DNA of 34,968 nt, from the NCBI GenBank assembly GCA_017540905.1, contig JAFYAC010000036.1:1-34968 (forward strand), read 5' to 3'. How positions within the stretch are numbered: the stretch's first letter is position 1; each line of letters starts with the position of its first letter. The notes beneath the pieces are model-generated. The model saw nothing but the letters and a program-made list of their open reading frames with translations, made no database searches and had not been told where the DNA came from. This document shows, piece after piece, positions 1 to 34,968 of the stretch. The stretch is from Kiritimatiellia bacterium. Lineage in GTDB: Bacteria; Verrucomicrobiota; Kiritimatiellia; CAIQIC01; Lenti-01. The translations under genes were made by a program, and so were the position numbers.

Positions 1-47
1 ATCCAAGGAAAAAGAATCCAAGATCAATTCTTGACGGAACTCATACT

Positions 48-142
48 GGTGGGGCGAGCCGTCCCCGGCGAGCCGGTGTGGAAGGGGGCAGGAGGTCTGG
101 AAAACCGGCAAGAACGGCTCGGCGGGGACGCCTCGCCCCACC
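48..142. repeat. Long imperfect inverted repeat
   Basis: Two 28-base arms (48-75 and 115-142) are reverse complements except at two positions and enclose 39 bases. Both arms are built from GGGGCGAG and CGTCCCC-type words. As RNA this would make a very stable hairpin. It belongs to the GC-rich palindromic spacer elements seen elsewhere in the window. Confidence 0.7.
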
Positions 143-873
143 ATGCGCCTCGCGCGGGAATATGAAAGCGTGGATTTGGTCCGCCCCGGGCACAAACCGG
201 AGATGCGCCCCGAAGCGCCGCCCACGCATGGAAGGGTGCCGGGAGGTGTGCGAAAAACGTGAGGGTGTCGGAAGGGGGAGGGGCTTCGCGCACCCTTGGC
301 GCGAACAAACGAAAGGAATGCCGATTAGACAAGGCGTTGCCGTAGGGAAACGGGCCCGCGGCGCGAAACACGGAGGGAACGGAGGAAGGAGGCACGGAGA
401 TTTTTTGGGATGAGGGCGAAGCTTGTCTGACCAGCCTTCCGGGCAGTCCCCTTCCCGCCGTGCGAAAGGAACGTGGCATGAAGGCAAATCCTTGCGCAAG
501 ACAGGCGCACGGTGGCGAAGGGACTCGCCCCCCATACGGAGTTGTCAGGTGAAAAGCTCCCTCCGGTAGGGCCCGACCTCCGGGCAGGCCGTGCGAAAGG
601 ATGGCCCATGACGGTCCGCCCGGAGGTCGGCCCCCACCGGCCAGCCGCACCATGCAAAAGACACTTCTTGCATATCGATCCAGCTGGGAGGGCCCGGCTC
701 CGTCCGGGCCGGGTCCGTGGGACTCGACGGAAACGATACAGGAACGTTTTGCCACGCGGCCGCGATGGAGCGCGGCCCTCCCGGAAAACCGATAGATCAA
801 ACCGGACACCATACCGGAGCGGTTTCGGAAATAGTGTGGTGGCCTTCCCTTGCGTGGCCACCGTTTCCAGCGC

Positions 874-893
874 GGACGCGCAGAAGCGCGTCC
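874..893. repeat. Perfect GC-rich palindrome, copy 1
   Basis: GGACGCGCAGAAGCGCGTCC has perfect 8-base arms and an AGAA loop. A near-identical hairpin with a GGAA loop is at 18805-18824, also in a spacer, and the flanks of the two copies are related. It resembles REP-type dispersed palindromes. Confidence 0.7.
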
Positions 894-993
894 CTCCCCG
901 AGGAGGGCGCACCGGGCGCAAATGGCGCTTGCATTTCCCGTGCGCGGCCAGTACAAGCGTGGCCATACCACGAAAACAGCGGAGGAATCCCGG

Positions 994-1371
994 ATGAGCG
1001 AGATCAGATACACCAAGGCCCATTGCTGGTGCCGCGAAGAGGAGAACGGCGAACTGACGGTCGGCATCACCGACTACGCCCAGGGGCAGATGTCGGACCT
1101 GACCTTCGTCGAGCTGCCGACCGTCGGCGACCGGGTCGAGGCCGACGAGGAAATGGCCGTGGTCGAGTCGGTCAAGGCCGCGAGCGACGTGTACGCGCCC
1201 GTCAGCGGCGAAGTGACCGCCATCAACGAAGACCTCGCCGACACTCCCGAGCTCGTCAACCAATCCCCCTACGGCAAGGGCTGGCTGTGCCGCATCCGGC
1301 CCGACGACCCCGGCGACTTCGCCGGCCTCCTCGACGCGGACGCCTACGAAGCCACGTTGCCGGAGGACTGA
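994..1371 (+). CDS. gcvH: Glycine cleavage system H protein
   Basis: This 125-residue lipoyl-carrier protein shuttles the aminomethyl group between the P, T and L proteins of the glycine cleavage complex in the cytoplasm. The length is right for GcvH, and the whole protein is one biotinyl/lipoyl-like fold. The lipoylation motif ESVKA is present with the lysine at residue 61, followed by the conserved SDVYAPVSGEV segment. The ATG at 994 is chosen because GGAGGA lies 7 bases upstream and translation begins at the normal family N-terminus (YTKAHCW, where most members have a related HEW-type motif). No gcvP, gcvT or lpd is in the window, so the carrier is encoded away from its partners here. The next gene starts 83 bases downstream behind its own likely promoter. 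Confidence 0.93.
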   Translation: MSEIRYTKAHCWCREEENGELTVGITDYAQGQMSDLTFVELPTVGDRVEADEEMAVVESVKAASDVYAPVSGEVTAINEDLADTPELVNQSPYGKGWLCRIRPDDPGDFAGLLDADAYEATLPED

Positions 1372-1387
1372 GGGGCCGCAAACAGGC

Positions 1388-1417
1388 TTGCCGCCCCCCC
1401 TTGCCCCGGCGTATCAT
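1388..1417 (+). promoter_or_regulatory. Possible sigma70-type promoter for ygeW-like gene
   Basis: TTGCCG and TATCAT are separated by 18 bases and lie 38 bases before the ATG of the carbamoyltransferase. The -10 matches five of six consensus positions. Only sequence inspection supports it. Confidence 0.4.
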
Positions 1418-1454
1418 GCACCGCGAAAGACACAACCAACAAAGGACGATACCG

Positions 1455-2780
1455 ATGAAAGACCCCGTCAAGATGCTCAAGGCCATCGAGAAGCTCGACG
1501 CCAACCTCTACCAGAAGGACTTCTTCCTCACCTGGGACAAGACCCTCGACGAGCTCAAGCTCATCCTCCAGGTCGCCGACCTCATGAAGACCCTCTACGA
1601 AAAGAACGTCTCCCTCAAGGTCTTCGACACCGGCCTCGCCATTTCCAACTTCCGCGACAACTCCACGCGCACGCGCTTCTCCTTCGCCTCCGCGAGCAAC
1701 CTCCTCGGCCTGGCCGTCCAGGACCTCGACGAAAGCAAGTCCCAGATCGCCCACGGCGAGACCGTCCGCGAGACCGCGAACATGATCTCCTTCCTCACGC
1801 AGATCATCGGCATCCGCGACGACATGTACCTCGGCGAAGGCCACACCTACCAGGTCGAAGTCGCCAAGGCCCTCGACGACGGCTACGAGCACGGCGTCCT
1901 CGCCCAGCGCCCCGGCATCGTCAACCTCCAGTGCGACATCGACCACCCGACCCAGTGCATGGCCGACCTCTGCTGGCTGCGCGAACACTTCGGCGGCCTC
2001 GAGAACCTTCGCGGCAAGAAGATCGCCATGACCTGGGCCTACAGCCCCTCCTACGGCAAACCCCTCAGCGTCCCGCAGGGCATCATCGGCCTGATGACCC
2101 GCTTCGGCATGGACGTCACCCTCGCCCACCCGCCCTCCTACGACCTCATCCCCGAAGTCAAGGACCTCGCCGCCAAGCAGGCCAAGGAGAGCGGCGGCAG
2201 CTTCAGGCAGGTGAACTCCATGGAAGAAGCCTTCGAAGGCGCCGACATCGTCTATCCCAAATCCTGGGCCCCCTACAAAGTCATGGGCCAGCGCACCGAA
2301 CTCCTCAAGAAGGGCGACAAGGAAGGCCTTGCCAAGCTCGAAAAGAAGTGCCTCGCCCAGAACGCCCAGTACAAGAACTGGGAATGCGACGCCAAGAAGA
2401 TGGCCCTCACCAAGAACGGCGAAGCCCTCTACATGCACTGCCTGCCCGCGGACATCACCGACGTCTCCTGCAAGGCCGGCGAAGTCTCCGCCGAAGTCTT
2501 CGAGAAATACCGCATTCCGACCTACAAGGAAGCGGGCTACAAACCCTTCGTGATCGCGGCCATGATGCTGACCAACCGCATGAAGGACACCCCCGCGACC
2601 CTGGCCGAACTGATGGAAGAAGGCATCGAGCGCGTCCTCGACGTCACGACCCTCCCCGTCAGCTACGAAATCCCCGAAGACAAACCCGCCAAGAAGTCTT
2701 CCAAGAAGGCCCCCGCGAAGAAGGCACCCGCCAAGAAGCCCGCCGCGAAGAAAGCCCCCGCCAAGAAGGCCAAGAAGTAA
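1455..2780 (+). CDS. ygeW: YgeW-family knotted carbamoyltransferase with Lys/Ala-rich tail
   Basis: This is a 441-residue member of the ornithine/aspartate carbamoyltransferase superfamily, closest to the YgeW group. Visible motifs are the carbamoyl-phosphate loop STRTRFSF near residue 73, HPTQ near residue 158 and HCLPAD near residue 327. YgeW proteins sit in purine/ureide catabolism loci of enterobacteria and clostridia, but their true substrate is unsettled, so ornithine should not be assumed. The family body ends near residue 410. The last ~30 residues are an extra tail of repeated PAKK/APAKK units, like the tails of histone H1-like bacterial proteins. The ATG at 1455 gives the normal N-terminus; AAAGGA about 8 bases upstream is a moderate ribosome site. 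A hairpin follows the stop codon. Confidence 0.85.
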   Translation: MKDPVKMLKAIEKLDANLYQKDFFLTWDKTLDELKLILQVADLMKTLYEKNVSLKVFDTGLAISNFRDNSTRTRFSFASASNLLGLAVQDLDESKSQIAHGETVRETANMISFLTQIIGIRDDMYLGEGHTYQVEVAKALDDGYEHGVLAQRPGIVNLQCDIDHPTQCMADLCWLREHFGGLENLRGKKIAMTWAYSPSYGKPLSVPQGIIGLMTRFGMDVTLAHPPSYDLIPEVKDLAAKQAKESGGSFRQVNSMEEAFEGADIVYPKSWAPYKVMGQRTELLKKGDKEGLAKLEKKCLAQNAQYKNWECDAKKMALTKNGEALYMHCLPADITDVSCKAGEVSAEVFEKYRIPTYKEAGYKPFVIAAMMLTNRMKDTPATLAELMEEGIERVLDVTTLPVSYEIPEDKPAKKSSKKAPAKKAPAKKPAAKKAPAKKAKK

Positions 2781-2804
2781 CCCCCCTTCCAACCCTTCCC
2801 CCGA

Positions 2805-2840
2805 CCGGCCCGCGCCCAACCCGCGCGGGCCGGCCGCTTT
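2805..2840 (+). terminator. Hairpin after ygeW-like gene
   Basis: Perfect 11-base arms CCGGCCCGCGC (2805-2815) and GCGCGGGCCGG (2823-2833) enclose a 7-base loop, 25 bases after the stop. The following bases contain only a short CTTT, so this is terminator-like rather than a classical intrinsic terminator. Confidence 0.5.
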
Positions 2841-2918
2841 CCGCCCAGCGCAACGTGTTTCCTGTGGTGGAAAAGAAACAACTTGGACAACCTTGTTTCA
2901 AAGTGCGCCGACTGGGAG

Positions 2919-2937
2919 CGCGGGCGTCCCGCCCGCG
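2919..2937. repeat. GC-rich palindrome CGCGGGCG-tcc-CGCCCGCG
   Basis: Perfect 8-base arms with a TCC loop. It has the same design as the hairpins at 8094-8110 and 31868-31888. Confidence 0.65.
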
Positions 2938-3049
2938 AGGCTTCGGAAACGCGGAAAACAAGCGGAAACACCAATGTTTTCCATAATCTCTCATCCCATC
3001 GGCGCACCTGGAAGCCGCACCCACCGGAAGCCACGCGATGCTTGTCCAG

Positions 3050-3093
3050 AAGCTTCCGCGCCGCTTCCGGAGGTGCGGCATCTTGCCGCGCCC
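3050..3093. repeat. 44-base dispersed element, copy 1
   Basis: It starts with AAGCTTCCGC, contains GGAGGTGCGGCATC and ends with GCCGCGCCC. An inverted copy of the same length lies at 24021-24064. The 14-base core recurs with one change (GGAGGTGCGACATC) at 30355-30368 inside the prepilin-like gene. Confidence 0.75.
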
Positions 3094-3120
3094 TTGCGGA
3101 TGGAGAGCGGGAGAAAAAGA

Positions 3121-3241
3121 GACAACTTGGACAACCCGGGACAACTTTTCACGGGCGCCGGGAGGATTGTTCCGGGCGCCGGAGGAATGAGGATGGGATG
3201 CGGGAGGGGAGAAAAAGACAAACAGGACAAAGGGGGACAAG
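3121..3241. repeat. GGACAAC-rich dispersed element, copy 1
   Basis: It begins with GACAACTTGGACAAC, continues with a GGGCGCC-containing middle and GGATGGGATGCGGGAGG, and ends in a GGACAA-rich stretch. The copy at 9744-9865 is almost the same length (121 versus 122 bases) and shares all these blocks. There the element directly follows a second repeat block that is found alone at 4178-4329. Confidence 0.75.
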
Positions 3242-3309
3242 GTTGCGGGAGGGAGGCGGATGGAGAGAGAATGGGGGAGATGAAGCCTCCCGAGGGAAGT
3301 GCCCGGCAA

Positions 3310-3741
3310 TCAGTTTGCGGGAAACGGATTGAGGATGGGAAGGCGCAAGCCCATGCCCTCCATGTCGGACACGTTGCGCGTGACGAGTTGCAGTCCGTGG
3401 ACGGTGGCTGTGGCCGCAATCAACGCATCCACCGCAGGACGTTTGTGGCCGGTACGCTCCGCCTCGCCGCAGAGGCGGCCCCATTCGAGGGCGACTTCGT
3501 TGTCCACCGGGAGAATGCGGTCGGAAAACGCCCCGAGGATGTCTTCCCGGAGCCATTTCTCCAGCTTGAGTCCCCGCTCGTCGCCGCCGCGCTTGGCGAT
3601 GCCCTTGCGGAGTTCGCCGACCGTGACGACCGACAGGTACAGGGATTCGGAATCCTGCGCCTTGAGCCATTCCAGCACGCCGGGAACGGGATGGCGGTTC
3701 GCCAGCTCGCTGACGACGCAGGTGTCGAGCAGGTACTTCAC
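3310..3741 (-). CDS. vapC: PIN-domain ribonuclease toxin (VapC type)
   Basis: This 143-residue protein covers a single PIN domain. Acidic residues expected for metal binding are visible: Asp in LLDTCVVSEL at the N-terminus, Glu in VGELRKGI, Asp in AVDALIAATA and Asp in the TRNVSDM segment. VapC toxins cleave RNA and are neutralised by a cognate antitoxin bound to the active site. The start is GTG at 3741-3739, which overlaps the antitoxin stop codon as GTGA, so translation is coupled. Length and motif order are typical. The RNA target cannot be read from sequence. Confidence 0.88.
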   Translation of the reverse strand: MKYLLDTCVVSELANRHPVPGVLEWLKAQDSESLYLSVVTVGELRKGIAKRGGDERGLKLEKWLREDILGAFSDRILPVDNEVALEWGRLCGEAERTGHKRPAVDALIAATATVHGLQLVTRNVSDMEGMGLRLPILNPFPAN

Positions 3742-3998
3742 AGGGCGATGTCCCGGCCGCAGTCGGAGGAATCGCGGGAAACGTCAAGGGATTCGCCTTC
3801 ATCGAGTTTCGGGCAGGCGAGGAGGGCGTCCACGAAGGTGCGGCGGCGGCTCCGCCTTGTCCTGCGGGCGGGCGGAATCGGTTCCTCCGGGGCAAGCGGC
3901 ACGAGAATCACCCGGAAGGGATACGAGCCGTATTCCTCCGGCACGGGCACGCTGACGCGGTTCCGTCGCGGACGGGCGATGGTTTCGATGGTGGGCAT
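3738..3998 (-). CDS. Probable antitoxin of the PIN toxin
   Basis: A short 86-residue protein placed immediately upstream of the PIN toxin, with overlapping stop and start codons. I do not recognise a named antitoxin family. The first ~35 residues (RNRVSVPVPEEYGSY, then FRVILVPL) look like beta strands, possibly the DNA-binding or dimerising part. The acidic, aspartate-rich C-terminus (LDEGESLDVSRDSSD) is of the kind that wraps around PIN toxins. The ATG at 3998 is preferred over longer upstream extensions because those run into repeat DNA with unlikely composition. The antitoxin role is inferred from position and size. Confidence 0.7.
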   Translation of the reverse strand: MPTIETIARPRRNRVSVPVPEEYGSYPFRVILVPLAPEEPIPPARRTRRSRRRTFVDALLACPKLDEGESLDVSRDSSDCGRDIAL

Positions 3999-4072
3999 GG
4001 CGGCTGGTTCTCCGTTGGACTCCGGCCCGCATTGTAGCACATTTCCGCCACCGTCCAGCTTGAAATCGCACC

Positions 4073-4153
4073 GTGACGAGTGACAAGTGGGCGGTGCCAC
4101 TGCGGGCGGGGAGTGGATGGGAAAGCAGGTGGGCCGCCCGCGCTCAGACAAGG
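4073..4153. repeat. GTGACGAG / GCGGGCGGGGAGTGG spacer repeat, copy 1
   Basis: Contains GTGACGAGTGACAAG followed by GCGGGCGGGGAGTGGATGGG and a GCCGCCCGCGCTC block. Related arrangements are at 8075-8123 after the second toxin and at 23867-23925 after the acetyltransferase. Confidence 0.55.
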
Positions 4154-4177
4154 GAGAAAATGCGCCCGGGGTTTGGC

Positions 4178-4329
4178 CAATCTGGTAGCCCGGCGGGGAA
4201 AGGGGAGTTTTCCAATGATTGGAAAATATTTTTCCAATGGTTGGAAAAAATGTCTCGGATTTTCCAATGATTGGAAAAATTTTTGGAGAAAGAAATTGTT
4301 CAGCCAACCATGACAATTCCCGACAATTC
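4178..4329. repeat. Element with three TTTTCCAATnATTGGAAAA palindromes
   Basis: Starts with CAATCTGGTAGC. It then carries palindromes at 4208-4226 (TTTTCCAATGATTGGAAAA), 4230-4248 (same with GGTTGG) and 4260-4278 (identical to the first), and ends with two TGACAATT/CGACAATT words. The 9634-9733 copy has the same opening, one palindrome (9665-9683) and the same ending. It is strikingly AT-rich against its surroundings. Confidence 0.8.
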
Positions 4330-4532
4330 GCTTTGTGATGCAACTTGGGACGGCGGTTCCAACACCGGACGACCCGCCCGAAGGGCCGCGGCGGAAATGC
4401 GCTTGCGGACGGGATGCGGATGGGATAGGGTTTGCAATGTCTCGCCAAAACGGGGGTTCCCGGTGAGGGGAGACGGACATTTGAATGGTTTGTTAACGCA
4501 AATCAGTCGTTCGACAGAAATCTGGAACATTT

Positions 4533-4640
4533 CGACATGAACGAAGAGCGCGAGGACGCCGCAAGGCGCGCCTCTCATCTGGTTTTCATGTCGGGCCTTC
4601 CAGAGCCTCTGTCGAGAGTCAGCGGAGAGGCTTCTTTTTT
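4533..4640 (+). ncRNA. Candidate structured RNA ending in an intrinsic terminator
   Basis: CGACATGAA (4533-4541) and TTCATGTCG (4585-4593) form a perfect 9-base stem around a GC-rich interior that can fold further (GCGCG with CGCGC). Eleven bases later AGCCTCT (4604-4610) pairs with AGAGGCT (4626-4632), followed by TCTTTTTT. The structure ends 51 bases before the LRR gene start. It could be a small RNA or a terminating leader of that gene. It matches no RNA family I know; no covariation data are available. Confidence 0.4.
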
Positions 4641-4691
4641 GTCCCCGGAAGGGCCTTTCCCCGGAACCACAGGGGCCGAGGAGTGCAAGGC

Positions 4692-7142
4692 ATGAGAATG
4701 AAAAACGCGTGGGCGAAGTTGGCGGCGGCGGTTGCCGTTGCGGCGGGGATGGGAGTGGGGGTGGCGAGAGGGGAAGCATCTGGGGGTGTGAGTCCATGGG
4801 CTGAGGATAGAATAATAGGGTATGGATGGGTCTGCGGCGGACTAGTTGATGGGATAGATCCCCTACAAGAGGGAGTAGTAGCGGTCGGCGGTTGTTCCAC
4901 CAATGTGCGTGTCGTGAACATCCCATCACATGTTAACTTGAGCGTGATTTGGAGCGATTATGTTGATGGTGAGTTCACAACGTGGGAGGAAACAAGAAAT
5001 TTTCGGGTGACAGAGATTCAACCTAGAGCCTTTCAAAACAACACCGCATTGGAGTCGGTAACGATACCGGCGAGCGTGGAATCGTGGTGGGGGTGGGGTT
5101 CGAGAGGACAGCTTATCCGTGGGTCTGTGTTTGCTGGTTGTACAAGTCTAACAGAGGTCAATCTCACGGATGGCTTGAAGAGTATCGCGCCTTCTATGTT
5201 CTCTGGTTGTACGGCCTTGCCTTCCGTGGCGATACCGACGAGCGTGGAGACAGTGGAGGCTAATGCGTTTTACGGTTGTACAAATCTGGCGGAGATGAAC
5301 CTCCCAAATGGATTGAAGAGCATTGGACCTGCGGCATTTTCTGGTTGCACGACCTTGCCATCAGTAACAATACCGGGAAGCGTGGAATCCTTGGGAGTCA
5401 GTGCCTTTAGGGGTTGCATAAATCTGGTCAATCTGCATCTCTCAGATGGGTTGAAGAGTATTGGAACAAATGCGTTTTCCAGTTGCACGGCCCTGCCAAC
5501 GGTAGCAATTCCTGACAGTGTACAAGAGATTGGAGGGAGCGCATTTTCCGGTTGTACGGGGCTGAAGACCGTGACAATCGGGAGTGGTGTGGTGACATGC
5601 GGAGCATCCGTATTTTCCAGTTGCACAAGTCTAACGAATTTGAATCTCGCAAATGGATTGAAAAGCATCGGGCCGAATGCGTTTTCCAGTTGCACGGCCC
5701 TGCCGACGGTAACAATTCCTGACAGTGTACAAGAGATTGGAGGGAGCGCGTTTTCCGGCTGCACGGGGCTGAAGGCCGCGACGATCGGGAGTGGTGTGGT
5801 GTCAAGCGGCGCATCCGTGTTTTCCGGGTGTTCGGAATTGACGAACGTGGTGTTCAAGGAGGGACTGGCGGTTGTGCGGACGAATATGTTTGCCAATTGC
5901 TACCGCTTGCCGAAGGTGGTCTTGCCAGCGAGCATGAGGAGGATTGAGGGGAGCGCGTTCGTGGGCTGCACGGCGTTGGCGTCGGTGGACCTCGGCGGCA
6001 CCGAAACAATCTGCGACAAGGCTTTTGAAGGTTGCACGGGCCTGAAGGCGGTATCGTTCCCGGCGGGCGTGCGGCGCATCGGGGCGGGGGCGTTCAGCGG
6101 GTGCACGGGGTTGGCGACGGTGGCGCTGCCGGAAGGGGTGGAAGAGGTGGAGGCGGGTGCGTTTTCGGGTGCGTCGGTCAAGTCGCTGTACTTCGACAAC
6201 GCGGACGGGGGGCTGCTGGACGCGTTCTCGAAGGAGTCGCTGCGGACGCTGTACCTGGGGGCGGATGCCCGCGGCATCACGGGCGAGCGGCTGGGCGACT
6301 GCCTGTCGCTGTCGGCGCTGCTGGTGGCGAAGGGGAATCCGGAGTATGCAGTGGACGGGGCGGGGGCGCTGTACGACAAGGACTTCACGCGGCTGATCAA
6401 GTATCCGGCGGGCGCGGCGGCGTCCTGCTACACGGTTCCGGCGACGGTGCGGACGGTGGATGCCAAGGCCTTCGCGCACGCGACGGCGCTGCGGGAGGTG
6501 GTGTTCCAGGGGCCGGTGACGGAAATCGGGGAGGATGCCTTCGACTGGTGCATCGCGCTGGAGCGGGTGGTGTTCCCGTCCGGGGCGGGGACGGTGGGCG
6601 CGGGGGCGTTCCGCGTGTGCCCCTCGCTGGAAACGCTGCGGTTCGAGGGAACGGGCCACGCCGTGCCGACCTTCGGCGAAGGGCAGTTCCTCTACGCGAA
6701 GCCGGTGGTGCAGATCGAGGAATCGGAGGCGTCGCGCTGGACTTCGGCCCTGTCCGCGCTGGGCCTGTCCTACGAGTGGATCGTGGATGCGGATGCGACC
6801 TCGACGACGCCGGTCCCGGTGCCGAAGAGCTGGATCCAGTCGAAGGCGGGGCACATCCTGTCCGCGTGCGGGGGTGACTACGAGGCAGCGGCGATGGCTC
6901 CGGCGTCGAACGGGGTCAGCAAGGTGTGGGAGTGCTATTTGCAGGGCGTGGACCCGGAGGACGGGGATGATCGGTTCCAGTTGCGGAGCAAGGTGGAGGA
7001 CGGTGGGGTTTCCATGTGGTGGGAACCGGACCTGGGGACGGAGCGGAAATATGCCTTGGAGGGCGTGGAGAACATGGGAGACGAGTGGGGCGAGACGAAT
7101 GCGGGGACGCGCTTCTACCGGGCGAGGGTGGAAATGCCGTAG
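4692..7142 (+). CDS. Secreted BspA-like leucine-rich repeat protein
   Basis: This 816-residue protein has a signal peptide: basic start, then the Ala/Val-rich stretch AKLAAAVAVAAGMGVGVARG. From about residue 110 to 660 it carries LRR_5/BspA repeats of ~23 residues with the pattern F-x-GCT-L-x-V-IP-x-V-x-IG-x-AF. BspA-type proteins act at the cell surface in adhesion, often in gut or oral bacteria. Residues ~690-816 are a non-LRR C-terminal domain ending in RFYRARVEMP, possibly a sorting or structural module. GAGGAG 8 bases upstream supports the ATG at 4692; an ATG at 4698 is also possible. The first part of the gene is clearly less GC-rich than the part after about 5850, so the gene looks mosaic. 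Ligand unknown. Confidence 0.85.
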   Translation: MRMKNAWAKLAAAVAVAAGMGVGVARGEASGGVSPWAEDRIIGYGWVCGGLVDGIDPLQEGVVAVGGCSTNVRVVNIPSHVNLSVIWSDYVDGEFTTWEETRNFRVTEIQPRAFQNNTALESVTIPASVESWWGWGSRGQLIRGSVFAGCTSLTEVNLTDGLKSIAPSMFSGCTALPSVAIPTSVETVEANAFYGCTNLAEMNLPNGLKSIGPAAFSGCTTLPSVTIPGSVESLGVSAFRGCINLVNLHLSDGLKSIGTNAFSSCTALPTVAIPDSVQEIGGSAFSGCTGLKTVTIGSGVVTCGASVFSSCTSLTNLNLANGLKSIGPNAFSSCTALPTVTIPDSVQEIGGSAFSGCTGLKAATIGSGVVSSGASVFSGCSELTNVVFKEGLAVVRTNMFANCYRLPKVVLPASMRRIEGSAFVGCTALASVDLGGTETICDKAFEGCTGLKAVSFPAGVRRIGAGAFSGCTGLATVALPEGVEEVEAGAFSGASVKSLYFDNADGGLLDAFSKESLRTLYLGADARGITGERLGDCLSLSALLVAKGNPEYAVDGAGALYDKDFTRLIKYPAGAAASCYTVPATVRTVDAKAFAHATALREVVFQGPVTEIGEDAFDWCIALERVVFPSGAGTVGAGAFRVCPSLETLRFEGTGHAVPTFGEGQFLYAKPVVQIEESEASRWTSALSALGLSYEWIVDADATSTTPVPVPKSWIQSKAGHILSACGGDYEAAAMAPASNGVSKVWECYLQGVDPEDGDDRFQLRSKVEDGGVSMWWEPDLGTERKYALEGVENMGDEWGETNAGTRFYRARVEMP
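5472..5885 (+). repeat. 207-base higher-order tandem repeat in the LRR gene
   Basis: The segments 5472-5678 and 5679-5885 start identically (GCGTTTTCCAGTTGCACGG) and stay near-identical through the first two of their three 69-base LRR units. The period of 207 bases equals 69 residues. This indicates recent in-frame duplication. Confidence 0.8.
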
Positions 7143-7184
7143 GGATTGCGTGCGAGGGGGCGGGTGGGGCGGACTGGCGCGACA

Positions 7185-7204
7185 GACGGACGAGGGCATC
7201 CGTC
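7185..7204 (+). terminator. Weak hairpin after LRR gene
   Basis: GACGGA (7185-7190) pairs with TCCGTC (7199-7204) 43 bases after the stop, without a T run. Any termination role is weakly supported. Confidence 0.25.
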
Positions 7205-7360
7205 CCCCTGGTACGGGAAATGTATTTTGAGATTATGGAAAAATAAGGAAATTTATGTGATTTCAGGCATGGAAAGCCCCATGAAAACGGGGGGGGCGGG
7301 AGGAGATGAGAGGAGGGGGTGGGCGATTGAGACAGGGTTTGGGCTTGAAGGTTTTCCGGT

Positions 7361-7389
7361 TACGTGCAACAAATACGTGCATACACGTA
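7361..7389 (+). promoter_or_regulatory. Likely antitoxin operator
   Basis: Just upstream of the ribbon-helix-helix gene, TACGTGCA occurs at 7361 and again at 7374. The second copy forms the inverted repeat TACGTG-CATA-CACGTA (7374-7389). Direct and inverted repeats next to the start codon are typical autoregulatory sites of RHH antitoxins. Confidence 0.55.
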
Positions 7390-7402
7390 AAAGAGTGCAC
7401 GC

Positions 7403-7648
7403 ATGGGCAATATCACCTTGGCCATTCCCCCCGAGCTGGTCCGCGAGGCGCGGGCGTACGCCCGGCGCAGCGGGACTTCGCTCAACGGCATGATCCGCGA
7501 TTATCTGGCGGATCTCGTCCAGCCCCGCAACGCCGCCGAGGACCTCGCGGGCGAGTTCGCTCGCCTTGTCGCCGAAAAGGGCGTCCGCCGCGCCACTCCC
7601 TACCGGTTCCGCCGGGCCGATGCCTACGAGGGGGAACCGCTTGCGTGA
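7403..7648 (+). CDS. Ribbon-helix-helix antitoxin
   Basis: An 81-residue protein. The N-terminal ~45 residues (TLAIPPELVREARAYARRSG, then TSLNGMIRDYLADL) match the ribbon-helix-helix/CopG-type DNA-binding fold: one strand, a helix, a turn and a second helix. The C-terminal half (residues ~45-81) would bind the toxin. It is followed by a PIN toxin whose GTG start overlaps its stop (GTGA). The operator-like repeats just upstream suggest it represses its own operon. The ATG at 7403 is the only start that gives the complete first strand. Confidence 0.85.
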   Translation: MGNITLAIPPELVREARAYARRSGTSLNGMIRDYLADLVQPRNAAEDLAGEFARLVAEKGVRRATPYRFRRADAYEGEPLA

Positions 7649-8061
7649 AAACGTTCCTCGACACCAACGTCCTCGTCTATTCGGTGGACACCACCGATCC
7701 GGCCAAGAACGCCAAGGCCGTGTCCATCGTGCAGGACGCGCTCGTCAACCGCCGCGGCTACGCCATCTCGACCCAGGCCTTGAGCGAGTTCGCCAACGTC
7801 GCGCTCGGCAAGCTCGGCCTCGCGCCGGATGCGGTGCTGGACTTCCTCCGCGTGTTCCGGGGTCTCGATGCGGTTTTGCCCGACCTTGAGCTGGTCCGGC
7901 GCGGCGTGGAACTCAAGGCGCTGCACGGCATCCATTTCCATGATGCCATGATGGTGGCCGCCGCCGAACGGGCCGGCGCCGCCGAATTTTGGACCGAGGA
8001 CTTGAATGCCGGGCAACGCTATGCGGGCATTCTCGCCAGAAATCCGTTTGCTGAGGGGTGA
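7645..8061 (+). CDS. vapC: PIN-domain ribonuclease toxin
   Basis: A 138-residue PIN-domain protein. Expected acidic positions are visible: Asp in FLDTNVLVYS, Glu in LSEFANV, Asp in HFHDAMMVAAA and Asp in WTEDLNAG. The GTG start at 7645 overlaps the antitoxin stop and gives the normal family N-terminus (KTFLDTNVLVY). It acts as an RNase when freed from the RHH antitoxin. The sequence differs clearly from the toxin at 3310-3741, so the two modules are not recent copies of each other although both use the same GTGA coupling. Confidence 0.9.
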   Translation: MKTFLDTNVLVYSVDTTDPAKNAKAVSIVQDALVNRRGYAISTQALSEFANVALGKLGLAPDAVLDFLRVFRGLDAVLPDLELVRRGVELKALHGIHFHDAMMVAAAERAGAAEFWTEDLNAGQRYAGILARNPFAEG

Positions 8062-8093
8062 CAGGGGCCTGCGGGCGGGAAGTGGAAGGGTAA

Positions 8094-8110
8094 GCGGGCG
8101 GGGCGCCCGC
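8094..8110. repeat. GC-rich palindrome after toxin gene
   Basis: GCGGGCG-GGG-CGCCCGC has perfect 7-base arms. The flanking bases (GAAGTGGAAGGG before, GCTCCGGCACAGG after) resemble the spacer at 4105-4142, which also borders a toxin-antitoxin module. Confidence 0.6.
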
Positions 8111-8233
8111 GCTCCGGCACAGGAGGAATACACAAGGTGCGGAACATTAGTTCTTTTTATCTTTATGGCACCTCCGTGCAATGGTAAAAGGAGGTGCATG
8201 ATGCATGGAGCGAAATGAAGAAAGTGGGTTTCG

Positions 8234-9214
8234 ATGGACACCTTGGCAAATGACAAAGATGGGGTTCAAGGAAACGGGGGTGCAATGCCCGAGCCGGTAG
8301 CTGCGGTGGGATTGACCGCGGAGGGGGAAATCATCCGGTCGAGGATTTACACAATCCGCGGAGTGCAGGTGATGCTCGACCGCGATTTGGCTTTGCTCTA
8401 TGGAGTGCAAACGAAGGCCCTCAATCAAGCGGTCAAACGCAACGGAAAGCGTTTTCCACCAAGTTTCATGTTCCAACTCGGGCACGATGAAGTGGAAAAA
8501 TGGAAGTCACAATTTGTGACCTCCAATTTGTCCCCGGAGGACGAGTCCGGTATCCGCATGGGGCTCAGACGCTCTCCGTTCGCTTTCACGGAGCAAGGCG
8601 TGGCCATGCTTTCCGCGGTTTTGAAAAGTCCAGAGGCCATAGAGGTCAGTGTGCGGATCATGGAAGTATTCGTCGCAATGCGCAAGGCGCTGGCATCGGT
8701 GGCTCCGATCCTGATACGGTTGGAGGCGGCGGAGAGGCGGCAGATTGCGGACCAGGCGCGCAACGAGGAGCGGTTTGAGAGGATTTTCAAGGCGATGGAC
8801 GGGGGAGAGTTCCCGCCACAGAAGGTGTTTTTCGAGGGGAAGCACTGCGAGGCTTGGTCGTTTGCACGGAAACTCGTGCGGAGGGCGGAGAAAAGCATTG
8901 TGCTTGTCGACGGATACTGCGACGATGCGACGCTTGACATTCTCTTGCGGAAACGCGGCGGGGTGGAGGTCGTGATTGCGACATCGCAAAAATCGGCGTC
9001 CATGTGCTTGACGCAGACGGCTATTGAGAAGTTCAACAAGCAGAATCCGTCACTGGTTGTCCGGACGACGGGCTCTTTCCATGATCGGTTTCTCATTCTT
9101 GACGGGAAGGAGCTGTATCACTTCGGCGCGTCCTTGAAGGATCTGGGGCGGCTGTATTGCGCCGTGTCGAAGATGGATGCGGGGTTTGTTCCGTCAATCA
9201 TGGCAAGGATTTGA
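8234..9214 (+). CDS. ORF6N-domain protein with PLD-like C-terminal domain
   Basis: This 326-residue protein has an ORF6N domain at residues ~30-125 ([29 protein letters not shown], then [14 protein letters not shown]), a DNA-binding module of phage and accessory-element proteins. A helical linker follows. Residues ~210-320 resemble a phospholipase-D-like domain ([34 protein letters not shown]). ORF6N proteins with this C-terminus are widespread in gut Bacteroidetes and relatives, and their role is not established. No phage genes are nearby. An alternative ATG at 8285 has a somewhat better purine-rich site and would remove 17 residues that lie outside the domain. Confidence 0.8.
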
Positions 9215-9247
9215 CGCCACGGCAGAAGGCACGCTTTCCAGATGCTA

Positions 9248-9276
9248 AAAAGGACCGGCGGGAGGCCGGTCCTTTT
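9248..9276. terminator. Hairpin duplicated from the rplQ terminator
   Basis: AAAAGGACCGGC (9248-9259) and GCCGGTCCTTTT (9265-9276) form perfect 12-base arms. The arm sequence is identical to that of the rplQ terminator at 14280-14306, and the downstream order (terminator, rplQ end) is also the same. It can work in both directions and may end the ORF6N transcript. Confidence 0.75.
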
Positions 9277-9301
9277 GCGGGATGTGGGATGGTCGAGGGG
9301 G

Positions 9302-9612
9302 TTATTCGGCCTTCTTGTCGTCGGCCTTTTTCTCGGTCTTGGCTTTCTTGGCTTTGGGGACGAAGTCGACCCACTCGAGGATGCACATTTCGCTGCTGTC
9401 GCTGATGCGCTGGCCGAGTTTGACGATGCGGGTGTAGCCGCCGGCGCGGTTGGCCAGCGCAGGGGCGAGGCGTCGTCGGGGCTGATGCGGCCGTCGGTCC
9501 AGATTTCGAGGGTGAGTTTGTCGTAGTCGGTGCGGCGGCCGACGCGGGTGTTGACGGCGTCGTATTTGACGCAGTGGACGGGGGAGAAGTGGGAGTCGAT
9601 GGAAATGTGGCC
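9302..9612 (-). pseudogene. Broken partial copy of the rplQ-rpoA region
   Basis: Bases 9302-9457 encode the last ~51 residues of ribosomal protein L17 ([18 protein letters not shown] onward to the stop) with few changes from the intact rplQ at 14332-14748. Bases ~9462-9612 match an internal part of rpoA (about 15140-15284; for instance [19 protein letters not shown]). The two pieces are joined directly, with the rplQ 5' part, the rplQ-rpoA spacer and the rpoA 3' part missing, and their reading frames do not agree across the joint. No complete protein can be made. The block ends where the composite repeat begins. Confidence 0.88.
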
Positions 9613-9633
9613 GGGAAGCGGCCCGGGGGGCGC

Positions 9634-9865
9634 ACAATCTGGTGGCTCGTCGGCAAAATGCGGTTTTTCCAATGATTGGAAAATATTTTGGAAGAGGAAA
9701 TTGATCAGACAATTATGACAATTGCTGACAATTTTTTTGGGAAGACAACTTGGACAACTTGGGACAACTTTTTCAAGGGCGCCAGGCGGACAACTCCGCC
9801 CGGCGGAGGGATGTGGATGGGATGCGGGAGGGATGAAAAAGAGAAACAGGACAAAGGGGGACAAG
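9634..9865. repeat. Composite intergenic repeat, full copy
   Basis: The first block (9634-9733) opens with CAATCTGGTGGC, has the palindrome TTTTCCAATGATTGGAAAA at 9665-9683 and ends with TGACAATT words; it is the counterpart of 4178-4329. The second block (9744-9865) is the GACAACTTGGACAACTT element and is the counterpart of 3121-3241. Here the two blocks are adjacent; elsewhere in the window they occur separately. The spacer continues to 10109 with no gene I can support. Confidence 0.75.
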
Positions 9866-10109
9866 ATGGAGGGAGGGAAACGGGAGGGAAGCCGTTACAC
9901 GGATATTTCGGGAGCCGCTGCGCGGACTCGGAAAGGGCTTGGAGGAAAAGAAATCTACATTGAAAAGCGGAAAAATCGCTTCACGAACATTGAAAAAGGG
10001 TAAGACAAGGGGAGGATGGCGAGATGCTTTTGTGAATCCTTCCACCGCAACCGTTACCGCAAAAAAGCTTAAATAACCGGCATTTGGGTCTGTCCCATGA
10101 ATTCCACGT

Positions 10110-11096
10110 CTATTGACGGACGTTGTGCCAGTCCAAGATTTGCTCTGCCGTGAAAGCGGGACGAATCCAGATTTTGCCTGACTCTACCTCCTGCTCGAGT
10201 TCGGAGACGGCCGAAGCGGCGCGCCGGATGCCGTAGGGCATGGTGCCCAAGGATTCCGGGGCAGGGGTCCTTTCCCCCAGAGCAAGCTTGATTTCGCGGT
10301 AACTTGCCCCCCTCGGCGCCGCCTGGACACGCTCCCGATACAGCACAAGCGACGGCAAGTGGGTATGGATGAGCGTATCCGTACCCACAAGCCGGCAAGC
10401 CAAACCAAGCAAATTCCGGGATTGCATCATGGTGTCCGCATCCACAAAAGACTGGCTTCCAGGCCAGCCCACGGGGACACCCGGTTCCAGATAATTCCAC
10501 AAGGCGGCCAATCGCTCGAAGTCCGTCGAGGAACGCTCCAGGGCGTCCGGGATGGCCTTGAGACCGAGTTCGTCCATGGTCAACGCAACCAGACTGTCCG
10601 TGGAAATCGTGTAGTGGGCCAACTGCTCTTGAATCTCCAAAAGTCCGCTTCCCACACGGGGTTCCCGGACCAGTCTGGCCCCCACGTTGACGGCAACGCA
10701 ACGGTTGATGACATCCGCGAGCAGAAGATTTGCATAACTGCGTTGAGTAGCGAGACGATTGCGCAAGGCCAGCATCGCGCCGGCGCGGGAAACGAATTCG
10801 TCCTGGGACAAATTCCTCAGCCCCAGTTCGAAATCCTGCATGCCTTCCAGCAACTTGCCAGCCAATTCCCGGTAAGCCGCGTCCAGCGATGCATCCCGTT
10901 CCGCCTCCGGGAAGGCCAGCGAGTGGACGGCGGGCCATTCCAGGGTGGAATCATCCATGACAGCCGACAAAACCTCGCCGAAGCCGTGTTCGCCAATCAA
11001 CTCGGTCCAGCGCCGCAAGACCGCCTCTCCCGGCGTCTCCGCCCGTCCCAAGACCGCGGCAAGGCTGATGAAAACGAAAATCGCGAACTGTCTCAT
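10110..11096 (-). CDS. Secreted protein of unknown function
   Basis: A 328-residue protein with a clear N-terminal signal peptide (MRQFAIFVFISLAAVLGRAE, cleavage likely after GRA). The rest is mostly helical in appearance, without transmembrane segments or a motif I recognise. The start lies 12 bases after the stop of the large secreted protein upstream, so the two are probably cotranscribed from the promoter at 14017-14045 and may work together outside the cytoplasm. Neither has a recognisable catalytic motif. The composition is less GC-rich than the neighbouring ribosomal genes, in keeping with an accessory origin. Confidence 0.7.
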   Translation of the reverse strand: MRQFAIFVFISLAAVLGRAETPGEAVLRRWTELIGEHGFGEVLSAVMDDSTLEWPAVHSLAFPEAERDASLDAAYRELAGKLLEGMQDFELGLRNLSQDEFVSRAGAMLALRNRLATQRSYANLLLADVINRCVAVNVGARLVREPRVGSGLLEIQEQLAHYTISTDSLVALTMDELGLKAIPDALERSSTDFERLAALWNYLEPGVPVGWPGSQSFVDADTMMQSRNLLGLACRLVGTDTLIHTHLPSLVLYRERVQAAPRGASYREIKLALGERTPAPESLGTMPYGIRRAASAVSELEQEVESGKIWIRPAFTAEQILDWHNVRQ

Positions 11097-11108
11097 TGCA
11101 TGGTCCTT

Positions 11109-13895
11109 TCAATTGAAATCATAGGAAAAGTCAGTCGTATCTTGAGAAAAAAGAACTTGAACCTTGTAAACTCCTCCAGCCCGGCCCAAAGTAGCAAAAC
11201 CAGCCTGGAGCGTAGCCCCATGAATGGACGGATAGGGTCCTGTGTACACAAAATCGTATGTGTCAGTGAATTGCCCCGAGTACATTATCCGTTCCACAGA
11301 CAAACCGGAACGATTGACCACCACGGATACGGTTCCGGTGACATTGACATGGGCAAACGCATAGTGCAACCCTATTCCTGCGAAATTAAGGCCATTGGCA
11401 TGCCAAGACCACGGACCAAACAGATGGCTGGTTCCGGAATGGCCGGAAAACCAATCCTCAACCTCATCGGCATGAGCCGCAAGGCTGTCGGCAACTGCCG
11501 CCACCAGATTGGCATCCTCCCGAACATCTTCGGCAAAGTCCGTGTCATTGCCATAAGTGTACAAATGCGCATTTGCCTGGCAGCCTGTCCACCAAAACGC
11601 GCCAATCGGATGGGACAACTCGCCGGATTCCAGTGTCGTTACGCTGGAAACGGCATCGGGGGGTGCTTCTTCGTCAAGGAAAGCATCCAACAGCTGGGAT
11701 GCGATGCCGAAAGTGAAAAAGGAACCGCCCGCCAACAATGCCGATGAATGCATGTAATCGCCTGCCGTCAACAACATCAGGGAATTGGTCGAGACAACCG
11801 TTGTTTCGGACTCCTGCAAGATTCCGTCGGAATTCCGGTCAAAACCTCCAATTACTTCATACAGTTTTCTTCCCCCCGCCGGTAAAAAGGCCATGGTTGT
11901 CCTCGGGCTTTGAACAGGTCTGCAATCAAGGATGGTCGTTCCATTGCGGATGCCGACAACAGCCCAAGGGAGTGCCTCTGGAGGCTGAATGGAGGTGGCT
12001 ATGGAAAGATGGCCGGAATCATCGTTTCGGACTCCCATGTACATGCGCGTTTGCTTAAAGAGTGAATTGCACTCTTTTCCCGGAAACTGGTCGGAATAGA
12101 CAGCCGCAAGTGTAATTTGTCCCACCACAATCTCCTTTGACCCCGAGCAATGGCCGATGCCGGAATCGGTGGCGGTGACGATGGCAACACCGGTGGTGAT
12201 GGCGGTCACCACGCCGGTGGCGGGGTCGAAATCGATGGCATCGCCCGTTATCTCCCATGTGTACGGTCCTCCGCCCGCACCGCTGGCCGACATAGTGGCC
12301 GTGTCGCCGATGCACAGGAAGTCCGGGCCTTCGATGGCCACGGCATAGGGAGCAACCTCATGGGCCGATTTCACTTCGGCATAACCCCCTTCATGCCATC
12401 TCCAACCAACCGTGTCATAGCGCAACCCCACGGTGCTGCCGGACGTAATGAGGTTGGTTTTCACTGCGGACCGCCCAATCATTTTGCAGGTTTCATTCGT
12501 TCCGATGATTCCATTGTGGCTTGAAAAGTACTTCGTGTTCGTGCTGGTGACGAAATAGACCATGTCGTACCCGGCATCCACATCCTCCACGAGCCCCTCT
12601 ACCCCGATGGCCATGTAGTAACCACATTCCAGCAATTCCGGGATTTCCATCGTGGTTGTCCGGTCTTGTCGGTGGGAGTTGCCACCCTCCACACAATCCC
12701 AGGAGTCTTCCACTTCGACACGCAAGCCGTGCCAATTTGTCAAAACACTTCTATCTGTCCTGATGAGTTCGGGGGTCACGTGCGTCAGACGGTAGGCCAG
12801 TTCGGCCCCATTCCAAGCGCGGTTGTTGGCGGGGGCGCCGAATTCGTACTCCTGGAAATTGGGAAATCCATCGCCGTCGGGGTCGCCGTCCGCACCGTCG
12901 GCACCAGCGGCGGACAACGGAGACAGGTCATTCTGGACTTCCCAGCCGTCGGGAAGTCCGTCGCCGTCCGTGTCGGGGTCGTTCGGGTCGGATTCGGTCA
13001 GCTCCACTTCAACTCCGTCGGAGAGACCGTCGCCGTCGGTGTCGGAATTGGATGGATCCGTGTGGCTAACGAACCATTCCCAACCATCATTGAGGCCATC
13101 ACCGTCGGTGTCCACGGCGGCGGCAGCCGCGTAGAAGCGGATGCGGCCTTTGCTTTCGGGAAAACCGGAATCCAAGAATTCGCCGGTTCCGTTGGCAATG
13201 GTGGCAATCCCGCACCACTCCCATCCGCTTTCCATGCCGGAGAACGGATCTCCGGTCGCGGTCCAGACGAGATTCGTGTCGGTCACCACGACGTTCTCGT
13301 CATTCGTCCATGTCGCCACCACCCACGAAGAGGTGTGGGCAACGGCATGGACAAAGATGTCGACATCGCCCTCCTGTTCCCAAGCCAAGGCCAGGCAAAC
13401 AGCCCCGTTTGTATCAAAGGAGTGCGCCACAAAGCGCAGACCGTTCGTCGGTGATGCGCTGCGCCCGGGAATTTGGAGGAATTCTTCCCGGCGGGCTTCG
13501 GCCTCCATCCCGGTGACGGCCTCGCGCACCGCCTCGTAGACAGGCCAGTCCTCTTCGGCAATGAGGCCTCCAGTCAACACGACCCCGGACGATTCGGGGC
13601 GGGCAAAATCGTTCGTCCCCCGCCAGAGTACCCGTCCGTCGGCATCGGACATGACGGTGGCCCCTCCCGCTTGCGTCAAGGCCACAGGAATCACCCACGC
13701 TCCATACTCGCGGGTCGCCGCCGCATCATTCCACTGAGGGCCGAATTCTTCCCACGCCGCGGGCACGGTGCCCACGTCCTGTACCAGGGTTTCCATGTCT
13801 GGCGGCGTGATTCGGCGGTACATGTTGCGCAAAACCTCCCCGCGTTCGGCCAAATCTTCTTCCCCCAACACCACGTCATCGGCCATTGGCGGCAC
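11109..13895 (-). CDS. Large TSP3-repeat secreted protein, signal peptide out of frame
   Basis: The 928-residue frame carries calcium-binding thrombospondin type-3-like repeats at residues ~265-345 (DTDGDGLNDGWEW, DTDGDGLSDGVEV, DTDGDGLPDGWEV). A Big_2-like segment follows at about 515-600 (GDTATMSASGAGGGPYTWEI). The C-terminal half is not recognised. Such proteins are extracellular. The first in-frame start is GTG at 13895, which gives no signal peptide. A fitting signal peptide begins at ATG 13975 but is one base out of frame; see 13896-13975. The following gene is 12 bases downstream. The long acidic, Asn/Thr-rich sequence fits an adhesin or surface-layer role, but that is only inference. 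Confidence 0.8.
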   Translation of the reverse strand: MPPMADDVVLGEEDLAERGEVLRNMYRRITPPDMETLVQDVGTVPAAWEEFGPQWNDAAATREYGAWVIPVALTQAGGATVMSDADGRVLWRGTNDFARPESSGVVLTGGLIAEEDWPVYEAVREAVTGMEAEARREEFLQIPGRSASPTNGLRFVAHSFDTNGAVCLALAWEQEGDVDIFVHAVAHTSSWVVATWTNDENVVVTDTNLVWTATGDPFSGMESGWEWCGIATIANGTGEFLDSGFPESKGRIRFYAAAAAVDTDGDGLNDGWEWFVSHTDPSNSDTDGDGLSDGVEVELTESDPNDPDTDGDGLPDGWEVQNDLSPLSAAGADGADGDPDGDGFPNFQEYEFGAPANNRAWNGAELAYRLTHVTPELIRTDRSVLTNWHGLRVEVEDSWDCVEGGNSHRQDRTTTMEIPELLECGYYMAIGVEGLVEDVDAGYDMVYFVTSTNTKYFSSHNGIIGTNETCKMIGRSAVKTNLITSGSTVGLRYDTVGWRWHEGGYAEVKSAHEVAPYAVAIEGPDFLCIGDTATMSASGAGGGPYTWEITGDAIDFDPATGVVTAITTGVAIVTATDSGIGHCSGSKEIVVGQITLAAVYSDQFPGKECNSLFKQTRMYMGVRNDDSGHLSIATSIQPPEALPWAVVGIRNGTTILDCRPVQSPRTTMAFLPAGGRKLYEVIGGFDRNSDGILQESETTVVSTNSLMLLTAGDYMHSSALLAGGSFFTFGIASQLLDAFLDEEAPPDAVSSVTTLESGELSHPIGAFWWTGCQANAHLYTYGNDTDFAEDVREDANLVAAVADSLAAHADEVEDWFSGHSGTSHLFGPWSWHANGLNFAGIGLHYAFAHVNVTGTVSVVVNRSGLSVERIMYSGQFTDTYDFVYTGPYPSIHGATLQAGFATLGRAGGVYKVQVLFSQDTTDFSYDFN

Positions 13896-13975
13896 AACAT
13901 CCTGCGCACATACCCCCCCATGCCGAGCAGGGTCAGCAACGCGGCAAAAAAGAAAGTTTTTTGGGATATCCTCAT
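13896..13975 (-). pseudogene. Signal-peptide segment separated by a frameshift
   Basis: The ATG at 13975 begins MRISQKTFFFAALLTLLGMG, a textbook signal peptide, then runs through a 7-G run (plus-strand C run 13913-13919) into the wrong frame. With eight G the reading becomes GMGGVCAQDVVPPMADD and joins the large protein exactly, with a likely cleavage site after VCA. So a single base at a homopolymer decides whether the protein has an export signal. A sequencing or assembly error is equally possible. Confidence 0.75.
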
Positions 13976-14016
13976 CTTGGCACCCTCTTTGGAGTACGGG
14001 CCTTTCTTTGCAAACT

Positions 14017-14045
14017 AACGTACAGGGTTATGGATGGAGTGTCAA
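14017..14045 (-). promoter_or_regulatory. Promoter of the secreted-protein pair
   Basis: On the minus strand TTGACA (14045-14040) and TACGTT (14022-14017) are 17 bases apart, and the -10 lies about 42 bases before the signal-peptide ATG at 13975. The -35 is a perfect consensus; the -10 is weak. The rest of the spacer 14046-14279 is purine-rich and shows nothing else. Confidence 0.5.
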
Positions 14046-14279
14046 CGTGTTCCCGGCGCAAAGTCACACGGGGGGTGTACAAGGGCGGTTGGAAGCCGTG
14101 GATTTCAGGACTGGATGGAGGGAAGGAAGGAGTGTTCATGAGGGAGGCTAGGAGGAAAAATGGGGGGAATTCGTGGATTTTCCTTGGTATCGCGAATGTG
14201 GGAGAGCGGGAGCGGTGCGCCCTGCGGATGTAAAAGGGAAGGGGGTGGGGTTGGCAGGATGCCGCTCCTCTCAGAAATG

Positions 14280-14306
14280 AAAAGGACCGGCAATGCCGGT
14301 CCTTTT
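14280..14306 (-). terminator. Terminator of the adk-rplQ operon
   Basis: AAAAGGACCGGC (14280-14291) and GCCGGTCCTTTT (14295-14306) form a 12-base perfect stem with a 3-base loop, flanked by A and T runs on both sides. It lies 25 bases after the rplQ stop codon. It is a good intrinsic terminator in either direction, and its arms are duplicated at 9248-9276. Confidence 0.85.
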
Positions 14307-14331
14307 TGGAGTTGTGGATGGTCGAAGGGCT

Positions 14332-14748
14332 TTATTCGGCCTTCTTGTCGTCCTTGGCGGGCTTTTCGGGTTTGGCTTTCTTGGCTTTGGGGACGAAGTC
14401 GACCCACTCGAGGATGCACATTTCGCTGCTGTCGCTGATGCGCTGGCCGAGTTTGACGATGCGGGTGTAGCCGCCGGCGCGGTTGGCCATGGCCGGGGCA
14501 ACGGCTTCGAAGAGTTCCTTGGCGGCGGGTTCGCTGCGGAGGCGGGAAATCGCCAGGCGGCGGGCGGCCAGGGTGCCTTTTTTGCCGATGGTGACCATCC
14601 GGTCGGCCAGGCGCTTGGTGGCGCGGGCCTTGGGAAGGGTGGTCGTGATGCGCTTGGCCAGGATGAGGTTGCTGACCAGGCTGGACATGAGGGCGGCGCG
14701 CTGGGAGGAGGTGCGGCCGAGTTTGACGGTGTTTTTGCGATGACGCAT
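14332..14748 (-). CDS. rplQ: 50S ribosomal protein L17
   Basis: The 138-residue protein begins MRHRKNTVKLGRTSSQRAAL, the standard L17 start, and keeps the ITTTLPKARATKRLADRMV core. L17 sits near the polypeptide exit tunnel of the large subunit. The C-terminal ~20 residues are a Lys/Ala/Glu-rich extension (PKAKKAKPEKPAKDDKKAE) that is common in PVC-group homologues. It is the last gene of the operon, 31 bases after rpoA, and ends just before the terminator. Its 3' part and terminator are duplicated in the pseudogene at 9302-9612. Confidence 0.97.
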   Translation of the reverse strand: MRHRKNTVKLGRTSSQRAALMSSLVSNLILAKRITTTLPKARATKRLADRMVTIGKKGTLAARRLAISRLRSEPAAKELFEAVAPAMANRAGGYTRIVKLGQRISDSSEMCILEWVDFVPKAKKAKPEKPAKDDKKAE

Positions 14749-14779
14749 GGGATGTTCTCCTTGGGATTCAGGATTGGGG

Positions 14780-15784
14780 TCAGTCGGCGGGTTTGATCAG
14801 GCTGAGGACTTCGGCGTCGAAGGTCATGCCCAGGGACAGGCCCATCTCGACGAGTTTCTGCTTGATTTCGTTGAGGGATTTCTTGCCGAAGTTGCGGTAC
14901 TTGAGCATTTCGTTTTCGCTCTTCTGCGCGAGTTCGCCGACGGTGGTGATGTTGGCGTTGTTCAGGCAGTTGGCGGCGCGGACGCTCAGCTCGATCTCGT
15001 TGACGGAGATGGAGAGTTTCTTGGCGAGTTCTTCGCGGGCGGGGTCGATGGTCTTTTCGGTGTCCTGGAATTCGACGATGTTCTTGTCGAAGTTGACGAA
15101 GACGTCGAGGTGGTGGCGCAGGATGGCGGCGGAGAGGGTGAGGGCTTCGTCGGGGCTGATGCGGCCGTCGGTCCAGATTTCGAGGGTGAGTTTGTCGTAG
15201 TCGGTGCGGCGGCCGACGCGGGTGTTGACGACGTCGTACTTGACGCGGCGGACGGGCGAGAAGAGGGAGTCGATGGGAATCAGGCCGATTTCCTGCTCGG
15301 GCTTCTTGTTCCATTCGGCGGGGCAGTAGCCGCGGCCGGTCTTGACTTCGATTTCGGCGTCGAAGGTGCCGTCGGTGTCGAGGGTGCAGATGTGCTGGTC
15401 GGGGTTGAGGACTTCGACGGAGGCGTCGGTCTGGATGTCGGCGGCGGTTACTTCGCCGGGGCCCTTGACCTTGATGCGCAGGAGCTTGGGCTGGCGGGAG
15501 TAGAGTTTGAGGAGGACTTTCTTGAGGTTGAGGACGATGTCGGTGACGTCTTCGACGCAGCCCTTGATGTGGCAGAATTCGTGCTCGGCGCCCTGGATGC
15601 GGACGGAGGAGATGGCGGCGCCTTCGAGGGAGGAGAGGAGGACGCGGCGGAGGGAGTTGCCGATGGTGCGTCCGTAGCCGGCTTCGAAGGGTTCGGCGGT
15701 GAAGAGGGCGTAGGTGGGGGTCGCGGTTTTTTCGTCTTTTTGGACGAAGCGCGGCATCTCGAATCGGTTGAGTCGTGTGCTCAT
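14780..15784 (-). CDS. rpoA: RNA polymerase alpha subunit
   Basis: The 334-residue length is normal for alpha. The N-terminal domain (~1-235) includes EAGYGRTIGNSLRRVLLSS, the conserved assembly motif, and GYCPAEWNKKPEQ. The C-terminal domain (~250-325) contains the helix-hairpin-helix pattern that contacts UP elements and activators (CLNNANITTVGELAQKS and RNFGKKSLNEIKQKL). Alpha dimerises to start assembly of beta and beta-prime. The order rpsD-rpoA-rplQ is the usual one. An internal 150-base portion is copied in the pseudogene near 9.5 kb. Confidence 0.97.
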   Translation of the reverse strand: MSTRLNRFEMPRFVQKDEKTATPTYALFTAEPFEAGYGRTIGNSLRRVLLSSLEGAAISSVRIQGAEHEFCHIKGCVEDVTDIVLNLKKVLLKLYSRQPKLLRIKVKGPGEVTAADIQTDASVEVLNPDQHICTLDTDGTFDAEIEVKTGRGYCPAEWNKKPEQEIGLIPIDSLFSPVRRVKYDVVNTRVGRRTDYDKLTLEIWTDGRISPDEALTLSAAILRHHLDVFVNFDKNIVEFQDTEKTIDPAREELAKKLSISVNEIELSVRAANCLNNANITTVGELAQKSENEMLKYRNFGKKSLNEIKQKLVEMGLSLGMTFDAEVLSLIKPAD

Positions 15785-15853
15785 GGAGGGGTCCTTTCCA
15801 GCCCCGGGCGTTGGCCGGGGCGTATGGCGGTTTTCCTTTTGCTGGGTTGGGGG

Positions 15854-16483
15854 TTACTTGGAGTACAACTCGACGATGAGCTGTTCGTCGACGACGGGGG
15901 CGATTTCTTCGCGGGTCGGGACGTGGGTGACGGTGGCCTTGAATTCGTTCTTGTCGACTTCAAGCCACGCGGGCCAGCCGCGGGATTCGGCGGCGTCGAG
16001 GTGGGCCTTGGAGAATTCGCGGCTCTTCTTGGCGTCGCGGGCCTGGATGACTTCGCCGGGCTTGCATTTGTAGGAGGGGATGTTGACCTTCTTGCCGTCG
16101 ACGCGGACGTGTCCGTGGAGGACGAATTGGCGGGCGGCGCGGCGGGAAGGGGCGAGGCCCATGCGGTAGACGATGTTGTCGAGGCGCAGTTCGAGGGCCT
16201 GGAGGAGGACTTCGCCGGTGACGCCGCGGGCGCGGCGGGCGCGGGCGAAGAAGAGGCGGAACTGGCCTTCGCGCATGCCGTACATGTTGCGGAGGCGCTG
16301 TTTTTCCTGCAGCTGGATGCCGTAGTCCTTCAGGCGGGGACGGCGGCCGGTGCCGTGGGGGCCGGGGACGCCGGCGCCCTGGTCGATGGGGCACTTCGCC
16401 ATGTAGCAGCGGTCGCCCTTGAGGAAGAGTTTGAGTCCAACGCGGCGGCACTTCTTGCACACCGGACCAATGTATCTGCCCAT
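15854..16483 (-). CDS. rpsD: 30S ribosomal protein S4
   Basis: The 209-residue S4 protein starts assembly of the 30S body and binds 16S rRNA. It begins MGRYIGPVCKKCRRVGLKL. The two cysteine pairs CKKC and CYMAKC indicate the zinc-binding form. The S4 RNA-binding domain follows at ~95-155 (LDNIVYRMGLAPSRRAARQF, HGHVRVDGKKVNIPSY). Length and N-terminus are standard. It lies 41 bases after rpsK and 69 bases before rpoA on the same strand. Confidence 0.96.
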   Translation of the reverse strand: MGRYIGPVCKKCRRVGLKLFLKGDRCYMAKCPIDQGAGVPGPHGTGRRPRLKDYGIQLQEKQRLRNMYGMREGQFRLFFARARRARGVTGEVLLQALELRLDNIVYRMGLAPSRRAARQFVLHGHVRVDGKKVNIPSYKCKPGEVIQARDAKKSREFSKAHLDAAESRGWPAWLEVDKNEFKATVTHVPTREEIAPVVDEQLIVELYSK

Positions 16484-16523
16484 TTGTGTATCCTTCTTCT
16501 ATGCTTTGGGTGGAGATTGCGGT

Positions 16524-17024
16524 TCAGACGCGGCGGCGCTTGCGGGCGCGGCAGCCGTTGTGGGGGACCGGCGTGATGTCGCGGATGCCGGTGATGGTGA
16601 GGCCGGCGGCCTGGACGGCGCGGATGGCGCTCTCGCGGCCGGAGCCGGGGCCCTGGACGAGGATTTCGACCTCGTGGAGGCCGTGGCCGAGGGCGACCTT
16701 GCAGGCTTCCTGGGTGACGACGGTGCCGGCGTACGCGGTGCTCTTGCGGGAGCCCTTGAAGCCGCAGCGGCCGCCGCTGCTCCAGGAGATGACGTTGCCG
16801 CGCGGGTCGGTGATGCTGACGGTGGTGTTGTTGAAGGAGGCGAGGATGTGGACGACGCCGACGGGGATGTTCTTGGAACCCTTGATGCGGCGGACGGCGA
16901 TCTTGCCTTCGCCTTCGGCGGCGGGGGCGGCGGCATCGGCGGCGGGGGCCGCAGGGGCGGCGGCGGCCGGTGCGGCGGCGGCGGCTTGCTTCTCTTCGGG
17001 AGCGGGTTTGGTTTCTTCGGCCAT
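16524..17024 (-). CDS. rpsK: 30S ribosomal protein S11 with Ala/Pro-rich N-terminal extension
   Basis: The S11 core occupies residues ~40-166 and is well conserved ([51 protein letters not shown]). The protein forms part of the 30S platform next to the mRNA exit channel. The first ~38 residues are an extra Ala/Pro/Glu-rich segment ([20 protein letters not shown]) absent from typical ~129-residue S11 proteins; it is probably disordered. No good in-frame start removes the extension, and ATG 17024 sits 11 bases after the rpsM stop with GGAGTAG upstream, so I keep it. Confidence 0.95.
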
Positions 17025-17035
17025 GGTCTACTCCT

Positions 17036-17452
17036 TTACTTGGTGGCGGCGTTGGCGGCGGCCTTGGCGGCGCTGCGGGCTTCCTTGCCGCGGACGGCGC
17101 CGACGGTCTTGCGGGGGCCCTTGCGGGTGCGGGCGTTGGTGGAGGTGCGCTGGCCGTGGACAGGCAGGCCCTTGCGGTGCCGGATGCCGCGGTAGCAGTT
17201 GACGGCGATGAGGCGGCGGATGTTGCCGTTGACTTCGCGGCGCAGGTCGCCTTCGACGACGTACTCTTCCTGCAGGAGCTTGGAGAGGGCGGCGATCTGT
17301 TCGCCGTTCAGGTCGTCGGCCTTGCAGGCCGGGTCGAGGCCGAGGCGCTCGACGACTTCCTTCGCGCGGGCGGGGCCCACGCCGTAAATGTAGCGGAGCG
17401 CGTATTCGATGCGCTTCTTGCCGGGGATATCGACACCAATCACTCTAGGCAT
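17036..17452 (-). CDS. rpsM: 30S ribosomal protein S13
   Basis: A 138-residue S13, the head protein that contacts the P-site tRNA and the 50S bridge. It shows the start MPRVIGVDIPGKKRIEYALR, the helix-two-turn-helix YGVGPARAKEVVERLG, and YRGIRHRKGLPVHGQRTSTN. The normal length is ~122; the extra residues are an Ala/Lys-rich tail (GKEARSAAKAAANAATK). It lies 24 bases after rpmJ, in the usual infA-rpmJ-rpsM-rpsK order. Confidence 0.97.
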   Translation of the reverse strand: MPRVIGVDIPGKKRIEYALRYIYGVGPARAKEVVERLGLDPACKADDLNGEQIAALSKLLQEEYVVEGDLRREVNGNIRRLIAVNCYRGIRHRKGLPVHGQRTSTNARTRKGPRKTVGAVRGKEARSAAKAAANAATK

Positions 17453-17476
17453 GTTGTATTCCTTCTCTCTTCCTCT

Positions 17477-17590
17477 TCAACCCTGGCGCTGTTTGTGGCG
17501 CAGGTCGGTGCAGATGACGCGCACCACGCCCTTGCGGCGCACGATCTTGCAGCGCTCGCAGATCCGTTTCACTGATGTTCTGACTTTCAT
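17477..17590 (-). CDS. rpmJ: 50S ribosomal protein L36
   Basis: A 37-residue protein beginning [20 protein letters not shown]. The zinc ligands C-x2-C, Cys and His are present (CERC, then [12 protein letters not shown]), so this is the zinc-binding (C+) form. The ATG overlaps the infA stop codon as ATGA (17590-17587), which couples translation of the two. Confidence 0.95.
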
Positions 17591-17826
17591 GTCTCTGTTT
17601 CCTGTTTTTTTGAAATCGACTGTATTTCGCCGCGCGAGAAGTCGAACGGCGACATCCGCACCCGCACCCGGTCGCCGGGCGCGCACCGTTGCGTCGCCGC
17701 AGGCGTATCCGCCTGCGGAAAGTACGCGGTGAACCCGTGGCCGTTTGCCAGTTCGGCGCGGAAAGCCCGACTGTCTATCACAGACAGCACCTCCGCGTCC
17801 AGCACAATATTTTCGTCCGTTGGCAT
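17587..17826 (-). CDS. infA: Divergent translation initiation factor IF-1
   Basis: A 79-residue S1/OB-fold protein placed between adk and rpmJ, the normal infA position. It keeps the OB-fold framework ([29 protein letters not shown], then [19 protein letters not shown]), which matches IF-1 well at both ends. The central loop that reads approximately GKMRKNYIRI in ordinary IF-1 is replaced by [13 protein letters not shown], losing the basic residues that touch 16S rRNA helix 44. The C-terminal tail is also longer than usual. Position and ends make IF-1 the best call; its rRNA contacts may differ. Confidence 0.85.
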
Positions 17827-17910
17827 TTTTTTCTCGCGGGCCCGCCGCGGCGTCCTGGTGGGCGGTGGGGCGGCGGGGGCGGCCGGTGGGCGGGGGAACC
17901 CCGCACGGTT

Positions 17911-18552
17911 CTAGCCAAGCAGCTCCAGCATGGCGTCGGCCGTGGCCTTGGGCGACGCGGAGGCGTCGATGCGGACGAGGACGCCCTTCCTGTTGTAGAA
18001 ATCGATGAGGCCGGCGGTCTGGCGGTTGTAGACTTCGAGGCGGTTGAGGACGGTGGCCTCGCAGTCGTCGGCGCGCTGGTAGAGCTCGCCGCCGCACTGG
18101 TCGCAGACGCCCTCGACCTTGGGGGGGATGTTGGCGACGTGGTAGACCGCGCCGCACTTGCGGCAGACGCGGCGGCCGCTGATGCGGCCCACGATGACGT
18201 CCTGCGGGACGTCGAGGAGGAAGACCTTGTCGACCTTGGCGCCGGCGCGGGCGAGGACCTCGTCGAGCATGACCGCCTGGGCGTCGGTGCGGGGGAAGCC
18301 GTCGAACATGTACTTGCCGTCGCCGTCCCTGGCGAGGCGTTCTTCGACGAGGCGCATGATGACGGCGTCGGGGACGAGCTCGCCGGCTTCCATGTAGCGC
18401 TTGGCTTCGAGGCCGGTGGGGGTGCCGGCCTTGACGGCGGCGCGGAGCATGTCGCCGGTGGAGACGTGGGTGTAGTGCGCGACGTCGCGGACGCGCTCGG
18501 CGAGCGTGCCCTTGCCGGCGCCCGGGGCGCCCAGAAGGATGATGGTTTGCAT
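17911..18552 (-). CDS. adk: Adenylate kinase
   Basis: A 213-residue enzyme that interconverts ATP, AMP and ADP. It has the P-loop GAPGAGKGT at residues 7-15, the AMP-binding [10 protein letters not shown] segment, FDGFPRT, and the LID domain with two zinc-type cysteine pairs (CRKCG and CDQCG), so this is the long zinc-LID form. The ATG at 18552 gives the expected [15 protein letters not shown] start; longer upstream starts would add non-homologous residues. It opens the ribosomal gene cluster, with an 84-base gap before infA and without the map gene that often lies between them. secY is not next to it. Confidence 0.95.
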
Positions 18553-18591
18553 GATGTGGCCTGTCTCTGTGTTCTTGACTTGGTCTGTGGA

Positions 18592-18620
18592 TGCATAGTC
18601 CATTTCGGTCTGGCATTCAA
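18592..18620 (-). promoter_or_regulatory. Possible promoter of the adk operon
   Basis: On the minus strand TTGAAT (18620-18615) and TATGCA (18597-18592) are 17 bases apart, about 40 bases before the adk ATG. The match to sigma70 consensus is moderate. Confidence 0.4.
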
Positions 18621-18897
18621 GCGGAAAACGAAAGAAGCCGCGGGATGAACAGGAGAGTGGGGGCGACGGTGCGCCCCCGGCAAGACACAGATGGTACGAG
18701 GACGGGGGGAAGAAGTTGGGTTGGGAGGTGGTTGTGGGGCGGGGTAGGATGGGCACGTGGGGTTCAAGAAACCGTGTGGCCGTTCCGCCAGCCATTTCCA
18801 CTTCGGACGCGCGGAAGCGCGTCCCAGTGGAGAGCGCAAGGGGCGCGCTTTCGCGCGACCATGTGGGTGGGAAACGTTCGGGAAGCGGCAGAAAACC
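18621..18897. other. Spacer between adk and the acyltransferase fusion
   Basis: Roughly 280 bases with no gene. It holds the palindromic element at 18805-18824 and a second GC-rich inverted motif just after it (GCGCGCTTTCGCGCG, near 18844-18858). Nothing else was recognised. Confidence 0.5.
18805..18824. repeat. Perfect GC-rich palindrome, copy 2
   Basis: GGACGCGCGGAAGCGCGTCC has perfect 8-base arms and a GGAA loop. It is the counterpart of the hairpin at 874-893 upstream of gcvH. Confidence 0.7.
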
Positions 18898-20766
18898 TTA
18901 AACCGCTCCCGGGGCGGAGGGGTCGGAGGGGAGAGGGTCGAGGAGCCAGCGGGAGTTGTACCAGAACCATTGGGAGGGTTCGGCGCGGACGGTGCGGTCG
19001 ATTTCATCCATGACTTGCTGGAGGAGGCGGGAGGCTTCGGCTTTCTTGTCGGCGGCGGGGTCCGGGGTCCAGGGGCCGAGGAGGGTCATGGTGTGGCGCG
19101 TCCAGCCGTCGCGGCGCATGATGGCCAGGAAGACCGGGACTTTGGCCTGCACGGAGAATTCGCCGAGGCCCGGGTAGGTGTTGGCCACGCCGCCGAAAAT
19201 TTTTACCGGGACGCCCGGGGTCTTGGAGCGGAGGTCGGGCATCATGGCCAGGTATTTGCCTTTGCGGAGGTTGGAAAGGACTTTTCTGAGGAGGTTGGGT
19301 TCGCCCTTGAAGAGGAGTTCGAGTTCGCCGGCGTGGCGGAGCTGCCGGAGCCAGCGGCTGACGAGCGGGTTCTTCTGGTCGCGCGTGATGGTGAACATGT
19401 CGACGCCGCACTGGGGGGCGACGATGCCCGCCAGTTCCCAGTTGCCGGTGTGGGGACAGGCGAAGATGCCGCCGAGTCCGGGATGGGCCTCGGCATGGGC
19501 GCGGAATTTGGCGAGGGCGGCGTCCATCCCGACGGGGACGGGGAGGGTCGGGTGCCGGGAAAGGTAGATCATTTCGGCGGCGGTGAAGGCGGTGTTGCGG
19601 AAGGAGAGCCAGGCATCGCGGCGGGCGGCCTTCGGGGGGTAGGTTTCGCCCATGACGAGGCGGATGCGGCGGACGGCTTCGCGGCGCTTGCGGCCGATGA
19701 AGGGGTACGCGAGGCGGGCGAGCAGCCACGCGAGGAAGAGGGCGCCGCGGTAGGGGAGCAGGGAGAGGAGGAAGGCGACGGCGCGGAGGGAGATGTATTC
19801 GGCGACGTGTTTGGGGCGGTATTTCACGGGGCGGGTCGAGGGGGACAATGGGGACAATGGGGACGGTGGGGACGAGGGGGACGGCGTGGGGGGCTTGGGC
19901 ATGCGCTTGCGGAGGATGCGGTCGGTGAGGGATTGGGGGATGAAGCGGACGGTGAGGTCGACGAGGCGCGCGGAGGGGGTGACGAAGTAGCGGCGGCGGG
20001 GACGGGCGCTCTCCAGGGCGCGGGCGATGGCGCGGGCGGCTTCTTCGGGGGGGCGCGTCCAGAAGTCGGGTTTCTTGACCTGTCGGCGGCGGCGCTCGAT
20101 TTCCTTGGCGTAGAGGGGGCCGTAGGCGGAGGCGGTGGCGTCGACGTTGCGGTCGAGGGCTTCGACGGCGTTCTTGCGGAAGCGGCTGACGATGGCCCCG
20201 GGCTCGACGATGGAGACGCGGATGCCGCGCGGGGCGAGTTCGATGCGCATGGCGTCGGACAGGGCCTCCAGGGCGAATTTGGAGGCGCAGTAGGCGGCGG
20301 TCATGGGGACGGCGATGCGGCCGAAGACGGAGCTGACGTTGACGATGCGTCCGCGCGCGGCGGCGAGGCCGGGCAGGAGGGCGCGGGTGAGTTCGTGGAC
20401 GCCGAAGAGGTTGGTCTCGAACTGGGCGCGCAGGGCGTCGCGGCCGAGGTCTTCGATGGCGCCGGCCTGGCAGTAGCCGGCGTTGTTGACGAGGGCGTCG
20501 AGTCGGCCGCCGGACGCGCCGAGGACGGCCGCGGCGGCGGAGGCGACGGAGGTTGGGTTGGCCAGGTCGAGGGGGACCGGGAAGAGGCCGTCGCGGCCCA
20601 GCGCGCCGAGGTCGGCCGCGGTGCGCGCGGTGGCGAAGACGCGCCATCCGCGCTCCGCCAGCAGGTGCGCGGTGGCGGCGCCGATGCCGGAGGAGCAGCC
20701 GGTGACGAGCACGGTGCGGGCGGCGGGGGCGGCGGAGGCGGAAGTGGTGGCGGCGGGGGTGGTCAT
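18898..20766 (-). CDS. Fusion of short-chain dehydrogenase and LpxL/HtrB-like acyltransferase
   Basis: One 622-residue reading frame. Residues ~18-270 are a classical SDR: TVLVTGCSSGIGAATAHLL (TGxxxGIG), NNAG, catalytic Ser in NVSSVFGR and YCASK (YxxxK). Residues ~325-615 are a lysophospholipid/lipid A acyltransferase-like domain with a hydrophobic N-terminal segment (AVAFLLSLLPYRGALFLAWL), the H-x4-E-like motif HTGNWE, and the C-terminal QWFWYNSRW motif. Between them lies a Pro/Ser-rich linker (PPTPSPSSPPSPLSPLSPS) encoded by a 9-base tandem repeat. The ATG at 20766 overlaps the stop of the molybdopterin gene as ATGA. Acyltransferases of this type work at the inner membrane on lipid A or related lipids. 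The SDR substrate is unknown. An alternative is two genes fused by loss of a stop codon. Confidence 0.82.
   Translation of the reverse strand: MTTPAATTSASAAPAARTVLVTGCSSGIGAATAHLLAERGWRVFATARTAADLGALGRDGLFPVPLDLANPTSVASAAAAVLGASGGRLDALVNNAGYCQAGAIEDLGRDALRAQFETNLFGVHELTRALLPGLAAARGRIVNVSSVFGRIAVPMTAAYCASKFALEALSDAMRIELAPRGIRVSIVEPGAIVSRFRKNAVEALDRNVDATASAYGPLYAKEIERRRRQVKKPDFWTRPPEEAARAIARALESARPRRRYFVTPSARLVDLTVRFIPQSLTDRILRKRMPKPPTPSPSSPPSPLSPLSPSTRPVKYRPKHVAEYISLRAVAFLLSLLPYRGALFLAWLLARLAYPFIGRKRREAVRRIRLVMGETYPPKAARRDAWLSFRNTAFTAAEMIYLSRHPTLPVPVGMDAALAKFRAHAEAHPGLGGIFACPHTGNWELAGIVAPQCGVDMFTITRDQKNPLVSRWLRQLRHAGELELLFKGEPNLLRKVLSNLRKGKYLAMMPDLRSKTPGVPVKIFGGVANTYPGLGEFSVQAKVPVFLAIMRRDGWTRHTMTLLGPWTPDPAADKKAEASRLLQQVMDEIDRTVRAEPSQWFWYNSRWLLDPLPSDPSAPGAV
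19841..19885. repeat. 9-base tandem repeat encoding the fusion linker
   Basis: Plus-strand units GGGGACAAT, GGGGACAAT, GGGGACGGT, GGGGACGAG and GGGGACGGC follow each other. The GGGACAA word also dominates the intergenic element at 3121-3241 and 9744-9865. On the coding strand the repeat gives the Pro/Ser-rich linker between the two enzyme domains. Confidence 0.7.
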
Positions 20767-23108
20767 GCCTGCGGGTGGAGGGCGCGGAAGAGGGCTTCGG
20801 CGTTGAGGGGGAGGGTGCGCAGGCGGGCGCCGGTCGCGGCTTCGATGGCGTTGGCGATTGCCGGGGCGAGGCCGTCCATGGGCATCTCGCCGAGGCCCTT
20901 TCCGCCGGGAGGGGCGAAGGTGTAGGGGTACTCGACGAACTGGATGTCCATTTCGGGGACGTCGAGGGCGGTCGGGATGATGTAGGTTTGCAGGCGGGCG
21001 GCGTCGAAGTTGCCGTTTTTCCCGATGGCGGTGCGCTCCATCACGGTGTAGCCGAGGGCTTGCACGAGGCCGCCTTCGACCTGGCCTTTCGCGGTCAGGG
21101 GGTTGATGACGCGGCCGATGTCGAGAATGGAGGTGATCTTCGTCACGCGCGGTTCGCAGGTGACGGGGTCGACTTCGACTTCGGCGACGTCGGCGGACCA
21201 GGAGTAGCCGGGATAGGCGTCGCCCTTGAAGGTGGTTTGGTTCCAGTCGGTGGCGGGCGGGAGGAGGAATTGGTAGGTGCCGCTGACGGGGGCCTTGGCG
21301 GCGGCCAGCAGGTCGGCGGCGGCGCGGGCGAAGGGGATGGGTTTGCGGCCGTCGGAGTGCAATTGGGAGTGGTCGAGGCGGCAGGGGGCGCCGCGGAAGT
21401 ATTGGGTGGAGGCGAAGGTCTCGATCTGGCGGCGGAGGTCGCATCCGGCGCCCCATACGACGTTGCCGACGACCATGGTGGTGCGGGAGGCGACGGTGGG
21501 GCCGGAGTTGGGGACCTTGGAGGTGTCGGCCAGCGGGAAGCGGATGCGGGAGGGGTCGAGGGAGAGGGCGTCGGCCGCGATCTGGGTGAAGATGGTGTGG
21601 ACGCCCTGCCCCATCTCGGTGGAGGAGACGCGGATTTCGACGCCGGGTTTGCCGTCGTCGAGCGTCACGAGGTCGAGGCGGCCCCTGGCCTTGAATTTGG
21701 CTTCGCCGTCGCCCGTGAAGGCGGATCCGTGGCCGAAGAAGGAGATGCCGATGCCGTACAGTTTGTCCTGGCCCTTGCGGAGGGTGCCGTGGGAGCAGCG
21801 CTTGAGTTTTTCGGCATAGCCGCTGCGGTCGAGGGCGGTCTTGAGGACGGCGGTGGTGCCGTTTTCGCCGGTGAGGAGCTGTCCGGTGGAGGTGCGCTGG
21901 CCGGGGCGGATGTGGTGCTTGAGGCGGTATTTGTGGGGCGCGAGGCCGCAGTCGGCCGCGATTTCGTCGATGATGGATTCGAGTCCCCAGATGGCCTGCG
22001 GGGCGCCGAAGCCGCGGAAGGCGCCGCACGGCATGGAGTTGGTCCGCACGACGCGCCCGCGGATGCTGACGTTGGGGCAGGCGTAGGCAAGGGCGCAGTG
22101 GAGGATGCCGCGGTACATGACGACGTCGGAGATCGTCAGGTAGGCGCCGCCGTCGAGGAGGTAGTCGCAGTCGATGGCGGTCGGGGTGCCGTCGGTTTTG
22201 TAGCCGATCTTGAAGCGGACCCAGACGGGGTGGCGCTTGGGGGTGTAGAGGATGTCTTCGTTGCGCTCGTAGGAGATGCGCACGGGGCGGTGCGCCTTGA
22301 GGGCCGCCAGGGCGGCGTAGCCGGCGAGCATCGAGGGGTAGTCTTCCTTGCCGCCGAAGGCGCCGCCCATCGGGGTCTGCGCGACGCGGATTTTCTCGGT
22401 CGGCAGGCGCAGGGCGTCGTTGAGCTCGGTCGCCGGGAAGTAGGGGCACTGGATGGAGCCTTCGACGCGGATTCCGCCGTCGCGCTCGGGGGTCACGCAG
22501 AGGCCCTGGGGTTCGAGGTAGAGCTGCTCCTGGTGGCCGGCGCGGTACTCGCGCTCCATCACGCGGTCGGCCGCGCGGAAGCCCGCCGCGACGTCGCCCT
22601 TCTCGATGGTCTGCTCCTTGAGGTACTCCAGCGACGCGGGGTCGGCCTTGAAGCGCTCGACGCCGTCGTCGAGGAGCCGCAGGAGCGGCGGGAGCGGGTC
22701 GATCGCGAACTTCACCGCGGCGGCCGCGGCGCGGGCCTTCTCGGGGGTCGGGGCCGCGACGATGGCGATGGGCTCGCCGCGGTAGCGGACTTCGGCGCCG
22801 ACGGCCGCCATCAGCGGCATCGTGCGGTCGTGCATGTGTACGACGTTCTCGCCCGGGATGTCGGCGGCCGTCGCAACCGTCACGCCGCGCCAGTCGAAGG
22901 ACGGGTCCCTGGTCACGCTCCTGAGGATGCCGCGCGGGACGTCCGAGCGGACCACGACGCCGGCGAGCGCGCGTCCGCGGGGGATGTCGCCGAGGTACTT
23001 CGTCGCGCCGCGGACCTTGTCCGCCGCGTCCACGCGGAGCATCTCCGAACCGACGTGCTCGAACCGCGGGGTTGCCGCCTTGGGTGCCTTTGCCTTTGCC
23101 TGTGCCAT
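20763..23108 (-). CDS. Xanthine dehydrogenase-family molybdopterin-binding subunit
   Basis: A 781-residue large subunit of the molybdenum hydroxylase family. It begins with the a/b-hammerhead domain (~30-135: DKVRGATKYLGDIP) and then the molybdopterin-binding domains. Visible motifs are GGAFGGKE, PCGAFRGFGAPQA, STEMGQGVHT, and GGKGLGEMP with the catalytic Glu near residue 741. Such enzymes hydroxylate purines, aldehydes or N-heterocycles. The iron-sulfur and FAD subunits that normally accompany this subunit are not adjacent; the next gene is the SDR-acyltransferase. The Ala/Lys-rich first ~12 residues are unusual but harmless. The YgeW-like gene 18 kb away suggests purine or ureide use, but substrate cannot be assigned. 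Confidence 0.88.
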   Translation of the reverse strand: MAQAKAKAPKAATPRFEHVGSEMLRVDAADKVRGATKYLGDIPRGRALAGVVVRSDVPRGILRSVTRDPSFDWRGVTVATAADIPGENVVHMHDRTMPLMAAVGAEVRYRGEPIAIVAAPTPEKARAAAAAVKFAIDPLPPLLRLLDDGVERFKADPASLEYLKEQTIEKGDVAAGFRAADRVMEREYRAGHQEQLYLEPQGLCVTPERDGGIRVEGSIQCPYFPATELNDALRLPTEKIRVAQTPMGGAFGGKEDYPSMLAGYAALAALKAHRPVRISYERNEDILYTPKRHPVWVRFKIGYKTDGTPTAIDCDYLLDGGAYLTISDVVMYRGILHCALAYACPNVSIRGRVVRTNSMPCGAFRGFGAPQAIWGLESIIDEIAADCGLAPHKYRLKHHIRPGQRTSTGQLLTGENGTTAVLKTALDRSGYAEKLKRCSHGTLRKGQDKLYGIGISFFGHGSAFTGDGEAKFKARGRLDLVTLDDGKPGVEIRVSSTEMGQGVHTIFTQIAADALSLDPSRIRFPLADTSKVPNSGPTVASRTTMVVGNVVWGAGCDLRRQIETFASTQYFRGAPCRLDHSQLHSDGRKPIPFARAAADLLAAAKAPVSGTYQFLLPPATDWNQTTFKGDAYPGYSWSADVAEVEVDPVTCEPRVTKITSILDIGRVINPLTAKGQVEGGLVQALGYTVMERTAIGKNGNFDAARLQTYIIPTALDVPEMDIQFVEYPYTFAPPGGKGLGEMPMDGLAPAIANAIEAATGARLRTLPLNAEALFRALHPQA

Positions 23109-23245
23109 GATCGACCGCCTTGTGTTGGGGGCGTGCGCGCGCCGGCCGCTCCGGCGTGCGCTTGCGCCATCCCTTCCTTACCCCATTCGCCGCGGCTTGG
23201 CAACGCGGAAGCGCGGGCGGGCGGGGCGGGCGCGGGGGCGGATCC

Positions 23246-23274
23246 TTGACGGGCGGTTGCGGGGCGGGTATTTT
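23246..23274 (+). promoter_or_regulatory. Promoter of the acetyltransferase gene
   Basis: TTGACG (23246-23251) and TATTTT (23269-23274) are 17 bases apart in an otherwise very GC-rich spacer. The start codon is 21 bases after the -10, leaving a very short leader that still includes the ribosome site GAGGAGG at 23283-23289. Confidence 0.55.
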
Positions 23275-23295
23275 CGGGGGAAGAGGAGGCAGAGC

Positions 23296-23871
23296 ATGAG
23301 CGAGGCCGAAAAGGATGCGATATTCAGGCAGATCGACGAGACCGGGACGGTGCGGAGGGGGGATCCGGGGTTCGGCGAGCTGGAGGGGGAGCTCATCCGC
23401 TCCCATGCGCTGTGCCTGGAAATATCGGCCAGAAAACCGACGGACCCGGAGTACAAGGGGCTGCTGGAAGAACTGCTGGGACGGGAAATCGACGGGAGCG
23501 TGGCCATCGTTTCGCCGTTTTACTGCGATTGCGGATGCCGGCTCCGCGTCGGGAAGAACATCATCATCAACAAGGGGGCGACGATCTTTTCCGCCGGGAG
23601 GGTGGAGATCGGGGACAACGTCCTGATCGCGCCCGACGTCAAGATCGTGACGGTGGACCACGATCTCCGGGACCGGATGAATTGCCTCCATTTCGGGAAG
23701 GTGACGGTGAAGGACAACGCGTGGATCTGCATCGGTGCGATCGTGTGCCCGGGGGTGACGATCGGGAAAAACGCCGTGGTCGCCGCGGGCGCGGTCGTGA
23801 CGAAGGACGTCCCGGACAATGTGATGGTAGGGGGGAATCCGGCGCGGATCATCAAGCGGGTGGACGAGTGA
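23296..23871 (+). CDS. Hexapeptide-repeat O-acetyltransferase (maltose/galactoside type)
   Basis: A 191-residue left-handed beta-helix acetyltransferase. The N-terminal helical part (~1-70) resembles the maltose acetyltransferase domain. The C-terminal part shows hexapeptide repeats (IIINKGATIFSAGRVEIGDN, VIVxPGVTIGKNAVVAAGAV-like) and ends in MVGGNPARIIKRV, typical of the NodL/LacA/Maa group. The catalytic His is in VTVDHDL. These enzymes transfer acetyl from acetyl-CoA to sugars; the acceptor is unknown. A strong GAGGAGG lies 6 bases before the ATG. It is transcribed divergently from the molybdopterin operon, and its stop codon lies inside the 7-base tandem repeat AGTGACG. Confidence 0.88.
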   Translation: MSEAEKDAIFRQIDETGTVRRGDPGFGELEGELIRSHALCLEISARKPTDPEYKGLLEELLGREIDGSVAIVSPFYCDCGCRLRVGKNIIINKGATIFSAGRVEIGDNVLIAPDVKIVTVDHDLRDRMNCLHFGKVTVKDNAWICIGAIVCPGVTIGKNAVVAAGAVVTKDVPDNVMVGGNPARIIKRVDE

Positions 23872-23925
23872 CGAGTGACGAGTGACGAGATGCGGTGCGC
23901 CCGCTGCGCGGGCGGGGAGTGGGAG
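23867..23925. repeat. AGTGACG tandem repeat and GC-rich spacer element
   Basis: Three perfect units of AGTGACG (23867-23887) start within the end of the acetyltransferase gene. They are followed by GCGCGGGCGGGGAGTGG, matching the 4073-4110 spacer. A related run, AGTGAAAAGTGAAAAG, is at 23955-23970. Confidence 0.6.
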
Positions 23926-24020
23926 GGAGGCGGCACGGAGGCCGCCTGGCAGACAAGTGAAAAGTGAAAAGAGAAAAGTGACGAGATGAGGTGCGGCCAT
24001 TCGGCCGCCCGTTTTCACAT

Positions 24021-24064
24021 GGGCGCGGCGGGATGCCGCACCTCCGGAAGTGGAGCGGAAGCTT
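24021..24064. repeat. 44-base dispersed element, copy 2 (inverted)
   Basis: Reverse-complement counterpart of 3050-3093: it starts GGGCGCGGC, contains GATGCCGCACCTCC and ends GCGGAAGCTT. Confidence 0.75.
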
Positions 24065-24153
24065 TTGGGCATGCAGAGACAGGGGCATGCGCGGCATGGG
24101 GTCACGCAGGGAGCGGGCGTTGCGGATTGCGGAGGAGGGGGAGGGAGGGTATG

Positions 24154-24900
24154 ATGGATTGCATCATGAGGATATTGGCAATCAACATCGGAAACAGCCG
24201 TGCGGCGGCGGGGTGGTACGAAGACGGGGAAATCGTGCGGGCGCGGCGCGGGGAAAAGCTGTCGGCGGCGATGCTCGGGGTGGGCGGGAAGGCGTCGCCG
24301 GACGCCATCGGCGTCGCGTCGGTGGTCCCGGCGCGCAACGCAGAGGTGCGGCGGGCGCTGAAGGAGCGGTGGCCGGGCGTCCCGCAACGGTGGGTGGGGC
24401 CGGAGTTGGAGCTGGGCATTCCGTTCGACCTCAAGGCGCCGGAGCAGACGGGGGCCGACCGCTACGCGGACGCGGTGGCGGCGGCGGAGCTGTACGGGAC
24501 GCCGGCCATCGCGTGCGATTTCGGGACGGCGACGACGTTCAACCTGGTGCTGCCGCGGCGGGGGTTCTGCGGCGGGGTCATCGCCCCCGGCTATGGAATG
24601 TGGTTCGACGCGCTCGGGCGGGGCGCGGCGCAGTTGCCGAGGTTGCGTCCGGGCGGCCTCGACGTGCCGACGGGGCGGAACACGGAGGAGGCGTTGCGGC
24701 TCGGCGCGCGGTGGGGGTACCGGGGGATGGTGACGGAAATCCTCTGGCAGCTGTCGAAGGCGTGCGGGAAGAAGTCGCCCTGCCTTGTCGCGACGGGCGG
24801 TTACGCGCCGGCGGTGCTGCGGGACGCGGGGTTCGAAATCGATTTGCAGCCGGACCTGACGCTGTGGGGCGTCGCGCGGATCGCGGAGCGCAACCTGTGA
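24154..24900 (+). CDS. coaX: Type III pantothenate kinase
   Basis: A 248-residue kinase of the ASKHA fold that phosphorylates pantothenate in the first step of coenzyme A synthesis. Motifs are INIGNS near the N-terminus, GADRYADAVAAAELYG, ACDFGTATTFN and GGVIAPGYGMWFDAL. The first motif normally reads DxGNT; here Asn replaces the Asp. The ATG at 24154 has GGAGG five bases upstream; ATG 24166 would give the most family-like start (MRILAINIGNS) but leaves 17 bases to that site. The stop overlaps the GTG of the next gene as GTGA, so coaX, oppD-like and rimO form a coupled set. Confidence 0.88.
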   Translation: MDCIMRILAINIGNSRAAAGWYEDGEIVRARRGEKLSAAMLGVGGKASPDAIGVASVVPARNAEVRRALKERWPGVPQRWVGPELELGIPFDLKAPEQTGADRYADAVAAAELYGTPAIACDFGTATTFNLVLPRRGFCGGVIAPGYGMWFDALGRGAAQLPRLRPGGLDVPTGRNTEEALRLGARWGYRGMVTEILWQLSKACGKKSPCLVATGGYAPAVLRDAGFEIDLQPDLTLWGVARIAERNL

Positions 24901-25898
24901 CGGAAGGACTGGCCCAACCGTTGCTGGAGGTCCGCGACCTCGCGGTGGGGTTCCGCCGCGACGGCACGGGGCCGGTGGTGCGCGCGGTCGACGGCGTGTC
25001 GTTCACCCTACATGCGGGCGAGACGCTGGGGCTGGTAGGCGAGTCGGGATGCGGAAAGAGCGTGACGGCGCTGTCGCTGCTGCGCCTGCTGCCGAGCCCG
25101 CCGTCGGTGCGCGAGGCGGGGGAGGCGCTGTGGCGCGGCTGCGATTTGCTTTCGATGCCGGTGGAGGAACTGCGGCGCGTGCGGGGAGGGAAGATCGGCA
25201 TGGTGTTCCAGGAGCCGATGAGCGCGCTCTCGCCGCTGCACCGCATCGGCGACCAGCTCGCGGAGGCGGCGCGGCTGCATCTGGACGTCGGCAAGCGCGA
25301 GGCGCGCGCGTTGGCGCTCGACTGGTTGCGCAAGGTGGGGCTGCCGGACGTGGAGCAGAAGATGGACGACCTTCCCCACCAGCTCTCCGGCGGCATGCGC
25401 CAGCGGGTGATGCTGGCGATGGCGATGCTGCCGGAGCCGGAAATCCTGCTGGCGGACGAGCCGACGACGGCGCTGGACGTCACGGTGCAGGCGCAGGTGT
25501 TCGACCTGCTGGCGCGGCTGCGCGGCGGCCGCACGGCGGTTCTGCTGATCACCCACGACATGGGCGTGGTGTGGGAAGTGTGCGACCGGGTGCACGTGAT
25601 GTATGCCGGGCGGATCGTCGAACGCGGCCGCCGCAAAGACGTTTTTGCCCGCCCCGCCCACCCCTACACGCGCGGCCTGCTGGCCGCCATGCCGCGCCTC
25701 CACCGCCGGACCGGCCGCCTGCCGGACATCCCGGGCCACCCGCCCGCGCCTGGCGAATGGCCGTCCGGCTGCCGCTTCGCCCCGCGCTGCCCGCGCGCCA
25801 CCGACGCCTGCCGCGCCGCCGCGCCGGACTGGCGCACGGCCGCCGGCGAGGGCCACGACGCGGCCTGCATCCACCCCCACGAGGAACCCCAGCCATGA
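24897..25898 (+). CDS. oppD: Oligopeptide/dipeptide ABC transporter ATP-binding protein (OppD/DppD type)
   Basis: A 333-residue ATPase. It shows Walker A GESGCGKS, the Q-loop MVFQEPMSALSPLH, signature LSGGMRQRV, Walker B ILLADEPTTALD and the H-loop LLITHDMGVV. The C-terminal oligo_HPY region (YTRGLLAAMPRL) ends with the cysteine-rich CRFAPRCPRATDAC segment typical of peptide and nickel importers. The GTG at 24897 is set by the GTGA overlap with coaX. No OppF, permease or binding protein is adjacent, so it must pair with a transporter encoded elsewhere. Its stop overlaps the rimO start as ATGA. Confidence 0.9.
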   Translation: MTEGLAQPLLEVRDLAVGFRRDGTGPVVRAVDGVSFTLHAGETLGLVGESGCGKSVTALSLLRLLPSPPSVREAGEALWRGCDLLSMPVEELRRVRGGKIGMVFQEPMSALSPLHRIGDQLAEAARLHLDVGKREARALALDWLRKVGLPDVEQKMDDLPHQLSGGMRQRVMLAMAMLPEPEILLADEPTTALDVTVQAQVFDLLARLRGGRTAVLLITHDMGVVWEVCDRVHVMYAGRIVERGRRKDVFARPAHPYTRGLLAAMPRLHRRTGRLPDIPGHPPAPGEWPSGCRFAPRCPRATDACRAAAPDWRTAAGEGHDAACIHPHEEPQP

Positions 25899-27334
25899 CC
25901 AAAAAGACATCCGCCGCCGCCGGCACCCCGCCCCTCTTCTCCCTCGTCAACCTCGGATGCCCGAAAAACACGGTGGATTCCGAAGGGCTGCTGGCCGCCA
26001 TGTCGCTCGCCGGCTTCGCGTGCGTCGGCGACCCGCTCGAATCCGACGTCTGCATCGTCAACACCTGCGGCTTCCTCGACGCGTCCCGGCGCGAGGCGCG
26101 GGACACCCTCGAGTCGATCGCCCGCGCCCGCGGCGACGCCGGCCGTCCCCTGATCGTCGCGACCGGATGCGCCGTCGAGCGGCTCGGCGGCGACCCGTCG
26201 CTCGAGGCGGCCGGCTTCCTCGACGCGGCCGACCTCCGCGCCGGCTTCGCCGACTACCCGCGCCTGCCCGAGATCTGCCTCGGTCTCCTCCGCGCCCGCC
26301 GCCCCGCCGGCTACGCCGGGCCGCGCCGCCTCCCGAAAACCTACCTCGACTGGCTCTCCCGCCCGCGCCTCCTGGCCGGGCCGCCCTGGAGCGCCTACCT
26401 CAAGCTCGGCGAAGGCTGCTCCAACTGCTGCGCCTACTGCTCCATCCCGCTCGTCCGCGGCCGCCGCGCCAGCCGCCCCGCGCGCGCCATCCTCGACGAA
26501 GCCCGCCAGCTGCTCGCCGGGGGCGTGCGCGAAATCACCCTCATCGCGCAGGACACCACCGCCTGGGGCCTCGACGCCATGCCGCCGCCGTACGAGGAAG
26601 GCGCCGCCGCCTGGCGCGCCCCGAAGAAATCCCCCTTCGCGGGACTGCTCCGCGGCCTGCTGGCGGAGCTCCCCGCGCGCGGCGCCTGGCTGCGGGTCCT
26701 CTACGCCCACCCGCGCCACCTCGATACCGAAATCCTCGACGTCCTCTCCTCCGACCCGCGCATCTGCCCCTACCTCGACCTGCCGCTCCAGCACGCCGAC
26801 GACCGCATGCTCCGGCTGATGGGGCGCGGCTACGGGCGGGCCCGCGTCGACGGGCTGCTGGCCGACTTGCGGTCCCGCTGGCCCACGCTGGCCCTGCGCA
26901 GCACCTTCATCGTCGGCCATCCCGGCGAAACCCCGTCCGCGTGGAAGAACCTCCTGCAGTTCGTCGAAAGTGGCGCCATCGACTACCTCGGCGTGTTCGC
27001 CTGGTCGCCGGAGCCCGGCACCCGTTCCGTCGCGCTGCGCGAGCGCCGCGTGCCCCCCGCGGTGGCCGAAGAACGCCGCCGGGAGCTCATGCTGGCCCAG
27101 AAGAAAGTCTCCCGCCGACTCCTCCGCGCCCGCGTCGGGCTCGCAACCGAATTTTTGCCCGAGAGCTGGCAGGACGGCACCTGGCGCGGTCGCACCCCCT
27201 GGCAGGCGCCCGACGGCATCGACGGGCAGACCCTCGTCTCCGCGCCCCGCACGGCCTTCCGTCCCGGCCGCATCGCCCCCGTGCGCGTCACCGCCTCCAC
27301 CACGTACGACCTGAAGGCGGCCCCGCTTGCCTGA
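25895..27334 (+). CDS. rimO: Ribosomal protein S12 methylthiotransferase
   Basis: A 479-residue radical SAM methylthiotransferase that modifies an aspartate of ribosomal protein S12. The N-terminal UPF0004 domain has its three cysteines (LGCPKN, NTCGF, TGCAVER). The radical SAM cluster motif CxxxCxxC is present as CSNCCAYC. The C-terminal TRAM-like region (~410-479) is visible. LGCPKN and LVNLGCPKNTVDSE are characteristic of RimO rather than MiaB. The ATG overlaps the preceding stop (ATGA). The length is slightly above the usual ~440 because of an insert after the radical SAM motif (PPPYEEGAAAWRAPKKSP). Confidence 0.93.
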   Translation: MTKKTSAAAGTPPLFSLVNLGCPKNTVDSEGLLAAMSLAGFACVGDPLESDVCIVNTCGFLDASRREARDTLESIARARGDAGRPLIVATGCAVERLGGDPSLEAAGFLDAADLRAGFADYPRLPEICLGLLRARRPAGYAGPRRLPKTYLDWLSRPRLLAGPPWSAYLKLGEGCSNCCAYCSIPLVRGRRASRPARAILDEARQLLAGGVREITLIAQDTTAWGLDAMPPPYEEGAAAWRAPKKSPFAGLLRGLLAELPARGAWLRVLYAHPRHLDTEILDVLSSDPRICPYLDLPLQHADDRMLRLMGRGYGRARVDGLLADLRSRWPTLALRSTFIVGHPGETPSAWKNLLQFVESGAIDYLGVFAWSPEPGTRSVALRERRVPPAVAEERRRELMLAQKKVSRRLLRARVGLATEFLPESWQDGTWRGRTPWQAPDGIDGQTLVSAPRTAFRPGRIAPVRVTASTTYDLKAAPLA

Positions 27335-27455
27335 GGTGCCGCGCGCGGCCGGCCCCGGCGTTTCTTGTGCTGGAAACGGCGGTCTCTTTTTGCCATACTC
27401 CGCCGCATGACATTCCCCCGAGCCAGCTCCATCCCGCGCCGGAACGCGCCGTCCC

Positions 27456-28244
27456 ATGCCCTACGCTGAATTCCACCGCTGGATTCTCTCCGCCGTGCTG
27501 GTGATGGCCCGGATCGGGGCGGCCTTCTCCATCTGCCCGGCCCTGACCGATTCGATGATCCCGGGCGTCGCCCGGCGCGCGGCGACGTTCTCGTTCGCGC
27601 TGCTGGCGGTCCCGTTCGCGAAGGCGGGGATGCCGCCGGGGGAACCCAACCTGTGGCTGTTGGCGTTCCTGGCGGTCAAGGAGGCGATGATCGGGTTCCT
27701 GGTGGGGTTCTTCGCGGCCATCCCGTTCTGGATCGCCGAAAACGTCGGCAACCTCATCGACAACCAGCGCGGCGCGACGATGGGCGAGGTCTATTCCCCG
27801 CTCAACGGCTCGCAGGTGTCCACCACCGGCATTTTCTTCACGCAGATCGTCTCGACGGTCTTTTTCGTCGGCGGCGCCGTGTTCATCTTCCTGGGCGCCC
27901 TCTACGAAAGCTTCGCCCTCTGGCCCGTCTTCGGCGCCTGGCCGTCCTTCGCGCCCAACGCCCCGACCAACATGCTGGGCGCGCTCGACGCGATGTTGCG
28001 CACCACGGTCGTCATCGCCGCGCCGGTCATCATCGTGATGTTCCTGGCGACCATCGGCCTGGGCCTGGTGAACCGCACCGCGCCGCAGCTGAACGTGTTC
28101 TTCCTCTCGATGCCGGTCAAGAGCGCGCTCGGCGTGGCCATGCTCATCGTCTACCTGCCGTTCATCATGGACATGCTGATGTACACCAAGGAATCCGCCA
28201 TCCTGGGTCCCGTCCGGCTCCTGCTGGTGAACGGTCCGCCATAG
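27456..28244 (+). CDS. sctT: Type III secretion export apparatus protein SctT
   Basis: A 262-residue membrane protein of the FliR/SctT family, with about six hydrophobic segments. The stretch IDNQRGATMGEVYSPLNGSQ followed by VSTTGIFFTQ, and the later LGLVNRTAPQLNVFFLSMPV, fit SctT (YscT/EscT/SpaR) better than flagellar FliR. SctT is part of the inner-membrane export gate with SctR, SctS and SctU. None of those partners is in the window; the upstream neighbour is rimO (121 bases away), and the downstream neighbour is the B12 operon. So the gene is separated from the rest of its system, if that exists in this genome. Confidence 0.85.
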   Translation: MPYAEFHRWILSAVLVMARIGAAFSICPALTDSMIPGVARRAATFSFALLAVPFAKAGMPPGEPNLWLLAFLAVKEAMIGFLVGFFAAIPFWIAENVGNLIDNQRGATMGEVYSPLNGSQVSTTGIFFTQIVSTVFFVGGAVFIFLGALYESFALWPVFGAWPSFAPNAPTNMLGALDAMLRTTVVIAAPVIIVMFLATIGLGLVNRTAPQLNVFFLSMPVKSALGVAMLIVYLPFIMDMLMYTKESAILGPVRLLLVNGPP

Positions 28245-28296
28245 GGCGGTTCAGGAAACGGCGTGTCCTCTCCCTTCTGTGGATGCCGGAAAACGG

Positions 28297-28325
28297 TTGA
28301 AACAGCGCGGGGGCGGGGATAGGAT
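28297..28325 (+). promoter_or_regulatory. Promoter of the cobalamin operon
   Basis: TTGAAA (28297-28302) and TAGGAT (28320-28325) are 17 bases apart, just before the riboswitch. Transcription would start near 28332. Confidence 0.6.
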
Positions 28326-28345
28326 TCGGGGCTCAAACCACGGCG

Positions 28346-28522
28346 GAGAGGTTCCGCCCCGGGGCAAACGGAATCCCGTGCGAATCGGGAGCTGTTGCGC
28401 AACTGTGAGCTTCCGCATGTCCCGGCCACTGCGCCACCCTGCGGCGGGGTTGTTCCGGCTTCCACGCGGCGGGGGAAGGCCCGGCCGGGTCCTACAGGAG
28501 GTCAGCCAGAAGACGTGCCGCG
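28346..28522 (+). promoter_or_regulatory. Cobalamin riboswitch
   Basis: The conserved order of the B12 aptamer is present: GAGGTTCC, GGGGCAAACGGAAT, CCCGTGCGAATCGGGAGCTG, GCGCAACTGTGAG, GCCACTG at 28426-28432, GGGGGAAGGC, and the B12 box AGGTCAGCCAGAAGACGTGCC region at 28499-28519. It senses adenosyl- or methylcobalamin and usually shuts off expression when the vitamin is plentiful. After it, CGGGT-CCGA-ACCCG (28543-28556) and GCGAC-GGTG-GTCGC (28564-28577) form small hairpins, the second directly before the AAAGGA ribosome site at 28578-28583. That layout suggests control of translation initiation, because no T-rich terminator is present. Confidence 0.93.
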
Positions 28523-28590
28523 GGGAAGGGCAGCCGGACAACCGGGTCCGAACCCGCCCCTCCGCGACGGTGGTCGCAAAGGAACGACAG

Positions 28591-30321
28591 ATGAAATCAT
28601 TCAAGGCAGGGCGCGCCGCGCGGGCGCGTCTGGCGGGTTGCGCCGCGGCCGCGGCGCTGGGACTCGCCGCGGGCGGCGCGGCGCGGGCGGAATTCACGTT
28701 CGACGACGTCCACTTCTGGGTCGGCGGGGGGACGAACCGGGCGGTGGTGGTCGTGGACTGGAACACGGACGGGGCTTCGCCGCTGGCGTGGGGGTACCGC
28801 TGGGACGGGGAGCCGGTACCGGCGCGGGTGGCCATCGAGGCGATCGCGCGCGAGGACAACCGGCTGGAGTACGCGAGCTCGGTCTCCCAGTGGGGGACGT
28901 CGGTGGACGGGTTCGGCTACGACCGGAGCGACGTCGCGGCGGTGTTCGATCTCGCGGCGGGCGCGGCCACCGACGCGGAGGCCCTCGTCGGCGTCTATGC
29001 CGGCACGCTCTACTGGGCGCAGTCGCCGGGCGCCGGCACGTCGTTCGAGGCGTGCGACTGGACGTACGGAAGCGGCGTGGACTACGACCTCCTGTCCGAC
29101 GGCGGATGGTACGCGCTCAAGCTGACGGACTGGCAGAGCGGCGAGTCGTCGGTCCCCGAAAGGACGCCCGCGGCGGCGGAGTCGCCCTACGCCTGGCGCG
29201 TCGCGGCGGCGGACGTGGCGGCGGACGGCGACTACGGCGACCCGGCGAACGCGCTCGGTGGGCCGGCGCGCACCGTTCCGGGGTGGGGCGAAATCCCGCC
29301 GACGACGGTCAATCCGGTATCGCCCGCGTGGGGGCCGGGGCGGCTCGTGACGCTGGCTTCGGCGGACGGCGACGCCGGCGGATCGATCACGGTGGAGTTC
29401 GACCACGGGGTGCTCGACGACCCGCGAAACCCGTTCGGGCTGGACTTCATCGTGTTCGGCAACGCGATGCACGCACTCGGCGGTGGCGCGTATTTCGACG
29501 GGGTTTCGGACCCCGCAGGGCTCGTCGTGGACACCGACACCATCGTGGCGGAGCGCGGCCTCGTGGAGGTGAGCGCGGACGGCGAGACGTGGTTCGCCTT
29601 CGCGGACGGCCCGTGGGCGGACGACTTCGCGCCGACGTTCGCGTACTGCTACGATCCGGAGAACCCCGACGCGTCGCTCTTCGACGGCAACCGCTGGTGG
29701 GGCGCGCCGGCGGACGCGACGCGTCCGGTGGACCCGGCGGCGGGGCCGGGCGATTTCAAGGGCCGCACGCTCGCCGACTACGCGCGCCTCTTCGACGGCT
29801 CCGCGGGCGGCACGGGGTTCGACATCTCGGGCTTCGACCTGCCGCGGGACGGGCTCGGGCGGAAGTACGTGCGGTTCGTGCGGATCACGTCGCTCGACCC
29901 GTTTGACACGACGGAGGTGGACGCGGTGGCGGATGTCGCGCCGGCGGTGTCCTTCCGCAACTGGGTCGATGCATGCATCCCGTTCGACCAGCGCCCCGGC
30001 TACGCGAAGACGAACGTCTGCGCGAACGGTTCGACGGCCGCCGTCAACGCCGCGCTCGGGCGCGCCCCGGACGCGAAAGGGCCCGCCACGGTGGCCATCG
30101 GCGGATTCGACCCGGCGACAGGCACGTTGGCCGCGCCCATTGCCCCCTACGCGAGCGACCTCGTGCGCCTGCAACGGGCCACCGACCTCGCGGCTGGTGC
30201 ATGGACCGCCGCCCTCCCGCTCTGGGCGGGCATCGACGAAGCCGGCCATCCGCAACTGCAAGTGCAAGGTGATACGGAAGAGGTGCCGACGGGATTCTTC
30301 CGTCTGGAGGTGGATGAATAG
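28591..30321 (+). CDS. Cobalamin-regulated secreted protein of unknown function
   Basis: A 576-residue protein with a signal peptide (basic start, then LAGCAAAAALGLAAGGAARA, cleavage near ARA|EF). Residues ~34-190 (FTFDDVHFWVGGGTNRAVVV, GYRW, DWTYGSGVDYDLLSDGGWYA) form one domain. Residues ~210-450 form a second, beta-rich one (ITVEFDHGVLDDPRN, FGLDFIVFGNA, VEVSADGETWFAF, RKYVRFVRIT), which looks like a surface or ligand-binding jelly-roll. The C-terminus ends FFRLEVDE. Similar proteins are known to me only as uncharacterised surface proteins. The riboswitch and the downstream BtuDCF genes suggest a role in capturing B12 outside the inner membrane; that role is inference. AAAGGA 7 bases before the ATG supports the start. 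The next gene overlaps by 8 bases. Confidence 0.8.
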   Translation: MKSFKAGRAARARLAGCAAAAALGLAAGGAARAEFTFDDVHFWVGGGTNRAVVVVDWNTDGASPLAWGYRWDGEPVPARVAIEAIAREDNRLEYASSVSQWGTSVDGFGYDRSDVAAVFDLAAGAATDAEALVGVYAGTLYWAQSPGAGTSFEACDWTYGSGVDYDLLSDGGWYALKLTDWQSGESSVPERTPAAAESPYAWRVAAADVAADGDYGDPANALGGPARTVPGWGEIPPTTVNPVSPAWGPGRLVTLASADGDAGGSITVEFDHGVLDDPRNPFGLDFIVFGNAMHALGGGAYFDGVSDPAGLVVDTDTIVAERGLVEVSADGETWFAFADGPWADDFAPTFAYCYDPENPDASLFDGNRWWGAPADATRPVDPAAGPGDFKGRTLADYARLFDGSAGGTGFDISGFDLPRDGLGRKYVRFVRITSLDPFDTTEVDAVADVAPAVSFRNWVDACIPFDQRPGYAKTNVCANGSTAAVNAALGRAPDAKGPATVAIGGFDPATGTLAAPIAPYASDLVRLQRATDLAAGAWTAALPLWAGIDEAGHPQLQVQGDTEEVPTGFFRLEVDE

Positions 30322-31153
30322 AGGAATTCCAGAGAGGGGTGGATTCCCCGTCTGGGAGGTGCGACATCCTGACGCGCCGCACAATGGCGCGGCTGAAAGC
30401 CGCACCTCCCGGAAAAGCCCTCGCGAGTGCGCCTTCACCCTCGTCGAGCTCCTCGCCGTCATCGCCCTCGTGGGCGTGCTGGCGGCGTTGCTCGTGCCGG
30501 CGCTGGAACAGGGCCGCGAGGCGGCGCGCGCCGCCGCATGCGCCACGAACCTGCGGCAGCTCGCCGCCGCCGCGCTTTCCTACGCGGCCGACCACGGCGG
30601 CGAGTTCCCGTGGGGGATGCGCACCGAGGGCGGCGAAACCGCGTGCTGGGACTTCACCACCGCCGGCGGCAAGCCGCGTCCGGGCGTGATCTGGGAACGC
30701 ATTCCCGAGTGCGCGAACGGCCGCGTCCTGCAGTGTCCGTCCTACGTCGGCGGCAACGCGAACTGGCGCGGCGACCCCTACACCGGCTACAACTACAACT
30801 GCAGCTACGTCGGCAAGGTCGAGGGCGACCCCGGCGACCGCGACCGCCCCGCGCTCCAGTCGCAGATCGAGGTCCCCGCGCGCACGGCGCTCTTCGGCGA
30901 CGGACAGTACGCGGGCGGCGCGAACAAATTCATGCGCGCGCCCGACCCCGACCGCGCCCACGACGGCTCCGGCAGCGGCCTCCGTTCGGCCGGCACCCAG
31001 GGCTTCCGCCACCGCGGGCGCACCAACGTCGCGTTCGCCGACGGCCACGTCGAATCCCTCTCCACCCCCTACCGGCGCGGCTCGGAGGGTTTCGTCTCCG
31101 ACGGCTGCGGCTTCCTCTCCCCCGACAACTCCCTCTACTCCCTCGCCAAATGA
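30314..31153 (+). CDS. Prepilin-like protein with H-x9-DG motif in the B12 operon
   Basis: A 279-residue protein. The type IV prepilin signature AFTLVELLAVIALVGVLAAL starts near residue 38 and includes the conserved Glu at position 5 after the Phe. The cleavage position is Ala|Phe rather than the usual Gly|Phe. The C-terminal RHRGRTNVAFADGHVESL carries the H-x9-DG motif of the pseudopilin group abundant in Planctomycetes and Lentisphaerae. The leader is unusually long (~37 residues) because it is encoded by a palindromic repeat (30354-30410). ATG 30314 overlaps the upstream gene; an in-frame GTG at 30359 would shorten the leader. Its stop overlaps the next start (ATGA). It is probably anchored in the inner membrane with the body in the periplasm. 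Confidence 0.8.
   Translation: MNRGIPERGGFPVWEVRHPDAPHNGAAESRTSRKSPRECAFTLVELLAVIALVGVLAALLVPALEQGREAARAAACATNLRQLAAAALSYAADHGGEFPWGMRTEGGETACWDFTTAGGKPRPGVIWERIPECANGRVLQCPSYVGGNANWRGDPYTGYNYNCSYVGKVEGDPGDRDRPALQSQIEVPARTALFGDGQYAGGANKFMRAPDPDRAHDGSGSGLRSAGTQGFRHRGRTNVAFADGHVESLSTPYRRGSEGFVSDGCGFLSPDNSLYSLAK
30354..30410. repeat. Palindromic repeat inside the prepilin leader
   Basis: GGGAGGTGCG (30354-30363) and CGCACCTCCC (30401-30410) are perfect arms. GCGCC and GGCGC pair inside. The core GGAGGTGCGACATC matches the dispersed 44-base element (3050-3093, 24021-24064) except for one base. The whole element is translated as part of the leader. Confidence 0.75.
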
Positions 31154-33087
31154 CCTCCCTCCTCCGTTGCGAAAACCTCACCGTCCGCCTCGGCCGCAAG
31201 ACCGTGATCGACGGCTTCACCGCCGACTTCGCCGCGGGCACCCTCGCCGTCCTCTCCGGTCCCAACGGTGCCGGAAAGACAACCCTCCTCCGCACCCTTG
31301 CCCGCGCGCTGGTCCCCTCCGCCGGGCGCGTGCTCCTCGATGGCCGGCCCTCCGACGGAATCCCCCGCGCCGCCTGGGCCCGCCGCGTCGCCTACCTTCC
31401 CCAATCGCCCGACGCCCGCTCCCTCGCGGGCTTCCCCGTGCGCGCCGCCGTCGCCGCCGGACGCCTCCCCCACGCCGGATTCTTCGGCGCCCTCGCCCGC
31501 CGCGACGAAGACGCCATCGACCGCGCCCTCGCCGCCACCGGACTCTCCCCCCTCGCCGCCGCGGACGCCGGCTCCCTCTCCGGCGGCGAAACGCGGAAAA
31601 TGTTCCTCGCCGCCGCCCTCGCGCAGGAAGCCGAAACCCTCCTCCTCGACGAACCCTTCGAAGGCCTCGACGCCCCGGCGCGCGCCGCCCTCGCCGACAC
31701 TCTCCGCGCGCAGCTCGCCGCCGGACGCGCCGTCGTCCTCGCCACCCACGACCTCGCCCCCCTCGCCGGCATCCCGCACCGCGTCATCGAAATCAAGCCT
31801 TTTGAAAACAACTCAAAAAAGTTGTCAGGCGAAAAGCTTGTGATTTCCCATGTCCAGGAAGGGGTAGGGCGGGCAGTCCCTGCCCGCCGGCGCGAGAAAT
31901 GCCAAAGGAATGGGCCAGAAATGTGCGGACGCATGTTTTCCCATGGCTCCGACCGAATGGCATCCGCACATCCAGCGGCATCCGATTGCACCTTCCAGCA
32001 TCCGGCGGCGAGGGGACTCGCCGCCCTACCCGGCTTCGCACAAACGAAAACACAAGGTTTTCGCCAGACAACACCAAAGACAAAAAACCGACACCCCCAC
32101 TTGGAAAACGAAAATGCAAAGCGGGCGGAAAAGCCCGGAGGGCCAAATTGTTTGCCCTCCTTGTCCATTTTCAAAAGAGTTGTCCCGAGTTGTTTTACCC
32201 TTCTCCTCCCGCTCCTGCTCGCCGCCGCGCTGGTCGCGCTGGCGGTACACGGATGCCCGCCGGGCCTCCTCTGGAGCTACCGCGTGCCGCGGCTGCTCTG
32301 CGCCTTCTGCGTCGGCGGCATCCTCGCGGTGGCGGGATGCATCTACCAGACCCTCTTCCGCAATCCGCTCGCCTCCCCATACACCCTCGGCACCGCGTCC
32401 GGCGCGACCCTCGGCGCCTATCTGGCGACGGCGTTCGCGCCCGGACTCATCTCCGTCGGCGGGGCCGCCTTCGCGGGCGCCTTGCTGTCCCTCGCCCTCG
32501 TGCGGGCCTGCGGCGGATCGGGGGGACGCCCGGCGCGGCTGCTGCTGGGCGGCATCGCCTGCGCCTACCTCTTCGGCGCGGGCACGATGCTCTGCCAGTT
32601 CGCGATGACGCCGTGGGAGAGCTTTTCCATGGCCCACTGGAGCCTTGGCGGCATCGTCGTCCCCGAAGGCCCGTGGCGAATCGCCCTCCCCGCCGCCTGG
32701 TGCGCCGCGCTCGCGACGGTCCTCCTCTCCCGCCCCCTCGACGCCCTGCTCGCCGGCGACGACGCGGCCATCTCGCACGGACTCGACCCCGCGCGGCTCC
32801 GCTTCGCCCTGCTTGCCGGCGCGGCGCTGCTCGTCGCGTGCGCCGTCGCCGTATGCGGCCCGGTGGGGTTCGTCGGACTCCTGGTTCCGCACCTCGCGCG
32901 GCTCGCCGGCGGCGCGGCGCACAGGCGCCTCCTCCCCGCCTGCGCCATCGGCGGCGGACTCTTCCTCGCCCTCTGTGACGCGGCCGCCCGCGCCCTCCCC
33001 TTCGCCGGGACGCCCCCCGTCGGCATCGTCACCGCCGTTCTCGGCGCCCCTGCCCTCGCCCTCCTCCTCGCACGGAACAGCCGATGA
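31150..33087 (+). CDS. BtuD-BtuC fusion: cobalamin-type ABC ATPase joined to permease
   Basis: A single 645-residue frame. Residues 1-~214 are the ATPase: Walker A SGPNGAGKTT, Q-loop YLPQSPD, signature SLSGGETRKM, Walker B TLLLDEPFEGLD, H-loop LATHDLAPL. Residues ~346-645 are a FecCD/BtuC permease (YRVPRLLCAFCVGGILAVAG, FRNPLASPYTLGTASGATLG, CGPVGFVGLLVPHLAR). Between them, ~130 residues are encoded by spacer-type repeat DNA (31800-32190), with palindromes at 31868-31888 and 32004-32025. They look like no protein domain. In known importers BtuC and BtuD are separate. The start overlaps the prepilin-like stop (ATGA), and the end overlaps the BtuF start. The B12 substrate is inferred from the riboswitch. 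Two separate genes with an accidentally open spacer remain possible. Confidence 0.85.
   Translation: MTSLLRCENLTVRLGRKTVIDGFTADFAAGTLAVLSGPNGAGKTTLLRTLARALVPSAGRVLLDGRPSDGIPRAAWARRVAYLPQSPDARSLAGFPVRAAVAAGRLPHAGFFGALARRDEDAIDRALAATGLSPLAAADAGSLSGGETRKMFLAAALAQEAETLLLDEPFEGLDAPARAALADTLRAQLAAGRAVVLATHDLAPLAGIPHRVIEIKPFENNSKKLSGEKLVISHVQEGVGRAVPARRREKCQRNGPEMCGRMFSHGSDRMASAHPAASDCTFQHPAARGLAALPGFAQTKTQGFRQTTPKTKNRHPHLENENAKRAEKPGGPNCLPSLSIFKRVVPSCFTLLLPLLLAAALVALAVHGCPPGLLWSYRVPRLLCAFCVGGILAVAGCIYQTLFRNPLASPYTLGTASGATLGAYLATAFAPGLISVGGAAFAGALLSLALVRACGGSGGRPARLLLGGIACAYLFGAGTMLCQFAMTPWESFSMAHWSLGGIVVPEGPWRIALPAAWCAALATVLLSRPLDALLAGDDAAISHGLDPARLRFALLAGAALLVACAVAVCGPVGFVGLLVPHLARLAGGAAHRRLLPACAIGGGLFLALCDAAARALPFAGTPPVGIVTAVLGAPALALLLARNSR
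31821..32025. repeat. Spacer-type palindromes inside the BtuD-BtuC frame
   Basis: GTTGTCAGGCGAAAAGCT (31821-31838) repeats 541-558 with one change. GGCGGGCAG-TCC-CTGCCCGCC (31868-31888) and GGCGGCGAG-GGGA-CTCGCCGCC (32004-32025) are perfect 9-base hairpins of the window's spacer family. Near 32181-32198 the complement reads GGGACAACTCTTTTGAAA, related to the GGGACAACTTTT word of the intergenic element. Confidence 0.75.
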
Positions 33088-33914
33088 AAACAATATGTGT
33101 TTTGCTGGTTCTCCTCCTCGCCGCGGGATGCACCCCGCGCGCCGAACACGGCACCCCGGCGGCGAACGCCGTTCGCATTGTCTCGTTCCTGCCGAGCGCG
33201 ACGGAGACCCTCTACGCCCTCGGCCTCGGCCCCTGCGTCGTTGGACGCTCCAGCTTCTGCGACTACCCGCCCGAAGCCGCGGCCATGCCGGTCGTGGGCG
33301 ACCTCTTCAGCGCCAATGAAACCGCCCTCGACGCGCTCCGCCCGACCCACGCCGTGCTGGGCCGCGCCGACGCCCCGCAGGCTCCCCTCCTGCGCGCATT
33401 GGGATGCGAGATCATCGAAGGCCGCGCCGAAACCGCCGCGGATGTCCTCGCCTTCGCCGACACCATCGGCCGCCTCTTCCAGGACCGCACCAACGGTCTC
33501 GCCGCCGCCGATTCCCCCTGGCGCACGGCCATGGAGGAACTGGCCCGCGCCGGAACCTCCGGAATTTCCTGGCGCGTCCTGGTCGTCGTCTCCCATGCGC
33601 CGGGCCGCTATGGCGCGGCCTTTGCCGCCGGCGAAGACACCTTCCACGACGAACTCCTCCGCGCGGCGGGTTTTTCCAACGCCCTGGCCGGGGTCCGCGG
33701 CTATCCCTCGCTCGATCCCGACCGCATCGCGGCACTCGCCCCCGACCTTCTGATCGACATCCACCCCGACGGCGATTCCCCGGACGAAGATGCCTGGACC
33801 TACCTTCCCAACACCCGCATCGAATTCCTGACCGACACCGCCGCCCTCCGTCCCGGTCCCAGGCTCCCCGAGGTCCTCGCACGGTTTCGCGCCCTCGCCG
33901 CGCGCAAGGAGTGA
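33084..33914 (+). CDS. btuF: Periplasmic cobalamin-binding lipoprotein (BtuF type)
   Basis: A 276-residue class III periplasmic binding protein. The lipobox LLAAGC places the lipidated cysteine at residue 16. The fold is recognisable from RIVSFLPSATETLYALGLG, SFCDYPPEA, FSANETALDALRPTHAVL and the long linking helix near ADVLAFADTIGRLF. BtuF passes corrinoids to BtuCD; iron-siderophore binding proteins are close relatives, but the upstream riboswitch favours B12. The ATG overlaps the permease stop (ATGA). It closes the operon; no clear terminator follows. Confidence 0.87.
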   Translation: MKTICVLLVLLLAAGCTPRAEHGTPAANAVRIVSFLPSATETLYALGLGPCVVGRSSFCDYPPEAAAMPVVGDLFSANETALDALRPTHAVLGRADAPQAPLLRALGCEIIEGRAETAADVLAFADTIGRLFQDRTNGLAAADSPWRTAMEELARAGTSGISWRVLVVVSHAPGRYGAAFAAGEDTFHDELLRAAGFSNALAGVRGYPSLDPDRIAALAPDLLIDIHPDGDSPDEDAWTYLPNTRIEFLTDTAALRPGPRLPEVLARFRALAARKE

Positions 33915-33956
33915 GGCGGGGGGGAAGGGAACGGGGGCCGGGAAACTCGGGGGGCT

Positions 33957-33980
33957 CGATTGCAATCGACTGCAATCGAT
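33957..33980. repeat. Short palindrome and 10-base tandem repeat
   Basis: CGATTGCAATCG (33957-33968) is a perfect palindrome. TGCAATCGAC and TGCAATCGAT follow each other at 33961-33980. It marks the junction between the btuF end and the hydrolase remnant. Confidence 0.5.
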
Positions 33981-33984
33981 TGCG

Positions 33985-34287
33985 GTGGCGGCGCCGGATG
34001 CGGTCGTGCTCGCCGTCATGGGCATCCACGGGAATTTCCAGTCGTTTTCCCAGGTTTCGCACATCGGGACCCCCGGGGACCTTTTGATCGGCTCGTTCGA
34101 CGTGTTCGCCGGGGGCGAGCCCGTCGGGTTCCTGCGCAACATCGCTGCGCACTTCCCGGAGCCCGGCCGCAACCGGCTCGTCGTCATTCCGGGCACGGGC
34201 CACACGTACCGGGGGAAGGAGCGCGAGACCGCCCGCGCCGTCGCGGAGCTGGTGGCGCGGTGGCGGAGGGAGGCGCGGGGCGGGTGA
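33985..34287 (+). pseudogene. C-terminal remnant of an alpha/beta hydrolase
   Basis: The 100-residue frame resembles only the last third of an alpha/beta hydrolase. VVLAVMGIHGNFQSFSQV fits the strand carrying the acid position, and VIPGTGHTYRGKERE contains the catalytic His of the Ser-Asp-His triad. The nucleophile elbow and oxyanion region are missing upstream, where btuF and a short repeat lie instead. It overlaps the 3' end of sbcC on the other strand by about 100 bases. I read it as a truncated gene; expression as a small protein from GTG 33985 cannot be excluded. Confidence 0.6.
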
Positions 34288-34968
34288 CGCCGGGGCCTTC
34301 GAGGAGGCTGGTGCCGCCCGCCTTGCGGACGCGGATCTGGGTGCCGAAGCGTTCGGCGAGTTCCTTGACGTGGGAGATGACGCCGACGGTGCGGCCGTCT
34401 TCCTGCAGGCGTTCGAGGGTGTCGAGGGCGGTGTCGAGGGCGTGTTCGTCGAGCGTGCCGAAGCCTTCGTCGAGGAAGAGGGTCCCGGGGCGCAGGGTCC
34501 GGGAGGTCATGTCGGAGAGGCCCAGCGCCAGCGCGAGGGATACCTGGAAGCGCTCGCCGCCGGAGAGGTTGGAGACGGGGCGAACGGCGTTGGCCTGGTG
34601 GCGGTCGAGCATGCGCGGGAGGAGGTCGGTGGTGTCGGGCGGCCAGACCATCTGGTAGCGGCCGGAGGTCATGGCGGCGAGGTGCGGGTTGGCGCGGTCG
34701 AGGAGGAGCCGCAGGGTGATGCCCTGGGCGTAGGCGCGGAAGGCGGCGCCGTCGGCCTGCCCGAGCCAGTTGTTGAGGATGGACCAGCGGGCTTCTTCGA
34801 GGACGGCGCGGTCGGCGGCGGCGGCGCGGCGGGCGGCTTCGGCGCGGGTGGCATCGTCGGCGGAAAGGCGTTCGCGGGTCTGGCCGACGGTCTGCTGGAG
34901 GGTGTCGAGGCGGGCTTGCAGGGCGTCGCGGTCGGCGGCGTGTAACCCGCGAAAATCGCCGGAATGGG
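34184..34968 (-). CDS. sbcC: Exonuclease SbcC, C-terminal part (runs off the window)
   Basis: The last ~260 residues of an SbcC/Rad50-type ATPase; the 5' part lies beyond the window. Visible are a helical region with FRAYAQGITLRLLLDRANPH, the ABC signature NLSGGERFQVSLALAL, Walker B GTLFLDEGFGTLDEHALDT and the switch segment GRTVGVISHVKELAERFGTQ. SbcC with SbcD processes DNA hairpins and double-strand ends. The conserved part stops near 34310; the remaining ~35 residues to the stop at 34184 are a Pro/Arg-rich extension overlapping the hydrolase remnant on the opposite strand. SbcCD cuts long palindromes in other bacteria, which is notable in so palindrome-rich a genome. Confidence 0.9.
   Translation of the reverse strand, partial: HSGDFRGLHAADRDALQARLDTLQQTVGQTRERLSADDATRAEAARRAAAADRAVLEEARWSILNNWLGQADGAAFRAYAQGITLRLLLDRANPHLAAMTSGRYQMVWPPDTTDLLPRMLDRHQANAVRPVSNLSGGERFQVSLALALGLSDMTSRTLRPGTLFLDEGFGTLDEHALDTALDTLERLQEDGRTVGVISHVKELAERFGTQIRVRKAGGTSLLEGPGVTRPAPPSATAPPAPRRRGRSRAPSPGTCGPCPE

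Follow-up and report, generated by a model that had tools for sequence, protein, structure and literature searches.

In diderm bacteria, the passage of vitamin B12 through the outer membrane is generally believed to require BtuB and TonB. How, then, might corrinoid be taken up by way of an operon with BtuFCD genes and no btuB? This question is raised by a contig from a rumen bacterium of the class Kiritimatiellia (JAFYAC010000036.1 in assembly GCA_017540905.1), of which we analyzed a stretch of 34,968 nucleotides (the window). We conclude that the window contains a probable corrinoid-capture operon, shared with relatives of this bacterium, whose dedicated pseudopilin takes the position that is usually held by a riboswitch-controlled BtuB.

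The operon and its control sequences

The initial annotation of the window described a sigma70-like promoter, a complete cobalamin riboswitch, and four overlapping genes encoding a secreted protein, a prepilin-like protein, a BtuD-BtuC fusion, and BtuF (Table 1). The promoter-like sequence holds up: the TTGAAA-17-TAGGAT pattern was found once, as compared to a mean of 0.0 in shuffled sequences (standard deviation 0.2; 50 shuffles). The riboswitch is also confirmed, with a score above the gathering threshold for RF00174 (31.5 bits), but "complete" is slightly too strong because the outermost part of the model is unmatched (the match spans positions 19–172 of 189). It is the only cobalamin riboswitch that we detected in this genome, which is 84% complete. 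The four genes follow the riboswitch in series, with neighbors overlapping by 8, 4, and 4 bases, and family searches bear out the identities of the last three. RNA folding of the region 3' of the aptamer was uninformative (z = -1.3).

Table 1. Features of the putative corrinoid-capture operon.
Feature	Position	Strand	Basis
Sigma70-type promoter-like sequence	28297..28325	+	TTGAAA, 17, TAGGAT
Cobalamin riboswitch aptamer (RF00174)	28350..28519	+	44 bits, E = 4.7e-8
P0001, putative secreted corrinoid-capture protein, 576 aa	28591..30321	+	Frame, predicted fold
P0004, H-X9-DG pseudopilin, 279 aa	30314..31153	+	Family searches, predicted model, PilA4 match
P0002, BtuD-BtuC fusion (ATPase and FecCD permease), 645 aa	31150..33087	+	One open frame, family searches
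P0003, BtuF-like periplasmic binding lipoprotein, 276 aa	33084..33914	+	Family searches

The secreted protein

P0001 begins with a Sec-type signal peptide, which we read directly from the sequence, without a predictor. It has no hits in Pfam (and hence none to the transcobalamin beta family), and searching the PDB with its sequence alone gave no match. The structure prediction that the initial annotation had suggested yielded two folds known from B12 binders: residues 46–182 are predicted to have the fold of the transcobalamin beta domain, and residues 197–450 that of the C-terminal domain of BtuH. For each of the two domains, the top-ranking structures are B12 binders. These assignments, like the PilA4 match of the pseudopilin model (below), come from a second alignment of Foldseek's own candidates; with Foldseek by itself, neither of the predicted models had a match at E ≤ 0.001. 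We also considered if P0001 might be a DUF4465 protein, and we rejected this because PF14717 is absent from it.

The second domain resembles BtuH2 (7biz) and BtuG1 (8blw) from Bacteroides in its predicted fold, and these proteins are likewise encoded in riboswitch-controlled loci. By profile alignment, with a presumed offset in the numbering, P0001 has a candidate for the B12-phosphate asparagine of BtuH. BtuH2 and BtuG1 differ from P0001 in being lipoproteins whose loci also encode BtuB, and P0001 has the additional transcobalamin-like domain. The word "pilin" does not appear in the text of the BtuH2 paper.

Transcobalamin, haptocorrin, and intrinsic factor are animal proteins with a further domain. 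The first domain of P0001 is just 10–13% identical to their beta domains, and none of the 49 capture-protein rows that we scanned with Pfam matched the transcobalamin beta family. The similarity is one of predicted fold, and it points to a family of bacterial proteins that fold like transcobalamin.

Given the folds and the conservation, P0001 may bind corrinoid via both domains, outside the inner membrane. Counting against this, the capture protein of a congener (G001) lacks both the beta-like domain and the asparagine motif. A Kiritimatiellae genome from sheep rumen (L113) encodes a copy of P0001 that is 94% identical.

Most of the 49 capture proteins, including P0001, have no recognized anchor of their own; PEP-CTERM was found in 5 and dockerin in 7 (E up to 0.05). 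Genomes G025 and G054 (L078 and L111) have another capture-slot protein in common, which is encoded before the pilin, and the one from G025 has no Pfam match.

The inner-membrane transporter

All of the components of BtuFCD are present in the operon: a FecCD permease, an ABC ATPase, and a Peripla_BP_2 protein, whose lipobox we read directly from the sequence. The NCBIfam equivalog cut-offs were not reached (42 vs. 234 bits for BtuF; 154 vs. 461 bits for BtuC), and corrinoid is the probable substrate because a cobalamin riboswitch precedes the operon. G001, L115, L116, and L122 likewise have BtuD and BtuC fused in an open frame, although the length of the linker varies (the sequences of L115 and L116 end inside BtuC); in L147, BtuD and BtuC are not in one open frame. 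The linker in the window (31795–32170) exceeds that of G001 by about 250 bases, and the linker in L115 contains short peptide repeats.

The capture gene and the pseudopilin recur together

We searched for cobalamin riboswitches in the genome of this bacterium and 56 relatives. We found 65 riboswitches in 52 of the 57 genomes, and all but three (G015:C357, G030, and G054) were above the Rfam cut-off. A capture-type gene is present at 38 of these 65 loci and a BtuB-type receptor lies within 4.5 kb at 16, which leaves 11 with neither. A pseudopilin gene comes next in 30 of the 38 capture loci (30 of 32 if we count only those where the sequence continues for at least 1.8 kb), and in none of the 16 BtuB-type loci or the 11 others. 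The capture loci of G006 and G029 lack an adjacent pilin. Three types of capture-slot protein were defined from pilin-bearing loci (the propeller-type and G025-type models were seeded there, and we included G034 manually). If we omit the five loci that depend solely on these types, 27 of 29 capture loci with room carry the pseudopilin next. We assigned one locus (G031_C84_26638) manually to the BtuB type alone because its capture gene and pilin follow their own inner riboswitch.

The initial annotation had proposed asking if the secreted protein and the pilin recur next to cobalamin riboswitches, and they do. Homologs of P0001 are present in 8 of the 56 relatives, and all eight loci have a cobalamin riboswitch. 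A search with P0004 gave 30 same-strand matches, each of at least 45 bits, in the stretches downstream of riboswitches, as compared to 0.33 expected from the genome-wide density (the E-value thresholds for the two are not identical).

By genome, 34 have capture operons only, 12 have BtuB operons only, 4 have both, and 2 have neither (Fisher p = 6.6e-7, uncorrected for relatedness among the genomes).

Starting from the capture protein instead, we examined the best 80 of 317 confirmed relatives from named genomes, which include Planctomycetota and Phycisphaerae. A riboswitch lies upstream in 66 of these 80 loci, and within 3 kb in 62 of the 66; in four loci (L123, L125, L156, and L177) it scores just 25–35 bits, and in L124 and L159 the match is cut off by the end of the sequence. 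Rfam confirmed the riboswitch in all 12 loci that we chose from those with a match. The pilin gene comes directly after the capture gene in 59 of the 69 loci with room, and in 64 of the 80 overall. The samples overlap: among the 80 loci, at least nine are on contigs that are also in the G genomes, with five in the 57.

The ten loci with room but no pilin next are L152, L169, and L173 from Desulfobacterota; L119, L120, L123, and L124 from the bacterium's own lineage; L140, where the pilin is on the other strand; and L166 and L190. (L120 is from the same assembly as L117, and the riboswitch is in L117.) In L154, which is outside the 69, the pilin precedes the BtuH-like gene, and we counted it as background. 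In Desulfosarcina cetonica, tandem c-di-GMP-I and cobalamin riboswitches lie upstream of a BtuH-like gene (L169:3080–3496). The cobalamin riboswitch is matched three times within a single locus at L173:1075–2888, where DUF4465 and two BtuH-like domains are also encoded.

We also searched 194 genomes of the phylum with a pilin profile, and all 11 matches above 180 bits have a BtuH-like domain just upstream. This is mainly a test that there are no strong pilins elsewhere, because the profile (A6) was built from BtuH-linked pilins (49 of the 58 pilin references, all from pilins after BtuH-like genes) and 9 of the 11 contigs also belong to the samples described above. In viral contigs, we found one pattern match, which is not a relative.

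TonB-dependent receptors were not detected in three genomes of the genus

The initial annotation had also asked if btuB might be elsewhere in the genome. We did not detect the Plug domain (PF07715) or a match to our BtuB profile in any of the three genomes of the genus (G000, G001, and G002, which are 84%, 96%, and 100% complete). All three encode a PilT-type ATPase (462, 460, and 461 bits, respectively; cut-off 319).

Across the 34 genomes with capture operons only, the best score for the BtuB profile is at most 163 bits, as compared to 239–894 bits for riboswitch-linked receptors; the profile (A2) was built from six such receptors and hence favors them. Some Plug protein is present in 32 of the 38 genomes with capture-type operons, and these proteins could carry B12. 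Type II secretion (T2SSE) ATPases and ExbD are found in all 57 genomes, so neither has discriminating power.

The pseudopilin and its three settings

P0004 belongs to the H-X9-DG/DUF1559 pseudopilins: it has the N-terminal methylation motif and H-X9-DG, it matches TIGR04294 (24.2 bits; cut-off 19), and the Pfam matches to N_methyl and DUF1559 are above their cut-offs. Its predicted model matches PilA4. Proteins like P0004 are numerous, with 607 matches in the 57 genomes. The window-type pilins conserve TGYNYN and NKFMRAP across phyla. In a phylogenetic tree, the window-type pilins and the partners of DUF4465 sit in different parts, and the label "linked" requires seven changes, so the linked pilins are not one clade. 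The tree excludes a truncated pilin from G002, a duplicate row from G031, and six alignment rows, namely P0004 (which the G000 row already represents) and five loci that duplicate G genomes. G006 falls in no group, and L212 was labeled as unlinked even though a truncated BtuH-like domain lies upstream. (A5 used 48 of the best 80 loci.)

We found these pilins in three settings. First, as in the window, the riboswitch is followed by a protein with transcobalamin-like and BtuH-like domains and then by the pilin; BtuD or BtuC matches lie behind the pilin in the window and in nine of the best 80 loci.

Second, the riboswitch is followed by a protein with DUF4465 and a BtuH-like domain, and then by the pilin. 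Pfam confirms DUF4465 (PF14717) in two of the seven proteins that we submitted (L073 and L086), and a profile of the proteins from this setting finds the solved structures of DUF4465. The NTPxY loop is retained in 20 of 21 DUF4465-type frames (all but G005, with one locus counted twice). The two subtypes of BtuH-like domain are related (98.8% in a profile comparison). DUF4465 or BtuJ proteins are exported, and the members that were tested bind B12, as described in two reports (PMC13398666 and PMC12751083). P0001 differs in having no DUF4465 match. Neither "pilin" nor "DUF1559" appears in the main text of the DUF4465 paper.

The third setting is represented by 19 loci from other classes of the phylum (L224–L242). 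Just four of them (L232, L236, L237, and L240) have a BtuH-like gene. A riboswitch above the gathering score lies right before the pilin in five of the 19, of which four are AdoCbl-II; some of the other loci have weaker matches. The pilin is followed by BtuF in six and by BtuC in two. Among the six, the riboswitch of L234 barely reaches the cut-off; the matches in L227, L228, and L229 fall short of the Rfam cut-off (E = 2e-4 to 1e-3); L226 has only a weak match to a riboswitch model that we built; and L230 has no riboswitch match, with the contig ending there. In L242, the pilin is flanked by an AdoCbl-II riboswitch and, two genes on, a periplasmic binding protein. Some of the pilins between a riboswitch match and BtuF have no recognized capture gene within about 1.5 kb on either side. 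This argues that the pilin is more than an aid to the secretion of P0001, although the riboswitch matches in these loci are mostly below the cut-off.

How the pseudopilin might act

Expression at low corrinoid is established for the cobalamin riboswitch class, so scarcity of corrinoid would permit expression of the operon. P0001 would then bind corrinoid outside the inner membrane, while the pseudopilin would enter a type IV pilus or type II secretion filament. Given their conserved pairing, the pseudopilin and the capture protein may act together at the outer membrane, where the pseudopilin would either place its partner at the surface or help the cargo through. In the periplasm, BtuF would pick up the corrinoid, which BtuCD would then pump in. 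The pair of capture protein and pilin would thus hold the place of the riboswitch-controlled BtuB of other members of the class. The initial annotation had proposed that the secreted protein and a pilin-class partner capture or deliver corrinoid, and the recurrence, the predicted folds, and the absence of a detected BtuB in the genus support this. Of the outcomes that it named as refuting, none of those open to sequence analysis came about. Overall, we think that uptake via the capture protein, the pseudopilin, and BtuFCD is the probable explanation; the partnership of the pilin with the capture protein, and delivery to BtuF, we infer.

A narrower possibility, which we lean against, is that P0004 is just a minor pseudopilin of type II secretion that pushes the capture protein to the surface, with corrinoid entering by some other, unrecognized channel. 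The capture gene's position directly before the pilin gene, the ubiquity of T2SSE ATPases, and the separate placement of the window-type and DUF4465-partner pilins in the tree would all fit. This does not explain the pilins of other classes that adjoin BtuF with no recognized capture gene nearby. Also, the first protein of the G042 operon has a PEP-CTERM tail (TIGR02595, above the cut-off), so sorting in that locus may follow a different route.

It seems doubtful that the pilin is only a surface stalk or anchor, which would display the capture protein and raise the local concentration of corrinoid without retraction. The scarcity of recognized anchors among the capture proteins favors such a role, but the genomes of the genus encode PilT, and the G042 operon retains its pilin despite the PEP-CTERM tail.

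Another alternative is that P0001 binds something else, such as a glycan or a metal, and is linked to corrinoid only by its regulation. This is improbable, as both domains have B12 binders as their top-ranking matches, DUF4465 occupies the same slot in sister operons, and BtuFCD is encoded in the same operon. Finally, the abundance of P0004-like proteins might suggest that the pilin is a neutral passenger that is in the operon by chance, but we reject this as a general account, and consider it extremely unlikely, given the recurrence and the density of downstream matches (30 vs. 0.33), the motifs conserved across phyla, and the pilin genes under a second riboswitch class in other genomes.

More speculatively, the uptake by capture protein, pseudopilin, and BtuFCD might be driven by the pilus and independent of TonB: a pseudopilus tipped or decorated with the two-domain B12-binding protein would be retracted by PilT, bringing corrinoid through the secretin to the periplasm and BtuF. 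We consider this specific mechanism to be unlikely, but if proven, it would be categorically new, and the Planctomycetota-Verrucomicrobiota lineages would have a general equivalent of the competence pilus for vitamins. The competence pilus is a pilus-type structure for DNA uptake, and the likeness (a pilus-type structure tied to the uptake of a large molecule) is a lead only. Similarly, the pili-like fibers of planctomycetes, which bind dextran, may be a precedent for fiber-linked uptake, although uptake is described as speculation in that report (PMC5394234); this resemblance is also just a lead.

The operon shares BtuFCD and the cobalamin riboswitch with BtuB-TonB-BtuFCD uptake, and differs in that no TonB-dependent receptor was detected in the genus. 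As a constant partner in these operons, including in this genus, the pseudopilin suggests another way, open to testing, in which the outer membrane might be crossed. A role is thereby suggested for one branch of the H-X9-DG proteins, which are numerous and unexplained. Our searches of the open-access literature gave nothing that seemed relevant and links the cobalamin riboswitch, BtuF, or B12 with pilins, H-X9-DG/DUF1559, or PEP-CTERM, nor anything relevant on cobalamin transport in Kiritimatiellota or cobalamin riboswitches in Planctomycetes.

Other features of the window

The gene directly upstream of the operon (27456–28244) matches the type III secretion export subunit SctT (TIGR01401, 228.5 bits; cut-off 163). 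Elsewhere in the window, two blocks are repeated with 91–93% identity (9311–9613, 14344–14499, and 15143–15287), and one copy of each block lies closely behind a gene with an ORF6N domain (8234–9214). A BspA-type leucine-rich repeat protein is encoded at 4683–7142.
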